From the IMG/VR virus record IMGVR_UViG_3300043464_001367, positions 1-61,911 of that record: 61,911 nt of DNA. One strand, 5' to 3'. This DNA is from a virus. Both the position numbers and the translations under genes were made by a program. This document shows, one piece after another, positions 1 through 61,911 of this stretch; within the stretch, counting starts at the first letter, position 1; each line of letters opens with the position of its first letter. The notes under the pieces are model-generated. The model worked only from the letters and a program-made list of their open reading frames with translations, did not search any database and was not told the origin of the DNA.

Positions 1-150
1 ATAGCTCACAGCTTGTTTTACTTTTGGACCCACATCGAAACCATGATTGTCATCAACAAGTGATACGTTCTCATTGAGATTTTGATACTTCTGAGCCAAT
101 GATTTCTTTACTGATTCCTTGATCAAACTTTCGAGTTCTTTTACCTTCAT
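1..150 (-). CDS. Partial hypothetical protein, cut by the left edge
   Basis: An open frame starts with ATG at 150 and runs leftward off the window, so only the first 50 residues are visible. The N-terminus (MKVKELESLIKESVKKSL) is a lysine- and glutamate-rich amphipathic helix. It resembles the N-termini of two other small proteins here, at 5555-6010 and 36181-36294, and this style is often seen on proteins packaged into phage heads. The gene follows the short capsid paralogue on the same strand with a gap of only 29 bp, so it probably belongs to the head operon. The function is unknown. Confidence 0.6.
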   Translation of the reverse strand, partial: MKVKELESLIKESVKKSLAQKYQNLNENVSLVDDNHGFDVGPKVKQAVSY

Positions 151-179
151 GGTTTACTCCAGAGGTAATTATGCTTTTG

Positions 180-749
180 TCAATCAACACAAGCATTAAG
201 AACTGTAATTGTAAATGAATCAAGCATTTGAGGGTCTTTTAGATCTTCAATATCAATCTCTGGGATGATTGGTGCGGGAACCAGTTTGCCTCCCACATCT
301 ATCATTTCTGGCGGATTCTTTGGTGCTTTTGATTTGTAAGTGGATCTGATGGGGCTCACCACACTTACTCTTAACTCTGTTTTTGGCAACTCATCATTCT
401 GAACAATGAGCATGTTGCGAATCCTTCCTCTTGGAACTCCTTTCAACCAACTTGGTTGTGGTGTTTTTGGAAGTTCGTTTTTCTTCAAAGGGGTAAAGAG
501 GGTTGTGTGTTCAAGAATTGTCAGAATGGCACTGTTAACTTCAATCACGTTTGCTGGCTGAAGCGTTTTCACAAACAAGATGTCAGCAGCGTGCAAAACA
601 ACTTCATTCAATGTGTCATACCAATCAACAACCCTTTCAGAAAAAGAAGGGCCTCCAACACCTTGTGTGGACTCGTATGGATTCACACCAGTTTCTCTGT
701 TTACAAAATTGCCTGGTATTCTAGACCAAAATAATTGCCTGTTATTCAT
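180..749 (-). CDS. Short paralogue of the major capsid protein, in the gene 24 position
   Basis: This 189-residue protein is not a full capsid protein, but its first 90 residues align by eye with roughly residues 445-540 of the capsid protein at 854-2767. Shared landmarks are LFWSR-PG, then VN--TG, a W-Y-TL block, an AA/AD block, KTL, and the ending ILEH. The last residues (FTITVLNACVD) resemble the capsid C-terminus (YATVTVLDMNLI), whereas the middle is shortened and proline-rich. The N-terminal arm and most of the shell fold are missing. In T4 the gene after capsid gene 23 is its paralogue, vertex gene 24, so the position suggests a reduced vertex or minor capsid protein. A decaying duplicate is the alternative, but the frame is intact over 570 bp. 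Confidence 0.75.
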   Translation of the reverse strand: MNNRQLFWSRIPGNFVNRETGVNPYESTQGVGGPSFSERVVDWYDTLNEVVLHAADILFVKTLQPANVIEVNSAILTILEHTTLFTPLKKNELPKTPQPSWLKGVPRGRIRNMLIVQNDELPKTELRVSVVSPIRSTYKSKAPKNPPEMIDVGGKLVPAPIIPEIDIEDLKDPQMLDSFTITVLNACVD

Positions 750-785
750 GGCAAAATTGTTTTGCTCAAAACACCAAATGGCTAA

Positions 786-815
786 AGCCCTGGTTGCTTT
801 TCAGCAACCAGGGCT
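786..815 (-). terminator. Hairpin terminator after the major capsid gene
   Basis: A perfect 12-bp inverted repeat (AGCCCTGGTTGC and its complement) encloses a 6-base loop. It starts 39 bp past the capsid stop codon and is followed on the minus strand by a short T run (TTTAGCC). It lies between the capsid gene and its short paralogue, so it probably lowers expression of the paralogue relative to the capsid. The T run is weak, so an RNA-processing or 3'-end-stabilising role is also possible. Confidence 0.7.
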
Positions 816-853
816 TCAGGTGCTAGATAGCCCTAGCTGGCATTGGATCTTTA

Positions 854-2767
854 TCAGATCAAGTTCATGTCAAGCACAGTTACGGTTGCGTAGAAGTCGG
901 CTCTCACCATCTTCTTACCGTATCTGGTCATCACACCCTTGCGAGGTGTGAAGTCTTCCTGTGCATAGATCACAGGAGTCAAGATCAGAGGCACATATGG
1001 TGCGTAGATATAACCGGACTCAAGGAAGGTGTTACCCTTCAAACCGATCAAGATCTTGTTGCTTGGGAAGTAAGGGTCTTTGTAGACAACATATCTGTTG
1101 TTCAAAGTACCGATTGCTTCTGCACCAATCGTCATGCTATCCTTCACTTGACCATCAGAGTCAACCTTGTAGGCTGGCTTGTAGGCAACCAAGTGCTCCA
1201 AGATAGTTGCCACATCAGGAGAGGTAACCATGAAGTTACCCGAACCACGAAGGGTCTTCTTGTGGATGGTGTTTGCAGCGTCAGTGATGGTTTCCATCAA
1301 AGTCTCGTACCATTCACGCACGTTTCCGAAGAACTGTGGTCCTGGTGAAAGAACGTTGTTGTGAAGAGCCTCTTGACCTGTGAACTTGTTCACGATACGA
1401 CCTGGGGCACGGCTCCAGAACAAGTTTGCTGCGCTTGCTTGAGTCAACAAGTCGTTCAAGATCTCTCTGTCAATATCAAGAGTGATCATCTCACTCAAGA
1501 TGTTGGTCAGTTCCACTTCCACGTCAATGGAGTAGAAAGCTGTAAGATCCTGTGCCATTTCTGGCGACCAACGTGCTCTCAGCTTACGAGTAGTAGCTGT
1601 CACTGCAACTGAATCAATCTTGATGTCCACTTCTGGAATCTTTGGAGACGAATCAATTGCGAAGTCTGTTTCAAACGATGGAATCGTAAGAGTGGTTCCT
1701 TCTGCACCAACCGACAACGCATCAGAGATGGCTGCCGAGCCAGTGATTCTGGTTCCTGCCGAGCCAGCAGGCTGTGGAGCCGTACCAGCGTTAGCAACTG
1801 CCACAACAAACATGATGTGGGTTCCACCGAGTGGGTTTGAAGTAAAGATACCAGTGGATGGGTTCCAATCGCCACGCTTGTTAAGCTTGCGAAGGTTCAA
1901 AACGCCTTCTCCACCTTGGAAGTTGTCACCCCAAGCTTGTGCAGAGTTTGCAGCAGAACCGAAACCAATCAAGGAGATCTGGTCAAGGTTTGTTAGATCA
2001 GCACCAACAATGTTCGTTGTAACGGTTGAAGCCGATACGAACACGAAGGTATAATCAAGTGTTCCCTGAGTAACTGCGTTTTCAACACCTGAGTCGTAAC
2101 CAACAAAACGTGCGTTGTATCCAAGGTAGTCCGAAGATGTTCTCACAACTGCGCCTGTACCTGTGGTCCAAACAGAACCAGACAGCCAGTAACCAACAGA
2201 GTCGGTCGAGCCGTTCATTGCTGTAGAACCCTTGTGAACCTTGGAGAATCCAGTACCAACAAGGTCGTACTGTCCACCTGTTGCCAACGAACCAGAACGG
2301 ATTGCGTTTCCGGTTGGAGCATTGTATACTGAGGTTCCACGCTTGTAAGTCTCAGCAGTTGCCGAGTTGGACAAGCCCAAACCTGCATCACCACCAACGT
2401 TTGATCCGTAGGTGTAGTCCAAATAGAAAAGCAGACCCGAAGGCAAGCTCATTGGCTGAACAGACACAACTTCGTTTGCGACCAAACCTGCAAACACACG
2501 ACGAACGATTGGGAATGCCACGTTCGAAAAACCAGCGATCTGACCCGAAGAGGTCAATGCTGCTCCACCTGTCGAGATGGAGTTGCTTTCCTGAATAAGC
2601 TGGGCGGTCTGGTTCTCCAGAAGGCGAGCCATTGTCTCCTTCTGCATTCCGCGCATTCCTTCCAAGAGGCCAGTTGCGGACCACTTGTTGAGAAGTCTTG
2701 GGGCATCTGCGCCCAAACTACGACGGTTTACACCTTCCGCCAATTGTGATAGAGTAAAAGTCTTCAT
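854..2767 (-). CDS. gp23: Major capsid protein, gp23-like
   Basis: This 637-residue protein forms the HK97-type shell of the head. The N-terminus carries the T4 gp23 pattern: a LLNKW block near residue 26, a LLEG block, then RLLENQ near residue 48. A VRR-F--L---VVSVQPM segment follows at about residues 88-105. The N-terminal arm would be cleaved by the prohead protease; LIQE/S at about residues 56-60 and LAE/G at about residue 11 fit the loose site pattern. Roughly residues 130-340 are rich in Ser, Thr, Gly and Ala and look like an inserted surface domain, which makes the protein longer than T4 gp23 (521 residues). The start ATG has GGAGAAA just upstream. A candidate late-promoter word lies 33 nt before the start and a hairpin terminator follows the stop. 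Confidence 0.93.
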   Translation of the reverse strand: MKTFTLSQLAEGVNRRSLGADAPRLLNKWSATGLLEGMRGMQKETMARLLENQTAQLIQESNSISTGGAALTSSGQIAGFSNVAFPIVRRVFAGLVANEVVSVQPMSLPSGLLFYLDYTYGSNVGGDAGLGLSNSATAETYKRGTSVYNAPTGNAIRSGSLATGGQYDLVGTGFSKVHKGSTAMNGSTDSVGYWLSGSVWTTGTGAVVRTSSDYLGYNARFVGYDSGVENAVTQGTLDYTFVFVSASTVTTNIVGADLTNLDQISLIGFGSAANSAQAWGDNFQGGEGVLNLRKLNKRGDWNPSTGIFTSNPLGGTHIMFVVAVANAGTAPQPAGSAGTRITGSAAISDALSVGAEGTTLTIPSFETDFAIDSSPKIPEVDIKIDSVAVTATTRKLRARWSPEMAQDLTAFYSIDVEVELTNILSEMITLDIDREILNDLLTQASAANLFWSRAPGRIVNKFTGQEALHNNVLSPGPQFFGNVREWYETLMETITDAANTIHKKTLRGSGNFMVTSPDVATILEHLVAYKPAYKVDSDGQVKDSMTIGAEAIGTLNNRYVVYKDPYFPSNKILIGLKGNTFLESGYIYAPYVPLILTPVIYAQEDFTPRKGVMTRYGKKMVRADFYATVTVLDMNLI

Positions 2768-2800
2768 GATTTCTCCGAATATTTCCTATATTCTTTTTTC

Positions 2801-2807
2801 TAAGTAG
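2801..2807 (-). promoter_or_regulatory. CTACTTA word upstream of the capsid gene
   Basis: On the minus strand the sequence reads CTACTTA followed by an A-rich leader and the capsid ATG 33 nt later. The word is half of a small palindrome whose other half (2811-2816) overlaps the stop codon of the scaffold gene. The same word precedes several other structural genes in the window. It is a candidate late promoter; a hairpin in the transcript is the alternative. Confidence 0.4.
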
Positions 2808-2810
2808 AGG

Positions 2811-5015
2811 CTACTTGCGCCTAATTCCAGCCAATTCCATCAAACGGTTTCTCTCAGCTTCCACAAGAACTGCACCTTCGTAGAGATTCTCAGCATTAGC
2901 TGACTCGTTGAGGGTTGCTGCGCCAGCACCAGCAGGTCTTGAAGAAGAACCAACCTTTGCCTTTGCCTTCTGTGCGTTCTCCAAAACCGCCTTCACTCTC
3001 GTGTAGATGGTCTTGACTTCATTGACTGTCTTGCCTCTGTCCAAATACTCCACAATTTTCTGCTTCTGCTCTTTGGTCAGATTTCTGTTGTTCAAGAAAG
3101 GCTGTAGATGCACAACCTTTGCGTTGAAAAGTGTCTGCTCCGCAAGTTGTGACTTGAGATTCTTGTTCTCAGTCAATGTGCGGTTCTTTGCTGCTTGACG
3201 ACCACGACGAACTCTTTCGGAAAGAGGCAGCTTGGTGTCTTCCTCATCTTCCTTGTCAAAATCCATGTCTGGTTCATCCGAACCCATTGGCGACGAGCTA
3301 GAAGCTCCAAGTCTACCAAGGTCAGATTCACCAGCATCGTCATCTGAATCACCAAGATCCATATAAGGAGCATCGTGACCCGAAGATCCTAGATCAGAGG
3401 TTGGCTCATCATCGTCAACAATCTCAATCTCATCATCGTCAACAATCTCAATCTCATCATCAGGACCAAGATCACCAAGACCACCAACAAGATCAGAAAG
3501 ATCAAAGTTGAAGTTGATCACAGTGTCATCTTCGCCCATCACACTCTTTGAAGCACTAGATCCTGGGAGGTCGTTTCCTTCCATCTCCATACCTGCACCA
3601 CCACACCCTTTAAGCTGTTCCTTCAAAGCAGCAATCTGCTTGCGCAGGTTCTCTGCTTTGATCTTGGCAGTACGCTTATTCAAAGCTTTGCCATTAACAG
3701 CAACTTCTGAAACACCCTGAACATAGGAAGCTGGGTTGGATGGACCGCCTGCTGGGGTCTTTGTTACATCAACTTCGCCAACCTTCTTATTAGGAATGGT
3801 TGAAGCAGCACCAGCAAGGTTCTGCTTTCCTTCATCATCAGCAAGTGACTCGCCCTCTGACTCAGAGATCAAGTTCTTCAAGTCTTCTTCCAGTTTAGCT
3901 AGAGCAGCAGCCTCAGTCTTAAGAGTAACAGTTGGTTCTGTTACCTTCTGTGCGTGTGTTCCAGCCTTGTCAGCAGCCGCATCGTTAGCGTTCTGGACAG
4001 TCATTGTTTTTTCAGTCTTGAAACTATCTGCTGGGGATGTGACTGATCCACCTTCAATGGTGTCACTCTCCAAAAGCATCTTCGCTGCGAATTCTTTTAG
4101 CGACTTACTTGCCATGTCAGTACCTTTTGTTCCTTCATAAGTATTAAACAAAACTGCTTCTTGCAGTTTTAGGTGCAAAATCTCCAATCTGTTCTCCAAT
4201 ATTTGAGCAAGATTCTCAGAGATTGTTCTTTTTTCTGCCAGATCCTCTACCTTTTCCAAGAGTTGAAACAGCTTGTCCTGCAAGGCTTCTTTAACCAAGG
4301 AAGTAACTCCGGTTGTTTTGTAAGCCTTGTGGACTCTTTTAGCGGTTTGCTCCAACTCTTCCGAGAAGAGTTCATATGTTTCAAGCTGTGGTTCTTGCTT
4401 TGGTTCTTCTTGACCAGTCAGTTGAAGTGCTTCACCTTCACCCGGAACAGCTTCAGCACCACCAACAGCAGAGACAGAAGTGCCAGAAGGTGCAGGGTTC
4501 ACATCAACAGGTGTTGGCGAAGGCAAACCACCAGGAATTTCTGGGGTCACTTCTGCGGAAGCTGGTCCTTCTTCACCAGCAGCAACACCAGCCTCTTCAC
4601 CTGGCTCAGATGGAATAAACAAGTCATCAAAATCAACAACAAGCTTTCCATCAGCACCAGGCATCGGCATGTTCAGACTGTCAGCACCAGTTACTTGAAT
4701 AGGGGCATCTGTTGGCCCACCAGTAACCGTAGCGGCTCCAATAGGAGGATCTGTGGCTGGTGGTACAGTTGCGACGGCATCTGGCATTCCAGAGGCATCT
4801 GCGGGCATCTGTGCTTGATTCATGGATGGATCAGGAACCAACCCAGTTCTATCTTCCTCTTCGTAAAGAATGGAGCTTTGTTTTCCTGCTAGGGAACTTG
4901 CAATCATCTTGCGGATATAAGGAGTTATTTCTTCAACAATTGCTTGTTTAGCATCAGCTTCAGCAATTTCCTTGAGTTTCTTGGCTTCTACAAGGGCTTC
5001 TTCGTACAACGACAT
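2811..5015 (-). CDS. Prohead core scaffolding protein, gp22-like by position
   Basis: This 734-residue acidic, low-complexity protein lies between the protease and capsid genes, where T4 carries scaffold gene 22. It starts with a charged helical segment, has a Pro/Ala/Glu-rich stretch (about residues 60-205), a helical leucine- and glutamate-rich section (about 215-300), and a very acidic part with the octapeptide EIEIVDDD repeated in tandem (about residues 522-537). It ends in a basic, helical C-terminus. Several sites fit the gp21 cleavage pattern, including LYE/G (713/714) and LVE/A (719/720), as expected for a core that is digested before DNA packaging. It is longer than T4 gp22 (269 residues). 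The assignment rests on position, composition and cleavage sites rather than on clear sequence identity. Confidence 0.7.
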   Translation of the reverse strand: MSLYEEALVEAKKLKEIAEADAKQAIVEEITPYIRKMIASSLAGKQSSILYEEEDRTGLVPDPSMNQAQMPADASGMPDAVATVPPATDPPIGAATVTGGPTDAPIQVTGADSLNMPMPGADGKLVVDFDDLFIPSEPGEEAGVAAGEEGPASAEVTPEIPGGLPSPTPVDVNPAPSGTSVSAVGGAEAVPGEGEALQLTGQEEPKQEPQLETYELFSEELEQTAKRVHKAYKTTGVTSLVKEALQDKLFQLLEKVEDLAEKRTISENLAQILENRLEILHLKLQEAVLFNTYEGTKGTDMASKSLKEFAAKMLLESDTIEGGSVTSPADSFKTEKTMTVQNANDAAADKAGTHAQKVTEPTVTLKTEAAALAKLEEDLKNLISESEGESLADDEGKQNLAGAASTIPNKKVGEVDVTKTPAGGPSNPASYVQGVSEVAVNGKALNKRTAKIKAENLRKQIAALKEQLKGCGGAGMEMEGNDLPGSSASKSVMGEDDTVINFNFDLSDLVGGLGDLGPDDEIEIVDDDEIEIVDDDEPTSDLGSSGHDAPYMDLGDSDDDAGESDLGRLGASSSSPMGSDEPDMDFDKEDEEDTKLPLSERVRRGRQAAKNRTLTENKNLKSQLAEQTLFNAKVVHLQPFLNNRNLTKEQKQKIVEYLDRGKTVNEVKTIYTRVKAVLENAQKAKAKVGSSSRPAGAGAATLNESANAENLYEGAVLVEAERNRLMELAGIRRK
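3405..3452 (-). repeat. Two tandem 24-bp units in the scaffold gene
   Basis: Two adjacent, identical 24-bp units encode the acidic octapeptide EIEIVDDD twice; a partial third unit follows. The repeat is in frame and lies in the acidic part of the scaffold gene, so unit number could vary by slippage without breaking the protein. Confidence 0.85.
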
Positions 5016-5029
5016 GTAAACCTCTATGA

Positions 5030-5524
5030 TTATCTAGGAGTAGAACGGCCAAAAATCAGGTTGCCAATTCTTTGGCGAGCAACATTGACCGATGTGCTCG
5101 ATGGAGATGCCAAGTTGTTACCAACTCCATATCCACCACTTCCTCTGCGAATCAACGAAGGATCAATGGTTGGAATGTTTCTTGGGTTCAAACCAGGACC
5201 AGGAGAAGCTGGTGTTGGAGAATAAGGAGTTCCAGGCAAACCACCACCACCTACCACAACAGTCGAAAGATCTGGCGCATCAGCATAGTCAAGGTTAACC
5301 AACCCAAAGGTGTGGCCACCGTCGTTGATTGGAGAAGTGTTGACTTCTTCATACTTTGCAACAACCTGATCATCTCCATAAGATCCGTCATAAGCAGGAG
5401 AGCCTGGATACATCGCTCTCATTGCTGCATAATCAGCACTACCTGGAGCAAAAACACCAAGACCGATGGTAGCTCTACCGCCTCTTGCGCTTGGCAATGT
5501 CAAAAGTTGTCTGTGTGATGGCAT
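5030..5524 (-). CDS. Gly/Pro-rich hypothetical protein of the head block
   Basis: This is a 164-residue protein of unknown function between the scaffold gene and a small head-associated gene. The N-terminus is basic (MPSHRQLL). The middle has a tetra-glycine followed by a Pro/Gly/Ser-rich run (about residues 93-115), and the C-terminus is basic and arginine-rich. No transmembrane or catalytic motif is visible. The start ATG has an AAGGAA ribosome site a few bases upstream. Its place in the head operon suggests an internal head or core protein, but this is inferred from position only. Confidence 0.7.
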   Translation of the reverse strand: MPSHRQLLTLPSARGGRATIGLGVFAPGSADYAAMRAMYPGSPAYDGSYGDDQVVAKYEEVNTSPINDGGHTFGLVNLDYADAPDLSTVVVGGGGLPGTPYSPTPASPGPGLNPRNIPTIDPSLIRRGSGGYGVGNNLASPSSTSVNVARQRIGNLIFGRSTPR

Positions 5525-5536
5525 ATAGAGTTCCTT

Positions 5537-5554
5537 TTACCTTCTTTTAGGTAA
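5537..5554 (-). other. Small intergenic hairpin
   Basis: A 6-bp inverted repeat (TTACCT and AGGTAA) with a 6-base loop fills the gap between two head genes and abuts the stop codon of the upstream one. It has no T run and lies directly before the next ribosome site, so an effect on translation or RNA processing is more likely than termination. Chance occurrence is possible. Confidence 0.3.
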
Positions 5555-6010
5555 TTATTGTCCATTTGAGTTTTTGTTGGTTCCAGCAAAAGCCAGTTGT
5601 GCCCAGCGTTCATTTGCTGCAAACAAACCAAGCTGTGCTTGGTCAAACGCCTTCTCTTCTGGCAACACAGCGCCTTCCATCAAAGCTCCGCCGCCTGTCA
5701 TCTGGTTGGCAAGTTGTTTCTGCAACGTTGTCTTTGCGGTGTCTGCTATGATGTTTTGAAACAAAGCTGCTTTCTTTGGGTCACCTTTGGTAACCAAGTG
5801 AGTTGTCAGCCTGACTGCTTCATTGAGTCGAGTGTTTGGAGTTACATCGTTCGATTCAAGAGACTCAACAACCTCATTCAGTTTAGAACTTGGAGCAGTT
5901 CTAACTCCTGGTTGCTGACCTCCTTGAAAAATCTTTCCTTCTTGAACAAGCTCAAGAATGCATTCTTTAAGCATTGTTTTGAATTCATCTCTTTTGAGCT
6001 TCATAGTCAT
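5555..6010 (-). CDS. Small head-associated protein with protease-type cleavage sites
   Basis: This 151-residue protein starts with a basic amphipathic helix (MKLKRDEFKTMLKECILEL) that ends in VQE/GK, a match to the gp21-type cleavage pattern. Further matches occur at LNE/A (about residue 63) and LME/G (about residue 111). The pattern of an N-terminal helix followed by a cleavable junction is typical of peptides that target proteins into the prohead. The gene lies directly downstream of the protease gene. Starts are possible at 6010 or at the second ATG at 6004. The protein is not recognised, and an internal head protein is the most likely role. Confidence 0.65.
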   Translation of the reverse strand: MTMKLKRDEFKTMLKECILELVQEGKIFQGGQQPGVRTAPSSKLNEVVESLESNDVTPNTRLNEAVRLTTHLVTKGDPKKAALFQNIIADTAKTTLQKQLANQMTGGGALMEGAVLPEEKAFDQAQLGLFAANERWAQLAFAGTNKNSNGQ

Positions 6011-6012
6011 GA

Positions 6013-6630
6013 TTACTTTCTGCGAAGAGACAGGACATCGTTAACAACTCGATCAAGCCTATCTGATTTGCTAAATAGGCCCCTGAGTTCTTCATCGGTA
6101 TATGACTTTGCTTCTTGCATCAAGAAGGCGCCATGTGTGGAAGGTTCTGAAACAATGTCCCAACAAACAAGAAACAGGTCTTCCTGAACCATGTTTGCAT
6201 CGCCAACTTTTTGTACGGTTCCAAGAGCACGAGAAGAGATGCCCACCTTGATGTCGTTCTTGAACAGAGCCTTGAGGTTTCTACCTTCTGTCATGTCTTC
6301 AAGAACTTCAATCTCTCCCCAGAGGTCGTCTTTATCCCACCAGATGTCCGTGATAACATGTGAGACTTTCTGAAGGTTCACAACAGGAGAGTCTGCATGA
6401 TCCAGTTCTCCGGTTGCTCTTCTCTCTCGAATCATCGTCATGTAGTTTTTAACTTCACGTTCAAGAATGGGCCTTGGATAGATTCTTCCGTTCTGGTTCA
6501 GAGCGTTTGCCCTCTGAATAATGCCACGAACCAACAGGTTTCCATATTTTGACAACCGAGGTTTTCCTTCGTTGTCAAGTTCTTTTTCATATTCAAAGTT
6601 TGCGAACTCTTGTAGCAAAAGCTTACTCAT
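6013..6630 (-). CDS. gp21: Prohead core protease, gp21-like
   Basis: This 205-residue serine protease would digest the scaffold and trim the head proteins before packaging. It carries the family signatures: a GRIYP segment near residue 48, GELDH (residues 74-78) with the likely catalytic His78, a VSHVI block at about 89-93, and VGISSRALG (129-137) with the likely catalytic serine. The length fits T4 gp21 (212 residues). The start ATG overlaps the end of the upstream 285-aa gene by 8 bp, so the two are probably translationally coupled. Substrates with matching cut sites lie in the neighbouring genes. Confidence 0.92.
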   Translation of the reverse strand: MSKLLLQEFANFEYEKELDNEGKPRLSKYGNLLVRGIIQRANALNQNGRIYPRPILEREVKNYMTMIRERRATGELDHADSPVVNLQKVSHVITDIWWDKDDLWGEIEVLEDMTEGRNLKALFKNDIKVGISSRALGTVQKVGDANMVQEDLFLVCWDIVSEPSTHGAFLMQEAKSYTDEELRGLFSKSDRLDRVVNDVLSLRRK

Positions 6631-7480
6631 TGGTTAGCTCCTCATTCAGCTTAGAAACAGTCATGTAAAAAGTAACCATCTGATCATCCAGCTTTGTGGT
6701 GTCTCGATAGTCTTCATTGAGCATGGTTCGCACTTCATGAAGTTTCGTTGCAACCTTCTTGATGTCCGTACCACTCTCCAGAGCTTTGTTGATCCCAGTC
6801 AGAACCTCTTGACGCAAACCCTCAAGCAAACCAGAAAGATCTGCTTTGATAGCAACATCGTCTTTTGAAAACACATAAAGCTGCAAAATCCTCTTCTGGC
6901 TTTCATTCAACACAGAGTTGAACTTCTTGTTCAGCTTCTCAGTCACAACCAATCCATCCACATCCTGGTTGGTCATCTGTAGAACATCTTTGTTTTCTTG
7001 AATGGCATCCTTGGAAGTAATAAGTTGAATCAGCTTGTCTTCCAACTGTGCAGACTCACTCAGGTGCTCTGTGAGAACACCGCCTCGCCAATAGTTCATC
7101 AGAACTTGGATGGTGGCGTAATCTCGATAGCTTGGAACCTCTTGGTTGAAAAAGTTTGGATCTCCAAGATAAACATTCACCTCATGAAGCAAGGCGCTTT
7201 TTTCCAAGTCAACCTTGGCTTGTGACTGAAGTTTACAACCATGTTTCACTTGTTCGATCAGTGTCACAGCAGCATTGCGTGAAGCAAGTCTTGTCTCCAA
7301 CAAAGCATTGAACATCTTCAGTTCTCTGTGGAGATCTGTTCCCTGGTGAAAATGTTTGGTGAAGAGCTCTTTCGCTTTGGCAAGATCTCCATCTCTTTTC
7401 TCAATAATGGCTTTAGCCATATAACGAGCAAAGAACTCATTTAACAATCCTGCGTTTCGCTTTTTGTTGTGTTTCAACAT
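6623..7480 (-). CDS. Helical hypothetical protein between portal and protease genes
   Basis: This 285-residue protein is almost entirely charged helix (many Lys, Glu, Leu and Asn), with no membrane segment and no enzyme motif visible. In T4 this position, between genes 20 and 21, holds the small core genes 67 and 68, so a core or head-assembly role is plausible. It is much larger than either, however, and I see no sequence similarity to them. A LLE/G site occurs at about residue 221. Its end overlaps the protease start. Confidence 0.75.
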   Translation of the reverse strand: MLKHNKKRNAGLLNEFFARYMAKAIIEKRDGDLAKAKELFTKHFHQGTDLHRELKMFNALLETRLASRNAAVTLIEQVKHGCKLQSQAKVDLEKSALLHEVNVYLGDPNFFNQEVPSYRDYATIQVLMNYWRGGVLTEHLSESAQLEDKLIQLITSKDAIQENKDVLQMTNQDVDGLVVTEKLNKKFNSVLNESQKRILQLYVFSKDDVAIKADLSGLLEGLRQEVLTGINKALESGTDIKKVATKLHEVRTMLNEDYRDTTKLDDQMVTFYMTVSKLNEELTNE

Positions 7481-7515
7481 TCCGGTGATTCCTGCGCCTT
7501 TATGTCAGCAAATAA

Positions 7516-9663
7516 TTAGTCCGCAGAATTCGAGATATTATGATTGTTTGCTTCAGAGTCTTCGCTATCTTTCAGATCAAGACCTAGCGATGCCAACTCG
7601 CTCAACTGTGGAACGTTGAACGACTCATTCAAAACCCTTGGTTTATTGTCATTTTCTTCCACTAGCAACTGATCCAAGGCATGGTCCAGAACATCTTGTT
7701 CTTTTTCATCCTCTCCTTCTTTCAAGAGGTGGATGTCAAGAGGAAGTTCGTTTCTCAAGATTTTGTTTCGGCGTTCAAAGTTTTCTAGCATTGAACGCAT
7801 CTCCTTTGACAGATAGGCATCCTTTGTGATTCCAACTTTCAGATCTCGCTTGATGGCTTCTGAAAGTGGGTTTTTCAAGAACTCTGTGTCATAAACGTCA
7901 GAAAGAGACTTGTTTCTTTTTGGATTCAGCATTCTTCTGAAGTCTGGTTGATCGGATTGCATCTCAAGTGAAGATCTTCTTCTGTCTTGATTGCGTTTAT
8001 CCATTTTCACTTGAGGGTTGTCTTTGATAGGCAACTCTCCATCTCCCAAGCTGAAGTTCAAAGCATCCGAGTTGTCTGTTTGAATAGGTGAGGAACCATC
8101 ACCAGCAGGCTGACCTGGAGTTGTTTGAGTTGGTGAATAACCTGAAGGTGCCATTCCACTTGGGGGCTGATAAGAAGTGGTATCGAACGGGTCAACCGTG
8201 TTTTCCCCGGTGTCATCAATCGTGTTGATTGAATCAAGCTCAACAGCAAACTTCTTGTCAGCTTTTAGTTGATCCTTCAACCCTGCGATCTCATCCTCAG
8301 TAAACCCAAGAATCTCTTTGTACAGCCAACTCATTGGCAGGAATCTTGTTTCGATGCTGTCAACCGAGGCAATGATGTCAATCTTTGTCTTCCAGAGATC
8401 AAGCTTCTGTTGAAGTGCAATTGTTGATGGGTTGGAAAGACGTAGTTCAAAATCAATCAGGTCTTCTCCATCAAATCCTTTTGCATAAAGGTGAAGTATC
8501 GCAAGCTTGTTGAGTTCTGCGATCACAATCTTCTGGAGGATCTGGATAGTTCGAGAAAACCTGATGTCTTCTTGAGCTAGTGTAGCTTTGGAAGAAAGCA
8601 TGTCATCATAGCCAAGATAGGCTTTTGGTACACCAAGAGCAGAAAAAAGCTGTGATTCAATGATCTGAATGTCTTCTGTGGCTGTTTGATGAGTTCCACC
8701 TGAGAGTGTGTCGATCTTTGTTCCGCTGTTAGCTCCTCTTACTGGAACAACATAGTCTTCAAGAACATCGGTTGGGTTGAATCTTTCATCCAGCCGCCCG
8801 TTGCTCTTATCAACGGCCATGTTTCCTCTGATGGTTGACATCACCGTCTGCATGTAGTTTGGAATGTCGTTAGGCGCCACAGTTCCAACATCCACATAGA
8901 ACACTCTTCTCTCAGGAGAACGAACCAAGCGGTAAACCAACATGGCATCCAACATCATCACATACTGTCGCCAGATTCGACGTGCTGCTTCAAGGATGCT
9001 AGTTCCATAAGGGTTGAATCTGTCATTGCCAAGAATTCTGAAATGCGTTACTTGCCAGTTTTCAAGTTCTTTCGTGCCCATCTTGTGCCACTTGAAACGA
9101 ACAGCATAAGGATCATTCGAGTCAAATCCCTCATCTCGTTCGACTTCGTTGACATTCATTGCCATCACATTGACAACACCAACCCCAGGAGCCACTTCGT
9201 TATAGAGGAAGAAGTCTCCATACTTGATCAGGTTTCTAATCCAGACACGAAGGTTGAAATCTACATTAAGGATGTCATAGAACAGTTCTTCCAGGGTTTC
9301 CTTCACTCTGGCATTGTCTGAGTAGATGTGAAAGTTCTTTCCGTTCTCATCACCCGAGCAAGCTTCGTCAGCTTGAACGTCAAGAGCCTTGCTGATGATC
9401 GGAGTGTATTCCATCTCAGCAAACTCCATATAACGAGTCATTCGAGACATCATATCTGCGCCACCAAGCATGTTGAATGGCGAGTTCTGTGAGGTTCCTT
9501 TTCTAAATGGCAGTGCCCCCATCCCATTCTTGTTGGCTAGGGCTGCTTGTTTGTCATAGTAGCCAGTGTCGTCATAACCTTTGATTTTACGACGGATTGA
9601 AGGGCCTGATCTGAACAGGCGCGTCAAACGTGTATAAAATGATTCGTCTCGAAATTGTGCCAT
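7516..9663 (-). CDS. gp20: Portal vertex protein, gp20-like
   Basis: This 715-residue protein would form the dodecameric ring through which DNA enters the head and to which the tail attaches. Recognisable segments are MEFAEMEYTPIISKALD near residue 80, a W-R-LIKYGDFFLYNEV block, VRSPERRVFYVDVG near residue 255, and the ATLAQEDIRFSRTIQILQ block near residue 355. T4 gp20 has 524 residues. The extra length is mostly a Pro/Gly/Thr/Gln-rich linker (about 480-560) and a charged C-terminal tail. It is the first gene of the leftward head operon and has an AGGAAAA ribosome site. Confidence 0.93.
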   Translation of the reverse strand: MAQFRDESFYTRLTRLFRSGPSIRRKIKGYDDTGYYDKQAALANKNGMGALPFRKGTSQNSPFNMLGGADMMSRMTRYMEFAEMEYTPIISKALDVQADEACSGDENGKNFHIYSDNARVKETLEELFYDILNVDFNLRVWIRNLIKYGDFFLYNEVAPGVGVVNVMAMNVNEVERDEGFDSNDPYAVRFKWHKMGTKELENWQVTHFRILGNDRFNPYGTSILEAARRIWRQYVMMLDAMLVYRLVRSPERRVFYVDVGTVAPNDIPNYMQTVMSTIRGNMAVDKSNGRLDERFNPTDVLEDYVVPVRGANSGTKIDTLSGGTHQTATEDIQIIESQLFSALGVPKAYLGYDDMLSSKATLAQEDIRFSRTIQILQKIVIAELNKLAILHLYAKGFDGEDLIDFELRLSNPSTIALQQKLDLWKTKIDIIASVDSIETRFLPMSWLYKEILGFTEDEIAGLKDQLKADKKFAVELDSINTIDDTGENTVDPFDTTSYQPPSGMAPSGYSPTQTTPGQPAGDGSSPIQTDNSDALNFSLGDGELPIKDNPQVKMDKRNQDRRRSSLEMQSDQPDFRRMLNPKRNKSLSDVYDTEFLKNPLSEAIKRDLKVGITKDAYLSKEMRSMLENFERRNKILRNELPLDIHLLKEGEDEKEQDVLDHALDQLLVEENDNKPRVLNESFNVPQLSELASLGLDLKDSEDSEANNHNISNSAD

Positions 9664-9769
9664 CTGTTTTCCTAAGAATTGAGTTTATTTCATTTTTTGT
9701 CTGATCGGCAAGAAACAACTCATTGCCTTTTAAGGGCAATTTAGCCATAATTAGGTGGAAAAGGTTTCA
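9664..9769. promoter_or_regulatory. Divergent intergenic region between head operon and rightward genes
   Basis: This 106-bp gap separates the leftward portal gene from the rightward gene at 9770 and must hold start signals for both directions. It contains an AT-rich stretch (9686-9699) and a short inverted repeat (ATTGCC with GGCAAT, 9722-9740). On the minus strand, ATTCTTAG shortly before the portal ATG matches the CTACTTAG form of the candidate late word at six of eight positions. No clear bacterial -35/-10 pair was found. Confidence 0.45.
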
Positions 9770-10132
9770 ATGATGAACATACCAGTCAATCTTAAACAGA
9801 GAATTGATGAGGTAGCTGACTATGTGGGGAATACCACAACAGACTATCTCACCGTGAAACGACAACTGATCAACAACTTCCCCTCCTCTTCCCGCTCTCT
9901 CTTCTCCGCTCGACACCCCTGCACTAAAAAACATCAACTCAATGATTTCGATCATGCTGTGATCCTCTACTGGTTTGAGCAGACAGGGATTCGATTAAGA
10001 ATTGATCAAGAAAAACTGCATGATCCCGAATGGGAACACAGGAAAAAGGGTTGGGCGCTTACCCTACTTAATGAAGAACGACGCCATGCCAAATCACCCA
10101 AACAACAATCATGCAAACCAACTGGTTCTTGA
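9770..10132 (+). CDS. Hypothetical protein, first gene of the rightward unit
   Basis: This 120-residue basic protein has no recognised domain. I chose the ATG at 9770 because AAAAGG lies five bases before it; a GTG at 9755 would add five residues. The composition (many Lys, Arg, His and Asn, with WFEQTG and W-HRKKGW segments) would suit nucleic-acid or protein binding, but nothing specific can be said. The last 60 bases overlap the next gene in another frame. Confidence 0.6.
   Translation: MMNIPVNLKQRIDEVADYVGNTTTDYLTVKRQLINNFPSSSRSLFSARHPCTKKHQLNDFDHAVILYWFEQTGIRLRIDQEKLHDPEWEHRKKGWALTLLNEERRHAKSPKQQSCKPTGS
10064..10070 (+). promoter_or_regulatory. CTACTTA word at the start of the 10071 gene
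   Basis: An exact copy of the candidate late-promoter word lies directly against the ATG at 10071, inside the end of the upstream gene. If it is a promoter, the transcript would begin at or after that ATG, and translation would more likely begin at the next in-frame ATG at 10086. Because it lies in coding sequence, chance occurrence is more likely here than at the intergenic copies. Confidence 0.25.
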
Positions 10133-11090
10133 ATTCATAGAAGTGGTTCTTAACGAAGAAAGCGGAAACCCTCTCTACAACACATTTGTTCAACCATTCG
10201 TTGATGTTGGTACGACTGCTGCTTATGGTGTTGAACGACTATCGGCTCAAGTTCAAACCGTTGTCATGGGTTTCTTGTTTGGACTTCCAACACTGTTTGT
10301 TCCATTCCTTGAATACGACTACGAATCCTTCAGAGAAGAAGAGTTTGAACGAGTAGAGCAAATAAAAAAGAAATACGAGAAGGTTTTCAAGGCGAACCTG
10401 GATGCCTTGCAGTCCAACGACGCTTTTGGTGTGGCTTTCTTGTTGGCTCCGTCTCAGGTGCTTGCAGCACAGCTTGCAGTCAAAGCTCCTTACATGGCTA
10501 TTAAAGCCCTTGACGTGCTTACTGGGGCCGCAGCGCCACCGTTAGCTAGATTGGGGCGGGCGCTCAGTGAACCTGCCTCTATTGGCTTCCATGACCCAGG
10601 AAGACACGTCCAAGGTGGTTGGGCTGGTGGTGCGGGTGGAGATTATGGAGGCGATGGCTTCTATGAATCAAAGAACAACCAAGAACCATCCAAAGACACA
10701 ACAGCCAAACTGATTGGCTTGCTTAAGAACAAAAAGATCCTTCGGCAGATCCAACAGAGTCCTGTTGCAAAACAGATGCGACAAGATGGAGTTGAAGTGA
10801 TTGTCAGCCATGTCAAGAGATTCTTGACTGCCAAGGACTATAACCAACTCAGGAAGTTAGCAACCAATGATGAAGGTTTCTCAGCCATCAGCGAAAAACT
10901 TCGTGGTTTGAATCAAACAGGAGAGATCCCAGCACAGGACAATCCTACTGTAACAGCAGCAATGGTTCCAGAACTTAAAAAGACCTACAGGGAATTCTGG
11001 GTTAAACAGCTTCAAACACTGATCAGTCAGTATCCTGAAGCCAAACAAGAGCTACTTCTGGGCATCAAACAAGTTCAAACTCTTTCCTGA
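10071..11090 (+). CDS. Hypothetical protein with a hydrophobic central part
   Basis: This protein has about 339 residues from the ATG at 10071; an in-frame ATG at 10086 is an alternative start. The first 40 residues include an amphipathic helix (LVLEFIEVVLNEE). A hydrophobic segment near residues 62-78 (MGFLFGLPTLFVPFL) and another near 120-150 (SQVLAAQLAVKAPYMAIKAL) could contact membranes or bury in a protein core. A glycine-rich stretch (about 178-195) and a charged helical C-terminal half follow. I do not recognise it. It opens a rightward block that also holds the chaperonin, so a virion or head-associated role is possible. Confidence 0.7.
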   Translation: MKNDAMPNHPNNNHANQLVLEFIEVVLNEESGNPLYNTFVQPFVDVGTTAAYGVERLSAQVQTVVMGFLFGLPTLFVPFLEYDYESFREEEFERVEQIKKKYEKVFKANLDALQSNDAFGVAFLLAPSQVLAAQLAVKAPYMAIKALDVLTGAAAPPLARLGRALSEPASIGFHDPGRHVQGGWAGGAGGDYGGDGFYESKNNQEPSKDTTAKLIGLLKNKKILRQIQQSPVAKQMRQDGVEVIVSHVKRFLTAKDYNQLRKLATNDEGFSAISEKLRGLNQTGEIPAQDNPTVTAAMVPELKKTYREFWVKQLQTLISQYPEAKQELLLGIKQVQTLS

Positions 11091-11125
11091 TCTCTCTATA
11101 CAACATTGAAATAAAAACTGCATTC

Positions 11126-11148
11126 TAACCCAAAACCAGAAAGGGTTA
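11126..11148 (+). other. Intergenic hairpin
   Basis: An inverted repeat (TAACCC and GGGTTA) with an 11-base A-rich loop lies in the 67-bp gap between two genes, followed by AAAAG. It could be a weak terminator for the upstream gene, or a leader structure close to the start codon of the next gene. The stem is short. Confidence 0.35.
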
Positions 11149-11157
11149 AAAGCAATA

Positions 11158-11442
11158 ATGTCCCGTAATTCACACGATGAAGGGCATGGAGTTGATTCCA
11201 TGCCAGCAGGCATCACAGAACTAGAACCTCTGATTCGAGATTTCATCGAGAAACTGAAGAGAATCAAGAATGAGCAAGAAATACTGAAACAAGATGAAAA
11301 AGACTTGTTGGAAGAATATGCTGAAAAACTTGACATGAAGACCCTCAAGGCTGCAATGCGAGTTGTTGCAGTAAGAGAGAAGGTTGAACGCAAAGATACG
11401 TTTGACACCTTGGTTGAAGTCTTGGAAAGAATCGGGGAGTGA
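11158..11442 (+). CDS. GapR-like (DUF2312-type) DNA-binding protein, candidate
   Basis: This 94-residue protein is a charged helical rod. Residues about 24-70 follow the layout of the GapR/DUF2312 family: a short helix with FIEKLKRI, a middle helix with L--EYAEKLDMK, then TLKAAMRVVAVRE, and a final helix rich in acidic residues. In alphaproteobacteria GapR binds AT-rich, overtwisted DNA ahead of replication and transcription forks, and related proteins occur in some phages. The match is by pattern only, and no measured similarity supports it. The gene is spaced six bases from the next one, whose ribosome site lies in its last codons. Confidence 0.5.
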   Translation: MSRNSHDEGHGVDSMPAGITELEPLIRDFIEKLKRIKNEQEILKQDEKDLLEEYAEKLDMKTLKAAMRVVAVREKVERKDTFDTLVEVLERIGE

Positions 11443-11448
11443 TTGCAG

Positions 11449-11847
11449 ATGCCACCCGCAGAGAAATATGAACTGCCAGAGATCTGTTATGACGAACCAG
11501 TCAACGGACAGCCAGCCAATCCATTTCCTTTCATCTCCATCAAAAAAGCAGCAAAACCACCAGTGGTTCTGTTTATTGAGATAAGACAGGAGACAGGTGA
11601 GACTGAACCTGGTCCTGATGGTCGGCCTCAAGAGATTGTGGATTGTTTGATGCACAAGTATGTTGATCTTGAAAGCCTCAAAGAAAAACTGCCACCACAT
11701 CTCAATGACATGGTGAGAACTGCACTTGGAATGAAACCTCTCAAAGAAGCACAAGCTGCTGGGCAGGTCATTCTTGACAGAGCTACTGAGAACGCAAAGA
11801 AGAACAAAGTTGACAGCATCAAAGCAAAGAAAGATCAAAAACAATGA
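11449..11847 (+). CDS. Hypothetical protein
   Basis: This 132-residue protein has a proline-rich N-terminus (PPAEKYELPEI), a predicted strand region around residues 35-48 (PPVVLFIEIRQE), and a lysine-rich C-terminal tail with a DRATENAKKNK helix. The ATG at 11449 was chosen because GGGGAG lies about nine bases upstream; an in-frame TTG at 11443 is less likely. It ends with an ATGA overlap into the next gene. The function is unknown. Confidence 0.65.
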   Translation: MPPAEKYELPEICYDEPVNGQPANPFPFISIKKAAKPPVVLFIEIRQETGETEPGPDGRPQEIVDCLMHKYVDLESLKEKLPPHLNDMVRTALGMKPLKEAQAAGQVILDRATENAKKNKVDSIKAKKDQKQ

Positions 11848-12044
11848 GATTGCACGCATCAGTGATTGAGAAACTTCTCTATATCGTTCAGAACTACGGT
11901 GGACACGAGCACGATCACAAACTTCGTCAGAAGTTTACAGAGATGGACTTGACACCCTATGAAAGACGAAACACCCCAGGTCAAGAAGTCATTCTGGTTC
12001 TAACAGAAGACTACATGAAGCAGCTTTCTGGAAACCCACGGTGA
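11844..12044 (+). CDS. Small hypothetical protein
   Basis: This 66-residue protein begins with a short helix (VIEKLLYIVQNYGG), followed by a histidine-rich HEHDHK segment and a predicted strand (QEVILVLTEDYM). It overlaps the previous gene by ATGA, which suggests coupled translation. No family is recognised. Confidence 0.6.
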   Translation: MRLHASVIEKLLYIVQNYGGHEHDHKLRQKFTEMDLTPYERRNTPGQEVILVLTEDYMKQLSGNPR

Positions 12045-12050
12045 TCTAAC

Positions 12051-12689
12051 ATGGCTGGCCAACAGACATATAACATGGGCCAGATAATCTATATCTTGTC
12101 CAACAAATCGCAAGCTGTTGTCCCAGCAATTGTGGAAGAACAAGTTGTGCGAAAGATCCGCAAAGCTGATGGTGTCCATGAGGTTGTGAGTTACAAACTC
12201 TGCATTGGCCCAAAGGAACGTCAGCAGGTTGTAGATCTAGCCAGAGTAGATGGTGAAGTGTTTGACTCTCTTGAGAGCATCAGAAGCATATTGGTTGAAC
12301 GACTAACTGTGTTTGTTGATGAACTCGTGAAGACAACTCAGAAGAACGTTTTGAACTGGTACGGAATTGCTCCCGACAATCAACTGATTGAAACAATTCA
12401 AAGCGATCAGAACTCTGGTGTGAAGTACGATCCAGCACAGCTTGTTCATGCTGTGAACAACAACTTGCCAATCCATGGATCTGTTACGCATGGGTTGCAA
12501 CTTCAACATCCTGTGCAGCCACAAGCGCCAGGAATTAACCAGCACTTAAGCATCAGAGACAACATCAGAGCCATGGTTGAAGAACCAGATGATGGAATGC
12601 AGGGATTGGCTCTGAATTCGAGTAACAACAGCAATGCCATGCAAACTGTGATTTTAGAAGATGGAACAAGAGTCCAAGTTAAACTGTAA
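12051..12689 (+). CDS. Hypothetical protein upstream of groEL
   Basis: This 212-residue protein starts with a strand-rich domain (about residues 7-75: IIYILSNKSQAVVPAIVEEQ then a V-SYKLCIG strand), followed by a helix (SIRSILVERLTVFVDELVK) and a Gln/His/Asn-rich linker. It ends in a short strand pair (MQTVILEDGTRVQVKL) shared in style with other phage clamp-binding or assembly proteins, but no family is recognised. It is separated from the chaperonin gene by nine bases and is probably co-transcribed with it. Confidence 0.65.
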   Translation: MAGQQTYNMGQIIYILSNKSQAVVPAIVEEQVVRKIRKADGVHEVVSYKLCIGPKERQQVVDLARVDGEVFDSLESIRSILVERLTVFVDELVKTTQKNVLNWYGIAPDNQLIETIQSDQNSGVKYDPAQLVHAVNNNLPIHGSVTHGLQLQHPVQPQAPGINQHLSIRDNIRAMVEEPDDGMQGLALNSSNNSNAMQTVILEDGTRVQVKL

Positions 12690-12698
12690 GGAATAAAA

Positions 12699-14411
12699 GT
12701 GAATAAGTCAGCAACACAAGCATTAATGGCTGCTTCTCAAGGTGAAGTTCATCAAAAAGTTGTTTTTGGAAGCGAAGCACACACGCAGCTTTTGGAAGGT
12801 GCCACGATTCTAGCCAAAGCCGTTGGGTCCACAATGGGTCCATCGGGGCATAATGTTATTATTGATGGCACTGTGGGAGCACCTCTGATCACAAAAGACG
12901 GTGTTACCGTGGCACGTTCAATTACGTTGAAAGAACGACTTCCTTCCATGGGTGCCGAGCTCTTGAAAGAAGTTGCGTCTAAAACCAACGAGTTGGCAGG
13001 AGACGGCACAACTACCGCAACAGTTCTGGCACATGCAATGCTCAAGGAAGGCATCAAGATGATTGCCACAGGCAGAGATCCAATCTATGTCAAGAAGGGC
13101 ATGGACTTTGCAACAGAAAAGGTCATTGAGACTCTCAAGAAAAACTGCATTCCTGTTCGAAACGCACAGGACATCATCAATGTTGGAACGATCTCTGCAA
13201 ACGGAGATGTGAAGATTGGCGAACTGCTTTCCAGTGCAATCGACAAGGTGGGACAAGACGGCATCATCACGATTGAGCCAGGGAAGTCAACCCAGACAAC
13301 TTTGGAAGTGGCCGAAGGTATGCAGTTTGATGGTGGATATCTTTCACCATACTTTGTGACAAACACAGAGAAAAACACAGTGGAGCTTATCAACCCACTT
13401 GTGTTGTTGACAAACAGGAAGATTTCATCACTGGCTGATTTCATTCCAATTCTAGAGAAGGTGGCAAATGCGGATCGTCCACTTCTTGTTGTGGCAGATG
13501 ACGTTGAAGGAGAAGCTTTGCACACGTTGATTGTCAACAAGTTCAAAGGCACTCTCTTGTCTTGTGCTGTGAAAGCTCCTTCGTATGGAGAGAACAGAAC
13601 TGACATTCTTGGTGACATTGCCACTGTGGTTGGCGGAACTGTTCTTGATGCATCAAATGCTCAAGCGTTGAAAAGTTTGTCTGTGGAATCTCTTGGAGAG
13701 GCTTCCAAGGTTATTGTCACAAGAACCAACACCACCATTGTTGGTAATCAAACAGAGGCTTCAAAGAAGGCTATCGAAGAAAGAGTTAAAGGGCTAAGAA
13801 CCGCACTGAACTCGGACGGCTCTTTGGATGAGTTGCACATTGATCGCTACAAGAAGAGGCTTGCCAAGCTGGCTGGTGGTGTTGCAGTTGTCAAAGTAGG
13901 TGGTTCTACAGAAGTCGAAATCCTTGAAAAGAAGGACCGTGTAGAAGACGCTTTGAACGCAACGGTTGCTGCTGCTCAAGAAGGAATTGTTCCAGGTGGA
14001 GGATCTGCTTTGTTCTATGCACAGAAAGAAGTGGAAAACCAACTCAGTGAAAACACCTCGAAGGGATGGGGAGAAGACTTTCGTGCGGGTGTTCAAGTGA
14101 TCTTGAACTCTTGCAAGGTGCCTCTCTACACAATTGTTGCCAACACAGGCAAGTCACCCGAGGTTGTGATGGATAAGCTTTCGAACCACAGAGAAACTGC
14201 TGTCTATCATACGGATAAAGCCAAGAACCAAGAAAACAAACGCTATGGTTATGATGCAGCCAATGGCGAATATGGTGATTTGATAGACAAAGGCATCATT
14301 GATCCTGTTAAAGTAACACGTTATGCTCTTGAACATGCAACTTCTGTTGTTGGTTTGATGCTAACATGCAACGCAGTAGTCTTGAATGAGAAAGACAAGT
14401 CGGATAGCTGA
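12699..14411 (+). CDS. groEL: Chaperonin GroEL, phage-encoded
   Basis: This 570-residue group I chaperonin would fold phage or capsid proteins in an ATP-driven double ring. Signatures are ITKDGVTVA (about 64-72), the ATP-site GDGTTTATVL (101-110) with the Asp equivalent to E. coli Asp87, the VEDALNAT block with the catalytic Asp at about 417, and VPGGGSAL near 433. An N-terminal extension of about 15 residues precedes the region aligned with bacterial GroEL, and the Gly-Gly-Met tail is missing; the protein ends in charged residues. The start is GTG, with AAGGA six bases upstream. No clear GroES is visible nearby, so it may use the host co-chaperonin, work alone, or use the small protein at 14879. 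Confidence 0.96.
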   Translation: MNKSATQALMAASQGEVHQKVVFGSEAHTQLLEGATILAKAVGSTMGPSGHNVIIDGTVGAPLITKDGVTVARSITLKERLPSMGAELLKEVASKTNELAGDGTTTATVLAHAMLKEGIKMIATGRDPIYVKKGMDFATEKVIETLKKNCIPVRNAQDIINVGTISANGDVKIGELLSSAIDKVGQDGIITIEPGKSTQTTLEVAEGMQFDGGYLSPYFVTNTEKNTVELINPLVLLTNRKISSLADFIPILEKVANADRPLLVVADDVEGEALHTLIVNKFKGTLLSCAVKAPSYGENRTDILGDIATVVGGTVLDASNAQALKSLSVESLGEASKVIVTRTNTTIVGNQTEASKKAIEERVKGLRTALNSDGSLDELHIDRYKKRLAKLAGGVAVVKVGGSTEVEILEKKDRVEDALNATVAAAQEGIVPGGGSALFYAQKEVENQLSENTSKGWGEDFRAGVQVILNSCKVPLYTIVANTGKSPEVVMDKLSNHRETAVYHTDKAKNQENKRYGYDAANGEYGDLIDKGIIDPVKVTRYALEHATSVVGLMLTCNAVVLNEKDKSDS

Positions 14412-14447
14412 TTAACCGTTTTAAAGAAAGAAGAACAAGGAAACAAC

Positions 14448-14678
14448 ATGGCATTCACAAACGAGCAAGAGATGCTTCAGGCAATTGTTGAGATGATCGA
14501 GCAATCAACAGGATTGGTTCTTGATCAAGAACATGTGAAGGAGCTTCTTATTGAAGTTCAGAGAGAGCAGCTTAAGGGATTCGTCTACAGAGCTTTCATG
14601 GCGTTGAACCAAGCACAGGCAGAAGCCGCAACTTCAACAGAGGAACCTGCCAATGGTGGTGTTGAGAGTAACGCCTGA
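14448..14678 (+). CDS. Small helical hypothetical protein
   Basis: This 76-residue acidic protein is mostly helix (EMLQAIVEMIEQ, then KELLIEVQREQLKGF and FMALNQAQAEAA). It has a good ribosome site (AAGGAA) before its ATG. It follows groEL by 36 bp and overlaps the next gene. The function is unknown; assembly or chaperone-associated roles are guesses from position only. Confidence 0.6.
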   Translation: MAFTNEQEMLQAIVEMIEQSTGLVLDQEHVKELLIEVQREQLKGFVYRAFMALNQAQAEAATSTEEPANGGVESNA

Positions 14679-14892
14679 GTTCCTAGAGGATGCCTATGCT
14701 TTCTGGGGTTATACCCCAGAGATCTTTAGACAACAGCTAATCCAACTCACAGGCAAACAATCAAGAGTGGATGTCATAGATTGGCTTTACGAACCTGACC
14801 CACTTGATGAGGGTGATGAAGAAGCAACTCTTCACATAACCGATTCAGGAGTTATTAGTTTAAGAAAGAAAGAAACAGATGGCACAAGGTGA
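14653..14892 (+). CDS. Small acidic hypothetical protein
   Basis: This 79-residue protein overlaps the previous gene by 26 bp and the next by 14 bp. It has a helical start (PEFLEDAYAFWGYTPEIFRQ), a middle helix, and an acidic stretch (EPDPLDEGDEEA) followed by a strand. The start at 14653 gives a short VVLRV strand; downstream alternatives are not clearly better. No family is recognised. Confidence 0.6.
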   Translation: MVVLRVTPEFLEDAYAFWGYTPEIFRQQLIQLTGKQSRVDVIDWLYEPDPLDEGDEEATLHITDSGVISLRKKETDGTR

Positions 14893-15229
14893 CAGAGTAA
14901 GAATTGGTGATGGATCAACCTGGGATGATTCTGTGATCGTTTCAGTATACGCCCCAAACTGGAATCCACACGGAGAGCTAAGTTTGGATCACTTTGGAGC
15001 CGCTCAGATCACAAGACTGGGTGGCGTCAAGGGTGGAACCACGGGAGTGATTGCGGGGCCTTCGATCAAGGTTCACAGAACTCAGTTGATTGGTGAAGCA
15101 AATGTTCCAAACATGGGAGGCTTAGACCTCATTCACCTGTTTCCTGTTCAGCTTGATCACTACATGCAGATCGGTTGGGTTCCAACACACCACATCAGAG
15201 TGATTGGTGGAGATGTCTTCAGACCTTGA
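14879..15229 (+). CDS. Small beta-rich protein downstream of groEL
   Basis: This 116-residue protein looks like an SH3-type or similar beta barrel. It opens with GDRVRIGDG, has a glycine-rich loop (TRLGGVKGGTTGVIAG, about residues 47-62), and closes with a W-PTHHIRVI strand. Glycine-rich loops and small barrels recall co-chaperonins such as GroES and T4 gp31, and the gene is close to groEL, but the conserved GroES core strands are not recognisable. The identity therefore remains open. Its 3' end overlaps the converging ferritin gene by 11 bp. Confidence 0.6.
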   Translation: MAQGDRVRIGDGSTWDDSVIVSVYAPNWNPHGELSLDHFGAAQITRLGGVKGGTTGVIAGPSIKVHRTQLIGEANVPNMGGLDLIHLFPVQLDHYMQIGWVPTHHIRVIGGDVFRP

Positions 15230-15773
15230 TCTGTGCCAACCTTTGTTTCAGAAGATAGACGTGTGTTTCGTGTCTATCCAGAATCCCACCCATCAAGTTT
15301 TCCAATCCAGTTGTAAGCAACCCGGCTTCTTGCAGGCGTTTGCTGACTCCTTCACCAACATGAATAAAAGCCAGTTCTGACAAGAACGAAACAACCAAGG
15401 GCTGTTTCTGCTTGTCGCTCAGTGCTTCCATGAAAGCTCGCATGTGATCTACTTGCAAGAAGTAGTTTGTGAGTGCTGGCGAATCAAGAGCTATGATCTT
15501 CTCACCCAAACTGTCAACCTCATCTTGAGTTGCTTCATAGATCTTCTTCAGTAACTCATGATCTCCGTAGTAAGAAGTCCCCATCGCTTGCCAGTGATGA
15601 GAGTGGTGGATCATCATCAGAGCGCGCATAAAACCCAACCAGACGGCCAAGTCAGCATACTGGTAGTCTTTCCCGTCGTAGACAGCCATCTGGCTCTGCA
15701 TGAGCTCCTGGGCGGCATAGCGACTCTGTTTGTAGTCTTGATGCGAAACTGCTTCAACTAAACGTCTTTTCAT
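15219..15773 (-). CDS. Dps/ferritin-like protein
   Basis: This 184-residue protein is predicted to be a four-helix bundle of the Dps family, which oxidises iron and protects DNA. The key residues keep the exact spacing of the Dps ferroxidase site: His60, His72 (12 apart), Asp87 (15 apart) and Glu91 (4 apart), corresponding to His51, His63, Asp78 and Glu82 of E. coli Dps. His60 is followed by Trp, as in the usual H-W motif. An N-terminal extension of about 25 residues and a C-terminal helix after it complete the length. It is one of only two minus-strand genes in the right part of the window. It shares a palindromic start region with the gene at 15829. Confidence 0.8.
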   Translation of the reverse strand: MKRRLVEAVSHQDYKQSRYAAQELMQSQMAVYDGKDYQYADLAVWLGFMRALMMIHHSHHWQAMGTSYYGDHELLKKIYEATQDEVDSLGEKIIALDSPALTNYFLQVDHMRAFMEALSDKQKQPLVVSFLSELAFIHVGEGVSKRLQEAGLLTTGLENLMGGILDRHETHVYLLKQRLAQIKV

Positions 15774-15785
15774 GTTTTTACCAAA

Positions 15786-15808
15786 GGTAAGTAGCCGCTC
15801 TACTTACC
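15786..15808. promoter_or_regulatory. Palindrome carrying CTACTTA on both strands between divergent genes
   Basis: Two perfect 9-bp arms (GGTAAGTAG and CTACTTACC) flank a 5-base centre. Because of the symmetry, CTACTTACC reads toward the ferritin gene on the minus strand and toward the 15829 gene on the plus strand, 12 and 20 nt before their start codons. This is best explained as a bidirectional start site, with the word as a late promoter; a repressor operator is the main alternative. Confidence 0.5.
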
Positions 15809-15828
15809 AACACACAGGAAGATAAAAA

Positions 15829-16272
15829 ATGCCATTTCAACCACCGGGCGGGGGACTTAACAATACCGCAGAATACATGACATCAGGACTGCCATGGGTT
15901 TCTTCTTCATTCCTATCAAGCGGTTCTATCTGGAAAATTGAGTTTCCTTATGTGACAAATCACCTAAAAGTTCAGTTGCATGGTGGAAACAACACATCAC
16001 TTGCTTTTGGATTCACGCTTTCGGGTGTATTGAACCACAACAACATGGTTTTAAACGCTACGTCACAAGGTGTCGATTCTTTCAGTGAGCACGTTAGAGT
16101 TAAAACTCTATATGTTGTTGGTCGTTCCAACAACATCACAGCAAGCGTGTTTGCTGGTCTTACAACCATTCCGACAAAAAACTTCCCAACACTGACTGGT
16201 TCTGCACCAGTTGCTTATGATCCAACTGGTAGTGTCTACGAAAACTATCTTAGCTATCCTGGGTTGGGTTGA
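15829..16272 (+). CDS. Small beta-rich protein, possible virion decoration
   Basis: This 147-residue protein is rich in Ser, Thr, Asn, Gly and Val, with alternating strand-like segments (LKVQLHGGNN, SLAFGFTLSG, VKTLYVVGRS, ITASVFAGL). It contains no cysteine and no charged catalytic cluster, which fits a small structural or decoration protein. The N-terminus is glycine-rich (PPGGGLNN). An AGGAAG ribosome site and a candidate late word precede the ATG. The role is inferred from composition and promoter context. Confidence 0.65.
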   Translation: MPFQPPGGGLNNTAEYMTSGLPWVSSSFLSSGSIWKIEFPYVTNHLKVQLHGGNNTSLAFGFTLSGVLNHNNMVLNATSQGVDSFSEHVRVKTLYVVGRSNNITASVFAGLTTIPTKNFPTLTGSAPVAYDPTGSVYENYLSYPGLG

Positions 16273-16388
16273 TTCCTGCCTGTTTCTCTTTTTGCCTCTC
16301 CTGCTCTATTAACCCATAAGTGGAACACAACCAGAGAGGGGAGGGAGAGGTGTATTGTTCTATACCTGCATGTTACCAATGAGAAGCA
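16273..16388. other. Intergenic region before the primase gene
   Basis: This 116-bp stretch is the longest gene-free one in the window. It has a pyrimidine-rich part (16280-16307) and a purine-rich part (16335-16352), including CCTCTCC and its complement GGAGAGG, which could pair over a wide loop as a weak terminator. TATACC near 16358 resembles a -10 box, but no -35 partner is evident. It probably separates a late gene from the replication and sugar block. Confidence 0.4.
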
Positions 16389-18257
16389 ATGACAACTCTT
16401 GATGAGATCATAGGGTTTTTTTCTCAGAATCAAATCCCTGTCCTACCTTGTTTTGGTATTTTGAATGGCATCTGCACTTGTAGAAAAGGAGGAAGGTGTC
16501 CTAGTCCTGGGAAACATCCATTGATGTTCAGGTGGCAGATGTTGGCAAGTTGCGACAAGGACACAATCAAGGGGTGGGTATCTGGGAAGGGTAAGCCAGT
16601 AAACCTGGCTATTCGTACTGGTACAAAAAACCCTTTAACTGGGAAGTATCTTGTTGGAACTGATCTGGATCTTGTTGATCATCCCATGAAAGAAAGGCTG
16701 AGTCAGTACAGCACCACGGTTACTCAGCAAAGTGGCAGTGGTGGTGCTCATGCGTTCTATTGGTCTGATCTACCTGTTCGAAACTCTGTGCAACTTGTTG
16801 ATGAAAAGATGGATATCAGGGGTTCTGGTGGAATCATTGTGATTGCACCAAGTCTTCACAAAAGCGGAAATCGCTATCAGTTTACCTGTGACTTAAAAAC
16901 AACCAAGATCCAAGACCTACCTGATTTCATTGTAAAGAAACTAAGAATCAACAGTGTTAAACCAAAGAAGTCTGAGGCCAAAAGAGAAGCAGCAGAAACA
17001 CCTGTTGCAAACAACTCCGAGATATACAGTTATTGGAGTCAACTCTCTATTCCAGCAATCAGAAACGCTATGCTCAATGGGAAGAAAGTTCCAAGTGGTG
17101 TTAGAAATGCCACCATGCACAGGCTTTTATCTTCCGACAGAGCCAAGGGTGTTCCATCATCAGCAAAGTTGATGATCAAAGCATTGGAGTACCTTCCACA
17201 CTTTGAAAACTCGGAAACCTTCTTGGAGGAAGTGGACATGGTTGTAAAATCAGTGATGCGATATCCTGCATACAACAACTCTCACGAAAAAGTGAATCAA
17301 CTCTATGTGGGCTGGTTAGAGAAGAATGGCTACAAGTCGGATTGCGACCTTGAACGACTACAAGACCTAGACAGGAAGTTCTTCGAAACTCTAGAGCCTG
17401 CTTCTCCAATTGACCATGGAGTCCCTCTCAGTGAGATTGCTGAGAGAAGAGTTGCTTTCATGAAGTCTTCTGGTGTTGACAAGTTCGCCACATACAAACC
17501 GCAACTCTTGGCAAAGAAGTTGCAATCCCTTGGAATCCAGCGTAGAAGAACCTCGAAGAGCAACAGTTGGCAGGTTCGGTTTAAAGACAAAATGGAGTTT
17601 ACTCCTGCAACTCTGTCGTGCGAAACTGAGACAAGGAGCGTGCTTGACATGACAACCGCAGAAAAACTATCACCAGACAATCTGAAAGATGGAGATATCA
17701 TCGAACTTAATGGCGAGAAAGTTCGAGTTGAACTGGTTCACACAAAGACACCTGTTCGTGTTCACCCAAGAGAGCATCTCTACCAAGGCAGGAAGGGCTA
17801 TGAGTACAACAAGGCTTTGTTGCAACTTCTTGGTCGAATGACAGAAGAGCAGAAGAGCGAACTAGCTGAACAAGAACAAGGCACTCTTCTGATGAACAAA
17901 GAGAAGACGGTTGAGTGGATGACATCAACCCAGCCAGGGGATGTGATCGGTGTTGTTGACAGTTTGTACATCGTACTCCCCAACCCCCATCCAGACTATT
18001 CAGATCCAGATCTTGACTTGTTTGTAACACGAGCCCGTGCTGTTGGTGGCGAGCCAGGACTCTTTGGATCACTAAACCAAGAGGAACCCAAGCTGCTCAC
18101 AGTCTGGGAACTTGATCATGCAAGAGAGCTTGGGCTGCTTGACATTCTTTGGAGAAACGGGAAACCCTATGACTCGCCAGAGTTTGTAGACATGACTATT
18201 GTGATCACTCATCCTTTAGATGAAACTAAAACCAAGAAAAGGAAAACCAGCAAGTGA
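16389..18257 (+). CDS. Primase-polymerase (AEP family), PrimPol type
   Basis: This 622-residue protein has an N-terminal bifunctional primase-polymerase domain (about residues 5-190). It includes a Cys-rich segment (C21, C29, C31, C37) leading into PGKHP, the metal-binding DLD (Asp92, Asp94), the SGSGGAH block with His121, and DIRGSGG followed by APSLHKSG with His157. Residues about 205-330 (with VPSGVRNATMHRLL) look like a primase C-terminal helical domain. The C-terminal 280 residues are unassigned; no helicase Walker motif is visible. It would make primers or extend DNA during replication. The stop overlaps the next gene as GTGA, coupling it to a glycosyltransferase. Confidence 0.88.
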   Translation: MTTLDEIIGFFSQNQIPVLPCFGILNGICTCRKGGRCPSPGKHPLMFRWQMLASCDKDTIKGWVSGKGKPVNLAIRTGTKNPLTGKYLVGTDLDLVDHPMKERLSQYSTTVTQQSGSGGAHAFYWSDLPVRNSVQLVDEKMDIRGSGGIIVIAPSLHKSGNRYQFTCDLKTTKIQDLPDFIVKKLRINSVKPKKSEAKREAAETPVANNSEIYSYWSQLSIPAIRNAMLNGKKVPSGVRNATMHRLLSSDRAKGVPSSAKLMIKALEYLPHFENSETFLEEVDMVVKSVMRYPAYNNSHEKVNQLYVGWLEKNGYKSDCDLERLQDLDRKFFETLEPASPIDHGVPLSEIAERRVAFMKSSGVDKFATYKPQLLAKKLQSLGIQRRRTSKSNSWQVRFKDKMEFTPATLSCETETRSVLDMTTAEKLSPDNLKDGDIIELNGEKVRVELVHTKTPVRVHPREHLYQGRKGYEYNKALLQLLGRMTEEQKSELAEQEQGTLLMNKEKTVEWMTSTQPGDVIGVVDSLYIVLPNPHPDYSDPDLDLFVTRARAVGGEPGLFGSLNQEEPKLLTVWELDHARELGLLDILWRNGKPYDSPEFVDMTIVITHPLDETKTKKRKTSK

Positions 18258-19192
18258 CACAAACATTCAGCAGAAGCATCTTCTCAGGCATACCGCTTGA
18301 ATACTCAATACCACGAACAGCAAAGGTTGTTTTTGTCAACGACTTCTTCACAAGAGACGTTGAAGGAGGTGCTGAACTAACAACGGATGCAATCATCCAG
18401 AAGGCACCTGTCAAAGTTTTCAAGATGCACTCTGGTTCTGTAACCAGAAAACTACTTGATGCCAACAAGGACAAGTATTGGATCTTTGGCAACTTCACAA
18501 CTCTTCCTGATGGAATGACTCACTATATCCCAACAAGCGGAGTTCGTTACTCTATTGTAGAGTATGATTTCAAGTTTTGTGCTTATCGTTCCACAACAAG
18601 ACACCTGAAAGAGACAGGAGAGCCTTGCAACTGTCCAAAGGAACCTCACGGTCTTGATATTGCAAGGTTGTTTCGATCAGCCGAGAAGATCTTCTGGATG
18701 AGCGAAGGTCAGAAAAACTCGTGGATTGAAAACGTGCCAAGTGTTGCTGATCACCCATGCCACCTTGTTCTTTCATCCGTGTTTAAGGACAGCGATCTTG
18801 ATCTGTTTAAACACCTGAGAGAGACGGCTGGTGAAAGACTCCCAGAATGGGCAGTTCTTGGTTCTGGGTCATGGATCAAAGGAACAGAAGAAACACAGAA
18901 GTGGTGTAGGTTGAACAGAAAACCATTCAACGCTCTTCCAAAACTTCCATATGCCAAGTTCCTTGAACTGTTAAACAAACATCAAGGTTTCATCTTTATG
19001 CCCCTGGATAAAGATACATGTCCGAGAGTTACGATTGAAGCCAAACTGCTTGGTTTAAACCTTCACATGAACAACAACGTGCTGTCAAAGAATGATCCCT
19101 GGTTTGTTGGGACTCCAGAACAGTGTGATTCTTACCTGCGAACAAGAGCAGAGTGGTTCTGGAAGCAAGTGCTTCAGCCCAAGTCAGAATAG
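18254..19192 (+). CDS. GT-B fold glycosyltransferase
   Basis: This 312-residue protein starts (GTG) inside the stop of the primase gene. The N-terminus has the GT-B opening strand and loop (KVVFVNDFF then EGGAELT), and the C-terminal domain has a TIEAKLLG segment where GT4-type enzymes bind the sugar nucleotide. The usual first Glu of the E-x7-E motif is replaced by Asp. There is a Cys pair (CNCP, near residue 122). It would transfer a sugar from a nucleotide donor. The acceptor is unknown, but coupling to a DNA primase gene makes phage DNA one candidate. The 3' end overlaps a converging protease gene. Confidence 0.75.
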   Translation: MTQTFSRSIFSGIPLEYSIPRTAKVVFVNDFFTRDVEGGAELTTDAIIQKAPVKVFKMHSGSVTRKLLDANKDKYWIFGNFTTLPDGMTHYIPTSGVRYSIVEYDFKFCAYRSTTRHLKETGEPCNCPKEPHGLDIARLFRSAEKIFWMSEGQKNSWIENVPSVADHPCHLVLSSVFKDSDLDLFKHLRETAGERLPEWAVLGSGSWIKGTEETQKWCRLNRKPFNALPKLPYAKFLELLNKHQGFIFMPLDKDTCPRVTIEAKLLGLNLHMNNNVLSKNDPWFVGTPEQCDSYLRTRAEWFWKQVLQPKSE

Positions 19193-19539
19193 ATCTCTTT
19201 GTTTTCTCTTCCAAACCATCTGACAAGTCTTCCAGCATAAACATTCGCTTGATCTTCAAGTTTCTGATTGTCAGAGTCTTCAGGTCCGATCATGTTCAAC
19301 TCGTTCTGCCTGTGATGAGTCAACTCATGAGCCAACGTTCTCATCACATCAGCGATTGCTCTGTTTTTTACAGCACAGACAACCTTTCTCTCTGAAGGAA
19401 GATAACCTCCCGCACTTGGATAACTTGGATCGTGCTCAAACAAAAACACGATGTTTGCATTTGTTTCTATCTTTAACTCGGTTTTAACATAACGCAAAAA
19501 CTTCTGAAGAAGCTTCATGTTCTCAGGTGTGTTGATCAT
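19174..19539 (-). CDS. Small zinc metalloprotease (HExxH)
   Basis: This protein has about 121 residues from the ATG at 19539; upstream in-frame starts would overlap the divergent gene at 19580. It carries HELTHHRQ (residues 71-78), a zinc-binding HExxH site, and LEDQAN with Glu95 as the likely third ligand, the arrangement of gluzincin-like peptidases. No signal peptide is visible, so it probably acts in the host cytoplasm, perhaps on a phage or host regulator. It is on the opposite strand to the surrounding genes and overlaps the end of the glycosyltransferase gene by 19 bp. Confidence 0.75.
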   Translation of the reverse strand: MINTPENMKLLQKFLRYVKTELKIETNANIVFLFEHDPSYPSAGGYLPSERKVVCAVKNRAIADVMRTLAHELTHHRQNELNMIGPEDSDNQKLEDQANVYAGRLVRWFGRENKEIYSDLG

Positions 19540-19543
19540 GGTG

Positions 19544-19572
19544 TTAACTATGGAACTTCTGTGTGCTATACT
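19544..19572 (+). promoter_or_regulatory. Weak sigma70-like promoter candidate
   Basis: TTAACT and TATACT are separated by 17 bp in the short gap between the divergent protease and IMP dehydrogenase-like genes. The match is four and five of six bases to the bacterial consensus. The predicted start would lie about at the ATG at 19580, which would make the message leaderless, so the call is weak. Confidence 0.2.
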
Positions 19573-19579
19573 GTTGCAC

Positions 19580-20575
19580 ATGAGCGAGTTAAACAACCTA
19601 GACGGGTATGACTTCAGTGACGCATACCTGGTTCCACAATATTCAACAGTCGAAACAAGATCTCAAGTTGATATCGGAGTAACGATCAATGCAAACTGGA
19701 GGCTTAGTATTCCTGTTGTTTCTTCAAACATGGATACTGTGACAGAAGCAAGGATGGCTGCTACTATGTACCATGCTGGTGCTGCTGGGGCAATCCATCG
19801 TTTCATGTCAATCGAGGATAACGTTAGAATGTACGCAGAAGCTACAGAAGCATTCGTTTCTGTTGGTGTTAACAGGGACAGCAAAGAAAGAACAGCAGCA
19901 CTCTACGCTGCTGGAGCTCGTTACTTTGTGATTGATATCGCTCACGGCCATTCAAAGATGATGAAGGACATGATTGAGTGGATGAAGACTGAATATCGTG
20001 ATGTTTTCTTGATGGCAGGAAACGTAGCCACCACACAAGGAGCTTTTGATCTGGCTTATTGGGGTGCTGATGCGATCAAGGTTGGGATCGGCCCAGGAGC
20101 GGTTTGTCTAACCAAGAATGTTACAGGTGTTACAGTTCCGCAACTTGGAGCAATTCAAGCTTGTGCATTGGCAGAACGAAAGTGGAATGATCTGCGACGT
20201 GGAGACTTTCCGCTTGTGGTTGCAGATGGTGGCATCAGGGAGTATGGAGATGCCGCTAAAGCCATTGCTGCGGGTGCTGACATGGTTATGATTGGTGGTT
20301 TGTTTGCTGGCACGGATGAAACTCCTGGCAGGAAAGATCCCCATGGCAAAAAGGTGTATCGAGGGATGGCGTCCAGGGATGCGATGCGATCCATCCGAGT
20401 TGGAGAGTCACTTCCAACTCCAGAAGGAGCATCCGTGCTTGTTGACTCAAAAGGACCAGTAACAAATATCCTTCAAGACATTGCTGGTGGTCTTAGAAGT
20501 GCATTTTCTTACTCGGATGCAAGAACAGTGAAAGAATTCCAAAACAAGGCTGTTTTTGGAATCAGAAGAAGATAG
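19580..20575 (+). CDS. IMP dehydrogenase/GMP reductase family enzyme
   Basis: This 331-residue TIM-barrel enzyme works in guanine nucleotide balance. It shows the opening [10 protein letters not shown], then [12 protein letters not shown] (45-56), MAGNVAT near 145, and the active-site loop [11 protein letters not shown] with the catalytic Cys176. It continues with VADGGI, an [10 protein letters not shown] segment and YRGMAS. Bacterial IMP dehydrogenases have a CBS-pair insert between barrel segments; none is present here, so the size is that of GMP reductase. The TDETPG segment looks more like IMP dehydrogenase. The direction of the reaction cannot be settled by eye. A start at 19517 is open but would overlap the divergent protease, so 19580 was chosen. 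Confidence 0.85.
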
Positions 20576-20596
20576 ACTCGGTTTGAAGAAAACACC

Positions 20597-21472
20597 ATGA
20601 CCATTCACCTACCCCTATTTCAAGACAAAACAATTCTCCCAACCGGGAAGCACCACGTCTCTTATTCAGAAGTCAACACGGCTGCTGGAACTGATGGTTG
20701 TGGTTGGAAACACAAGCTTGTCTATGTTGATGGTCATCGAGAACCAGACAACGAACACACAACTTACGGAAGAACTCTTCACGCTTTGCTGCAAGAGTGG
20801 ATGTTTGAGAAAGACAGCGTTTGGTACGATTTTCAAGAAAAAATAGAAGAGTGTCAACAAGAGGTTAAGAGAATCTTTGGTGAAGTTGGTTTCAATCCAA
20901 GTCCTGAAAAGTTAGAAGCAGAGTGGATTGCGCCTGTTGAGACAATGTTGTCGCAAGTTCCAGGTTGGATGGATGAAACCTTTCCAGGTTGGAAGCCCGT
21001 TGCAGCAGAAATCCAGTTGTTTGAACCGATCAAAGGTCATACCAACAAGTGGTTCAAGGGTTTTATTGATGCTGTGATTCGTGTTCCAAAAAAACCAAGA
21101 AAAGGAAGCAAGAAACCTGCTTCTGGCTATTTCTATTGGATCTTAGACTGGAAGACAACATCTTGGGGTTGGGATGCCCAGAAAAAGCAAGACAAGTTTA
21201 AGCGAATGCAGTTGGCACTCTACAAGCACTATCTTAGTTTGAAACTGGGAATCCCTCTTGAGGATATCAAGTGTGGGTTTGTTTTGCTTAAAAGAACTGC
21301 CAAGGCTGGCAACAACCTTGAACTCCTAGAAGTTTCGGTTGGCGATAAAACCCGTCAAGAAGCGGTTGATCTTGTCGCCTCATCTATCAGTATGATCTCC
21401 AGGCGTTTTTGGATCAAGAACAGGAATGCTTGTCGTTTTTGCCCGTTCAGAGGAACTGAGTTATGTCCGTAA
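20597..21472 (+). CDS. RecB/Cas4-like PD-(D/E)XK nuclease with iron-sulfur cysteines
   Basis: This 291-residue nuclease carries the RecB-family motifs: an H at 62 in GRTLHALL, the active-site residues Glu138, Asp158 (GFIDAV), Asp184 and Lys186 (LDWKTT), and the QLALY motif at about 205. Cys35 in the N-terminus, with Cys279, Cys282 and Cys290 at the C-terminus (CRFCPFRGTELC), match the four-cysteine iron-sulfur layout of Cas4 and AddB nucleases. It would trim DNA ends in replication or recombination, or degrade host DNA. No cas1 or CRISPR array is present. It overlaps the following gene by 10 bp. Confidence 0.88.
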   Translation: MTIHLPLFQDKTILPTGKHHVSYSEVNTAAGTDGCGWKHKLVYVDGHREPDNEHTTYGRTLHALLQEWMFEKDSVWYDFQEKIEECQQEVKRIFGEVGFNPSPEKLEAEWIAPVETMLSQVPGWMDETFPGWKPVAAEIQLFEPIKGHTNKWFKGFIDAVIRVPKKPRKGSKKPASGYFYWILDWKTTSWGWDAQKKQDKFKRMQLALYKHYLSLKLGIPLEDIKCGFVLLKRTAKAGNNLELLEVSVGDKTRQEAVDLVASSISMISRRFWIKNRNACRFCPFRGTELCP

Positions 21473-21840
21473 CACCCAAAAAAAAATCTGTAAAAAGACA
21501 CACTTCAACACTGAGGTACAACGTAATTCTTGCTGGCGTTCAACTCACCTTGAAAGAAGCCGGTGAGAAGCTCAATGGCATCAGGCGTCAAAGCAAGGGA
21601 AGGAACTTCTCTCCTTCTGAGCGTGACATCAGGATGCAACTGCGTTTGATGAAGGAAGCTGTTGCTCTGGCCGAAGAAGAGCTTGACAAGCACATGACTG
21701 TCTATGATGAAGCCAAGTTTTTCTCCGTAACCAACCCGGTTGCGCTACCCAATGGTTCATGCCCCGAGTGTAGAGACAAAGATTGCAATGGGTGTTGTGA
21801 CAGCGGCACACCAGAAGTCAAAGTGAGCGAAGAGGCATGA
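21463..21840 (+). CDS. Hypothetical protein with a C-terminal cysteine cluster
   Basis: This 125-residue basic protein has a lysine-rich start, a helical middle (about 55-85, LRLMKEAVALAEEELDKHM), and a C-terminal cluster CPECRDKDCNGCC (about residues 99-111) that could bind zinc. It overlaps the nuclease gene before it and the glycosyltransferase gene after it (ATGA), so all three are probably translated together. A nucleic-acid-binding partner of the nuclease is possible; nothing more can be said. Confidence 0.65.
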   Translation: MSVTPKKKSVKRHTSTLRYNVILAGVQLTLKEAGEKLNGIRRQSKGRNFSPSERDIRMQLRLMKEAVALAEEELDKHMTVYDEAKFFSVTNPVALPNGSCPECRDKDCNGCCDSGTPEVKVSEEA

Positions 21841-22859
21841 TTCCAAGGATATCGGCCTATACCACTGTCAGGAATGCAGATTCAATGGACTACCCTTACT
21901 TGGAATCCATTGAATCTATGCTTCAGTTTGCTGATGAAGTTGTTGTTCTGGATTCCAGTGATGGGGTTGATGACACATTGATCAAACTCAACAACCTTGC
22001 AAGAACTGATAAACGTGTTCGGGTTGTTCATTCAGATCAGTTTGATTGGAAGGCTCCAAATCATGGAATCTTTGATGGTCAAACAAAAGCTCTTGCTAGA
22101 TCTCTTTGCAACAATGACTTCTTGTGGCAGTTCGATACTGATGAGATCGTTCACGAGCTTGATGCGCCCAAGATCCGTCCCTTGATTGAAAAACTCCAGT
22201 ACCTTCAGAAATGCCCGATCATGGCTTTGCCGGTTGTTGAGTATTGGGGATCAACCGGCAAAGTAAGAGCAGACATCAATCCTTGGAAGGCAAGGCTGTC
22301 ACGCAACCTCCCAGACATAACACACGGCATCCCTTCTCACCTGAGAAGAACGTTCAACGGTTTGGACTACGCATCACCAGGAACAGACACATGTGACTAC
22401 ATCTCAAAGAGCACAGGTAAAGTTCTTCCTGTCATGGGTTTCATGAGTCAAGACATAGAAGCGGTTCGTTTGATGTCTCTGAGAAATCACAAACTACTGC
22501 CATCTTACGAGAAGTGGTTCAATGAAACGGTTGATCAGATCCCAGGAGTGTTTCACTATTCCTGGTTCTCTGTTGAGAGAAAGATCAAACAATACAAGGT
22601 TTTTTGGACTTCGTTCTGGAAGGCAATGTATGGACCTGATTCATCACAAAACAAAGATCCAAACTGGAATCCGTTCTTTGAAGTTCCATGGGATCAAGTC
22701 ACTGACCAGATGATCAAAGACAAAGCAGTTGAACTTGAAACAAAAACAGGTGGTCACATCTTTCATTCAAGATGGACAGGAACCCAAACTCCACATGTCA
22801 CAATTCACAGAACCCATCCCAGAATGATCAAAGAGTGGGTTGCTGGACATGGAAAATGA
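21837..22859 (+). CDS. Family 2-like glycosyltransferase (GT-A)
   Basis: This 340-residue protein has the GT-A layout: an N-terminal ISAYTTVRNAD strand-loop, VVVLDSSDGVDDT around residues 35-48 for nucleotide binding, and WQFDTDEIVHE (about 98-108) with the DxD metal site. The C-terminal half is rich in Trp and basic residues, with an HTH-RT-HPR tail. It is related in style to the gene at 31179, which shares the opening and the overall size. It would transfer a sugar to an unknown acceptor. Confidence 0.8.
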   Translation: MIPRISAYTTVRNADSMDYPYLESIESMLQFADEVVVLDSSDGVDDTLIKLNNLARTDKRVRVVHSDQFDWKAPNHGIFDGQTKALARSLCNNDFLWQFDTDEIVHELDAPKIRPLIEKLQYLQKCPIMALPVVEYWGSTGKVRADINPWKARLSRNLPDITHGIPSHLRRTFNGLDYASPGTDTCDYISKSTGKVLPVMGFMSQDIEAVRLMSLRNHKLLPSYEKWFNETVDQIPGVFHYSWFSVERKIKQYKVFWTSFWKAMYGPDSSQNKDPNWNPFFEVPWDQVTDQMIKDKAVELETKTGGHIFHSRWTGTQTPHVTIHRTHPRMIKEWVAGHGK

Positions 22860-23013
22860 ACTGGTTTACAAGAAAAACACTAGAAGGTTGAAAGCTGTTT
22901 GGTCGATAGAAATGGCAGACGATCTTAGTGGTTTTTACGGAATCATCCATGACAGCCCACTGACCAGGAAACTCTTAAAGGCTGGCTTGAAAATAAAAAC
23001 CAGAGCTAGGTAA
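22849..23013 (+). CDS. Micro-protein of the K(S/A)GLK family
   Basis: This 54-residue basic protein starts with an ATG inside the end of the glycosyltransferase gene. Its C-terminus reads LTRKLLKAGLKIKTRAR, matching the C-terminus of the micro-protein at 27160 (LHGKLRKAGLKIRVKHL), and it shares the K-GLK core with those at 27021 and 27379. Four such small genes within 5 kb, all between sugar genes, argue that the frames are translated. The function is unknown; a small RNA-, DNA- or enzyme-binding peptide is possible. Confidence 0.55.
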   Translation: MENELVYKKNTRRLKAVWSIEMADDLSGFYGIIHDSPLTRKLLKAGLKIKTRAR

Positions 23014-23035
23014 CTGTCAGGACAACAAAAGAACA

Positions 23036-23386
23036 ATGTTATTTTACAACCGAACAGAACTTAGACGCGGAGACATCTTTCACGGAAAATGCACTTGTTT
23101 TGAGGTGTTTAACGAGTCCCCCTCTATTGCTGAACCAAATGCTTTGTTTTTGTTTGAAGTCCAGCTTGTTGCGTTGAATCGTGTCCAAAACATTCCATGC
23201 GGCGAATATGAACGTCGTTCGTTTTCGGATAAACTCCTAGATGTTATTCTTTTAAGATCTATCAAGCGTTGTTTGCACACCGGCTGGGTTTGCAAAGCAT
23301 TTAACAGGTCGGGTTTCTTGGGTTTTTTCTTGGTGGATGAAGACCAACTGCGTGAAATGGAAGTTATAGGTAAAGAGTTTATATGA
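23036..23386 (+). CDS. Hypothetical protein
   Basis: This 116-residue protein has strand-rich segments (ALFLFEVQLVALN, GFLGFFLVDEDQL) and four cysteines (CTC near 19, C near 58, C near 90). It lies between a micro-protein and a glycosyltransferase gene and ends with an ATGA overlap. Its base composition looks more AT-rich than that of neighbouring genes, and the frame has no recognised domain. A small regulatory or accessory protein is possible. Confidence 0.55.
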   Translation: MLFYNRTELRRGDIFHGKCTCFEVFNESPSIAEPNALFLFEVQLVALNRVQNIPCGEYERRSFSDKLLDVILLRSIKRCLHTGWVCKAFNRSGFLGFFLVDEDQLREMEVIGKEFI

Positions 23387-24225
23387 GTGAAACACAAAAC
23401 AACTGCACTTGTGAAGCAATTAAAAAACACATGGATTTTAAATGGAACCCTTCTGAGCAAGAGCCTCACCACCCAGACTGCTCAGACCATGAAGTGACAG
23501 CAACAGATCTTCCACTGATCACAGTGGTTGTGCCATGCTACAACCATGGCAGATACCTTGAAGAGTGTGTTGAAAGTCTGTTGAATCAGACCTACAGCCT
23601 TCTTGAGATCATCATTGTCAACGATGGCTCTTCTGACAACACAGAAGAAGTAAGCAAGAGGCTCCTTGGTCGTGACAAAAGAATCAAGTACATCGGGTTT
23701 CCAAAGAACACAGGCAAGTGGAACTGTTTGAACACTGCGATTGACAACTGTAAGGGTTTGATCATCACCTGCCAGGATGCCGACGACCTAGCCACTCCAG
23801 ATCGCATAGAAAGGCAGTTTAAAGCCCTTCAAGCAACCGAGAGTGTCCATAACCTGTGCGGGTTCTATCACTGCCATTCTGAAGAGGATGTGGCAAGACA
23901 CAAGAACTCCAGAGTGGAAGGAACGATGAAGATCATTCCATCCGAGACTGTTTCCCAGATGGTTGAGTACGGATTCACAACCCCAGGAATCAACCATTAT
24001 TTTACTGCTGATTTTGAAACAGCCGGAACATCAGCCATGTTTCTCAAGGCTCTTTGGAACGTTGGGATCAGATTCAATCCCCCAGGTGTTGGACTTCGAA
24101 TTGCCAACTCCGAGGATTCAGACTTTAACGTTCGAGCAACAATGATTCTAAGAAACACCACGGTCTTGGCAGAACATCTGTACCTTTACAGAAGAGGAAC
24201 GAGCACAAACAATGAGTCGAGATGA
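23383..24225 (+). CDS. Family 2 glycosyltransferase
   Basis: This 280-residue enzyme is a clear GT2. It has LITVVVPCYNHGRYLEECV (about residues 46-64), LLEIIIVNDGSSDNT (about 72-86), and CQDADDLATPDRIERQ around residue 130, where DADD binds the metal and sugar nucleotide. The first 40 residues are an extra Cys/His-rich segment (CTC, H, H-H-DC) that could bind zinc or link to a partner. It belongs to the sugar block and overlaps genes at both ends. The acceptor is unknown. Confidence 0.9.
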   Translation: MSETQNNCTCEAIKKHMDFKWNPSEQEPHHPDCSDHEVTATDLPLITVVVPCYNHGRYLEECVESLLNQTYSLLEIIIVNDGSSDNTEEVSKRLLGRDKRIKYIGFPKNTGKWNCLNTAIDNCKGLIITCQDADDLATPDRIERQFKALQATESVHNLCGFYHCHSEEDVARHKNSRVEGTMKIIPSETVSQMVEYGFTTPGINHYFTADFETAGTSAMFLKALWNVGIRFNPPGVGLRIANSEDSDFNVRATMILRNTTVLAEHLYLYRRGTSTNNESR

Positions 24226-24517
24226 TGGTTTAAAGACTGGCCTTAACATCTTCTGGTTTTTCTCTGGCGCACATCAAGTAAAACCACTGGGAAAATGGAA
24301 ATATTGGCATGGCCATGGGCCAGCGATGAAAATCGAGATAAGTCTTGATGAAACAGACATCTCCCCGGAAGATGCATATAGAATTACAAACGAAATCCTT
24401 TTGGATTTCAATATCGATTTCCAAGTAAGATGGAAAGAGAGATTGGAGCTCTTTAAAAGGAATAAAAAACTACGATCAAGGATAACACCACCTTGTTTAG
24501 AATGCGAAGAGGAGTAA
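24212..24517 (+). CDS. Hypothetical protein, Trp-rich start and Cys pair at the end
   Basis: This 101-residue protein overlaps the end of the GT2 gene. It has an aromatic N-terminus (IFWFFSGAH), then a charged helical part (ISPEDAYRITNEILLDF) and ends in PCLECEEE. A shorter start at 24328 would keep only the helical part. It is not recognised. Confidence 0.5.
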   Translation: MSRDDGLKTGLNIFWFFSGAHQVKPLGKWKYWHGHGPAMKIEISLDETDISPEDAYRITNEILLDFNIDFQVRWKERLELFKRNKKLRSRITPPCLECEEE

Positions 24518-24522
24518 GAAAC

Positions 24523-24738
24523 ATGGGATTAAGTGCTGGTGCTATCTGTGCAATGAGTGATGAAGAATTTGATGAATGGTCAACGTATTATGAGAAACCG
24601 CCAATAGATGGGTGGAAGTTGGTAAAGGAAGAAATCCACAATTCTGTCGAACTGAACGCTGTTGTTAAAGTATTGGTTGAACGAGATGTGCGAATGGGTA
24701 CATTGCGCACTTCCTTAGAAGTCATTTCAAAGAAATAA
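24523..24738 (+). CDS. Small hypothetical protein
   Basis: This 71-residue protein starts at 24523, where GAGGAG lies eight bases upstream; an in-frame ATG at 24493 lies inside the previous gene and lacks a ribosome site. It is acidic in the first half (MSDEEFDEW) and helical in the second (VKVLVERDVRMGTLRTSLEV). The function is unknown. Confidence 0.55.
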   Translation: MGLSAGAICAMSDEEFDEWSTYYEKPPIDGWKLVKEEIHNSVELNAVVKVLVERDVRMGTLRTSLEVISKK

Positions 24739-24743
24739 AGACC

Positions 24744-24938
24744 ATGCCATCAATAAAAATTGAAAAGAAATCACTGGGAAGCAACTACAGAGAAAACGCT
24801 CTTGAACCTTCAAGTTGGAATCCAACAAGAAACATTTTCTACATTGATGTTTCAAACTTATCTCCCAAAGAAACCGAGATGTTCATGAATGGGGTTCAAT
24901 CCACTTTGAAAGCAATGAAAGAATTGGCAAACACATGA
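24744..24938 (+). CDS. Small protein with a portal-like FYIDV segment
   Basis: This 64-residue protein contains RNIFYIDVSNLSPKETEMFM (about residues 29-48), which resembles the segment RRVFYVDVGTVAPNDI of the portal protein in this window, and FYIDVGNLP of T4-type portals. The similarity continues weakly (V-ST-K). Outside this stretch no similarity is seen. A portal fragment captured in the sugar block is possible, and so is coincidence. It overlaps the next gene by ATGA. Confidence 0.5.
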   Translation: MPSIKIEKKSLGSNYRENALEPSSWNPTRNIFYIDVSNLSPKETEMFMNGVQSTLKAMKELANT

Positions 24939-25633
24939 AAATAAGCTTGTTAACACCAACCAGAGGCAGACCTCATGCAATGCAGCGACTCTGGGAGTCT
25001 GCATGGAACACAGCGGATAACAAAACGGATCTGGAGATCGTGTTCTACATGGATCACGACGATGTTCATTCTCTTGAGCAGTTTGAGAAGATGGACTCTC
25101 CACAACATCTTGGCATCTGTGGCCAGCGCATTGTTCTTTCAGAGATGTGGAATGAGTGTTCCAAGGTTGCAACAGGAGAGATCTTGATGCACTGCGGCGA
25201 TGACATCATCTTTAGATCCCAGGGCTGGGACACGCTTGTCAGAAAACACATTGGTTCATTTCCAGACAAGATAGCATTTGTCCACGGCATGGATGGAATT
25301 CAAAACGAAAAACTAGGAACACATGGCTTCTTGCACCGTAATTGGGTTAATACTGTTGGTTATTTTGTCCCTCCTTATTTTAGTTGCGACTATAACGATA
25401 CATGGCTGACTGAGGTTTCTTCCATGATAGGAAGAAGAATCTATGAGCCAAGAATCTACACAGAGCACATGCACTGGGCTGTTGGAAAACAACCTAGAGA
25501 TCAAACTTACTCAGACACAATGGCAAGAGGTCACAGAGACAACGTAACTGCGATGTATGAGTCAATGCGTCCAAAACGCAAAGAAGATGCCGAGAAACTC
25601 AGAGAGTTCATTAAAAGCGGTAAATGGACATGA
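24935..25633 (+). CDS. GT-A type glycosyltransferase
   Basis: This 232-residue protein opens with KISLLTPTRGRP, a typical GT2 first strand and loop. It continues with IVFYMDHDDV near residue 35 and EILMHCGDDIIF near 85-96, where GDD is the likely metal site. The C-terminus has an acidic-basic helix. It is small for the family but holds the core. It lies between a micro-gene and a 103-aa unknown, with overlaps on both sides. Confidence 0.75.
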   Translation: MKISLLTPTRGRPHAMQRLWESAWNTADNKTDLEIVFYMDHDDVHSLEQFEKMDSPQHLGICGQRIVLSEMWNECSKVATGEILMHCGDDIIFRSQGWDTLVRKHIGSFPDKIAFVHGMDGIQNEKLGTHGFLHRNWVNTVGYFVPPYFSCDYNDTWLTEVSSMIGRRIYEPRIYTEHMHWAVGKQPRDQTYSDTMARGHRDNVTAMYESMRPKRKEDAEKLREFIKSGKWT

Positions 25634-25935
25634 ACTATTATGGAAAATATTGCAGAGGCAATCCGTCGGGATATTTGATGTATTTGTCACTGTCTCAAAA
25701 CAACGACCCAACCAAATGTGGATTTTTTGTTTGCATTGACAACGATGATCACAATGTTTCAAAAGACTTCTACGAACTTCGAAAAGTAATAAAAATTCTT
25801 AATCGAAAGGGTTTGGATGTTAAGGTGTTTATCAATCCTAGATTTGCAGACCAGGCTTCCATGGAAGCCTGGGTTCAAAAACAGTTACCAGGACATGCAA
25901 TCTTTCTTAAATACCAAGAAGAAATCGAACAATGA
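25624..25935 (+). CDS. Hypothetical protein
   Basis: This protein of about 103 residues (or 101 from the second ATG at 25630, which makes an ATGA overlap) has a strand KCGFFVCIDNDDHN near residue 31, a helix with KVIKILNRKGLDVKVFI, and an AWVQKQLPGHAI segment. The alternation of strands and helices suggests a small alpha/beta fold. It sits directly upstream of the radical SAM gene with an overlap, so it may be an accessory to that enzyme. No family is recognised. Confidence 0.55.
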   Translation: MDMNYYGKYCRGNPSGYLMYLSLSQNNDPTKCGFFVCIDNDDHNVSKDFYELRKVIKILNRKGLDVKVFINPRFADQASMEAWVQKQLPGHAIFLKYQEEIEQ

Positions 25936-26996
25936 ATAAACTACCAGTATTCCAACCAACCAGCCAACTAGAACCCGCAATAAAAGAAAGTGTGAGCTAT
26001 GAGCAGCTTACTCAAGCCTATTCAACCTGGGGTGGTAAGCTGCTTCAACACACAGACGTTTTGCATGGGATTCAGGTGCAAAAAGAGTTTCGGCCCATCA
26101 CTGTGCAGCTTGCCCCAACAGAAGCTTGTGATTCAAACTGTCCATTCTGTTCTGTGTCTTGGAGATCTGTTGACAAAAAGATTCCATTCTCAGTGATTGA
26201 GAAAGGCTTGAGAGAGTTCAGGGCTCTTGGTGCTAAGTCCATTGAACTAACAGGCGGTGGCAATCCATTGATCTACAGAGATGGGACCAAGAACATCAAC
26301 GACGTGATTGAGTTGGCTCATGACCTTGGTTATGAGATAGGCGTTATCACAAACACTGAGAAGCTGTCTCGGCATATCAAACCAGAGAATGCCGACAAGC
26401 TATCTTGGATTCGAATCTCTCTGATCAAGCTGGATGAAGGAAAGAATCCTGAAGACTATGATTTTACTGGGTTTCCCATTGACAAGATGGGGTTCTCCTA
26501 CATCATCTATGAAGGAACCACTGTTCAGTCCATTGAGAAGATTGCCAAGCTTGTGGAGCTAAACCCTGAGATCAAGTTCGTTAGAATTGCATCCGATTGC
26601 TTGACCGAAGAGTCACTAACCATCAAGAATGACTGGGGTGACATTGTGAAAACACTGGATGTTCACCAGAAGTTCTTCATCAAAGAAATCAATGACAGTT
26701 TCCATGCCTATGAAGGTGGATGCTGGGTTGGGATGATCAGACCATACTGGGTTTGGAATGGTGTCTACATGTGTACTTCTCATGTGCTGAAACACAGAAA
26801 CTACCATGACACCTGGAAGTTGTGTGATGGCGACAAGATCAAAGAAACATGGGATGCCATGAATGCTCGCTTCAAAGCAGGTCAGAATCCATATGACATC
26901 AAGATCAAAGAGGAGTGCTGGCACTGTTATTACTATAACAACAACCGGCTTCTTGCTGATGTTATCAACGAACTGCCTGACAAAAACTTTGCATAA
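25932..26996 (+). CDS. Radical SAM enzyme with C-terminal cysteines
   Basis: This 354-residue enzyme has the radical SAM motif C-x3-C-x2-C (Cys66, Cys70, Cys73 in CDSNCPFC) that holds the 4Fe-4S cluster, and a GGGNP segment near 108 for SAM binding. The C-terminal part has five more cysteines (264, 281, 298, 329, 332), a SPASM- or twitch-like layout that may hold extra clusters. The reaction is not identifiable. Candidates are modification of a sugar, a nucleotide or a small peptide. Its neighbours are glycosyltransferases and micro-proteins, so a role in making an unusual sugar or modifying a micro-protein is an inference only. Confidence 0.85.
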   Translation: MNKLPVFQPTSQLEPAIKESVSYEQLTQAYSTWGGKLLQHTDVLHGIQVQKEFRPITVQLAPTEACDSNCPFCSVSWRSVDKKIPFSVIEKGLREFRALGAKSIELTGGGNPLIYRDGTKNINDVIELAHDLGYEIGVITNTEKLSRHIKPENADKLSWIRISLIKLDEGKNPEDYDFTGFPIDKMGFSYIIYEGTTVQSIEKIAKLVELNPEIKFVRIASDCLTEESLTIKNDWGDIVKTLDVHQKFFIKEINDSFHAYEGGCWVGMIRPYWVWNGVYMCTSHVLKHRNYHDTWKLCDGDKIKETWDAMNARFKAGQNPYDIKIKEECWHCYYYNNNRLLADVINELPDKNFA

Positions 26997-27020
26997 CAAT
27001 TGTTTAGGAAACAAAGAAAG

Positions 27021-27167
27021 ATGCAACGAAACCAACTTCTGTTGATGATCAGGAAATCAGGTTTAAAAGTTGATTATTCAATCAAACAAGTGATAATACA
27101 AATATCAGAAGATATTGACCGAATGATTTTGGATGATTTGATAAAACTGGGGGCTCGTCGTGAGTAA
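27021..27167 (+). CDS. Micro-protein of the K(S/A)GLK family
   Basis: This 48-residue protein has LLLMIRKSGLKVDYSIKQ then IIQISEDIDRM. Both parts match the micro-protein at 27379 (LLAKIKKSGLKVESL, then IKQISKDFDQM), so the two are paralogues. AGGAAA lies upstream of the ATG. It is probably one helix-turn-helix-sized domain. The function is unknown. Confidence 0.55.
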   Translation: MQRNQLLLMIRKSGLKVDYSIKQVIIQISEDIDRMILDDLIKLGARRE

Positions 27168-27333
27168 GCCCAGTTTGACGATCAATGCGTTTTTCACTGA
27201 GTTTCTTGAGCAGTCAAGTCCAATCTTTATTCCTTATGTGCCTTTGCAAGTAACGCCATCGTTTGTTGTTAACAACCCTTTGCATGGGAAACTAAGAAAA
27301 GCAGGATTGAAGATTCGCGTCAAGCATCTTTGA
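27160..27333 (+). CDS. Micro-protein of the K(S/A)GLK family
   Basis: This 57-residue protein starts with GTG inside the end of the previous micro-gene. It has a hydrophobic middle (FIPYVPLQVTPSFVV) and ends in LHGKLRKAGLKIRVKHL, close to the tail of the protein at 22849. The shared tail in two separated genes supports real translation despite the weak start. The function is unknown. Confidence 0.5.
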   Translation: MSKPSLTINAFFTEFLEQSSPIFIPYVPLQVTPSFVVNNPLHGKLRKAGLKIRVKHL

Positions 27334-27378
27334 ACTAGCGTCTTAGTGCCTTTTCGCAAACAAACCATGGAGGTTGTT

Positions 27379-27588
27379 ATGAGCATAAGCATGACACAGG
27401 CTCGAATCTACAGAGCGCAAATGTACAATCAAGGAAAGCTTCTGGCAAAGATCAAAAAATCGGGTTTGAAAGTTGAATCTTTGGCAGAAAGAATGATAAA
27501 ACAAATATCAAAAGATTTTGATCAGATGGCTTCGGTTAATTTGGTTGGATTTAGTAAACTGGTGCCTCTTTGTAAACAAACGAGTTAG
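27379..27588 (+). CDS. Micro-protein of the K(S/A)GLK family
   Basis: This 69-residue basic protein starts at 27379 with GGAGG five bases upstream; an in-frame GTG at 27346 is less likely. It shares LLAKIKKSGLKVES and IKQISKDFDQM with the micro-protein at 27021. The stop codon is directly followed by the methyltransferase ATG. Confidence 0.6.
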   Translation: MSISMTQARIYRAQMYNQGKLLAKIKKSGLKVESLAERMIKQISKDFDQMASVNLVGFSKLVPLCKQTS

Positions 27589-28197
27589 ATGATGTCAAAC
27601 ACAGATCCATTAACATACAATGCCGATTACTACAAAACCTCAAACTATGCTGACTACATGGAGCGTTCAGACCGCTACAAAAAGACAGCATATGAGATTT
27701 CCAACCTGCTGAAGCAGTTAAGTCTTGCAACCAACGACTCTTGTTTGCTTGATTACGGCTGTGCAATTGGCTTTCTGATGGAGGGCTTCAAGGAAGTTGG
27801 ACACAAGAACGTCATAGGCTTTGAAGTCTCAGAATGGGCTGCTGGTGAAGCTCTGAACCGTGGCAACGCAGTCACTACCAACCTTGAAAAGCTAGCAGAC
27901 AGAAACATTGATGTCATGGTTTCTTTGGATGTGTTTGAACACATGACTGACGAAGAAGTTTTTAGTGCCATCGACAACACAAACCCAAGAGCTCTTGTTG
28001 TGAGAATCCCAGTTTCAACGGATGGTGGGAAAACTTTTCACCTTGCTGTTTCAAGAGCAGACAAAACCCACATCAACTGTAAAACTTCGGATCAGTGGAT
28101 TGAGTTCTTTGCTTCTATTGGGTACAGAACCTTCTTGAGACTCAATCTGTTCACTGTCTATGACACACCAGGAGTGCTGTGTTTGTTGATACTATGA
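27589..28197 (+). CDS. Class I SAM-dependent methyltransferase
   Basis: This 202-residue methyltransferase has LLDYGCAIGFLMEGF (about residues 50-64) as the SAM-binding motif I, VIGFEVSEWA as the acidic second strand, and VSLDVFEHM near residue 107 as motif IV. It resembles the sugar or small-molecule methyltransferases found in glycan clusters. It would methylate a sugar, lipid or nucleotide. Its place between the radical SAM gene and the sugar dehydrogenase supports a role in the same pathway. Its stop overlaps the next gene by ATGA. Confidence 0.85.
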   Translation: MMSNTDPLTYNADYYKTSNYADYMERSDRYKKTAYEISNLLKQLSLATNDSCLLDYGCAIGFLMEGFKEVGHKNVIGFEVSEWAAGEALNRGNAVTTNLEKLADRNIDVMVSLDVFEHMTDEEVFSAIDNTNPRALVVRIPVSTDGGKTFHLAVSRADKTHINCKTSDQWIEFFASIGYRTFLRLNLFTVYDTPGVLCLLIL

Positions 28198-28637
28198 CAA
28201 AAGAAAATACAATGCAGTTTGAAACTGATTTAAAAGAAAGATTCTTTAAAGCGCAACCCGACGGCACTGTGCATGAGATAACAGAAAAAGAGTACAGGGG
28301 TGGTTTTAGCAGACTTTATCCTTACGCACACTTTCACGATCCCGGTGCAACTGCCAAGGATGTTCTGATAAAACTGGGAAAAGGCTTGGAAACTGGCTCT
28401 GTTTCAATCGAAGAGGCCGTTGGTTTCCTTAACGCTTCGAAGCTTGTGTTTCTTAACACACACACCAACATGCTTTCGCAGTGGTTTTACGAGGAACCAG
28501 ACTCGTATAGTCGAGCAATTTTCCACAACGCCACTTCTTGTTCTTGTTTGTGTGGACCTCTGAGTGATCCTTGCAATGAACAAGGGCCTGGTTCCAAAGT
28601 AAGCTTTTCGTTTAAGAAAGAAGAAACACTGAGATGA
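28194..28637 (+). CDS. Hypothetical protein ending at the dehydrogenase-start repeat
   Basis: This 147-residue protein starts with an ATGA overlap at 28194. It has a QPDGTVHEI segment near residue 22 and a Cys-rich part (CSCLCG and C) near 120. The last codons (KKEETLR then stop) overlap the ATG of the first copy of the dehydrogenase start. The next gene copy in the array ends in almost the same codons (EKEETSR), and it also has a PDGT segment, so the two proteins may be distant duplicates. The function is unknown. Confidence 0.6.
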   Translation: MTKENTMQFETDLKERFFKAQPDGTVHEITEKEYRGGFSRLYPYAHFHDPGATAKDVLIKLGKGLETGSVSIEEAVGFLNASKLVFLNTHTNMLSQWFYEEPDSYSRAIFHNATSCSCLCGPLSDPCNEQGPGSKVSFSFKKEETLR

Positions 28638-28705
28638 AGATTGGATTTATGGGCCTTGGGAAATTGGGTTGATTATTTATTCGCATGAAGTTCACGGCTC
28701 CTAAA
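28616..28705 (+). repeat. First copy of the dehydrogenase-start/endonuclease-start repeat
   Basis: This 90-bp unit contains the end of a gene (KKEETLR), a 12-codon frame MKIGFMGLGKLG followed by TGA (28634-28672), a 12-base spacer, and the first seven codons (MKFTAPK) of an endonuclease-like frame. It matches the unit at 28992-29081 at 76 of 90 positions without a gap. The 12-codon frame is the start of the sugar dehydrogenase gene at 29848, which begins MRIGMMGLGKLG and continues. Confidence 0.9.
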
Positions 28706-28780
28706 TATGAGAATGTCAAATGGAAACGATTCATCGCACAGATTGTTTTGAAATTCAAGAAGGTCCAGCAGTTTGTCTGA
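28685..28780 (+). pseudogene. Remnant of a GIY-YIG endonuclease start
   Basis: A frame begins MKFTAPK exactly as the intact endonuclease at 29061 does, after the same spacer, but then diverges and stops after 31 residues (YENVKWKRFIAQ then a lysine-rich end). No GIY-YIG motif remains. It overlaps the start of the gene at 28720. This looks like what is left of an earlier endonuclease copy after deletion or replacement. Confidence 0.6.
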
Positions 28781-29013
28781 TTCATCCTGATGGCACTATT
28801 CAGGTGCAACGTCTTTTGATGAAAATAACTCGTGACGAAAATGGCATTATCATAGATGTTGAGAAGAGTGGCATTGTAACTTTGCCAGAACTCTATGTGA
28901 TTGGAGAACAGATCAACGAAGATGAAACATGGACTGGTCCAGTAATCTATAAGCCACACGATTATACACCATACAAACTTGTTCAAGTAGAGAAAGAAGA
29001 AACATCAAGATGA
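28720..29013 (+). CDS. Hypothetical protein inside the endonuclease array
   Basis: This 97-residue acidic protein (CLIHPDGTIQVQ near residue 19, then LLMKITRDENGIIIDVEKSG, and a C-terminal EKEETSR) lies between the two repeat units. Its last codons overlap the second dehydrogenase start by ATGA. No ribosome site is obvious. It may be a passenger gene carried with an endonuclease cassette, or a diverged duplicate of the gene at 28194. Confidence 0.55.
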   Translation: METIHRTDCFEIQEGPAVCLIHPDGTIQVQRLLMKITRDENGIIIDVEKSGIVTLPELYVIGEQINEDETWTGPVIYKPHDYTPYKLVQVEKEETSR

Positions 29014-29081
29014 AAATTGGATTCATGGGTTTGGGTAAGTTGGGTTGATTACTTATTTGCATGAAGTTCACAGCACCTAAA
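28992..29081 (+). repeat. Second copy of the dehydrogenase-start/endonuclease-start repeat
   Basis: This 90-bp unit matches the one at 28616 at 76 of 90 positions. It contains EKEETSR, the frame MKIGFMGLGKLG with TGA (29010-29048), the spacer, and the start of the intact endonuclease. Within the 12-codon frame all differences from the first copy are synonymous, as if both had been under selection as coding sequence. Confidence 0.9.
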
Positions 29082-29846
29082 GGCAAAAAGCTCTGCGGCA
29101 TATACCAAATCACTAACTTGATTGATGGTAAATGTTACTACGGCCAATCTTATGATATACGCAGAAGGTTTCGTGACCACTACCAACATCTCATGAAAGG
29201 CAATCATGACAACCAGTATCTTCAACATGCTTTCAATAAACATGGCTCTGATGCCTTTGAGATGAGAGTAATTGAACTGCTTCCAACTAACGAACTAAAC
29301 GTTGCCGAACAACTACTGCTTGATGAACATGTTGGCAAAAAACACTGTTACAACATCATGCGTAGTGTTGACCAAACCTTTCGAGGACAAAAACACTCGC
29401 CAGAAGCCCTTGAGAAGATGAGTAAGACATGGTTTGGTAAAGGTGAAAATCATACCAATTTTGGCAAACATCTATCGGGGGATATTCGTCAAAAAATTAG
29501 CGAAGCTCATAAAGGTAAAACTCTCTCTGAAGAGACAAAGAAAAAACTTAGTGCGCTTAATTCCGGCGAGAGCCATCCGTTTTATGGCAAATACGGCCCC
29601 GCACATCCTGCGTATGGTCACAAGTGGTCAGAGGAAACTCGTGCCAAAATGACCATTCCAATGCAAAAACATCAAACCAAAGTCGTACAATACGATAGAG
29701 GTTCCGGCAATATACTGGCTGAGTTTGAAAGCTTGAAAACTGCGGAAAATGCAACAGGCGTTGCGTATCAAGCTATTTCTCGATGTTGTCAAGGGATAAG
29801 GCCATCTGCTGGAGGCTTTATCTGGAAATATAAAGGAACAAAATAA
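29061..29846 (+). CDS. GIY-YIG homing endonuclease
   Basis: This 261-residue free-standing homing endonuclease cuts a target in relatives that lack it and is copied into them during repair. It has the GIY-YIG nuclease domain (CGIYQITNLIDGKCYYGQS, residues 12-30, and an Arg/His helix DIRRRFRDHY). Several NUMOD3-type DNA-binding repeats follow (HSPEALEKMS near 113, SGDIRQKISEAHKG near 140, SEETKKKLSALNSG near 155, SEETRAKM near 193), and then a C-terminal NUMOD1-like domain (VVQYDRGSG, then FESLKTAENATG and IRPSAGGFIWKY). It lies directly before the sugar dehydrogenase gene, leaving only one base between stop and start, so it is inserted at the start of that gene. Confidence 0.93.
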   Translation: MKFTAPKGKKLCGIYQITNLIDGKCYYGQSYDIRRRFRDHYQHLMKGNHDNQYLQHAFNKHGSDAFEMRVIELLPTNELNVAEQLLLDEHVGKKHCYNIMRSVDQTFRGQKHSPEALEKMSKTWFGKGENHTNFGKHLSGDIRQKISEAHKGKTLSEETKKKLSALNSGESHPFYGKYGPAHPAYGHKWSEETRAKMTIPMQKHQTKVVQYDRGSGNILAEFESLKTAENATGVAYQAISRCCQGIRPSAGGFIWKYKGTK

Positions 29847-29847
29847 C

Positions 29848-31164
29848 ATGCGTATCGGAATGATGGGCCTCGGAAAATTGGGTTTGCCTTGTGCTCTTGC
29901 TTCTGAGGCTGCTGGACATGATGTTGTTGGGTATGATCTCAACCCTGCTGTTGCTGGTTATATCAGAGACAAGAAGATTCCATATCGTGAGGAAGGCACG
30001 CCTGAGTTGCTTGTAAACACCAAGATCAGGGTTGTGTCTGTTGACGAGGTTGTTGCTCACTCAGACTTGATCTTTGTGGCAGTTCAAACGCCGCACAACC
30101 CAAGGTTTGAAGGCACAACTCGAATCCCAGAAGAGCGAGTTGACTTTGACTACACCTACCTGATTGATGCTTGCACTCAACTCAATGCTGCAATCGAAGC
30201 ACAGGGAGTTGACAAACCTGTTGTTGTTATTTCAACCGTTCTTCCAGGCACCATGGATTCAAAGGTTCTTCCTTTGCTTGGGCCTCATTTCAAACTGTGT
30301 TACAATCCATTCTTCATTGCGATGGGAACCACGGTTTATGACTTCACACACCCAGAGTTCGTGCTGTTTGGAATGAGTGACGAGAAGACTGCTGATCTGG
30401 CTGAGTCTTTCTACAAGACCATTCACAAAGCTCCGTTCTACCGTTGCTCTATCAAGAGTGCTGAGTTGATCAAGGTTGCTTACAACACCTTCATCTCCAC
30501 GAAGCTTGCTTTCGTGAATAACCTGATGGAAGTCTGTTATCATACTGGTGCTGATGTTGACGAAGTTACCTCGGCACTTAAACTCGCAACTGAAAGACTG
30601 ATCTCTCCAAAGTACCTCAATGCTGGAATGGGAGATGGTGGTGGGTGCCACCCAAGAGACAACATCGCTCTTTCCTGGCTCTCCAGAAAACTTGGAATGA
30701 CCTATGACTTCCACGAAGCCATCATGGTTGCAAGAGAGAAGCAGACGGAGTTCCTGGCAAACTTGATTCAAAAACACATTCATGCGATTGATTACGAGAA
30801 ATCACAATCGCTAGAAGTTGGACATGCATACAAAACTCTTCCAGTCATCATTCTTGGAAAAGCTTTCAAGGAACAAACCAACCTTGAAGTTGGTTCTCCT
30901 TCGATACTGTTGAAAAACATCTTGGCTGAACGTGGAATAGAAGCTAAGATGTATGATCCTTGGATTGATCCATGTGATGACAAGACAGTAAATCCTTATG
31001 AGGATGCTGCTCCTCACTTGTTCTTCATAGGAACTCATCATGCTGTCTTTGCCGACTACAAGTTCCCCAAGGGCTCAGTTGTGGTTGATCCATGGAGAAT
31101 GATCAAAGACCAAGATGGAGTCGTTGTCATTCGGGTTGGTGAAGCTACAAAAACACCAGTTTGA
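29848..31164 (+). CDS. UDP-glucose/GDP-mannose dehydrogenase family enzyme
   Basis: This 438-residue NAD-dependent enzyme would oxidise a nucleotide sugar such as UDP-glucose to the uronic acid. It has the Rossmann start MGLGKLGLPCALASEAAG, a VAVQTPHNP segment near residue 75, a STVLPGT segment near 131, KVAYNTFIS near 209, and the catalytic Cys267 in GGGCHPRD. The C-terminal domain has LGKAFKEQTNLEVGSPS. All main motifs are present, so the enzyme is probably active. Its first 12 codons are also found twice upstream as short stopped frames. It would supply an acidic sugar to the neighbouring glycosyltransferases. Confidence 0.92.
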   Translation: MRIGMMGLGKLGLPCALASEAAGHDVVGYDLNPAVAGYIRDKKIPYREEGTPELLVNTKIRVVSVDEVVAHSDLIFVAVQTPHNPRFEGTTRIPEERVDFDYTYLIDACTQLNAAIEAQGVDKPVVVISTVLPGTMDSKVLPLLGPHFKLCYNPFFIAMGTTVYDFTHPEFVLFGMSDEKTADLAESFYKTIHKAPFYRCSIKSAELIKVAYNTFISTKLAFVNNLMEVCYHTGADVDEVTSALKLATERLISPKYLNAGMGDGGGCHPRDNIALSWLSRKLGMTYDFHEAIMVAREKQTEFLANLIQKHIHAIDYEKSQSLEVGHAYKTLPVIILGKAFKEQTNLEVGSPSILLKNILAERGIEAKMYDPWIDPCDDKTVNPYEDAAPHLFFIGTHHAVFADYKFPKGSVVVDPWRMIKDQDGVVVIRVGEATKTPV

Positions 31165-31178
31165 TTGAGAATGGGGAG

Positions 31179-32036
31179 ATGACTTCTCCCCAAATCATCG
31201 CAGTATACAGAGTCCTGTATGGAGAAGACTTCATACAGGAATCCATTCGTTCGATCCTTCCTCACGTTGATCAAGTCGTAGTTGTGAAAGCAGAAAAGCC
31301 ATGGGGTGACACAGAAGGTGTCACCTACAAAGGCAACTGGGTTTCATGGCCCGATGTGTTTGACGACACCAGAAAAAAGATATCAGAGTTAAACGAACCA
31401 AGAGTGAAAGTGGTTGATGACTATTGGCCAACTCCAAAAGGACAACTCACTCACATCGTCAATGACTTGATACTTCCAAGCTTAAAACCACAAGAGATAG
31501 TCTTCATAGAACCCGACCATGTTTTCTCCAAGGAACAAGCTTCGAAAGCCTTTGAAGCCTGGAAACAGTTTGGTGGAAACCAAGCAACCACTCGGCAGAT
31601 AGAGCACTGGAAGAACCCGTTCTGGATGGTGCCTGAGAGGCCCAACAGGACATCGGTTGTCTTTCACCGCATCAATGGTCGTCCCATGGGAGAAACGGGG
31701 TTTAACGGGGCTTCAGATGGCATTCACAGGCTTCCTGCTCATGTGAACAACTTCGGTTTCTGCATCTCTGAAAGAAGCATGTACTGGAAGCATCTCACAT
31801 CTTTGGCTTTCAGCAGGGTCGTTGGGGACAGCCTTCCTAATGAGTCCTGGTATGAAAACAAGTGGCTCTCTTGGAATCCTGTTACGAACAATCGCAACCT
31901 TGAGATCTCTCTTGGTTACGAATGGACCATTCCATACGCAATACCATGTTCTCGTGATGTTGTACCTGAAAGTGTTTGTCGGAAGTTTCACTTAGACGAT
32001 TTGACACTGATCAATCAATCTACAACAAAACAATAA
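31179..32036 (+). CDS. Glycosyltransferase, GT-A (family 2-like)
   Basis: This protein has about 285 residues from the ATG at 31179; a TTG at 31161 is an alternative start. The N-terminus (IIAVYRVLYGEDFIQESI, then HVDQVVVVKAE) is typical of GT2-like enzymes and resembles the gene at 21837. The metal site may be IEPDHVF near residue 105, an EPD rather than a DxD. A His/Trp-rich middle (EHWKNPFWMVPERP) and a long Trp-rich C-terminus follow. It ends with a TAATG overlap into the next glycosyltransferase gene. Confidence 0.7.
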   Translation: MTSPQIIAVYRVLYGEDFIQESIRSILPHVDQVVVVKAEKPWGDTEGVTYKGNWVSWPDVFDDTRKKISELNEPRVKVVDDYWPTPKGQLTHIVNDLILPSLKPQEIVFIEPDHVFSKEQASKAFEAWKQFGGNQATTRQIEHWKNPFWMVPERPNRTSVVFHRINGRPMGETGFNGASDGIHRLPAHVNNFGFCISERSMYWKHLTSLAFSRVVGDSLPNESWYENKWLSWNPVTNNRNLEISLGYEWTIPYAIPCSRDVVPESVCRKFHLDDLTLINQSTTKQ

Positions 32037-33430
32037 TGCCACTAATAAAACAAGTAGAACCAATCACAGTAGCACCAGTTGAGAAAAAGAAGATTCTCTT
32101 TCTGTCGGATCACCCTCTGGCTCCGTCTGGTGTTGGCGTTCAAGCAAGAATGTTGATCGAGGGACTTCTCAGGACAGGGAAGTATACCTTCAGATGTCTG
32201 GGTGGTGCTATCAAACATCCAGACTACTCCACAACCGTTGTCAACCAAGACTTCATCATCAAGCCTGTTGATGGGTTTGGAACACGAGATCAGGTTAGAA
32301 ACATTCTCATGACAGAGAAGCCTGATGCCTTGATCATCTTCACAGATCCTCGTCAGTTCATCTGGCTTTGGGAGGTTGAAGATGAGATTCATCAACTGTG
32401 TCCAATTGCTTACTGGCACGTTTGGGATAACGATCCATATCCAGAGTTTAACAAGATCTGGTATGAGTCAACAGACTTGTTAAACTGTTTGTCCTACAAG
32501 ACATATGAGATGGTCAAAGATCACTTCCCAGAGAAGACGAACTACATACCTCACAGTTTTCCAAAGGGCCTATACTTTGCTGCACCTGAAGATCAAGTGA
32601 AAGTAGCAAGAAAACAAAACTTCGGTGACAAGGCCGATTGGTTTATTGCTCTCTGGGTTAACAGGAATGCCACAAGAAAGATGCCAGGAGATGTTCTTGA
32701 GGGCTGGAAGTTGTTTCTTGATAAACTTGAAAAAGAAACAGGTCACAGAAAAGCTTGTTTGGTTATGCACACTGATCCAATGGATCAAGAAGGGCCAAAT
32801 CTTTTTGCTGTCCAAGAGTTTCTCGGACTTCAAGAAAACGTCATATTTTCCACTCAGAAGCTTGATTTCAAACAGATGAACGTTTTGCACAACGTGGTTG
32901 ATGTTTGCATCAACCTATCCAAAGCTGAGGGCTTTGGACTTTCGACCTTGATTTCCATGCAGTGTGGCAAGCCCATCCTTGCGTTGAAAACAGGTGGGTT
33001 GACAAGACAGGTTGTTGACTATCGTTCAGGTGAAGAGATGGGTGTTGGAATTGATCCTGTTACCAGAAAGATGGTTGGCAGTCAGATGGTTCCTTACATC
33101 TATGAAGACTATGCTTCGCAAGAAGATGTAGCCAATGGCTTGATCAAACTATATCATCAAACCGATGAAGAGAAGTCGGCGTTGAAGGAGAAGATCCTCA
33201 ACTATGTTGATTCGGAGTTCAACTACGACAAGATGATTGAAGATTGGGACAGAACTTTGATGTCAACAATCTTAAAGTGGGAATCTGAGAAAAGCACAAG
33301 AAAACAATGGACTCTTGTTCCTTTGGATAGAGTCGCACCAGTAGAGAGTGTTAAACCACCCACACCAGTTGCAAGTCCATTTAAGAAAATTCACCCAAAC
33401 GTTCTTAAGCGTCTAGGGGCACAAGGATAA
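32036..33430 (+). CDS. GT-B (GT4-like) glycosyltransferase with a changed motif
   Basis: This 464-residue enzyme starts at 32036 in a TAATG overlap. It has the GT-B opening (KKILFLSDHPLAPSGVGVQ) and a C-terminal nucleotide-binding half with LSKAEGFGLSTLISMQCGKP. In GT4 enzymes the segment is E-x7-E; here the first Glu is kept (AEGFG) but the second is replaced by Ile. This may weaken or change donor binding. A KTGGLTRQVVDYR segment follows, as in the family. It forms a pair with the next gene, separated by three bases. Confidence 0.82.
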   Translation: MPLIKQVEPITVAPVEKKKILFLSDHPLAPSGVGVQARMLIEGLLRTGKYTFRCLGGAIKHPDYSTTVVNQDFIIKPVDGFGTRDQVRNILMTEKPDALIIFTDPRQFIWLWEVEDEIHQLCPIAYWHVWDNDPYPEFNKIWYESTDLLNCLSYKTYEMVKDHFPEKTNYIPHSFPKGLYFAAPEDQVKVARKQNFGDKADWFIALWVNRNATRKMPGDVLEGWKLFLDKLEKETGHRKACLVMHTDPMDQEGPNLFAVQEFLGLQENVIFSTQKLDFKQMNVLHNVVDVCINLSKAEGFGLSTLISMQCGKPILALKTGGLTRQVVDYRSGEEMGVGIDPVTRKMVGSQMVPYIYEDYASQEDVANGLIKLYHQTDEEKSALKEKILNYVDSEFNYDKMIEDWDRTLMSTILKWESEKSTRKQWTLVPLDRVAPVESVKPPTPVASPFKKIHPNVLKRLGAQG

Positions 33431-33433
33431 TAC

Positions 33434-34609
33434 ATGAAAACAGTTCTTTTAAGAGCACCAGTTCTTACTTTGTCTGGTTATGGTGTTCATGCACGACAAG
33501 TTGCAAGGTGGCTTTTTGATCTTGAAGAATCTCTGGGGCTTGACATCACTGTTGAGCCTTTGAACTGGGGAGTCACAGGATGGCTTACTGATGTGGATGC
33601 AGAGGATGGTCTTGTTGGGAGGATCTTGCAAGCCTCTGACAACACCAAGCCTTTCTATGATGTGACCATCCAACTTCAGCTTCCAAACGAATGGAATCCA
33701 ATGCTTGGAGCATTCAACATCGGGATTACAGCAGGCGTGGAGACAGACTCTTGCAATCCTGCGTGGGTTGATGCAGTAAACCAGATGAACTTGGTTGTTG
33801 TGCCATCAGAGTTCACAAGGAAGTCATTCCTGAACAGCGGAAATGTCACAACCGAGATAGCTGTTGTTCCAGAGTCATTCATTGATGAGGTTCTAGACCA
33901 GGACAACTGTTCAATTGACTTGGATCTTACAACCAGTTTCAACTTCCTTGTGTTTGGTCAGCTAACAGGTTCCAATCCAGAAAACGACAGAAAGAACCTT
34001 GCTTATACCCTCAAGTGGTTTGCAGAAGCTTTCGCAGATAAGCCAAACGTTGGCGTGATTGTAAAAAGCAACCTTGCCAGAAACACCAAGATTGATTTGC
34101 TGGCCTGCACAAACATGTTTACCAATCTTGTCTCTCAGATCAAAACAGGTCCAGGGCCTCGATTCTATCTTCTGCACGGAAACATGCAGAACAAAGAAGT
34201 TGTTGGGCTGTATAAGCACCCTACGATCAAGGCGCTTGTGTCGTTGACTCACGGTGAAGGTTATGGCCTTCCAATCCTTGAAGCAGCCGCATGTGGCTTG
34301 CCAGTGATAGCTCCTGAGTGGTCTGGTTATTTGGATTTCATGAAGCATGGAAAGTTCATCAAGATTGATCACAAACTTTCTCCTATTCATGAGTCAAGAG
34401 TGGACAACCAGATCTTTATGCCAGGAGTGAAGTGGGCATATCCTGTTGAACAGGACGCTAAAAAGAAACTTGTCAAGTTCTATGAGTCACCAGTGATTCC
34501 AAAACAGTGGGCCACAGAACTAAAAACCAAACTTTTGAAGCTCTGCAACTTCGAAGCAGTTGCCAACCACTACTCCAGGCTTTTGGGTCCATGTTTGAAA
34601 GACGACTGA
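33434..34609 (+). CDS. GT-B (GT4-like) glycosyltransferase
   Basis: This 391-residue enzyme has the opening LLRAPVLTLSGYGVHARQ and the intact donor-binding motif HGEGYGLPILEAAACGLPVI near residue 275, with both Glu residues of E-x7-E. The middle has FNFLVFGQLTG, a typical linker strand before the C-terminal domain. It is the last glycosyltransferase of the block before the switch to the late-gene region. The acceptor is unknown. Confidence 0.88.
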   Translation: MKTVLLRAPVLTLSGYGVHARQVARWLFDLEESLGLDITVEPLNWGVTGWLTDVDAEDGLVGRILQASDNTKPFYDVTIQLQLPNEWNPMLGAFNIGITAGVETDSCNPAWVDAVNQMNLVVVPSEFTRKSFLNSGNVTTEIAVVPESFIDEVLDQDNCSIDLDLTTSFNFLVFGQLTGSNPENDRKNLAYTLKWFAEAFADKPNVGVIVKSNLARNTKIDLLACTNMFTNLVSQIKTGPGPRFYLLHGNMQNKEVVGLYKHPTIKALVSLTHGEGYGLPILEAAACGLPVIAPEWSGYLDFMKHGKFIKIDHKLSPIHESRVDNQIFMPGVKWAYPVEQDAKKKLVKFYESPVIPKQWATELKTKLLKLCNFEAVANHYSRLLGPCLKDD

Positions 34610-34610
34610 T

Positions 34611-34940
34611 ATGTGGGTGATTCTTACTCTGATGTTTTTGTTTTTGTTGGCTTGGGCTGTTCTAGCTACTTTCTTCCTATGGAAGTTTGCCAGGATCATC
34701 TTGATCTTGGAGAATGACTTCTCGGATGCAACTGAGACTCTTCAGAATGCAGAGCAGACGTTGAATGCTTGTTTGGAGTTGCCAATGTTTTTTGATTCGC
34801 CACAAGTTCAAAGAGCCACGATGGAAGCTTTGGATGAAATCAGAACTTCAAAGATTGCAATAGCTGGTTTGATCAGAAAGTTCACGCAACGCAGCAAACA
34901 AAAGTACATTGAAGTAGTCGAAGTAGAAAAGGAAGAATAG
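34611..34940 (+). CDS. Small single-pass membrane protein
   Basis: This 109-residue protein has an N-terminal hydrophobic helix (VILTLMFLFLLAWAVLATFF, residues 3-22) without a cleavage site, so it is probably anchored in the inner membrane. A charged helical cytoplasmic part follows, ending in KYIEVVEVEKEE. It starts one base after the previous gene and ends just before the sigma factor gene. The role is unknown. Confidence 0.7.
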   Translation: MWVILTLMFLFLLAWAVLATFFLWKFARIILILENDFSDATETLQNAEQTLNACLELPMFFDSPQVQRATMEALDEIRTSKIAIAGLIRKFTQRSKQKYIEVVEVEKEE

Positions 34941-34942
34941 TG

Positions 34943-35704
34943 ATGACCGTTAAAAAGAAAATATCACGAAAGAAGCCTGGAGAGAAGACCTTCAGGAACT
35001 ACTTTGACGATGATACACAAGACGCAATTGTTCGTTACCAACAAGCTGTCATCACACAACCTGATGGCACGACTGTGCCAAACTATGAGGAACGCAACAA
35101 GATCTATGTTCTTGAGATATTGCCTGCGTTCTCAACTCTGATCGAAAACCTGATCAACGTCTATGGTTATCACGTTCTGTATGAAAGCCGTGAAGACTTG
35201 AAAAATGAATGTCTTGAGTTCTTGTATGGCGTGATCAACAAGTTTAAAGCAGAACGAGGCTCCAAGGCATTTTCTTATTTCAACGTTGTTGGTAAAAACT
35301 GGCTGACCATCAAGAGCAAGCAGAATGCTAAGATTGTACAGAACTACGTCTCGCTTGACAACCGTGAAGCTCTGTCAAAACACGATCTTGATCTGATCGA
35401 AGATCATAACTTTTTTCCATCTGCGGAAGATCTTCTGACCAAAGAAGACATCAGCAAGAATCTCAAGAACTTGGTGGAAAACCTGCGAGGCAAGATAAAA
35501 ACAGAGAACGAGAAGATCTGTTTGGATGCTATTGAGGTCTTGATCGAAAACATTGACGACATTGACGAAATTGGCTTGATCTCTAAAAGAGCAGTGATGC
35601 TCTATATCAGAGAAATAACCGGCTTGTCTAGCAAGCAGCTTTCCATTGTTCTTTCATCCTTGAAAAAACAATATAGAGTAATTAAACAGGAGAGTGTGGG
35701 ATAA
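34943..35704 (+). CDS. gp55: Late-transcription sigma factor, gp55-like
   Basis: This protein of about 253 residues has the T4 gp55 layout: a helical core with DLKNECLEFLYGVINKF, then RGSKAFSYFNVVGKNWLTIKS near residues 103-122, which is the region 2-like part that contacts RNA polymerase and the promoter -10 element. A C-terminal helical part (ILSSLKKQYR style) follows. T4 gp55 has 185 residues, so this one is longer. With a sliding clamp and co-activator it directs late genes, whose promoters have only a -10 word. It lies just upstream of the baseplate block. The start at 34943 follows the previous stop by two bases. Confidence 0.82.
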   Translation: MTVKKKISRKKPGEKTFRNYFDDDTQDAIVRYQQAVITQPDGTTVPNYEERNKIYVLEILPAFSTLIENLINVYGYHVLYESREDLKNECLEFLYGVINKFKAERGSKAFSYFNVVGKNWLTIKSKQNAKIVQNYVSLDNREALSKHDLDLIEDHNFFPSAEDLLTKEDISKNLKNLVENLRGKIKTENEKICLDAIEVLIENIDDIDEIGLISKRAVMLYIREITGLSSKQLSIVLSSLKKQYRVIKQESVG

Positions 35705-35707
35705 ATC

Positions 35708-36154
35708 ATGAGTGGGTCATATTTCGATGAACAAGAAGCAAAGTTGCAACAGCAACCAGAAGATGGGTTTGAACCGATCTCAGTAAAAGAACTGGAGAGA
35801 CAAACTCAGGTTCAGTTGAAGGTTTTCGGAGATCTGCTGAACTCTTTGGACAAAAGCCTTGATAAAAAAAAGCAACTCTGGAAGCAGATCTACGAGAATG
35901 CTATCACAGACCGCAAGAATGCTTACTTGGTGTTTGCAGACCTCTATGTTGGAGTTCACTCCAAACCTGCCGAACATGCCATTCATGGCCCAACTCTTGC
36001 AAAGTACATGGAGAGGATGAGCAAGTCAACAGATCAACTCTTGAAGCTAGCTGAACTGGTTGCAGCAGCCGAAGACAAGGTGCCTCAAGAGATGGATGAA
36101 AGATTGTCGGACGAAGACGTTTACTCATCAATTCAGCTTAAAAAACAACATTGA
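35708..36154 (+). CDS. Helical hypothetical protein after the sigma factor
   Basis: This 148-residue protein is helical and charged (KELERQTQVQLKVFGDLL, then KKKQLWKQIYENAI and YMERMSKSTDQLLKLAELVAAA), without a membrane segment. It follows the sigma gene by three bases. T4 late transcription needs a co-activator (gp33), and position alone would allow that role here, but the sequence shows no clear gp33 similarity. A structural or chaperone role is an alternative. Confidence 0.6.
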   Translation: MSGSYFDEQEAKLQQQPEDGFEPISVKELERQTQVQLKVFGDLLNSLDKSLDKKKQLWKQIYENAITDRKNAYLVFADLYVGVHSKPAEHAIHGPTLAKYMERMSKSTDQLLKLAELVAAAEDKVPQEMDERLSDEDVYSSIQLKKQH

Positions 36155-36173
36155 TAAGTTTGATACTTATCAA
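36151..36173 (+). promoter_or_regulatory. Palindrome with TACTTA before the baseplate block
   Basis: Two perfect 9-base arms (TTGATAAGT and ACTTATCAA) enclose five bases and overlap the stop codon of the previous gene. The right side contains TACTTA, the core of the candidate late word, 11 nt before the small gene at 36181. No T run follows, so it is unlikely to be a simple terminator. Confidence 0.4.
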
Positions 36174-36180
36174 TCCCACA

Positions 36181-36294
36181 ATGAAACTCCTGCTTAGAGA
36201 ACTCAGACATCTCATCCAAGAAAAGATCAGACCCTTTGTTGTTTGGCACTCTGAGCAGATTCAAGTGATCAAACAAGAGAGGGTTTTGTCATGA
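36181..36294 (+). CDS. Micro-protein with a head-targeting style helix
   Basis: This 37-residue basic protein begins MKLLLRELRHLIQEKIRPF, an amphipathic helix like those of the small head proteins at 5555-6010 and at the left edge. Its stop overlaps the next gene by ATGA. It has no strong ribosome site. It may be packaged in the head or be only a short leader peptide for the baseplate gene. Confidence 0.45.
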   Translation: MKLLLRELRHLIQEKIRPFVVWHSEQIQVIKQERVLS

Positions 36295-37958
36295 GCAACA
36301 GAGGATACAACATCGGAAGACAGCTAGCTGGTGGTTCTGGTCAGAACAACACCACACAGCAGCAAAGAGACTTTCTCATGGGTGGGTCTGCTCCTGGTTT
36401 GCAGAGAGCGGTTGTTGTGGATGTTATCTATGACCCAAACTCTTTGTCAAACGCAGAGATGAACGCACTGGAAAACCGTGTGTCCAATCCAGAGATGATT
36501 GAGGGTATGCCGGTCAACTCAATCATCGCAAGAGTTGTGACAAACAGCCAGGATCTTGGGCATCCAAGTTTTCATGTTTTCTACCCTTTGTTTTCCACAC
36601 ACTTCCAACTCCCAGTAAAACCAGGGGAGCAGGTTTTCATCCTATATGAAGACTACTCAGGTACAGGGAACTCTTTTGGTTATTGGCTGACAAGACCAAT
36701 AGCCGCAAGACAGATTGAAGATTCCAACTACACACACGCAGACAGGTTGTTTGATCCAGTCAATCACCCAAGAAACATGACACCAGCCATGTTGAGTTCA
36801 TTGACAGCTTCAGCACCTACCTTTCCCAACGGTGCTGGTACACCTGAGTCTTTTTCTCTGTCGCCAGAAGGACGAACAAATCCATATGACCAGATTGTTT
36901 CAACCGCTTCAGCTTCCTTGATCGTAACACCGGAACCTGTACCACGGTTTAAAAAACGACCTGGGGATCTGTTGTTCCAGGGATCTAACAACTCCTTTAT
37001 CTTGCTGGGCCAAGACAGGTCTGGTCCTGCTTTGAGAGTCACAGGTTCTCAGGGCACTGACATCATCGAGAAGGCTGGTGTGATTGACATGGTGACAGGG
37101 CTTGGTGCTCCTAGAAGAATGCCAATAGATGAACGCTCAGACCCATCTGAAGCCAACCACAACCCAACTTCTCCAAGAGTCATAGAAAACACACGAGGCA
37201 AGAAAGAAGTCTACAAAACCCCATATAGAAGCCAGAAAACCGATAACTTGCGAGAGGGCGACCCTGATTTCGTCCGAGATCTTTCAAGGCTGTATCTTGC
37301 AATGAAAACCAAAGGCGATCTAAACTTCAAAGTCCAACTTGGTGGTCAAAACGGAATATATCCTTCAAGCGGAACAAAGCTTGTTCAAACAATCGCTGAC
37401 TTGCCAACAGATGAACAGAATGGTCAGCCATTTGCTGTTTTGAAATCTGAGCAGGTGCGACTGATTGCAAAAGGAAGAGATCCAGACAACGGACCAGGGG
37501 AATCAGGTGAGATTCGACTGATCAAAGAAGGAACTGAGTCGGACAAGGATCTTTCGTTGTTTGTGATGAGCAAAGAAGGAAGGATTCTTTTTGTGGGAAG
37601 GGACGTTCAGCTTCAAACACACGAAGAAGGCAAGGTTCTTCTTCGTTGCAAGAGTGGGAATGCTGAGGATTCTGATCCTATCGTGTTGTTCTCAAAGTTC
37701 AAAGATTTTGCAGAAGACGTGTATGCAAAACTTGCTTTGCTTAAAGACACAGTGGCAAACCAACTTGCACAGGTGGCAACCCAGGGAATTCTAAACACCG
37801 AGAGCCTTGCTCCGTTTTCACCAATACCAGGCTTGGTTGGAGCCAAAGCAGCACTTCTCAATGCCCAGACAAGAATACAACAAACCGATGTGGACTTCAG
37901 ACCAAAGATAGACCCTTGCAGAAGTCGCTGGGTGTTTGTTAACAAAGAAGGTCAGTGA
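36291..37958 (+). CDS. Baseplate or virion protein with an OB-like N-terminal part
   Basis: This 555-residue protein has strand-rich segments SIIARVVTNSQDLG near residue 83 and FYPLFSTHFQLPVKPGEQVFILYEDY near 102-127, which resemble the OB-fold region of baseplate hub proteins in large phages. A FGYWLTRPIAARQ segment follows. A glycine- and serine-rich middle and a beta-rich part (about 390-460, GRDPDNGPGESGEIRLIKEG) follow. The exact T4 equivalent (gp5 or another hub protein) is not certain. It leads the baseplate block that continues with gp25 and gp6. Confidence 0.6.
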   Translation: MSNRGYNIGRQLAGGSGQNNTTQQQRDFLMGGSAPGLQRAVVVDVIYDPNSLSNAEMNALENRVSNPEMIEGMPVNSIIARVVTNSQDLGHPSFHVFYPLFSTHFQLPVKPGEQVFILYEDYSGTGNSFGYWLTRPIAARQIEDSNYTHADRLFDPVNHPRNMTPAMLSSLTASAPTFPNGAGTPESFSLSPEGRTNPYDQIVSTASASLIVTPEPVPRFKKRPGDLLFQGSNNSFILLGQDRSGPALRVTGSQGTDIIEKAGVIDMVTGLGAPRRMPIDERSDPSEANHNPTSPRVIENTRGKKEVYKTPYRSQKTDNLREGDPDFVRDLSRLYLAMKTKGDLNFKVQLGGQNGIYPSSGTKLVQTIADLPTDEQNGQPFAVLKSEQVRLIAKGRDPDNGPGESGEIRLIKEGTESDKDLSLFVMSKEGRILFVGRDVQLQTHEEGKVLLRCKSGNAEDSDPIVLFSKFKDFAEDVYAKLALLKDTVANQLAQVATQGILNTESLAPFSPIPGLVGAKAALLNAQTRIQQTDVDFRPKIDPCRSRWVFVNKEGQ

Positions 37959-38296
37959 TGTCAGAAAACAACGGAATAACCAAACAAGCCCTTGAAGATG
38001 CTTTGAGTGTTGCTGAACTTAGGATTGTGCAGTTCCAACCTCCTGCAACCAGGATTGATCAAAACACCAGGAACAGTCTGCCAACAGCAGCAATCAACAT
38101 ACCTGAAGCTCAACAGCAGATGGCTGAGAAAGCCGCAAAAGAAAGAGCTGATGCTTTGTTTGATGTTTTGGTGCAGTTGATATCTCAAGTTGCGAACGAT
38201 GAAGTGTCAAGACAGCAGATCGTTCAAAGACTGAGCAACCTTGATCAGCGAGTTTCTGCTTTGGAGGCAAGAACTCCTACAACTGGGACCGTTTAA
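37958..38296 (+). CDS. Coiled-coil hypothetical protein of the baseplate block
   Basis: This 112-residue protein has a helical start, a Gln/Pro segment, and a long helix (about 50-105; RADALFDVLVQLISQVAND then LSNLDQRVSALEAR) with a heptad pattern at the end, which suggests a coiled coil. It starts in a TGATG overlap with the previous gene. The role is unknown, probably structural or in assembly. Confidence 0.6.
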   Translation: MSENNGITKQALEDALSVAELRIVQFQPPATRIDQNTRNSLPTAAINIPEAQQQMAEKAAKERADALFDVLVQLISQVANDEVSRQQIVQRLSNLDQRVSALEARTPTTGTV

Positions 38297-38311
38297 GGTT
38301 TGACAGGGTTT

Positions 38312-38318
38312 CTACTTA
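38312..38318 (+). promoter_or_regulatory. CTACTTA word upstream of the gp25-like gene
   Basis: An exact copy of the candidate late word lies 16 nt before the ATG of the gp25-like gene, in a 38-bp gap. It is part of a small palindrome (TACTT, ACC, AAGTA; 38313-38325). It is the clearest candidate start for the wedge genes. Confidence 0.45.
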
Positions 38319-38334
38319 CCAAGTACGACGATCA

Positions 38335-38808
38335 ATGGCACTACAGAGTTTCAAAAATGTTGGAATCAGAGAGTTTCAACCTCAGAACGTCCTTTCCACT
38401 CCTCAGAGTATAACTCCGATTGGCATTAAAACGCCTGCAACACTAGGGGATAACGGCGATGGCATCCTGGCGATGTACACGAACATTCAAGATGTTGTGC
38501 ATGACAACTTGAAGAATCTCCTTCTTACCAACCATGGTGAAAGACTTGTTCACTATGACCTTGGTGCCAACCTTAGACCGCTGGTTGCTGACTTCTCATC
38601 CAAAGATGACTTTGATGGTGAAGCGATGATTCGTATCAACACAGCAGTTGCAAAGTGGATGCCATTTATCAACCTGGTTGGTTTTGACTCAAGACCTGAA
38701 TTCATTGACAACCGTTTTGTCGGAAAAATAGTTACTCTTTTGGTTTACAGCGTTCCTCAACTTGGAATCAATGAGCGAGCCCTGGAAGTCCTGTTGTTTG
38801 TTATTTAA
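38335..38808 (+). CDS. gp25: Baseplate wedge protein, gp25-like
   Basis: This 157-residue protein belongs to the gp25 family at the base of contractile tails. Recognisable are IQDVVHDNLKNLLLTNHGERL (about residues 51-71) and the HYDLGANLRPLVAD segment, with a C-terminal strand pair (RFVGKIVTLLVYSVPQ). The length fits (T4 gp25: 132). It initiates sheath assembly together with gp6- and gp53-type proteins. The gp6-like gene follows after eight bases. Confidence 0.9.
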   Translation: MALQSFKNVGIREFQPQNVLSTPQSITPIGIKTPATLGDNGDGILAMYTNIQDVVHDNLKNLLLTNHGERLVHYDLGANLRPLVADFSSKDDFDGEAMIRINTAVAKWMPFINLVGFDSRPEFIDNRFVGKIVTLLVYSVPQLGINERALEVLLFVI

Positions 38809-38816
38809 GGTGTGTT

Positions 38817-40661
38817 ATGCCAGTAGACAGCCGAAACCAGTTGCTAAAAACAGTTAAGCAGAGAAAGTATCTGAACAAGGACTTTGATTCCTTTCGCTCG
38901 GATCTTTATGAGTATGCCAGGATTCACTTTCCTGACAGGATCAAGGACTTCTCAGAGACTTCTCTTGGCGGATTGTTTCTGGAGCTTGCTGCTTATGTTG
39001 GGGATGTTCAGTCATTCTACCTTGACTTCCAGTTTCACGAACTCAACCCTGAAACCGCAGTTGAAGCAAGAAACATCCAAGCACACATCGCAGCAGCAGG
39101 AGTGGAAATCGTTGGTTCTTCACCAGCGGTTGTGGATGTTGTTTTCTCCATTGAAGTTCCAGCAGACACAACGGTTAACCCACCTGTGCCTCTGGTAAGT
39201 GCAATGCCAATCGTTTATGCTGGTTCTCGTGTGCAAGCACAGAATGGAATCCAGTTTGAACTAACAAACGACATTGACTTTGCGGATCTTGACAACACTG
39301 GTGCTTTAAAAGCTTCTGTTAGGATTGCTAGTCGCAACAGCAACAATGAAGTTGTTAGTTTCATCTTGGAGAGAACCGAAACATGCATCTCTGGGTTTCG
39401 ATCCTCTGAGTCCTTCACGCTTAGTGGTTTTGAGGCATTCAAAAAAATCACACTTGCTCAAGAGAACATAACTCAGATTGTTTCTGTTCGTGATGCTCTT
39501 GGCAACACCTACTATGAAGTTGGATATCTTGCACAAGACACCATTTACAAAGCTCTGATCAACAGCAATGAAGATGGAGAGTTTGTCCAAGACAACCTAC
39601 AGATCGTTCCTTGCCCTTATCGCTTTATCAGAAATATGGCCATTGACACAAGACTGACAACACTGACGTTTGGAGGTGGGAATGCGGACAGCCTTGACAA
39701 TGACATCATTCCAGATCCTTCGCAGTTTGCACTTCCTCTGTATGGCAAACAGACTTTTCCTAGATTCACTCTCAACCCAACCAGTTTGTTGCAAACAACA
39801 AGCCTTGGTGTTGTGGGTTCAAACACAACACTAACAGTGGACTATCGTTATGGTGGTGGCTTGAGTCACAACATCGGTGTTGGTGCCATCAGCAACGTGA
39901 TCAATCTTGTGATAGGTTACCCACGATCACCCAACGCAACAATCGCAGCAGAGGTTAGACAGTCGCTTTCTGTTCGGAATGACAGAGAAGCTTCTGGAGG
40001 AGAAGATGCTCCAAATCTTGATGAACTGAAGTTGCGTGTTGGTGGAGCTCAGGCTGCACAGTCAAGAATTGTAACAAAGGAAGACCTTCTTGCTCGTGTT
40101 TATACGATGCCTGCAAACTTTGGAAGAGTGTTCAGAGCTTCGATCAGATCGAACCCAAACAACCCTCTTTCAAGTCTTCTGTACATCATCTCCAGAAACA
40201 GTTCTGGCTCTCTGATCATTTCACCAGACTCACTGAAGAAGAACCTTGCCAAGTATCTTAACTCCTACAGGATGATATCGGATGCGATTGACGTTCTTGA
40301 CGCTCAGGTGATCAACTTGCAGGTTGAGTTTGTGATCACTGTTGATCCAAACTACAACAGAGCCATTGTTCTAAACAACGTGTTGTCACGACTGAAGCAG
40401 TATTTCAACATCAAGTTTTTTGAGATTGATCAGCCCATCGTTCTGGATGACATCAGGAACATCATCTACAACAACAACGGAGTTCTAACACTGCAATCAC
40501 TCAATGTTAGAAACGCAACCGGATCAATTGGCACAAGAGTGTACAGTGATGTTCAGTTTGATCCGGCATCTAACACCAACAGAGGTTTGATCATTGGACC
40601 TCCTGGTTCTATTTTTGAGATCAGATACAAAGACAATGATTTGATCGGAAGTGTGGTGTGA
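38817..40661 (+). CDS. gp6: Baseplate wedge protein, gp6-like (baseplate J family)
   Basis: This 614-residue protein has the gp6-type start (KYLNKDFDSFRSDLYEYARIHFP) and a FSETSLGGLFLELAAYVGD segment (about residues 42-60) followed by FYLDFQFHELNPE. The C-terminal part has a GGAQAAQSRIVTKEDLLARV segment near 408 and a typical baseplate-J ending with QVINLQVEFVIT. T4 gp6 has 660 residues. It forms the inner ring of the baseplate, binding gp25- and gp53-type partners. Confidence 0.9.
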   Translation: MPVDSRNQLLKTVKQRKYLNKDFDSFRSDLYEYARIHFPDRIKDFSETSLGGLFLELAAYVGDVQSFYLDFQFHELNPETAVEARNIQAHIAAAGVEIVGSSPAVVDVVFSIEVPADTTVNPPVPLVSAMPIVYAGSRVQAQNGIQFELTNDIDFADLDNTGALKASVRIASRNSNNEVVSFILERTETCISGFRSSESFTLSGFEAFKKITLAQENITQIVSVRDALGNTYYEVGYLAQDTIYKALINSNEDGEFVQDNLQIVPCPYRFIRNMAIDTRLTTLTFGGGNADSLDNDIIPDPSQFALPLYGKQTFPRFTLNPTSLLQTTSLGVVGSNTTLTVDYRYGGGLSHNIGVGAISNVINLVIGYPRSPNATIAAEVRQSLSVRNDREASGGEDAPNLDELKLRVGGAQAAQSRIVTKEDLLARVYTMPANFGRVFRASIRSNPNNPLSSLLYIISRNSSGSLIISPDSLKKNLAKYLNSYRMISDAIDVLDAQVINLQVEFVITVDPNYNRAIVLNNVLSRLKQYFNIKFFEIDQPIVLDDIRNIIYNNNGVLTLQSLNVRNATGSIGTRVYSDVQFDPASNTNRGLIIGPPGSIFEIRYKDNDLIGSVV

Positions 40662-40662
40662 T

Positions 40663-42195
40663 ATGTACAGAGTTCTCAACGTTCTAAAAGACAGCTACAT
40701 CACAAACAAACTCATTGCTGGTTCTGGTTCAATCTCTTCCAATGTTGGACAAGCAGGCACTCTTGATCTGTTCAAGATCTGGTCACAAACAACTTCTGGC
40801 AGCACACCAACCATTGAGAAATCAAGAGTTCTGGTTAAACCAGACATTGCAACGATCCAAGCACTCACAGCATCAGCCCTTGACATATCAGACCCATCCT
40901 TCAGGTGCTATCTCTCACTCAAAGATGTCTATGGAGGTCAAACAACACCATCAAACTTCACACTGTCTTTGCTTCCACTGTCAAAGTCATGGGATGAAGG
41001 TCGTGGAAGCGATGTGGTGGCTTTTAGAGACTTGGATGCAGTCAACTGGGTCACCGCATCGGTCAGCAACGGATCGGCCTCTGCGTGGGCTGTTACGGGT
41101 GCTGGCGGGGCAGGTTCAGACTACATTACTGGATACGAAGTCAACCAAACGTTCCAACGTGGCGATGAAGACTTGTTGATGGATGTAACAACCATGGTGA
41201 GCGCAACCATTGCTGGTTTGTTGCCGGATTGTGGTTGGAGGCTTTCTTACACTGGGTCTTTGGAAGACGACAACTACAGTTATTTTGTTAAGAGATTTGG
41301 CAGCAGGCACACATCCAATCAAAGCCTACATCCCAAGCTACTGGTTTTGTTTTCTGACTACATCCAAGACGATGGCAACCAAGCGGTGTTTGGAAGTTCA
41401 AACACGATCAGAGTCTATAACTCTGTAAGAGGGCAATATGCCAACTTTGTTTCTGGAAGCTCTCAAGTCACAGGGTCAAACTCTCTTAAACTTCTGTTGG
41501 TTTCTTCAAAGAGCGTGAACATAACAACTTCATCGTGGCAACAGAACTTCTCTGCATCTGTGACTTATACAACTCAGAGCTTCTCTTATTTCTCAGAGAG
41601 TTTCTCTGCTTCTCTCTCCTCTACTGGTTATGTTCCACTTAACGGATATTACCATGCCACAGTGAACATGAACCCTCAAGCAACAGCCAGCTTGGCTTCG
41701 TTCCTTGGTTCAGACAAGACTGCTGTTTTCCAGAGCTACTGGACGAGTCTTGACGGAACAGTGCTTTACAGTTCTGGGGCTTGGCTTACCTTCAAACTAC
41801 CAGAGATCTCTGAAGCAGTTGGAGCAGAGCGCAACTTTGTTTTGAACGTTACCAACCTGAAAACACAATATCCTCAAGGACAACAGGTTCGTTTCAAGGT
41901 TTTTGTGCAGGACAGGAACACAGAGTTGCCAGCGTTCCATCTTCCAACTCCATCAAAGTCCCTGATCTTGAACAACATCTGTTGGAGGTTGATCAACGCT
42001 TACTCCAAGAAAGTTGTCATACCTTTTGATTCCACTTACACACGCCTTTCCTCGGATGGCGTCAGCATGTACTTTGACATCCACATGTCTGATCTTGATT
42101 CGCAAGTGGTTTACGAACTTGAATTCCAAATCAATGAACACAACAGAAACTACTTCATCGCAAATGAAGGTTTCAAGTTTAAAGTGGTGCCATAA
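40663..42195 (+). CDS. Beta-rich virion protein of the baseplate block
   Basis: This protein of about 510 residues follows the gp6 gene by one base (start at 40663). It is rich in Ser, Thr and aromatic residues, with MYRVLNVLKDSYITNK at the start and FTLSLLPLSKSWDEGRG near residue 105, a pattern like DNRLRE-type adhesive modules. Its C-terminal part has strand-like segments (YDNFLG-free, FKVFVQDRNTELP near 410). It is probably a tail fibre, spike or baseplate outer protein. Its stop overlaps the next gene by TAATG. Confidence 0.7.
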   Translation: MYRVLNVLKDSYITNKLIAGSGSISSNVGQAGTLDLFKIWSQTTSGSTPTIEKSRVLVKPDIATIQALTASALDISDPSFRCYLSLKDVYGGQTTPSNFTLSLLPLSKSWDEGRGSDVVAFRDLDAVNWVTASVSNGSASAWAVTGAGGAGSDYITGYEVNQTFQRGDEDLLMDVTTMVSATIAGLLPDCGWRLSYTGSLEDDNYSYFVKRFGSRHTSNQSLHPKLLVLFSDYIQDDGNQAVFGSSNTIRVYNSVRGQYANFVSGSSQVTGSNSLKLLLVSSKSVNITTSSWQQNFSASVTYTTQSFSYFSESFSASLSSTGYVPLNGYYHATVNMNPQATASLASFLGSDKTAVFQSYWTSLDGTVLYSSGAWLTFKLPEISEAVGAERNFVLNVTNLKTQYPQGQQVRFKVFVQDRNTELPAFHLPTPSKSLILNNICWRLINAYSKKVVIPFDSTYTRLSSDGVSMYFDIHMSDLDSQVVYELEFQINEHNRNYFIANEGFKFKVVP

Positions 42196-45100
42196 TGCCT
42201 GATGCAAAGAACCTACGTCAGAACCGTCCGTTGTTGTTCTCTCCATCGGTTGTTAGACAGATCCAGCAGAACGACATGGCTGGAACTGGATTTCAACGTG
42301 TTGATTTTGAGTCGCTTTCCTCATCGTCAATGGACAACACAGGCTCATTCAGATACAACCTGATGGGTGATGGCTTGAAGTCAACTCAGCAGTTGAACAT
42401 TGACTGGTCGGTTTTCGAAAACCACACGTTTTTCAACAGTGCCCACGTTAAAACGAACGTGGCCTTCAGGAAGATCTTTGATCAGTTTCCATTTGATGGA
42501 ACAAAAGCTGAGTTTGAAGTGTTTCTTGATGGACTCTCTGGATTTGAGAAGTATGTCTATGACCAGTTCCCTAAAAACAAAGGTTACTTGTTTCTTTCAG
42601 GAACAACCACTGGTGAGGTTGGTCTGAGTGGTACGTTTGTAACAGCGAAAGATGTTGCTGGTGTAGCTTATCCAGGTGTGTCTAGGAATCTCACAGGTCA
42701 ATCCATACTGAATCCACAGTTGAGTCCGATGACGGTTGAGTTTCAACTCTACAGTCCACCGCTCTCCAATGGCAACTCTTATGTGATGAACAAAACCAGC
42801 TATACTGCTGTTAGTGGAACACATGGTTTTGCAGTGTTGCAGCAAAGTGGATCAGCTGGCACAGGGTCATTAGACTTTGCTTGCTTCTCAGGAAGTTATG
42901 TGATCAGTGCCTCGGTCCCTTATTCAAAAGGAACCTGGAACCACTTCGCCTTTGTTTGGGATCGGTCTGCTGGGGTTCAAAAGATCAATGCTTACTTGAA
43001 CGGAGCATTTGTTGCAAGTTCAAGTCGCGTTGAACTTGGAGCGATGAACATGGACAGTGCCGACTTCCTTGTTGGTTCTGGTTCAGCAATTCCATTGTTT
43101 ACTCCGTCAACCACCTTGAGTGGAGCTATTGATGAGATTAGAATCTGGCACACAGCAAGAACGCAGCAAGAACGCGATGAACATCAAAAAAAGTCTGTGT
43201 TTGCACAGTCTGGTTTGAAACTGTATTACAAGTTCAACGAGGCGTCAGGTTCACAAACACCTATTGTTCTTGATCACTCCAGCAACTCTCTTCACGGCAC
43301 CATCTCAACCTGGGCACAAACCAGGAACATCAGAAATGTTGCAACCGGCTCTGTTGCTGGTGAAAGTCCAATGACCTATGAACTCCTGGCAAGCAACCCT
43401 GTTCTGTTTCCACTTCACCCAGACGTGGAAGATTTGAACAACAGTCTTCTTGCTGATGCCGAAGAGTTTGATCAGGTTAACCCAAACAGAATAGACAGGT
43501 TGATTCCAAAGCACTACCTGCTTCAAGGACAGGAGCAAGACGGCCTCTCAACCGAAGAAGGCACAATCATTGACGCTCTGGTTTCCAATGGCTCCACTCC
43601 TGATACTGCCAAGCTTGGAAACACTCAGGTTATTCTGATGCTTCTTTACACCTGGGCCAAGTTCTTTGACGAGATGAAGCTCTACACTCAAGCGTTTGGA
43701 GACATGATCCACCTTGACTATGATTCAACTGACACAATCCCAGATGCTTTTCTGCATCTGTTTGCTCAGAGATTCGGAATAACACTTCCACCTTTGTTCA
43801 CTGGTGCAAACATTGCACAGTTCATCAACGCAGAGAATCTTGATCGTGAGACTAGTACGAGTTCTTACTCTTTGCAGTATGTTCAAAACCAGATCTGGCG
43901 AAGAATATTGCTGAACATTCAGGACATTCTGAAATCAAAGGGAACAATTCACTCTGTCAAGACCTTTATCAGATCAGTTGGTATTGAACCTGACAACAAC
44001 TTTAGAATCAGAGAGTTTGGTGGCCCAACAGCAAAGGCGCTTGCAAACGTTCGTGAAAACAGGAGTGAAATTAGTTCCCTGATCAGTTTTGCACAAGGTG
44101 GACGAATTCAGTCTTCCTACCTTTCTGGTTCAAGACTGCAAACAGAAACGGGATTCCCTTATTTTCCACCTGGCACGGTGTTTTTAAACGGTGTAGACAC
44201 AAACCCAAATGATGGTTTGTTTACAAGTGGTTCATGGACGTTTGAAGGTGCATATCGTTTCCCATCAGGAAGTAACCTGAGCAGTTTGACTCAGAGTTTG
44301 CTTCGCATTGAAACAACTGGTTCTTTGGGTGGGTTTGTGGTTGGCAACCTTCTTGCAACCCAAAATGGAGCGGTTGAGTTTGCATTCTGTCCAAACTCTT
44401 TGACAGCAAACACGTTGACTCTAACAGTGCCAGTGGACTTGTTTGACGGAGATGTGTGGAGCGTCTGCATTGGAAGACAGAGAGCAGACGAGATATTCTC
44501 TAATGTGTCTTCTTCTTACTTCTTGCGTGCTGCTAAACAGAACTTTGGCGAGATCACAGAGATCAAGACAACTTCATCTTTTGTTGATGAACAACAGGGT
44601 GGCACAGGAGTTGTTGTTTGGTCTTCTCTGTCATCTTCCTTCAATGCTTCTGGTAGTTTTCTTGCTATAGGAGCTAGCACGATCAGCACAGGACCACACT
44701 TCCTGAATTCATCTTCTTATGATGGGTTCTATCGTTCATCTGCCTTTGAAGGGCGAGCAGGTCATTTCAGGTTTTGGTCCAAGGCTCTTTCGGAATCAGA
44801 GTGGACAGAGCATGTTAAGAACTTCAAGTCTCTTGGTGTTGCAAACCCTCTGACAAACTTCAACTTTGTTACAAACCGAACAGGTTCTTTTGAACGCCTG
44901 AGAATGGATGCAACCTCGGATCAAACCGATGTGTCTTCAAGTGCTTCAGGATATCTGGAGATCAAAGATTTCTCACAGAACAACAAGCACTGGTCTGGTA
45001 GTTTTGCAGCAACAAGCTCCATCATAGTTCCTCAGTTGTTTCAGTACAGTTTGCTGTCACCCAAGTTTGATGTTGGGTCAACAACTGACAAGGTGCGTGT

Positions 45101-45620
45101 CAGAAGCTTCCAGAGCTTCGAGAACACCCTGAGTTCTTCCTATGCACAGATAGCCCCAGTCTATGCCTTGGAGCCTTCAGAGAGGCCGCTAGACAACACA
45201 AGGTTCACGATTGACTTTTCAATCGTGGATGCGCTTGACCAAGACATCATCAACATATTCTCCAGTTTGGATCTGCTTGACAACGTGATTGGAAATCCAG
45301 AGTTGATGTTCTCACCAGACTATCCAGACTTGGAGAACCTGAGAAACATCTACTTCAACCGCCTAACAGACATGGTGAACCTGAAGGGGTTCTTTGAGTT
45401 CTACAAGTGGTTTGACACCAACCTTGGGCAATTCATTGCACAGTTGGTTCCAAAGAAGACAAAGTTTCTTGGAACAAACTTTGTGATTGAATCTCACATG
45501 CTGGAACGTCCAAAGATGGAATATTTCTTTTCCGATATCTATCTTGGAGATAGCACAAGACATGCACTGAAAGACACCATCCTGTTTCAGCAGTTTGTTG
45601 CGTCAATATCCAGGTTTTAA
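42195..45620 (+). CDS. Large tail or baseplate protein with two LamG-like domains
   Basis: This 1141-residue protein has two concanavalin/LamG-like regions. The first, near residues 175-390, has GTWNHFAFVWDRSAG, a LNGAFVASS strand and IDEIRIWHTARTQQER. The second, near 670-900, has SWTFEGAYRF and AGHFRFWSKALSESEW. Between them, residues about 400-640 are helical and contain KSKGTIHSVKTFIRSVGIEP. LamG domains bind glycans, so contact with a host surface sugar is a reasonable guess. It starts in a TAATG overlap with the previous gene. Confidence 0.75.
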   Translation: MPDAKNLRQNRPLLFSPSVVRQIQQNDMAGTGFQRVDFESLSSSSMDNTGSFRYNLMGDGLKSTQQLNIDWSVFENHTFFNSAHVKTNVAFRKIFDQFPFDGTKAEFEVFLDGLSGFEKYVYDQFPKNKGYLFLSGTTTGEVGLSGTFVTAKDVAGVAYPGVSRNLTGQSILNPQLSPMTVEFQLYSPPLSNGNSYVMNKTSYTAVSGTHGFAVLQQSGSAGTGSLDFACFSGSYVISASVPYSKGTWNHFAFVWDRSAGVQKINAYLNGAFVASSSRVELGAMNMDSADFLVGSGSAIPLFTPSTTLSGAIDEIRIWHTARTQQERDEHQKKSVFAQSGLKLYYKFNEASGSQTPIVLDHSSNSLHGTISTWAQTRNIRNVATGSVAGESPMTYELLASNPVLFPLHPDVEDLNNSLLADAEEFDQVNPNRIDRLIPKHYLLQGQEQDGLSTEEGTIIDALVSNGSTPDTAKLGNTQVILMLLYTWAKFFDEMKLYTQAFGDMIHLDYDSTDTIPDAFLHLFAQRFGITLPPLFTGANIAQFINAENLDRETSTSSYSLQYVQNQIWRRILLNIQDILKSKGTIHSVKTFIRSVGIEPDNNFRIREFGGPTAKALANVRENRSEISSLISFAQGGRIQSSYLSGSRLQTETGFPYFPPGTVFLNGVDTNPNDGLFTSGSWTFEGAYRFPSGSNLSSLTQSLLRIETTGSLGGFVVGNLLATQNGAVEFAFCPNSLTANTLTLTVPVDLFDGDVWSVCIGRQRADEIFSNVSSSYFLRAAKQNFGEITEIKTTSSFVDEQQGGTGVVVWSSLSSSFNASGSFLAIGASTISTGPHFLNSSSYDGFYRSSAFEGRAGHFRFWSKALSESEWTEHVKNFKSLGVANPLTNFNFVTNRTGSFERLRMDATSDQTDVSSSASGYLEIKDFSQNNKHWSGSFAATSSIIVPQLFQYSLLSPKFDVGSTTDKVRVRSFQSFENTLSSSYAQIAPVYALEPSERPLDNTRFTIDFSIVDALDQDIINIFSSLDLLDNVIGNPELMFSPDYPDLENLRNIYFNRLTDMVNLKGFFEFYKWFDTNLGQFIAQLVPKKTKFLGTNFVIESHMLERPKMEYFFSDIYLGDSTRHALKDTILFQQFVASISRF

Positions 45621-45640
45621 AGGGCAAAGGAAAGAACAAC

Positions 45641-46459
45641 ATGGTTTATGCTCCTTATGATGATACCCAAACCCAGGTCAGAGCCCCACAGCCAACAGAA
45701 AACGGTTACAACACTTCTGGGTGGGACTTGTACCGTCAAGGGGTCGAGATAACCACAGACAAGATGAGATTTCTTGGCTCTCAGCCAAAGATCTGGTCTG
45801 GTGAGATAAGCGGTTATACCAGCGTTGTTACATATGGACAGAACCCAGGAGCTATTGATGGCAATGCGCTTGGTTTGAATTCCAAGTTTGAAGACATGCC
45901 AAAGTTCAGTCCAGTTGCCTTTATTGAGCTAGGCACCGCATACCCACTTCCCATTGTCTTTAATGATGGTCCATCTGAAGAGAATGAAGCCACGATAGAG
46001 CCTTTGACGATTCCATTCAAGAAACCCACAAACGAAGGACCATATTATGCTCATGCGGTTAGAGGTTCTTTTGAAGATGGCAACACCGAAGGGCATGTGA
46101 TTAAGTCTTCCAATCCTGTTGAGCAGTTCATTGACCTAAGACCTTTTATAGATTCAAGGTTTTTTCTTGATGAAGGTGCTGACTACTTTGGCAACATGCC
46201 ACGAGAACCATTTGTGGCAGATGTAGGGTATGCTGCTGTTCCTTACGACGATACCAGAACTTTCTCCATAGATAAAAAACTAACAACAACAAGTTCAACG
46301 ATCAAACAGATTGCTTCAGATGGTTCGGAAACTGGCGAAGTTGGACTGTTGCCATATGGCAAAAAATCAGCCTGTGCGGGCTTCAGTTCTTATGGTTTGA
46401 ATGCTGGTCAATATGGAACTGATTCTGTCGCTTTCATGGGCTGGGGGCTGGGAAGTTAA
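45641..46459 (+). CDS. Hypothetical virion protein
   Basis: This 272-residue protein has a proline- and tyrosine-rich N-terminus (APYDDTQTQVRAPQPTENG), beta-rich middle segments, a repeated YDDT (near residues 6 and 203), and a glycine-rich C-terminus (FSSYGLNAGQYG). No catalytic motif is visible. It lies in the tail block and probably contributes to the baseplate or fibres. AAGGAAAG lies upstream of the start codon. Confidence 0.6.
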   Translation: MVYAPYDDTQTQVRAPQPTENGYNTSGWDLYRQGVEITTDKMRFLGSQPKIWSGEISGYTSVVTYGQNPGAIDGNALGLNSKFEDMPKFSPVAFIELGTAYPLPIVFNDGPSEENEATIEPLTIPFKKPTNEGPYYAHAVRGSFEDGNTEGHVIKSSNPVEQFIDLRPFIDSRFFLDEGADYFGNMPREPFVADVGYAAVPYDDTRTFSIDKKLTTTSSTIKQIASDGSETGEVGLLPYGKKSACAGFSSYGLNAGQYGTDSVAFMGWGLGS

Positions 46460-46464
46460 ACAAT

Positions 46465-46935
46465 ATGCCTAGAGTGCTGAAAAAAACAAGAATCAAGTGG
46501 TTGCCTCCTAAGATACAGCTTCGCAACACCGAAGCACTTACGGGCTCGTTTCCAACACATGTCAGGATTTCTTCTGACAACAGAACGGGCAACTATGCAA
46601 CTCGGTTTGATGACACAACCACGGTTGTTTTCAACTCGGTGACTTCTGGTTCTGATGGGTTGGTTATGCCAACCGGCTTGCCAGCTTCAAACAAGGCTTT
46701 GTTTCGCTACGATCAAACAGGTTCGTTTGTCAGGAATGAAGAGTTGTCATCCAGCATCAATGTGTCTGGTGTTGTCAGAAAAGGCATTGGAGATGGTTTT
46801 CTAACATTTGGCTCTGGTCAGGAAATCCAACCTTTCAGAGATGATGCCAATCCAGCCGTTGATGGTCTTTCACAAGGCAATTCGTTCTATGCAACAGGTA
46901 GCAAACTGAGTGACGTAGGAGAAGGTTTTGATTGA
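46465..46935 (+). CDS. N-terminal part of a probably split virion protein
   Basis: This 156-residue frame ends FYATGSKLSDVGEGFD at a TGA. The next frame, 46928-48166, carries on with IDLTPSSSNSF in another reading frame. From memory of related environmental-phage proteins, the two parts form one polypeptide, with a short linking segment that is missing here. The frame has GDGFLTFGSGQ near residue 108, a repeat-like segment seen in such proteins. It may be a real separate gene, a broken gene, or one half of a programmed frameshift. Confidence 0.55.
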   Translation: MPRVLKKTRIKWLPPKIQLRNTEALTGSFPTHVRISSDNRTGNYATRFDDTTTVVFNSVTSGSDGLVMPTGLPASNKALFRYDQTGSFVRNEELSSSINVSGVVRKGIGDGFLTFGSGQEIQPFRDDANPAVDGLSQGNSFYATGSKLSDVGEGFD

Positions 46936-48166
46936 TCTGACACCATCGTCTTCCAATTCGTTTTTCATCAAGAACTATTCAAGTGCAAGCAACAACTTTC
47001 CAATGGCTTACTGGAACAAGTCTAGAAAACTATGGGAAGGCATCGGTAACGGAAACGAGTTTGGACTTTACACTGTTGGAAGTCAGTCGGATTTTGAAGC
47101 CCTGTGTGAAGATCAGTGCATTGGATTCGGCAATGGTTTGAACCAAGGCGGCAGCAGCATTGTGGATTATTCTGCTGGTGCCAAGGTCAGCAACTTTGGT
47201 TTCCCTTATCATGTGAAGTACCACGCTACGTCATCCAATGAGATTGACATGTCTTCTTACATCTCTTCTCCTTTCCTTCTAGAAAAGATAGTTCTGGAAT
47301 GGAGTGGGTCCATTGTGTTCAACAACACCCTGTTTGGTAGTGTCACATCATATACGGTTTGCACGTTCTTTATTCTTAATCAGAGAAAGCCTTTCGGATT
47401 TAACAGTGACAACGTTCAGGAGTTTGTTTACAGAACTGCTGATCAGCGAACACACTATCTTGTGACAGGAGCTCAGATCCCGTCAAGCTACAATGGCGGC
47501 GAAAACCGCAACACAGTAAGAGAGCTTGTTACCTATGCGCAGGTTGTTGGATTTGGCGAACTAACAGATGATACCCAGATCGCAAGAGCAAGTCGTGAAC
47601 TCAACCTGTTCCATGGAAACACGGTCATGACAGGTGCCAATGGTGCATGGTCAGGACGTTTTGCCATGTCCGGTACTGTGAAGAATGATTTGCCTAATGA
47701 TGGCATTAGCTCCATCCAGATAGGGGATGATGACGCAGGAGCATCAGCATTGATGCTGATAAATAAAAACAGCACAAGATCCGGGTTGTTTACTCCTGGG
47801 GGTCGTGACTTTCTGGGTGCCCTTGAAAAAGGAAGTGTTCTGGAAGTAAACAGCGTACTGGAAGGGCCACCTGGGTCTGGAGATCCAGTGGGGTATGCAA
47901 CTATTTTGGATCGGTATTCAAAACCAAACCCTTATCTGCTGCATCCAACTGATAAACTTGTTTTCGGTTGGCAGTTGCCGGTTGCCAACCGAATCAACTC
48001 TTCTTTTGGATATCCTCAATACGACGGAAGAGGAACTGAGTTGACCTTTGCGCCTGTGCCTTCAAAGATTACTTTCTACGGATCAATGGTTGCTGAGTCA
48101 AAAGAGTTTCACGACACACTGAATCAGTTGTTGTCTTCTGTATCTATCCATGAAGTTATTGGTTGA
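46928..48166 (+). CDS. C-terminal part of a probably split virion protein
   Basis: This 412-residue frame starts with a TTG that has AGGAG six bases upstream, overlapping the previous frame by 8 bp. It has NFPMAYWNKSRKLWEGIGNG near residue 23 and ends in ESKEFHDTLNQLLSSVSIHE, an ending I recall from environmental-phage structural proteins. It is probably part of the outer baseplate or tail fibre. With the upstream frame it may form one protein, if the shift is a sequence error or a ribosomal slip. Confidence 0.6.
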   Translation: MIDLTPSSSNSFFIKNYSSASNNFPMAYWNKSRKLWEGIGNGNEFGLYTVGSQSDFEALCEDQCIGFGNGLNQGGSSIVDYSAGAKVSNFGFPYHVKYHATSSNEIDMSSYISSPFLLEKIVLEWSGSIVFNNTLFGSVTSYTVCTFFILNQRKPFGFNSDNVQEFVYRTADQRTHYLVTGAQIPSSYNGGENRNTVRELVTYAQVVGFGELTDDTQIARASRELNLFHGNTVMTGANGAWSGRFAMSGTVKNDLPNDGISSIQIGDDDAGASALMLINKNSTRSGLFTPGGRDFLGALEKGSVLEVNSVLEGPPGSGDPVGYATILDRYSKPNPYLLHPTDKLVFGWQLPVANRINSSFGYPQYDGRGTELTFAPVPSKITFYGSMVAESKEFHDTLNQLLSSVSIHEVIG

Positions 48167-48169
48167 ACA

Positions 48170-49456
48170 ATGTCACACAGAACTACTGACCAGTTTGAAA
48201 CAGAGCCTAATAGTTTTTACAGTGGCAGCTACACTGATGGAATCTATCAGGGATCACTATGGGATTCTCGTGGTAGGATAAGAGTTGCATCAAAGAGCAG
48301 CGGATCAGTTGAGTTGATGTATGCAAGATATTATTCTGACTATGTTGACCACAGCGGTTCAAACAGAACCAGGAGTCTTGGAGTTGACACGAGATTTCGT
48401 TCTTTTATTTCAACAAATGAGCTCTATCAAGATACGATCCTTCCTGACATCCATGAAGCGTTTCTGGTCAACCAAGGCATTCCAACTCTTTCAATAACTG
48501 AAGCTGGCATATACCCTGTTATCCTTGAAAGAGGTGGTTCTGGCAACCCTGTTGGTAAGCTGGTGTTTGCAACTTACGGAACAACCGCTTCTTATCCAAA
48601 CGGATCAAACGTGTCTGATTCAACTTGGTTCTCTTCTTATCCGTTTCAAGGTCGTTACAGGAACGTTCGTAGAAACGTCCCAGCATCCGTGTCTAAGTTC
48701 AACGTTGCGTTTCCAGCTTCGGAATCACAAGTTTCATACGGAAATGTCGCAAAATACGGAGTTAATGAGCAAACAGACAAGGTGGGTGTTCTTGCAACGG
48801 TTTCAGTCTTGCTTCCGAGAATCAGTTTATTCTATCCACCAGCAACTGGGATAACTCAGACAGAGCCGTTGCGCTACACGATGCTTGACGTTACTGGATC
48901 GGTTTCGGCTGTGAATGGCACGTTTCTAGGGAATGGTTCTGCTTTGTTCCCACCACCATCTTCAGGAATCTATGGAGTTGGGTTTGGCACAGTAAGACCG
49001 CAAGAAAAGCAGTTGATCAAACTTGTCTATGGGTTTGGTGACTTCTTCAATGGTGTGGCCATGATGGAAACTGCTGTTACATCCAGCAAACTACAGACTA
49101 CTGTTGGTGTTTGCAACAACTTCTATGCACCATCTGCTGAGATCCGTGGATGGCGTTATGGCGTTGTCAGTGGTTTTCCTTTTTATACCACCTGCATTTT
49201 CAGAAGCAGTCGCTATGGGCAGTTCAGGGACATGCTTGAACAGAGAAAAACCACCAAGTTCTTTGATCCACAAGGTTTGACCATGGACGGAAAGAACAAT
49301 GCCAAAAAAGGAGCAACCAGTGCAGTTGTTCAAGTGGCATTCGTGAGTGGTTCTGACGCCTTCGTAACATCCAGCAACCCATCAGTTTTAAACCTGACTG
49401 ATTCGGGAATCTATGACTTTGAATGCAAGGCCGGTCGTCCTTGGTATGATGTTTGA
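48170..49456 (+). CDS. Beta-rich virion protein
   Basis: This 428-residue protein is rich in Ser, Gly, Tyr and Phe, with a TSSKLQTTVGVCNNFYAP segment near 305 and IRGWRYGVVSGFPFYTTCIF near 325-344. The latter, with FRDMLEQRKTTKFFDP, resembles the ending of structural proteins in large environmental phages. It follows the previous frame by three bases and is probably part of the same assembly. Confidence 0.65.
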   Translation: MSHRTTDQFETEPNSFYSGSYTDGIYQGSLWDSRGRIRVASKSSGSVELMYARYYSDYVDHSGSNRTRSLGVDTRFRSFISTNELYQDTILPDIHEAFLVNQGIPTLSITEAGIYPVILERGGSGNPVGKLVFATYGTTASYPNGSNVSDSTWFSSYPFQGRYRNVRRNVPASVSKFNVAFPASESQVSYGNVAKYGVNEQTDKVGVLATVSVLLPRISLFYPPATGITQTEPLRYTMLDVTGSVSAVNGTFLGNGSALFPPPSSGIYGVGFGTVRPQEKQLIKLVYGFGDFFNGVAMMETAVTSSKLQTTVGVCNNFYAPSAEIRGWRYGVVSGFPFYTTCIFRSSRYGQFRDMLEQRKTTKFFDPQGLTMDGKNNAKKGATSAVVQVAFVSGSDAFVTSSNPSVLNLTDSGIYDFECKAGRPWYDV

Positions 49457-49466
49457 TAGGCCAAAA

Positions 49467-49491
49467 TGAGTTTTTCAACTCAGGCTACTTA
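49467..49491 (+). promoter_or_regulatory. Hairpin followed by CTACTTA before the 49497 gene
   Basis: A hairpin (TGAGTT and AACTCA, loop TTTC; 49467-49482) is followed by CTACTTA (49485-49491), which ends five bases before the ATG. The hairpin may end the previous transcript and the word may start the next. Such close spacing would leave almost no leader, which counts against promoter function here. Confidence 0.3.
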
Positions 49492-49496
49492 GCATC

Positions 49497-50516
49497 ATGG
49501 GCTTTTTAGATTCACGAACTAGAATTCTTGACACAATCATCACGTTGCAAGGAAGAGGGCAGATAGCTTCTGGCAAACTAAAGGCTGAGTTCTACAGCTT
49601 TACGGATCTTGGGGCATTTTACACACAAGACACCTCAGTAAGCGCAGCTTTGGATGGCACTCGCAGGCCATGTCTGGAAGCGTCAAGTCTTCCTCAAGAC
49701 ATGATAACCTTTGAATCTGATGATTCTGGAAAACTGGTGAACTTTCAAGGTTCCAACATTCTTGTTCGGAATGGTCAGATACTTGAGATTAGTTCTGCCT
49801 TGGAGAGTTCAGGTTCAACAAGAACCTACTCCCCTGTTCAAAGCAACGTGTTTGCAAGCATGGCAGATCAGTTGCTCAGTAGTTCCATGGATTCATATTC
49901 CAACAACTACATCATTGGAAGTCCTGATGTGTTTGAAGAAAACATCAGTTCTTTTGTGGTTGGCAACAACAACATCAACTTTACAGTAAGTGACAACTCA
50001 CCGATTCGTCATTCTGAACAGCAGGTTGCCAACCTGGAGCACATAGACGGGTTGTTTGTGGATTCGAAACTAAGTCACTTGCCCAACTTTCAATACCTTC
50101 CACCAATCAACAAGTATCGCCCAGGCGACAACACAGTTGCTTTGTTGGGCAACTACCCGAACTTAAACCAAAGACGACAGCTAACATATGCTGATGTTGA
50201 AAGATATGTTGAAGAAGCCACGCAGCGAGGATACTCGTCCGAGATAACTTTTGAAGAAACATCAAAGGTTAATAACTTGGTATGTCAGATGTTTGAGGTT
50301 GGAGATGGAGAGGTCGTGAAACTGGACATCATTGACTTTGGTTTGTTTAACTTGACAGGTCAGGATATCTCTCTGTCTGAGAGGCTTCGTCAAAACAAAG
50401 ACCCAAGAAAGCCTCCAACACTCAGCAAACATGTGTTCTTTGTTGGAAAAGTGTTCACTGACAGCAGCAAGGTGAACAAGTTTGTTAATCTTTTCACGAT
50501 TGTTTTTGAGGGATAA
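49497..50516 (+). CDS. Virion protein with an MGFL N-terminus
   Basis: This 339-residue protein begins MGFLDSRTRILDTIITLQGR. The same pattern (MGFL, then a Leu/Ile/Asp stretch and GR) opens the protein at 58811, so the two share an N-terminal domain. The middle contains ISSFVVGNNNINFTVSDNSP. The C-terminus is helical and basic, ending in KVNKFVNLFTIVFEG. It is probably a baseplate or tail-tube-associated protein. Confidence 0.65.
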   Translation: MGFLDSRTRILDTIITLQGRGQIASGKLKAEFYSFTDLGAFYTQDTSVSAALDGTRRPCLEASSLPQDMITFESDDSGKLVNFQGSNILVRNGQILEISSALESSGSTRTYSPVQSNVFASMADQLLSSSMDSYSNNYIIGSPDVFEENISSFVVGNNNINFTVSDNSPIRHSEQQVANLEHIDGLFVDSKLSHLPNFQYLPPINKYRPGDNTVALLGNYPNLNQRRQLTYADVERYVEEATQRGYSSEITFEETSKVNNLVCQMFEVGDGEVVKLDIIDFGLFNLTGQDISLSERLRQNKDPRKPPTLSKHVFFVGKVFTDSSKVNKFVNLFTIVFEG

Positions 50517-50520
50517 AGTT

Positions 50521-53040
50521 ATGCGAATCAACATTGAACATCAATCTGGAATTCTTAGTTTGCCAGATGATCCAGCAACCCTGGAAGACATAACAAAGAA
50601 AGGGAAGTACAGATACTCTCTCAGATACAAGGTGGATGTTGCAAAGGCACTGCGTAACCACGCCATGATAGTGAAGATCACAGCTTCCACGTCATCTCCA
50701 GATGTTCAGAATCCGCCAAGCCTTGCAAGGATGAGCACAAGCGGAATTGTTCAGAACTTGCTTTTTCGACAGATTCAGCAAGTGGAAGTAAACAGAGCGT
50801 ATTCTCAGAACCATGTTGGAGTTGTTGTTTCTGACATAACAGCCGTCATCCCAAATGACAAAGTAAAGAACCTGCAATCTGAAAACAGTTTCATGTTTCA
50901 AGAAGCAAGGTTTGACCTTGTGAGGGCATCAGACCTAACTCGCAGGAACGTCTCTCAGCCAATTCTTCAGATGCCTCTCTTTCAACCGCTTCTTGCTGAT
51001 GTTGCACCCGCCACGTCAACACAAGAAAACAGTTTTGATCTCCTGCTTCGCCACGGAATTGACCCAAGCACAGCAGCCAACAGAACATCCCTCTATGCTG
51101 ACACAGAAAGGGTCCATGCGGGCATTCTTCAGCGCCCAACGGGCGTTGCCTCAGCCGTGCTGCAAGGCGCCGGGAATGGCTCTGTGCGGCCTTCCTTTGG
51201 CTTGTTGAGTGCAGTGGTTGGACCTCGCTCTGTTAGGCCATCTGATCAGACGGGTCTTGCCAACAATGACTTTGCTCACGTTCCAACACTGGAGCAGACA
51301 AACACAAAAACGATTGAAGAAGAGATGTTTCTCAACATCTCTGATCTTGGCGATCAGTTCTATCTTGTTTTCTCTCTGCAAACAACCTCTGGTGTGGAGA
51401 TAGAGCGTGTTACAACACTGGTCAAGCACTCAAGAAATGTTGCGGCGTTTACAACTCCGATAGTCCCACCACAGTTTTCAGCATCAACACTGAATGGCTA
51501 CAATCGCCTGGAGATCAAGCAACTAGATCCAAACGCTGCTGGCATTTACATCTACCGTCGTTTCATAGAAACACACACTGCCATTACTGATGCTTCGTAT
51601 GTGCAGGTTGCTAAACTAGCATTACGTCCACAAGACGGAACCAAGTGGTATACGGATGCAAATCCAAGTATGCGTCCAACGATTTATAGAGTTGTTGCTT
51701 ACAATCAATCAGAGTTGAAGTCTCACGAGTTTTCCTCGGTTGTTGTAAACCCTTCTGTGAAGTTTCTTGGTGTTAAGACAACTGCTCGCCCAAAACGGTT
51801 GTTTGTGTCATTGACACCAACCGTTGTTGGTAAGAATGTCCAACTGGAAATAAACGATATTCCATCCGGGGTTCTAGCACTAAGGGTTTATCGAAGGGAT
51901 CTCAGTCGCCAGCAACGTCTTGAAGAATCAATCCGGGTTGGCAACACTGTGTATCTTCTGGTGTCGTCCAATCAGGGTTCACGTTACTTTGTAACAGACA
52001 CTTCTCCGGTTGAAGGAAGAGTGTATGAATACGCTGCGTTGTTGGTGTTTAAAGACGGAACAGAGCTATGGTCTTCACTACCAACAACGATTCAGTTTGA
52101 TTCGGTATCAAACAACATCATTCAAACTACATCAAGTCCTATTCAAGCAGTCAACACTGGAAATGACCTTGACATACAGTTCACACTCAGTTCGACCATC
52201 GTGGAGACTCAACTTGATCGAATCAAGAATGCCATGGAACAGCAGGGGCTTCTTGGTTTCTTTCAAGACGACATAACACAGAACAGAGAGCAGTTGCAAA
52301 ATCTGATTGCTTATCATGTGATCAGAACTGATGTCACAACAGGTGAGCGATCAGACATGGGAGTGTTTATCGGAACAAAGTTTTCTGATCGAACAGTCGG
52401 GAAAAACACAAGCACTCCCGCGCCACAAGAAGGCCATGTGTATGACTACACCATCAACACTCACTTCAGAAGTGCTGAGAGTTTGATTCCAACTTACACA
52501 AAAACCATCACAAGCCCAATCAACTCATTTCTTGATTACACCTACAAACCTTCCAAGTGGCTGCACCCAGTAACACTAACAGAAGGAAGTTTGGTGTCAA
52601 CTCCAAGCCTGAGAAGAAACCACGCAAACACAGAGTTTACCTTTGGTGGCATTGGAGACATCTTGCAGTTAAGAATGGATCTGTCCACATCACCCGCATT
52701 CATCTATGATGCAATCGCCAAAACATTTGGGAAAAACAAGGTGTTGATCCAATGGAGTCTGAAAGGCTCCATCAAGAAAATTGATCATTTCATAGTTACA
52801 AAAGAAGAAATGGGAATGAAGACTGTTGTGGGTAAAACCCACGCCATGTCTGATACAAACTTGCAGTTTATTGATACCGCTTACTCGACAAACACAAGCG
52901 CAAACCCAGCAACGAACAAAACCATGCAAAAAACAGCATTGGAAACTGCTGTGACATACTACATCACACCAGTGTTTTTTGACTACACTCATGGACCCAG
53001 CATTAAAACACCACAGACAATAACAAGGAAGATAGGGTAA
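50521..53040 (+). CDS. Large virion protein with fibronectin-like domains
   Basis: This protein of about 839 residues starts at 50521 (MRINIEHQSGILSL); an upstream in-frame ATG at 50482 lies inside the previous gene. The middle repeats a strand pattern of fibronectin-type modules (GYNRLEIKQLDPNAAGIYIYRR near residue 330, VLALRVYRRDLSRQQ near 450). The C-terminus has a third such module (VLIQWSLKGSIKKIDHFIV). It is probably a long tail or baseplate protein. Its stop overlaps the next gene by TAATG. Confidence 0.7.
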   Translation: MRINIEHQSGILSLPDDPATLEDITKKGKYRYSLRYKVDVAKALRNHAMIVKITASTSSPDVQNPPSLARMSTSGIVQNLLFRQIQQVEVNRAYSQNHVGVVVSDITAVIPNDKVKNLQSENSFMFQEARFDLVRASDLTRRNVSQPILQMPLFQPLLADVAPATSTQENSFDLLLRHGIDPSTAANRTSLYADTERVHAGILQRPTGVASAVLQGAGNGSVRPSFGLLSAVVGPRSVRPSDQTGLANNDFAHVPTLEQTNTKTIEEEMFLNISDLGDQFYLVFSLQTTSGVEIERVTTLVKHSRNVAAFTTPIVPPQFSASTLNGYNRLEIKQLDPNAAGIYIYRRFIETHTAITDASYVQVAKLALRPQDGTKWYTDANPSMRPTIYRVVAYNQSELKSHEFSSVVVNPSVKFLGVKTTARPKRLFVSLTPTVVGKNVQLEINDIPSGVLALRVYRRDLSRQQRLEESIRVGNTVYLLVSSNQGSRYFVTDTSPVEGRVYEYAALLVFKDGTELWSSLPTTIQFDSVSNNIIQTTSSPIQAVNTGNDLDIQFTLSSTIVETQLDRIKNAMEQQGLLGFFQDDITQNREQLQNLIAYHVIRTDVTTGERSDMGVFIGTKFSDRTVGKNTSTPAPQEGHVYDYTINTHFRSAESLIPTYTKTITSPINSFLDYTYKPSKWLHPVTLTEGSLVSTPSLRRNHANTEFTFGGIGDILQLRMDLSTSPAFIYDAIAKTFGKNKVLIQWSLKGSIKKIDHFIVTKEEMGMKTVVGKTHAMSDTNLQFIDTAYSTNTSANPATNKTMQKTALETAVTYYITPVFFDYTHGPSIKTPQTITRKIG

Positions 53041-56000
53041 TGGGAAGAAGAACAACCAACACAACAGGAATTGGAGTACGGAATGGAACAGCACAGCTTG
53101 GTGGCATGTCCATGCAGCCAATTCCTTTTGTGCTTCCAGCAACATACCCAGTTGGAAGACCAACAAGTCCTGTTACAGCAGTTGTGGCTCCTTCTGATGT
53201 GGCTGATGCGCTGACGGCCGGACGCACTCCATCACTTCTACTTCCAGTTAGTAATGTGGTGAATGGAATCATGGGCGAAGCTGTGCGAGAACTGTTTCCA
53301 GCCCGTTTAATGTCCCTTCAGTATCAACCTGCTTCTGACAGTCCTGGTCTTAGGATTGTTCAGGCACAACTCAGCACTCAGAGATCTCTTAATGACGAAA
53401 CTCTGTCACTGGCTGAGTTGACCGTTGAGAACAGTCAGTTTCAACCTGTTGGTCCAAATGGAATAAACAAACTAAGACCAGAGATCATCAGCTTGATGGA
53501 CTATGAACCAATCTATTATGGCAACTCATCAACACTGAATGACGTTGGTGTGTTGATGGATGTTCAATATCAAGCTCGCAACCTCAGAGAACAAACCTTT
53601 TTGCAGTTGATGAGAGGTATTCAGCAGAGCGATCAGAATCAACAGCTTCAATCCATTCAGAATGAGTTTGCAACAAGTTTTCAACGAATCAACTCATCAG
53701 CCAACTTCTACCAAAACACCATTGCTGCCTTGGAATCAGCAAAGAATGGGTTTGACTTGAAAACAATACCTCCAGGGTTGTTTGATCTTCAGAACTTTCG
53801 TTCTTTGGCGGATTTCTATGAGACTTACATGTTGTTTCCAAGATCTGCCATGGAGAAGTTCTCTGGAACAAAGATCTTGATGCAGTTTCTTTTTGACATG
53901 AGAAGCATCGCAGAGGGTTACTCAATGAACCTTCTTAACTTGAATGACCCTGACAGACAACCAAACGGCAGTGCCTTCAACAGCCCTGTTGCTATTGATA
54001 GAACATACAACAGCAGGAATGGGTTTTCGTTCACCTACGAAACGATCAAGTCTTTCAACCACCCGATCAACGCATCAGAAAACCAGTTCTTTTCAAGATT
54101 CATCACTTCACTGCCTCAGTCTCCTGATGACAGGGTTAAGGTTCTCATCAACATGTTGTCAAAAGAACTAAGAGTCTCCAGAGGGCTGGGACGAAGCCAA
54201 GTGGTTGCTGATCTTCGCCAGAAGTTTGGAGCAACCACCTCTGATGGTTCACCATTTGACAACTTGATCGGTGGTGTTGGGTCAAGCATATTTGAAAAAG
54301 TAACAGGCCCAGGCAGCTTGGCTAGTTTGGCTGTGATCAATGATGTTGCTGGGTCAGCAGTTCTTCCGTTTGAAACAAAATACATTGACATCAGCAACAC
54401 AAGAAAGGTTTATATCCCAGGTGGATCTTACTTTGTGGATTCAATCGTCAATGTGGCTGGATTGAATTCTTTCAACCTGACACCACTGAGAAACTACATT
54501 GAGACTTTCTCAAAAACCACTGATGACGTTGTAGCAGTTGCCACAAACCTGTTTGATTACAGTGAAGATGTTTCAAGTCTAAGTCCTGGCGAAGTGTTCA
54601 AACAACTACTTCAAGGCATCTCAAATGCCTGCACTTACTTGATGTCGAACACACAAAGAAGAGGGCTGGAGATAAGCACTGCGGAGGCTGCAACAGCAGC
54701 CATCTTCAGGCTTGCTGCATCAGATCCAAGATTGAAATCCATGCTGTTTCAATACACCTTGCTCAACTTGCTGGCGCGGTCTAGTGGCAGGTTTTTCAGC
54801 AACTCTGTTGTGGAGGAGTTGGACAACAACATCGCAAATCTAAGCGATGTCACAGTGAACAACGACTTTCCTCTACCAGACCTGAATCAAAGAGGATCTG
54901 TTCAGCCATTCTTGACGGCTCTTGGTAACTCGATTCAAGCCAGGGTAGCTGAACTTGTCAACCAGCAAACATCGAATGGTGCAAACAATGCCCAGGCTCG
55001 TGACAGAGAGGATGGTCGTGCTGATGGAAAGATGCTGATTGGCTTTGATACTGACATCAGGTTTGGTATTCCATCGGCATTGAGTCAGAGTCGGTTCCTG
55101 ACGAACTTCAACAGGTTTGTAACTGGGATTGAAAACAATCTTGGAAACGAGATCAACAACATCTTGGATGGAACCAAGAAAACAAGGTTCAACTCTCTTT
55201 CTGTCACGGCGCTTCTCTTGATGGTGTTTGAGTCCTATTCCAGCTTGATCTCTCGTTATGTCAAAGTGGATTTCCAAGCATCTTCTTTTCGACAAAACCT
55301 GCCAGATATGATTGTTGATACCAACTTCAATGCACACATGCACGATTCCATTGAAGATATCATCCTAGAGCCAGGTCGTTCTTTGCCGGTAATTCAATCG
55401 GATGCTGGGATGGACAATCTCAAGCCTGGAGATCTGAGAAGAGAGCAAACACAGAGAGGTCCAAGAAATTCAAGGACGATTGCATCGGACTTCACATACA
55501 ACCAGATCAGAGATGCTGCTCAAGAAACAGGCGGTGACACTGGTGACGTTTATCTTGGTTTGATGGAGAATGAATCCATCTTGGCAGGGCCGCGCGCAAC
55601 GGCTGGTTCAAGGCACACCAGAGCCACTCAGTTGGCAAGAAGACGGGTAAGCAGAAGAGTTCCTTCCCAAGACCTGATTGATGCTCAGACGATGGATCGG
55701 AGTCTGGATTCCATCATGTCTAAACTAGAACAAGAAGATTTTGCAATTGCATGTGCGTTGCACATACTTCTTGTAATAAAACAAAGGTTGAAGTCAACGC
55801 TTGATGTAACAACGAACTACTTCAGTCAACAAACGCTGGATAGCTTTCTTAGTGTCAACGGAACCAACATCTCTGATATTGGGAAAAACCTAACGATTGC
55901 GCAAGTTAGACTCTTGCTTCGTCAGAGAGACTCTTACGTCAAGAATCTTACCTCAAACACCAACCAACTTCAGTTCATTCCCATCTCTCCAACTGACTTG

Positions 56001-57035
56001 AACACAAGAAACGTCATTCTGAGTTTGTTGAAGTTGGCTCAATACAGAGATGTCTCGGATGCTCGTGTTCGTTACAAACTCCTAACTGTTGGAGTTCCTT
56101 CTGGGTTCTCAAAAAACCTTGTTGAACGACTGAATGGTTCCAGTATTAACTCGGCAAACTTTCAACAGAATAAAGACTTCGATCTTGTTTACGTCAAAGT
56201 TTACAAGCGCAGCATTGAATTCCCACAAATCATTTTCAAACCAAGAAAGTACATGTTTGATCTCTCTCTGTTTTCAAACAACTACGCCAATCTGGACATT
56301 TCTCCTTCTGAGAACTTCGATAATGTCTTGGGAAGAATCTCTTTGGTTGACTATCAGAACCCAACAGCACCGACCGAGATCACGATGGAAAACATCACTA
56401 CCAGCAACAGGTACTCGTTGATTCCAACAACTGCTGGCAGACAACAGATGTTTAAAAACCATGTCTTGAGTGATGTTTTTACAGCTTACATGCAATCGCT
56501 AACTGGAATGAAGATGACAGAAACCTCTTTCGTCAACACAACCAGTGACACCTGGAAGAGATTGATGCGCAACACAACCAGTGCTGATCTTTCACCACAG
56601 TTCGCAGAACTTGCTCGACGTTATCTTATTTCACAAAGAACAAACGAGATACGCAACAACCCTGCTTTGCGCCCTTTGCCGGATGTTTCCATTCAGGACA
56701 TGGCGATTAGCCCAAACGTGGATCAAGGAACAAAAGATACACTAAAGCTTTTGAGCTTTGGCAATGTCGCATTCAAACTGGGGAACGCCTTGGCAGAAAT
56801 GCTGTCTCCAAAGCTTTTTGAAAGGGTTTTCACGATCCCACTGAATGTTGATGAGTTTGAAATTGATTATGAGGCTACGACTTCCACCGAAAACGGAAGA
56901 GAGTTTTTCCAAAAAGACTTCATACAAGATCGACTTGACAGATCAATGCCAGATGGCGTTTTCAAGTTCAAGAACAGAACATCCAGAGATGTTGTTCTGG
57001 AAGACTTCTTTGTAACCATGGAGCTAGTAGGCTGA
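53040..57035 (+). CDS. Very large virion structural protein
   Basis: At 1331 residues this is the largest protein in the window. It is helical in long parts (LQLMRGIQQSDQNQQLQSIQ near residue 187, an AIACALHILLVIKQRL segment near 905), with some beta-rich parts. Near the C-terminus it has MLSPKLFERVFTIPLNVDEF. No enzyme motif is visible. It begins with a TAATG overlap and is followed by a gene after two bases. A tape-measure or a large baseplate protein are the best guesses; the lack of one continuous helical region makes the tape-measure role less likely. Confidence 0.65.
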   Translation: MGRRTTNTTGIGVRNGTAQLGGMSMQPIPFVLPATYPVGRPTSPVTAVVAPSDVADALTAGRTPSLLLPVSNVVNGIMGEAVRELFPARLMSLQYQPASDSPGLRIVQAQLSTQRSLNDETLSLAELTVENSQFQPVGPNGINKLRPEIISLMDYEPIYYGNSSTLNDVGVLMDVQYQARNLREQTFLQLMRGIQQSDQNQQLQSIQNEFATSFQRINSSANFYQNTIAALESAKNGFDLKTIPPGLFDLQNFRSLADFYETYMLFPRSAMEKFSGTKILMQFLFDMRSIAEGYSMNLLNLNDPDRQPNGSAFNSPVAIDRTYNSRNGFSFTYETIKSFNHPINASENQFFSRFITSLPQSPDDRVKVLINMLSKELRVSRGLGRSQVVADLRQKFGATTSDGSPFDNLIGGVGSSIFEKVTGPGSLASLAVINDVAGSAVLPFETKYIDISNTRKVYIPGGSYFVDSIVNVAGLNSFNLTPLRNYIETFSKTTDDVVAVATNLFDYSEDVSSLSPGEVFKQLLQGISNACTYLMSNTQRRGLEISTAEAATAAIFRLAASDPRLKSMLFQYTLLNLLARSSGRFFSNSVVEELDNNIANLSDVTVNNDFPLPDLNQRGSVQPFLTALGNSIQARVAELVNQQTSNGANNAQARDREDGRADGKMLIGFDTDIRFGIPSALSQSRFLTNFNRFVTGIENNLGNEINNILDGTKKTRFNSLSVTALLLMVFESYSSLISRYVKVDFQASSFRQNLPDMIVDTNFNAHMHDSIEDIILEPGRSLPVIQSDAGMDNLKPGDLRREQTQRGPRNSRTIASDFTYNQIRDAAQETGGDTGDVYLGLMENESILAGPRATAGSRHTRATQLARRRVSRRVPSQDLIDAQTMDRSLDSIMSKLEQEDFAIACALHILLVIKQRLKSTLDVTTNYFSQQTLDSFLSVNGTNISDIGKNLTIAQVRLLLRQRDSYVKNLTSNTNQLQFIPISPTDLNTRNVILSLLKLAQYRDVSDARVRYKLLTVGVPSGFSKNLVERLNGSSINSANFQQNKDFDLVYVKVYKRSIEFPQIIFKPRKYMFDLSLFSNNYANLDISPSENFDNVLGRISLVDYQNPTAPTEITMENITTSNRYSLIPTTAGRQQMFKNHVLSDVFTAYMQSLTGMKMTETSFVNTTSDTWKRLMRNTTSADLSPQFAELARRYLISQRTNEIRNNPALRPLPDVSIQDMAISPNVDQGTKDTLKLLSFGNVAFKLGNALAEMLSPKLFERVFTIPLNVDEFEIDYEATTSTENGREFFQKDFIQDRLDRSMPDGVFKFKNRTSRDVVLEDFFVTMELVG

Positions 57036-57037
57036 AT

Positions 57038-58798
57038 ATGAGCGTTGAATCCTTACCATCAAAAAATGCTGCAATTCTAGACGTTCCAGAGGTTGAGTTG
57101 TTTCAAACGGAATTCCAATATCGTTATTGGACTTTTGATGAATACGAAAACGGGAATGGTTCCATTGCTGCGACAAATCAAGAGATCGCATCGGAAACGT
57201 TTGATGCAAGTTATGTCAACCGAACAAGAAAGATTCCAAGACTTGTTCGGTTGACCTGGCAACCAGTCATCTTGAACAGAGATGACTCTGATCAGAGAAA
57301 CAGCATTCAAATAAAAGACTACTACAACAAGCTTCATAGCGAAGAGACGTTCACAAGCAACGACTTTACGACTTTTCAATACCAAGACTCAGGTGCGGAT
57401 CTTAGATTGAAGTTCTTTGTGGACAGGTTTGCAAACCTGCTCCCAGATCTTGGAAATGCAAATTCATCTGATGAAGTGGTTGAGTTGATCAACAGCAGAA
57501 CTTCTGACCAGATCACAGCCAAGTTTCTTTCTGAGGTTGTTGCAAACTTGCGCCAACAAGGAGTGGTTTTCTCGAATCGTTCTGATGTTGCAAACATGAC
57601 ATTGCAGCGTTTGCAGAACGTTGTTCTTAATGCAAGGATCAACAATCGCTTGTTGATGTCGGTTGCAAAAACCGTCAAAGAAGATTCAATTGGTGTTTTT
57701 TCTGACGAGCTATCATCCAGCACGTTTACATCAACCATCAAGTCGATTCAAGACGCTGCTATATCAAACGCAAACGCAAACCTTTTAAACCCTCTGGACT
57801 ATGACTTTGAGGTTTTGTCATACGTTGGTTATCGGCCTGTTGACACCAATGGCTATAAACCATCAGTTCAATCGCTTGGATATGTGATCGAAAAAAGAGA
57901 AACAAGATCGGATGGAAGCCAAGAACAGCATCCACCAATTTTTGTTGAGAACTCATTTGTCAGCACAACTTACGATCCTCAAGTTCGTTACAACTCCGTG
58001 TATTACTACAAAATCAGAGGGGTTTATCTTATCGAGGTTAGAGCGGTTGATGACAACACAAAACAGAACCTCTTGGTTTCATTCTTGGTTGGATCAAAGT
58101 TCTCACCAGAAAGAAAAACAACAACCGTGGAGTTTGTTCCTCCCCCACCACCAGCAGACTTCAATGTTGCTTGGGACTATGGTGAACGAGCATTGCGTTG
58201 CACATGGAACCTGCCAAACAACCCACAGCAAGACATCAAGTACATCCAGCTTTTTCGCAGGAAAAGCATTGCTGACCCATTCCAGCTTATCAGGATGTGG
58301 GATTTCAATGACACACAAACTCGCATACAACTGAGCGAGTATCCATTTCCTGAGCTAGTGGAACGCACGGAGTCGTTTGTTGGGATATATCTTGACAGAG
58401 ACTTTGGAAAAGACTCCAACTACATCTATGCGGTTGCCGCAGTTGATGCACACGGTCTTTGTTCGAACTACTCAATGCAGTTGCAAGCAAGTTTTGATAG
58501 GTTTGAAAACAAACTCGTCAAGAAACTCATCTCTGTTTCTGGCGCTCCTAAGCAGTATCCAAATGCTTATCTGAACGCAGATACCTTCGTGGATACAATC
58601 AAGGATTCAGGACACACAAGTATACGAGTTGTTTTTAATCCTGACTTCATCAGGGTTCTTGATGGAAACGGTGCTGACCTCAAGTTGTTAAAAACAGACA
58701 GGTCGGGATCAAAGTATAGGCTTCAGTTGATCAACATTGACCTTCAATCTCAACAGAATGTTGATATCACGTTACAAGATTCACGTCCAACTAATTAA
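57038..58798 (+). CDS. Virion protein with a fibronectin-like domain
   Basis: This 586-residue protein has a helical N-terminal half and a fibronectin type III-like module at about residues 365-485 (FVPPPPPADFNVAWDYGER, then IKYIQLFRRKS and YIYAVAAVDAHGL). The C-terminal 70 residues are beta-rich (VDITLQDSRPTN at the end). It probably belongs to the baseplate periphery or to a tail fibre network, like its two larger neighbours upstream. Confidence 0.7.
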   Translation: MSVESLPSKNAAILDVPEVELFQTEFQYRYWTFDEYENGNGSIAATNQEIASETFDASYVNRTRKIPRLVRLTWQPVILNRDDSDQRNSIQIKDYYNKLHSEETFTSNDFTTFQYQDSGADLRLKFFVDRFANLLPDLGNANSSDEVVELINSRTSDQITAKFLSEVVANLRQQGVVFSNRSDVANMTLQRLQNVVLNARINNRLLMSVAKTVKEDSIGVFSDELSSSTFTSTIKSIQDAAISNANANLLNPLDYDFEVLSYVGYRPVDTNGYKPSVQSLGYVIEKRETRSDGSQEQHPPIFVENSFVSTTYDPQVRYNSVYYYKIRGVYLIEVRAVDDNTKQNLLVSFLVGSKFSPERKTTTVEFVPPPPPADFNVAWDYGERALRCTWNLPNNPQQDIKYIQLFRRKSIADPFQLIRMWDFNDTQTRIQLSEYPFPELVERTESFVGIYLDRDFGKDSNYIYAVAAVDAHGLCSNYSMQLQASFDRFENKLVKKLISVSGAPKQYPNAYLNADTFVDTIKDSGHTSIRVVFNPDFIRVLDGNGADLKLLKTDRSGSKYRLQLINIDLQSQQNVDITLQDSRPTN

Positions 58799-58810
58799 GG
58801 TGGAGGCAAA

Positions 58811-59530
58811 ATGGGCTTTCTGCAACAAGACACAAATAATATCATTCTCGATGCTGTACTAACTGATACCGGAAGACAGCTTCTTGCAAGAAATGATGGA
58901 AGTTTTTCAATCATCAAGTTTGCTCCAGGCGATGATGAGATTGACTACACCCTGATTCAGAAGTTTGGAAGAACTTCTGGACAGGAGAAGATTGAAAAGA
59001 ACACGCCAATATTTGAGGCTTTGACTAACGGAGCATATTCTCAGAAGAATCGCTGCATCTCTTTGTCAAATCCCAATCTGATTCGACTTCCAAACCTTTC
59101 TTTGGCTGGAGGGTTGGGTGTTGATTCTACCAGCAACACCGTGGCAATCGGAACAACAACGAACAAGACAAGACAGCTAACGATTCAGCAGTCTATTGGT
59201 GGTGGTGAGACATCAATTGATGTCGAGTTGAGAGATCAGGCTTTCATTGTCAGTTTGGACAACAGGTTTCTTCAGGTTCTTTCAAGAGCAGCAGACAACA
59301 TTGATGTCCAGCAGCGAGCAACCTACATCCTGTCAAGAGACACCACGGAAAACTCTGTTGGAGGATCTCAGGTAACTTTCACGGTTGGTGTTAAGGCCAT
59401 CACAGAAGCACAGTTTCAGATCTATGGCGCTAGATACAACAAGAACTTGATCTCTACGTTTGTTAGAGTTTCAGGAGTTCAATCCGGTGCGGTAAAAGAG
59501 TTTGAAGTTCAGATTAACAAGTTGGGATAA
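58811..59530 (+). CDS. Virion protein with an MGFL N-terminus
   Basis: This 239-residue protein begins MGFLQQDTNNIILDAVLTDTGR, sharing with the protein at 49497 the MGFL start, a following Leu/Ile/Asp stretch, and GR near residue 21. The rest is beta-rich (LTIQQSIGGGETSIDVEL, then VTFTVGVKAITEAQFQIYG). It may be a small baseplate or tail-tip component. A GGTGGAGG ribosome site precedes the ATG. Confidence 0.65.
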   Translation: MGFLQQDTNNIILDAVLTDTGRQLLARNDGSFSIIKFAPGDDEIDYTLIQKFGRTSGQEKIEKNTPIFEALTNGAYSQKNRCISLSNPNLIRLPNLSLAGGLGVDSTSNTVAIGTTTNKTRQLTIQQSIGGGETSIDVELRDQAFIVSLDNRFLQVLSRAADNIDVQQRATYILSRDTTENSVGGSQVTFTVGVKAITEAQFQIYGARYNKNLISTFVRVSGVQSGAVKEFEVQINKLG

Positions 59531-59539
59531 TAAGCAGTC

Positions 59540-60685
59540 ATGGCAACATTCAAAGAGTTTGGCGCAGAAGACATTAAGACATCTCGTTCATTTTTGAACC
59601 AGTTGGTTGACGTTATTCAAGAAGACATTTCTGGTTCTGCTACACGCAGAAAGTATCAAGTGTTTGTAACTGGTGGTTTGGGGCCAGGGGTTACAAGCTC
59701 CTTGTTTCAAACCGTGTTTGATCAAGACTTTACCCTTCAGACAGCCAACCCTGTGTTTGACATGACAATTGGCTTGCATGTCAACAGTGATGTTGTATCT
59801 GGTGCTTCGCCAACAATTGACGGAAATGGAAAATACACCTTCCCATCTCAGTCGATGATGATGAGAGAGAAGATTGACATCTATCGCCAGATGGCTGGCG
59901 CACTTCTTGGTGATGCAACAGAGCAGTTTAGCTTTGTCTCAGGTTCGACAACAAACGCGATCAACGAAGCTTTGTTTATCTGCTTCAAACGCTTGTTCTC
60001 TAGAGATCAGATAAAGCGTGAAACCTTTGCCATTCAGTTGTTTCAAACTGGAAGCACACTGACAACCGCAGCAACCGGCGCGGTTATCTTCACAGATCTT
60101 AGTTCGTCTGTGAACAAAGATCTGAGTTTTGGCGGACAAGTCTCGGTAATCCTGAACTCCTCAGACACAAGCAAACAAGTTGGTTTGTTGTTCATTGACC
60201 GTGGCGTGGCTGTGTTGGACATGTCAAAGGTGTTCTCTGCTCAGGGAGGCACTGCTCCATTAACTGGGTCTATCAACTCAATCAGCACTTCGGGTTACAC
60301 GCCGTTCACTGGTTCGTTCAACCAGTTCCTAGCCAGTGCTTCGATTGACAACATCGTTGATCACATTGCAACCACAAGGTTCTCAGGGTCATCGCAAACT
60401 GCGATGACTTTTCAAAACCTGACCAACATCAACTCAACGCTTTTCTTCTGTAGATTGGCTGCTGATGAATTCAACTACTCATCCAACCCAACTTACACCG
60501 ACTCATCAAACAGGATCGTTGTGATTGATGAAGGTCAAGAAGAAACACAGAGAAGTTTCACCTTTGTTTCATCCATCGGCCTTTATGACGCACTTGACAA
60601 CCTGTTGGGAGTTGCCAAGCTCTCAAGACCCGTTCTGAAAAACGACGAGAGAGACATTACATTCAAAGTTAGATTTGACTTTTGA
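59540..60685 (+). CDS. Beta-rich virion protein
   Basis: This 381-residue protein opens with FKEFGAEDIKTSRSFLNQLV, then YQVFVTGGLGPGVTSSLFQ, and is Ser/Thr/Gly-rich through the middle. A second part has FFCRLAADEFNYSSNPTY near residue 307 and ends with DERDITFKVRFDF. I recall proteins of this opening from large environmental phages, where they sit in the tail block, but the exact role is unknown. Confidence 0.65.
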   Translation: MATFKEFGAEDIKTSRSFLNQLVDVIQEDISGSATRRKYQVFVTGGLGPGVTSSLFQTVFDQDFTLQTANPVFDMTIGLHVNSDVVSGASPTIDGNGKYTFPSQSMMMREKIDIYRQMAGALLGDATEQFSFVSGSTTNAINEALFICFKRLFSRDQIKRETFAIQLFQTGSTLTTAATGAVIFTDLSSSVNKDLSFGGQVSVILNSSDTSKQVGLLFIDRGVAVLDMSKVFSAQGGTAPLTGSINSISTSGYTPFTGSFNQFLASASIDNIVDHIATTRFSGSSQTAMTFQNLTNINSTLFFCRLAADEFNYSSNPTYTDSSNRIVVIDEGQEETQRSFTFVSSIGLYDALDNLLGVAKLSRPVLKNDERDITFKVRFDF

Positions 60686-60701
60686 TGTTTTCTTGCAGTG
60701 T

Positions 60702-60716
60702 TTACTTACAAAGTAA
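60702..60716 (+). promoter_or_regulatory. TTACTTA palindrome before the last gene
   Basis: TTACTTA (60702-60708) lies 14 nt before the ATG of the next gene in a 37-bp gap. It forms a palindrome with AAGTAA (60711-60716) around three bases. It is the form of the candidate late word with T instead of C at the first position. Confidence 0.4.
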
Positions 60717-60722
60717 CAACAC

Positions 60723-61911
60723 ATGAGCATTCAACGCATCAACCCAGACGACATTGAAGTTTTCACACTGACAACCAACCCTCCAAGGACGTTCAACTCA
60801 AGTTCTCAGGGCGTTGTCAGTGGATCTCTTTATGTTTTCCCACGCAGATCTCCATTTGAGAAAGAGGTTCACCCGCTTTCTATGTTTTCTGGGTCGTTTG
60901 TTGATAGAGACTTGGATGTGATCAGGCGCAACATCGTTCAAAGCACAAACACGAACAAAGCAAATGCCCTGCAAACATATCTGAAGAACGTCAACTCTCA
61001 GTCTGTTTCTTTGAGAAAACAACAAACCGTTGAAGTGATAAGGTTTGAACCAACTGCCAGGTTTAGTTCAAACAGCATTAGAAAAACAGTTGTGATCAAC
61101 AACCTGATGCCCTTCTATCGAAGCGTCTATCCTGAAGCTCACTATGCGTTCACCAACTATCACTCCCTGAACTTCCTGACAGGCTCAGGAGTGCCGTCTG
61201 ATACCGCTCTGATCTATGCAGACCCCGATCATCAGTATGCTGTAACGGGGGCCTTCTCGTTCGATTTCTGGATCAACCCAAGATACAAAAATGACTTTCC
61301 TGGTGCTGGCTTCAAAGCAGGAACAATCTTCCACAGATCATCCTCCTACGCTGTTTCCTTGATATCAGGATCGTCCAGAGATCACAATGGGTATGTTGAT
61401 GGTTTCAAGCTTGTTTTGCAGCTAAGTCAGAGCGCAGAGATAAAACCATCTCTGGCAACACCAGGAACAGGCTCAAGTCAATTTGTCTTTGTGTCTAATG
61501 ACAATGCTTTGAGAAGAAACACATGGCATCATGTGACAATAAGATGGGGCACTGAAAACATCAACCAGGGTTCTGGCTCGTTTCTTGTTGATGGCGTGGA
61601 AAAAGGATCATTTGTCATCAGTTCTTCCCTAACAGACTATCATGACGAGAACTGCTTGGTGATTGGAAACTTTTTTGATGGTTCAAACAATCCTTTGTTT
61701 TTCAGCAATGAGGTTGCCGAGAGAGATGGTTTGACTGAGTTGATCCCAGGAACAGGTACGGCTCCAACAAACTATGCCTTTGAGCATGGGTTGAATGCCG
61801 AGATCCACGAACTGAAGCTTTACAGCCGTTTCCTGAATGATACAGAAGTGTCATTCCTTCAAACTCAAGGCCCTGTTTCTGGGACTGACTATCTTCACAG
61901 TGGGTTGCAAT
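60723..61911 (+). CDS. Partial LamG-domain virion protein, cut by the right edge
   Basis: An open frame starts at 60723 (MSIQRINPDDIEVFTLTTNP) and runs off the window with no stop in 396 codons. It has a LamG/concanavalin-like domain in the last part, with TGAFSFDFWINPRY near residue 175, RNTWHHVTIRWG near 276, and EIHELKLYSRFLNDTEV near 360. These are the motifs of the domains in the protein at 42195, so the tail has at least two LamG proteins. It probably contributes to fibres or to surface contact. Confidence 0.75.
   Translation, partial: MSIQRINPDDIEVFTLTTNPPRTFNSSSQGVVSGSLYVFPRRSPFEKEVHPLSMFSGSFVDRDLDVIRRNIVQSTNTNKANALQTYLKNVNSQSVSLRKQQTVEVIRFEPTARFSSNSIRKTVVINNLMPFYRSVYPEAHYAFTNYHSLNFLTGSGVPSDTALIYADPDHQYAVTGAFSFDFWINPRYKNDFPGAGFKAGTIFHRSSSYAVSLISGSSRDHNGYVDGFKLVLQLSQSAEIKPSLATPGTGSSQFVFVSNDNALRRNTWHHVTIRWGTENINQGSGSFLVDGVEKGSFVISSSLTDYHDENCLVIGNFFDGSNNPLFFSNEVAERDGLTELIPGTGTAPTNYAFEHGLNAEIHELKLYSRFLNDTEVSFLQTQGPVSGTDYLHSGLQ

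Follow-up and report, generated by a model that had tools for sequence, protein, structure and literature searches.

A homing endonuclease gene in the start of a phage sugar dehydrogenase gene, with stopped copies of the start before it and a probable replacement start behind it

The start of a sugar dehydrogenase gene in the viral record IMGVR_UViG_3300043464_001367 (61,911 nucleotides, analysed at full length and called the window here) is occupied by a homing endonuclease gene (HEG). What is probably the native gene start lies in front of the HEG as a short stopped stub, and the gene itself runs from a different start behind it. Similar arrangements were found around HEGs in other phages, and the pairing of a native stub with a recoded replacement end can be regarded with high confidence as the core architecture. 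HEG insertion at codon 12 of the dehydrogenase by one-sided repair of a double-strand break is the somewhat favoured account of the window locus, judging from sequence comparisons. The locus contains the following features.

28179..28637, + strand: ORF of 152 codons (ORF152), ending KEETLR, the native gene upstream of the dehydrogenase (C-terminal homology to relatives)
28616..28705, + strand: repeat unit 1, comprising the upstream gene end, stub 1, a spacer and the first 7 HEG codons (76/90 against unit 2)
28634..28672, + strand: stub 1, the probable native dehydrogenase start MKIGFMGLGKLG followed by TGA (same peptide as the start in L001-L005)
28674..28679, + strand: TATTTA, a TANTTA motif at -11 of the first HEG start (sequence and motif statistics)
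28685..28705, + strand: scar of the first HEG, MKFTAPK, 7 codons only (synonymous to the start of the second HEG)
28720..29013, + strand: ORF of 97 codons (ORF97), ending KEETSR (coding-like codon use)
28992..29081, + strand: repeat unit 2 (76/90 against unit 1)
29010..29048, + strand: stub 2, a native-type dehydrogenase start MKIGFMGLGKLG followed by TGA (match to the start of relatives)
29050..29055, + strand: TACTTA at -11 of the HEG start, a candidate promoter motif within the insert (TANTTA statistics)
29061..29846, + strand: GIY-YIG homing endonuclease with NUMOD3 repeats, 261 aa, intact (Pfam; PHROG 314)
29848..29898, + strand: probable recoded replacement for the dehydrogenase start, covering roughly codons 1-17 with an approximate right edge (identity drop against L001)
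29848..31164, + strand: UDP-glucose/GDP-mannose dehydrogenase, the target gene, 438 aa (Pfam PF03721/PF00984, E=2e-24)

A dehydrogenase-type ATG is present at 28634, 29010 and 29848, the first two opening the 12-codon frame with TGA and the third the full gene, just as an initial reading of the letters (the sequence-only reading) had described. The two 90-bp units were recomputed and again matched at 76 positions without gaps, while the next best 90-mer in the window matched unit 1 at only 45. Their 14 differences make a simple assembly duplication unlikely. Each stub opens with an ATGA overlap to the upstream gene and ends 12 nt before an HEG start, and the repetition of the preceding gene end that had been pointed out is borne out by KEETLR in ORF152 and KEETSR in ORF97. 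Stub 1 and stub 2 differ at 7 of 36 codon bases, all seven synonymous as claimed (P ~2e-5 for seven random substitutions leaving the stub peptide unchanged), and the two differences between the MKFTAPK codons of the units are synonymous as well. This pattern suggests that the stubs and HEG starts of the two units most likely still had a useful coding role while they diverged. A decayed, nested endonuclease had been assumed in the first unit. Only the 7-codon scar is present there; no HEG similarity was found downstream of it, and the unrelated ORF97 follows with +0.37 bits per codon in its own frame against -0.67 in the other frames.

The endonuclease of the second unit had been taken for an intact GIY-YIG enzyme, in agreement with its Pfam matches to GIY-YIG (PF01541, E=1.8e-8, 35 bits at a cut-off of 22.6 bits) and NUMOD3 (PF07460, E=4e-17). 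It also matched the homing endonuclease family phrog_314 with E=2e-43, and the residues G13, Y15, Y26, G28, R36, E83 and N98 were invariant in all five aligned HEGs. The HEG is free-standing, being a separate ORF with its own start, and the dehydrogenase is uninterrupted. TANTTA motifs like the one in front of it are enriched at -11 and -15 of genes and depleted elsewhere.

An empty site is found in L001, the closest relative, with a dehydrogenase 89% identical to that of the window. The gene order is the same, namely a radical SAM gene, a methyltransferase, a remnant of ORF152 (91% identity over 34 aa) and the dehydrogenase, without any HEG. The sequence-only reading had asked whether HEG-free relatives carry the same three starts; L001 has a single one, MKIGFMGLGKLG. 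One start each with the peptide MKIGFMGLGKLG was also found in L002-L005, and the gene immediately preceding the dehydrogenase in L002-L004 is homologous to the C-terminal part of ORF152, with 38-42% identity. As L001-L005 all begin with a single MKIGFMGLGKLG, the stopped copies are of the native type and the working start MRIGMMGLGKLG (MRIGMM..), 3' of the HEG, is the odd one. The stopped copies are thus probably the native start kept as stubs, and the working start is probably a recoded replacement and a piece of a donor. This turns round the earlier idea that the real gene had kept or regained its start and that the stopped copies were donor pieces. The proposed invasion of the dehydrogenase start by an endonuclease gains support from the empty L001 site and from the parallel cases in sister phages described below.

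The first 60 nt of the dehydrogenase are 68% identical to L001, followed by ~90%, and the boundary of this patch is blurred because L001 itself is only ~85-90% identical. Stub 2 and the patch show 11 differences in 36 nt, 6 of them in synonymous codons. L012, another relative, shares the start MRIG and its CGT codon with the window patch, which suggests that the patch may come from an L012-like lineage. No genome combining this HEG with this start was found as a possible donor, and the stub-plus-spacer DNA pattern had no match in viral contigs.

Insertions of this kind could be read in sister phages by comparing the L002 contig, which carries five HEGs in 40 kb (four GIY-YIG and one judged HNH-like from its sequence), with the near-identical L003 contig and with L004. 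HNH_3 HEGs were not found in the sister records. Two layouts occur, a start type (native stub, HEG, recoded start) and an end type (recoded end, HEG, native stub). In c1, the HNH-like HEG of the L002 contig lies in the start of a gene of 340 aa. The stub MKISAYTTTRNCEE, continued by ILTCWHG and a stop codon that overlaps the HEG start, is followed by the HEG and by MKFKISAYTTVRNAIS joined to MDYPFVESIRSM. The stub equals the empty allele of the L003 contig through GAGGAGAT; a divergent patch of 48 nt precedes 46/46 identity from ATGGACTATCC onwards. Stub and body rejoin the empty allele with an overlap of 2-3 nt, so that the 48-nt patch alone is foreign. Case c4 is likewise of the start type, with the stub MGFLDSKSRIW and a stop, the HEG, and MAGFLSSKSRI joined to MDTIITLEGRR; its scan score of 38 (see below) is not clear by the scan alone, and the case rests on the empty site. 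The mirror image is seen in c6 on the L003 contig, where the recoded end CQYVRSNFLVRVPGHPNTYVKVR with its stop is followed by the HEG and the native end ANFLVKTDPTNHPNTYSKVR with its own. In c2 (L002), a methyltransferase with another 3' end is followed by the HEG and then by the native tail TCTACTTTGCTTGCC as in L003. Its divergent tract is no proof of transfer, because the methyltransferase body also differs between the HEG-free L003 and L004. Only small changes accompany c3 and c5, both situated at gene boundaries.

The flanks of 158 distinct HEGs in the fetched loci were scanned for duplicated gene ends: the DNA preceding each HEG was compared with the start of the next gene, and the DNA following it with the end of the gene in front of the HEG. 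A case was called clear when its score was at least 44 and above all 60 cross-pairings for that locus. Nine of the 158 were clear (L234, L335, L300, the window, c1, L281, L224, L235 and c6), six of them outside the window's own phage group. An earlier, looser flank comparison had separated only the window from chance; restriction to gene starts and ends together with more loci gave the nine. The other 149 flanks held no clear duplicate, short or diverged stubs such as that of c2 being invisible to the scan. Targets, assigned by sequence and not by family search, include a uvsW-like helicase (L335), an FkbM-like methyltransferase (L281) and a DnaC-like ATPase (L224). The two ends at L224 share 18 of 20 residues and only 70% of bases, with 13 of the 18 differences in 60 nt falling in synonymous codons. 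L300 was flagged by the start test and proved on reading to be an end-type case. At the terL-like L118, the stub MSSEQSIK and the start MSSEQDIK are start-anchored and stay under the statistical line. Flank matches at L085, L101, L286 and L223 were too low-scoring and were not accepted. L110 showed a flank match of 31/35.

T-even phages offer a further example at nrdG. This gene directly follows nrdD in RB18 and starts with MNYDRFYPCDFVNGPG. In vB_Eco_OMNI12, the native nrdG start MNYDRFYPCDFVN forms the N-terminus of an endonuclease ORF, fused in frame (MNYDRFYPCDFVN-DKLALIFEENN), with a stub flank 93-100% identical to the empty RB18. Behind the HEG, nrdG restarts as MNYDRIYPCCFVNGPG, with 73-83% identity to RB18 over ~54 nt and 93-100% thereafter. 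At least 80% of this nrdG arrangement is covered by thirty phage records. Sandegren et al. in 2005 reportedly dealt with SegH and Hef at the same nrdD-nrdG site. In T4, mobC and nrdG share their first seven residues, MNYDRIY, and nrdG, next to mobC, diverges from RB18 for ~300 nt before returning to 97-100% identity. The same architecture at T4 nrdG is rated only probable, as mob-type HNH enzymes often begin with MNYxxIY. No stub was detectable at ten of the eleven T4 HEGs tested, namely segA, B, C, D, E, F, G and mobA, B, E.

Under the favoured account, the HEG would cut its target gene near the start. The gene-body end of the break would then be copied onto a donor phage whose HEG stands beside a diverged, presumably cut-resistant version of the gene, so that the recipient would gain the recoded start of the donor together with the HEG. 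On the other side of the break, the end with the 12 native opening codons would have no homology to the far side of the donor and would be joined illegitimately, which would turn it into a stopped stub. From then on the gene would run from its new start, and the site should no longer be cuttable. If the gene body is extended on the donor, stub and body should adjoin at the cut, in keeping with c1 and c4. Gene ends might be favoured as sites because little sequence would then be needed from the donor. Repair of HEG-induced breaks in phages draws on the donor and entails co-conversion (PMC2988022). Homology on one side only leads in T4 to one-sided illegitimate repair with microhomology junctions, as established for intron homing (PMC2988022).

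Nearly as good a fit is given by a pre-built cassette of HEG and recoded gene end that would insert in one piece at the cut site by ordinary two-sided homing, as a natural cleave-and-rescue element. It shares the core of stub and recoded end with one-sided repair and is considered possible, though the less probable of the two. The native left and right parts of c1 and c4 meet with an overlap of 0-8 nt, so that patch and HEG act as one insert, and junction and spacer are common to both window units. However, the patches resemble the starts of ordinary homologues (in c1, MKFKISAYTTVRNAIS is similar to the window's own homologue MIPRISAYTTVRNADS), and this as well as the long divergent tract in T4 nrdG is expected of copying from a donor gene. 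The wider proposal that free-standing HEGs of phages are self-compensating cassettes, made of an expression leader, a nuclease and a pre-recoded, cut-proof target end and driven into essential genes at either end by cleave-and-rescue, is equally tentative. Retention of the stubs for a function, with translation from the native start coupled to or initiating HEG synthesis (as leader or N-terminal extension), would be compatible with one-sided repair and is rather unlikely. The ATGA overlap with the stop 12 nt before the HEG, the in-frame fusion in OMNI12, the overlapping codons in c1 and the purely synonymous stub differences are in line with such a role. Yet divergence as working gene starts ahead of insertion would explain these differences just as well, the window HEG is preceded at -11 by a TANTTA motif of its own, and the L281 stub contains a frameshift, which fits a dead remnant. 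A role as decoy target site, which the sequence-only reading had considered, is unlikely too, because each stub retains only one side of the presumed cut.

Tandem duplication inside one phage, with the HEG as a bystander, could have produced three starts and would also explain the repeated KEET.R end of the upstream gene. It is very improbable, given that the third start is of a different sequence type, that an empty relative has one start and that the same architecture surrounds unrelated HEGs at unrelated genes. That the stub is joined to the body of the gene across the HEG, by splicing of a group I intron or by translational bypassing, is hardly credible: the HEG does separate a 5' piece of the gene from its body, but the dehydrogenase has a complete start of its own and an Rfam search of 28100-30300 found no intron family.

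The double unit of the window is most simply read as two successive invasions, as had been suggested. The first insertion would survive as stub 1 and seven HEG codons. A second one-sided event would have brought ORF97, stub 2 and the present HEG and replaced the first HEG except for the seven codons, its donor being a phage that had ORF97 in front of a stub, an HEG and a dehydrogenase gene of its own. Such a history, ORF97 donor included, has about even odds; it would account for the likeness of KEETSR and KEETLR and for the synonymous differences of stubs and HEG starts. Relatives of ORF97 were not found by peptide patterns in viral contigs or among phage records, PHROGs and sister records. 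Peptide patterns in viral contigs gave none for ORF152 either, its relatives being found only through the local comparison.

Mobile ORFs of fungal mitochondria bring foreign C-termini and leave the native end downstream (PMC3630166). In Allomyces atp6 and Glomus atp6, atp9, cox2 and nad3, the HEG lies at a gene end, a recoded foreign end is joined to the gene and the native end stands beyond the HEG, with largely synonymous differences (PMC3630166). The window likewise has the native end beyond the HEG and a replacement end differing mostly synonymously. The fungal cases concern C-termini and mitochondria only, whereas those described here are from phages and comprise both starts and ends, enzymes of the GIY-YIG and HNH types, and one doubled insertion. 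Free-standing HEGs of T4 are reviewed as intergenic, gene-splitting insertions being exceptional (PMC2988022). The T-even seg and mob endonucleases (intronless homing) are similar as GIY-YIG or HNH HEGs between genes of a polycistronic unit with co-conversion of neighbours, but are described as intergenic (PMC2988022), while here the HEG lies inside a gene end that is kept as a stub and resupplied. The one-sided illegitimate repair of T4 introns shares with the path proposed here the homology on one side and the illegitimate other joint; it is a laboratory event with introns (PMC2988022), in contrast to natural insertions of free-standing HEGs. Aeh1 mobE in nrdA and T4 mobA in topoisomerase also lie inside coding sequence, but leave two polypeptides (PMC2988022), whereas here the recoded end restores the gene. 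No description of resupplied gene starts in phages was found in the literature; an earlier remark on T-even nrdG starts is possible.

The architecture suggests how free-standing HEGs could enter packed phage genomes at genes such as terL, uvsW-like genes and nrdG without killing them, and why they appear to lie between genes. It also suggests that HEGs swap the ends of host genes between phage lineages. Stub and recoded end together form a scar that would mark the target of an HEG and its approximate cut site from sequence alone, and the T-even nrdG case makes the idea testable in laboratory phages. Such stubs are misread by gene callers, the nrdG start of OMNI12 being annotated within the endonuclease.

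The dehydrogenase gene of a further relative (L012) carries an intein-like in-frame insert at GGGC/HPRD (L012:5802-6853), and thus a second type of mobile element targets the same gene as the homing endonuclease gene (HEG). In L169 and L173-L176, the dehydrogenase matches were 400-500 bases longer than expected, suggesting additional inserts.

ORF152, which lies upstream of the dehydrogenase gene in the window, is cut down to approximately its last 34 codons in the closest, empty-site relative L001 (L001:2910-3019), apparently as the result of a deletion. The window is also unlike L001 at 27000-27588, where radical SAM and methyltransferase genes flank two adjacent small ORFs with about 41% identity to one another:
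27000-27167, small ORF
27346-27588, small ORF

At the nrdD-nrdG junction, Escherichia phage LH2 (L354) contains a different endonuclease and Klebsiella phage vB_KpnM_GF (L355) a non-HEG insert. The nrdG start MNYDRIYPCCFVN is common to LH2 and the T-even phage OMNI12. In a sister contig, the leader of the HEG c4 contains a perfect 8-bp inverted repeat, TTGGTAAC..GTTACCAA (L202:17170-17209), immediately 5' of the HEG start, which is reminiscent of the hairpins controlling translation of T4 HEGs.

The motif TANTTA is a candidate phage promoter that would yield near-leaderless mRNAs. Among 272 gene starts in the window and L201-L213, 55 had it at most 40 nt upstream, while the within-gene control gave 0 matches; example sites in the window are:
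29050-29055, TANTTA
49486-49491, TANTTA
38802-38807, TANTTA
The preferred positions, accounting for most cases in the same set, were -11 or -15. Genome-wide, TANTTA is several-fold rarer than base composition predicts, with 31 observed versus 207 expected occurrences in the window.
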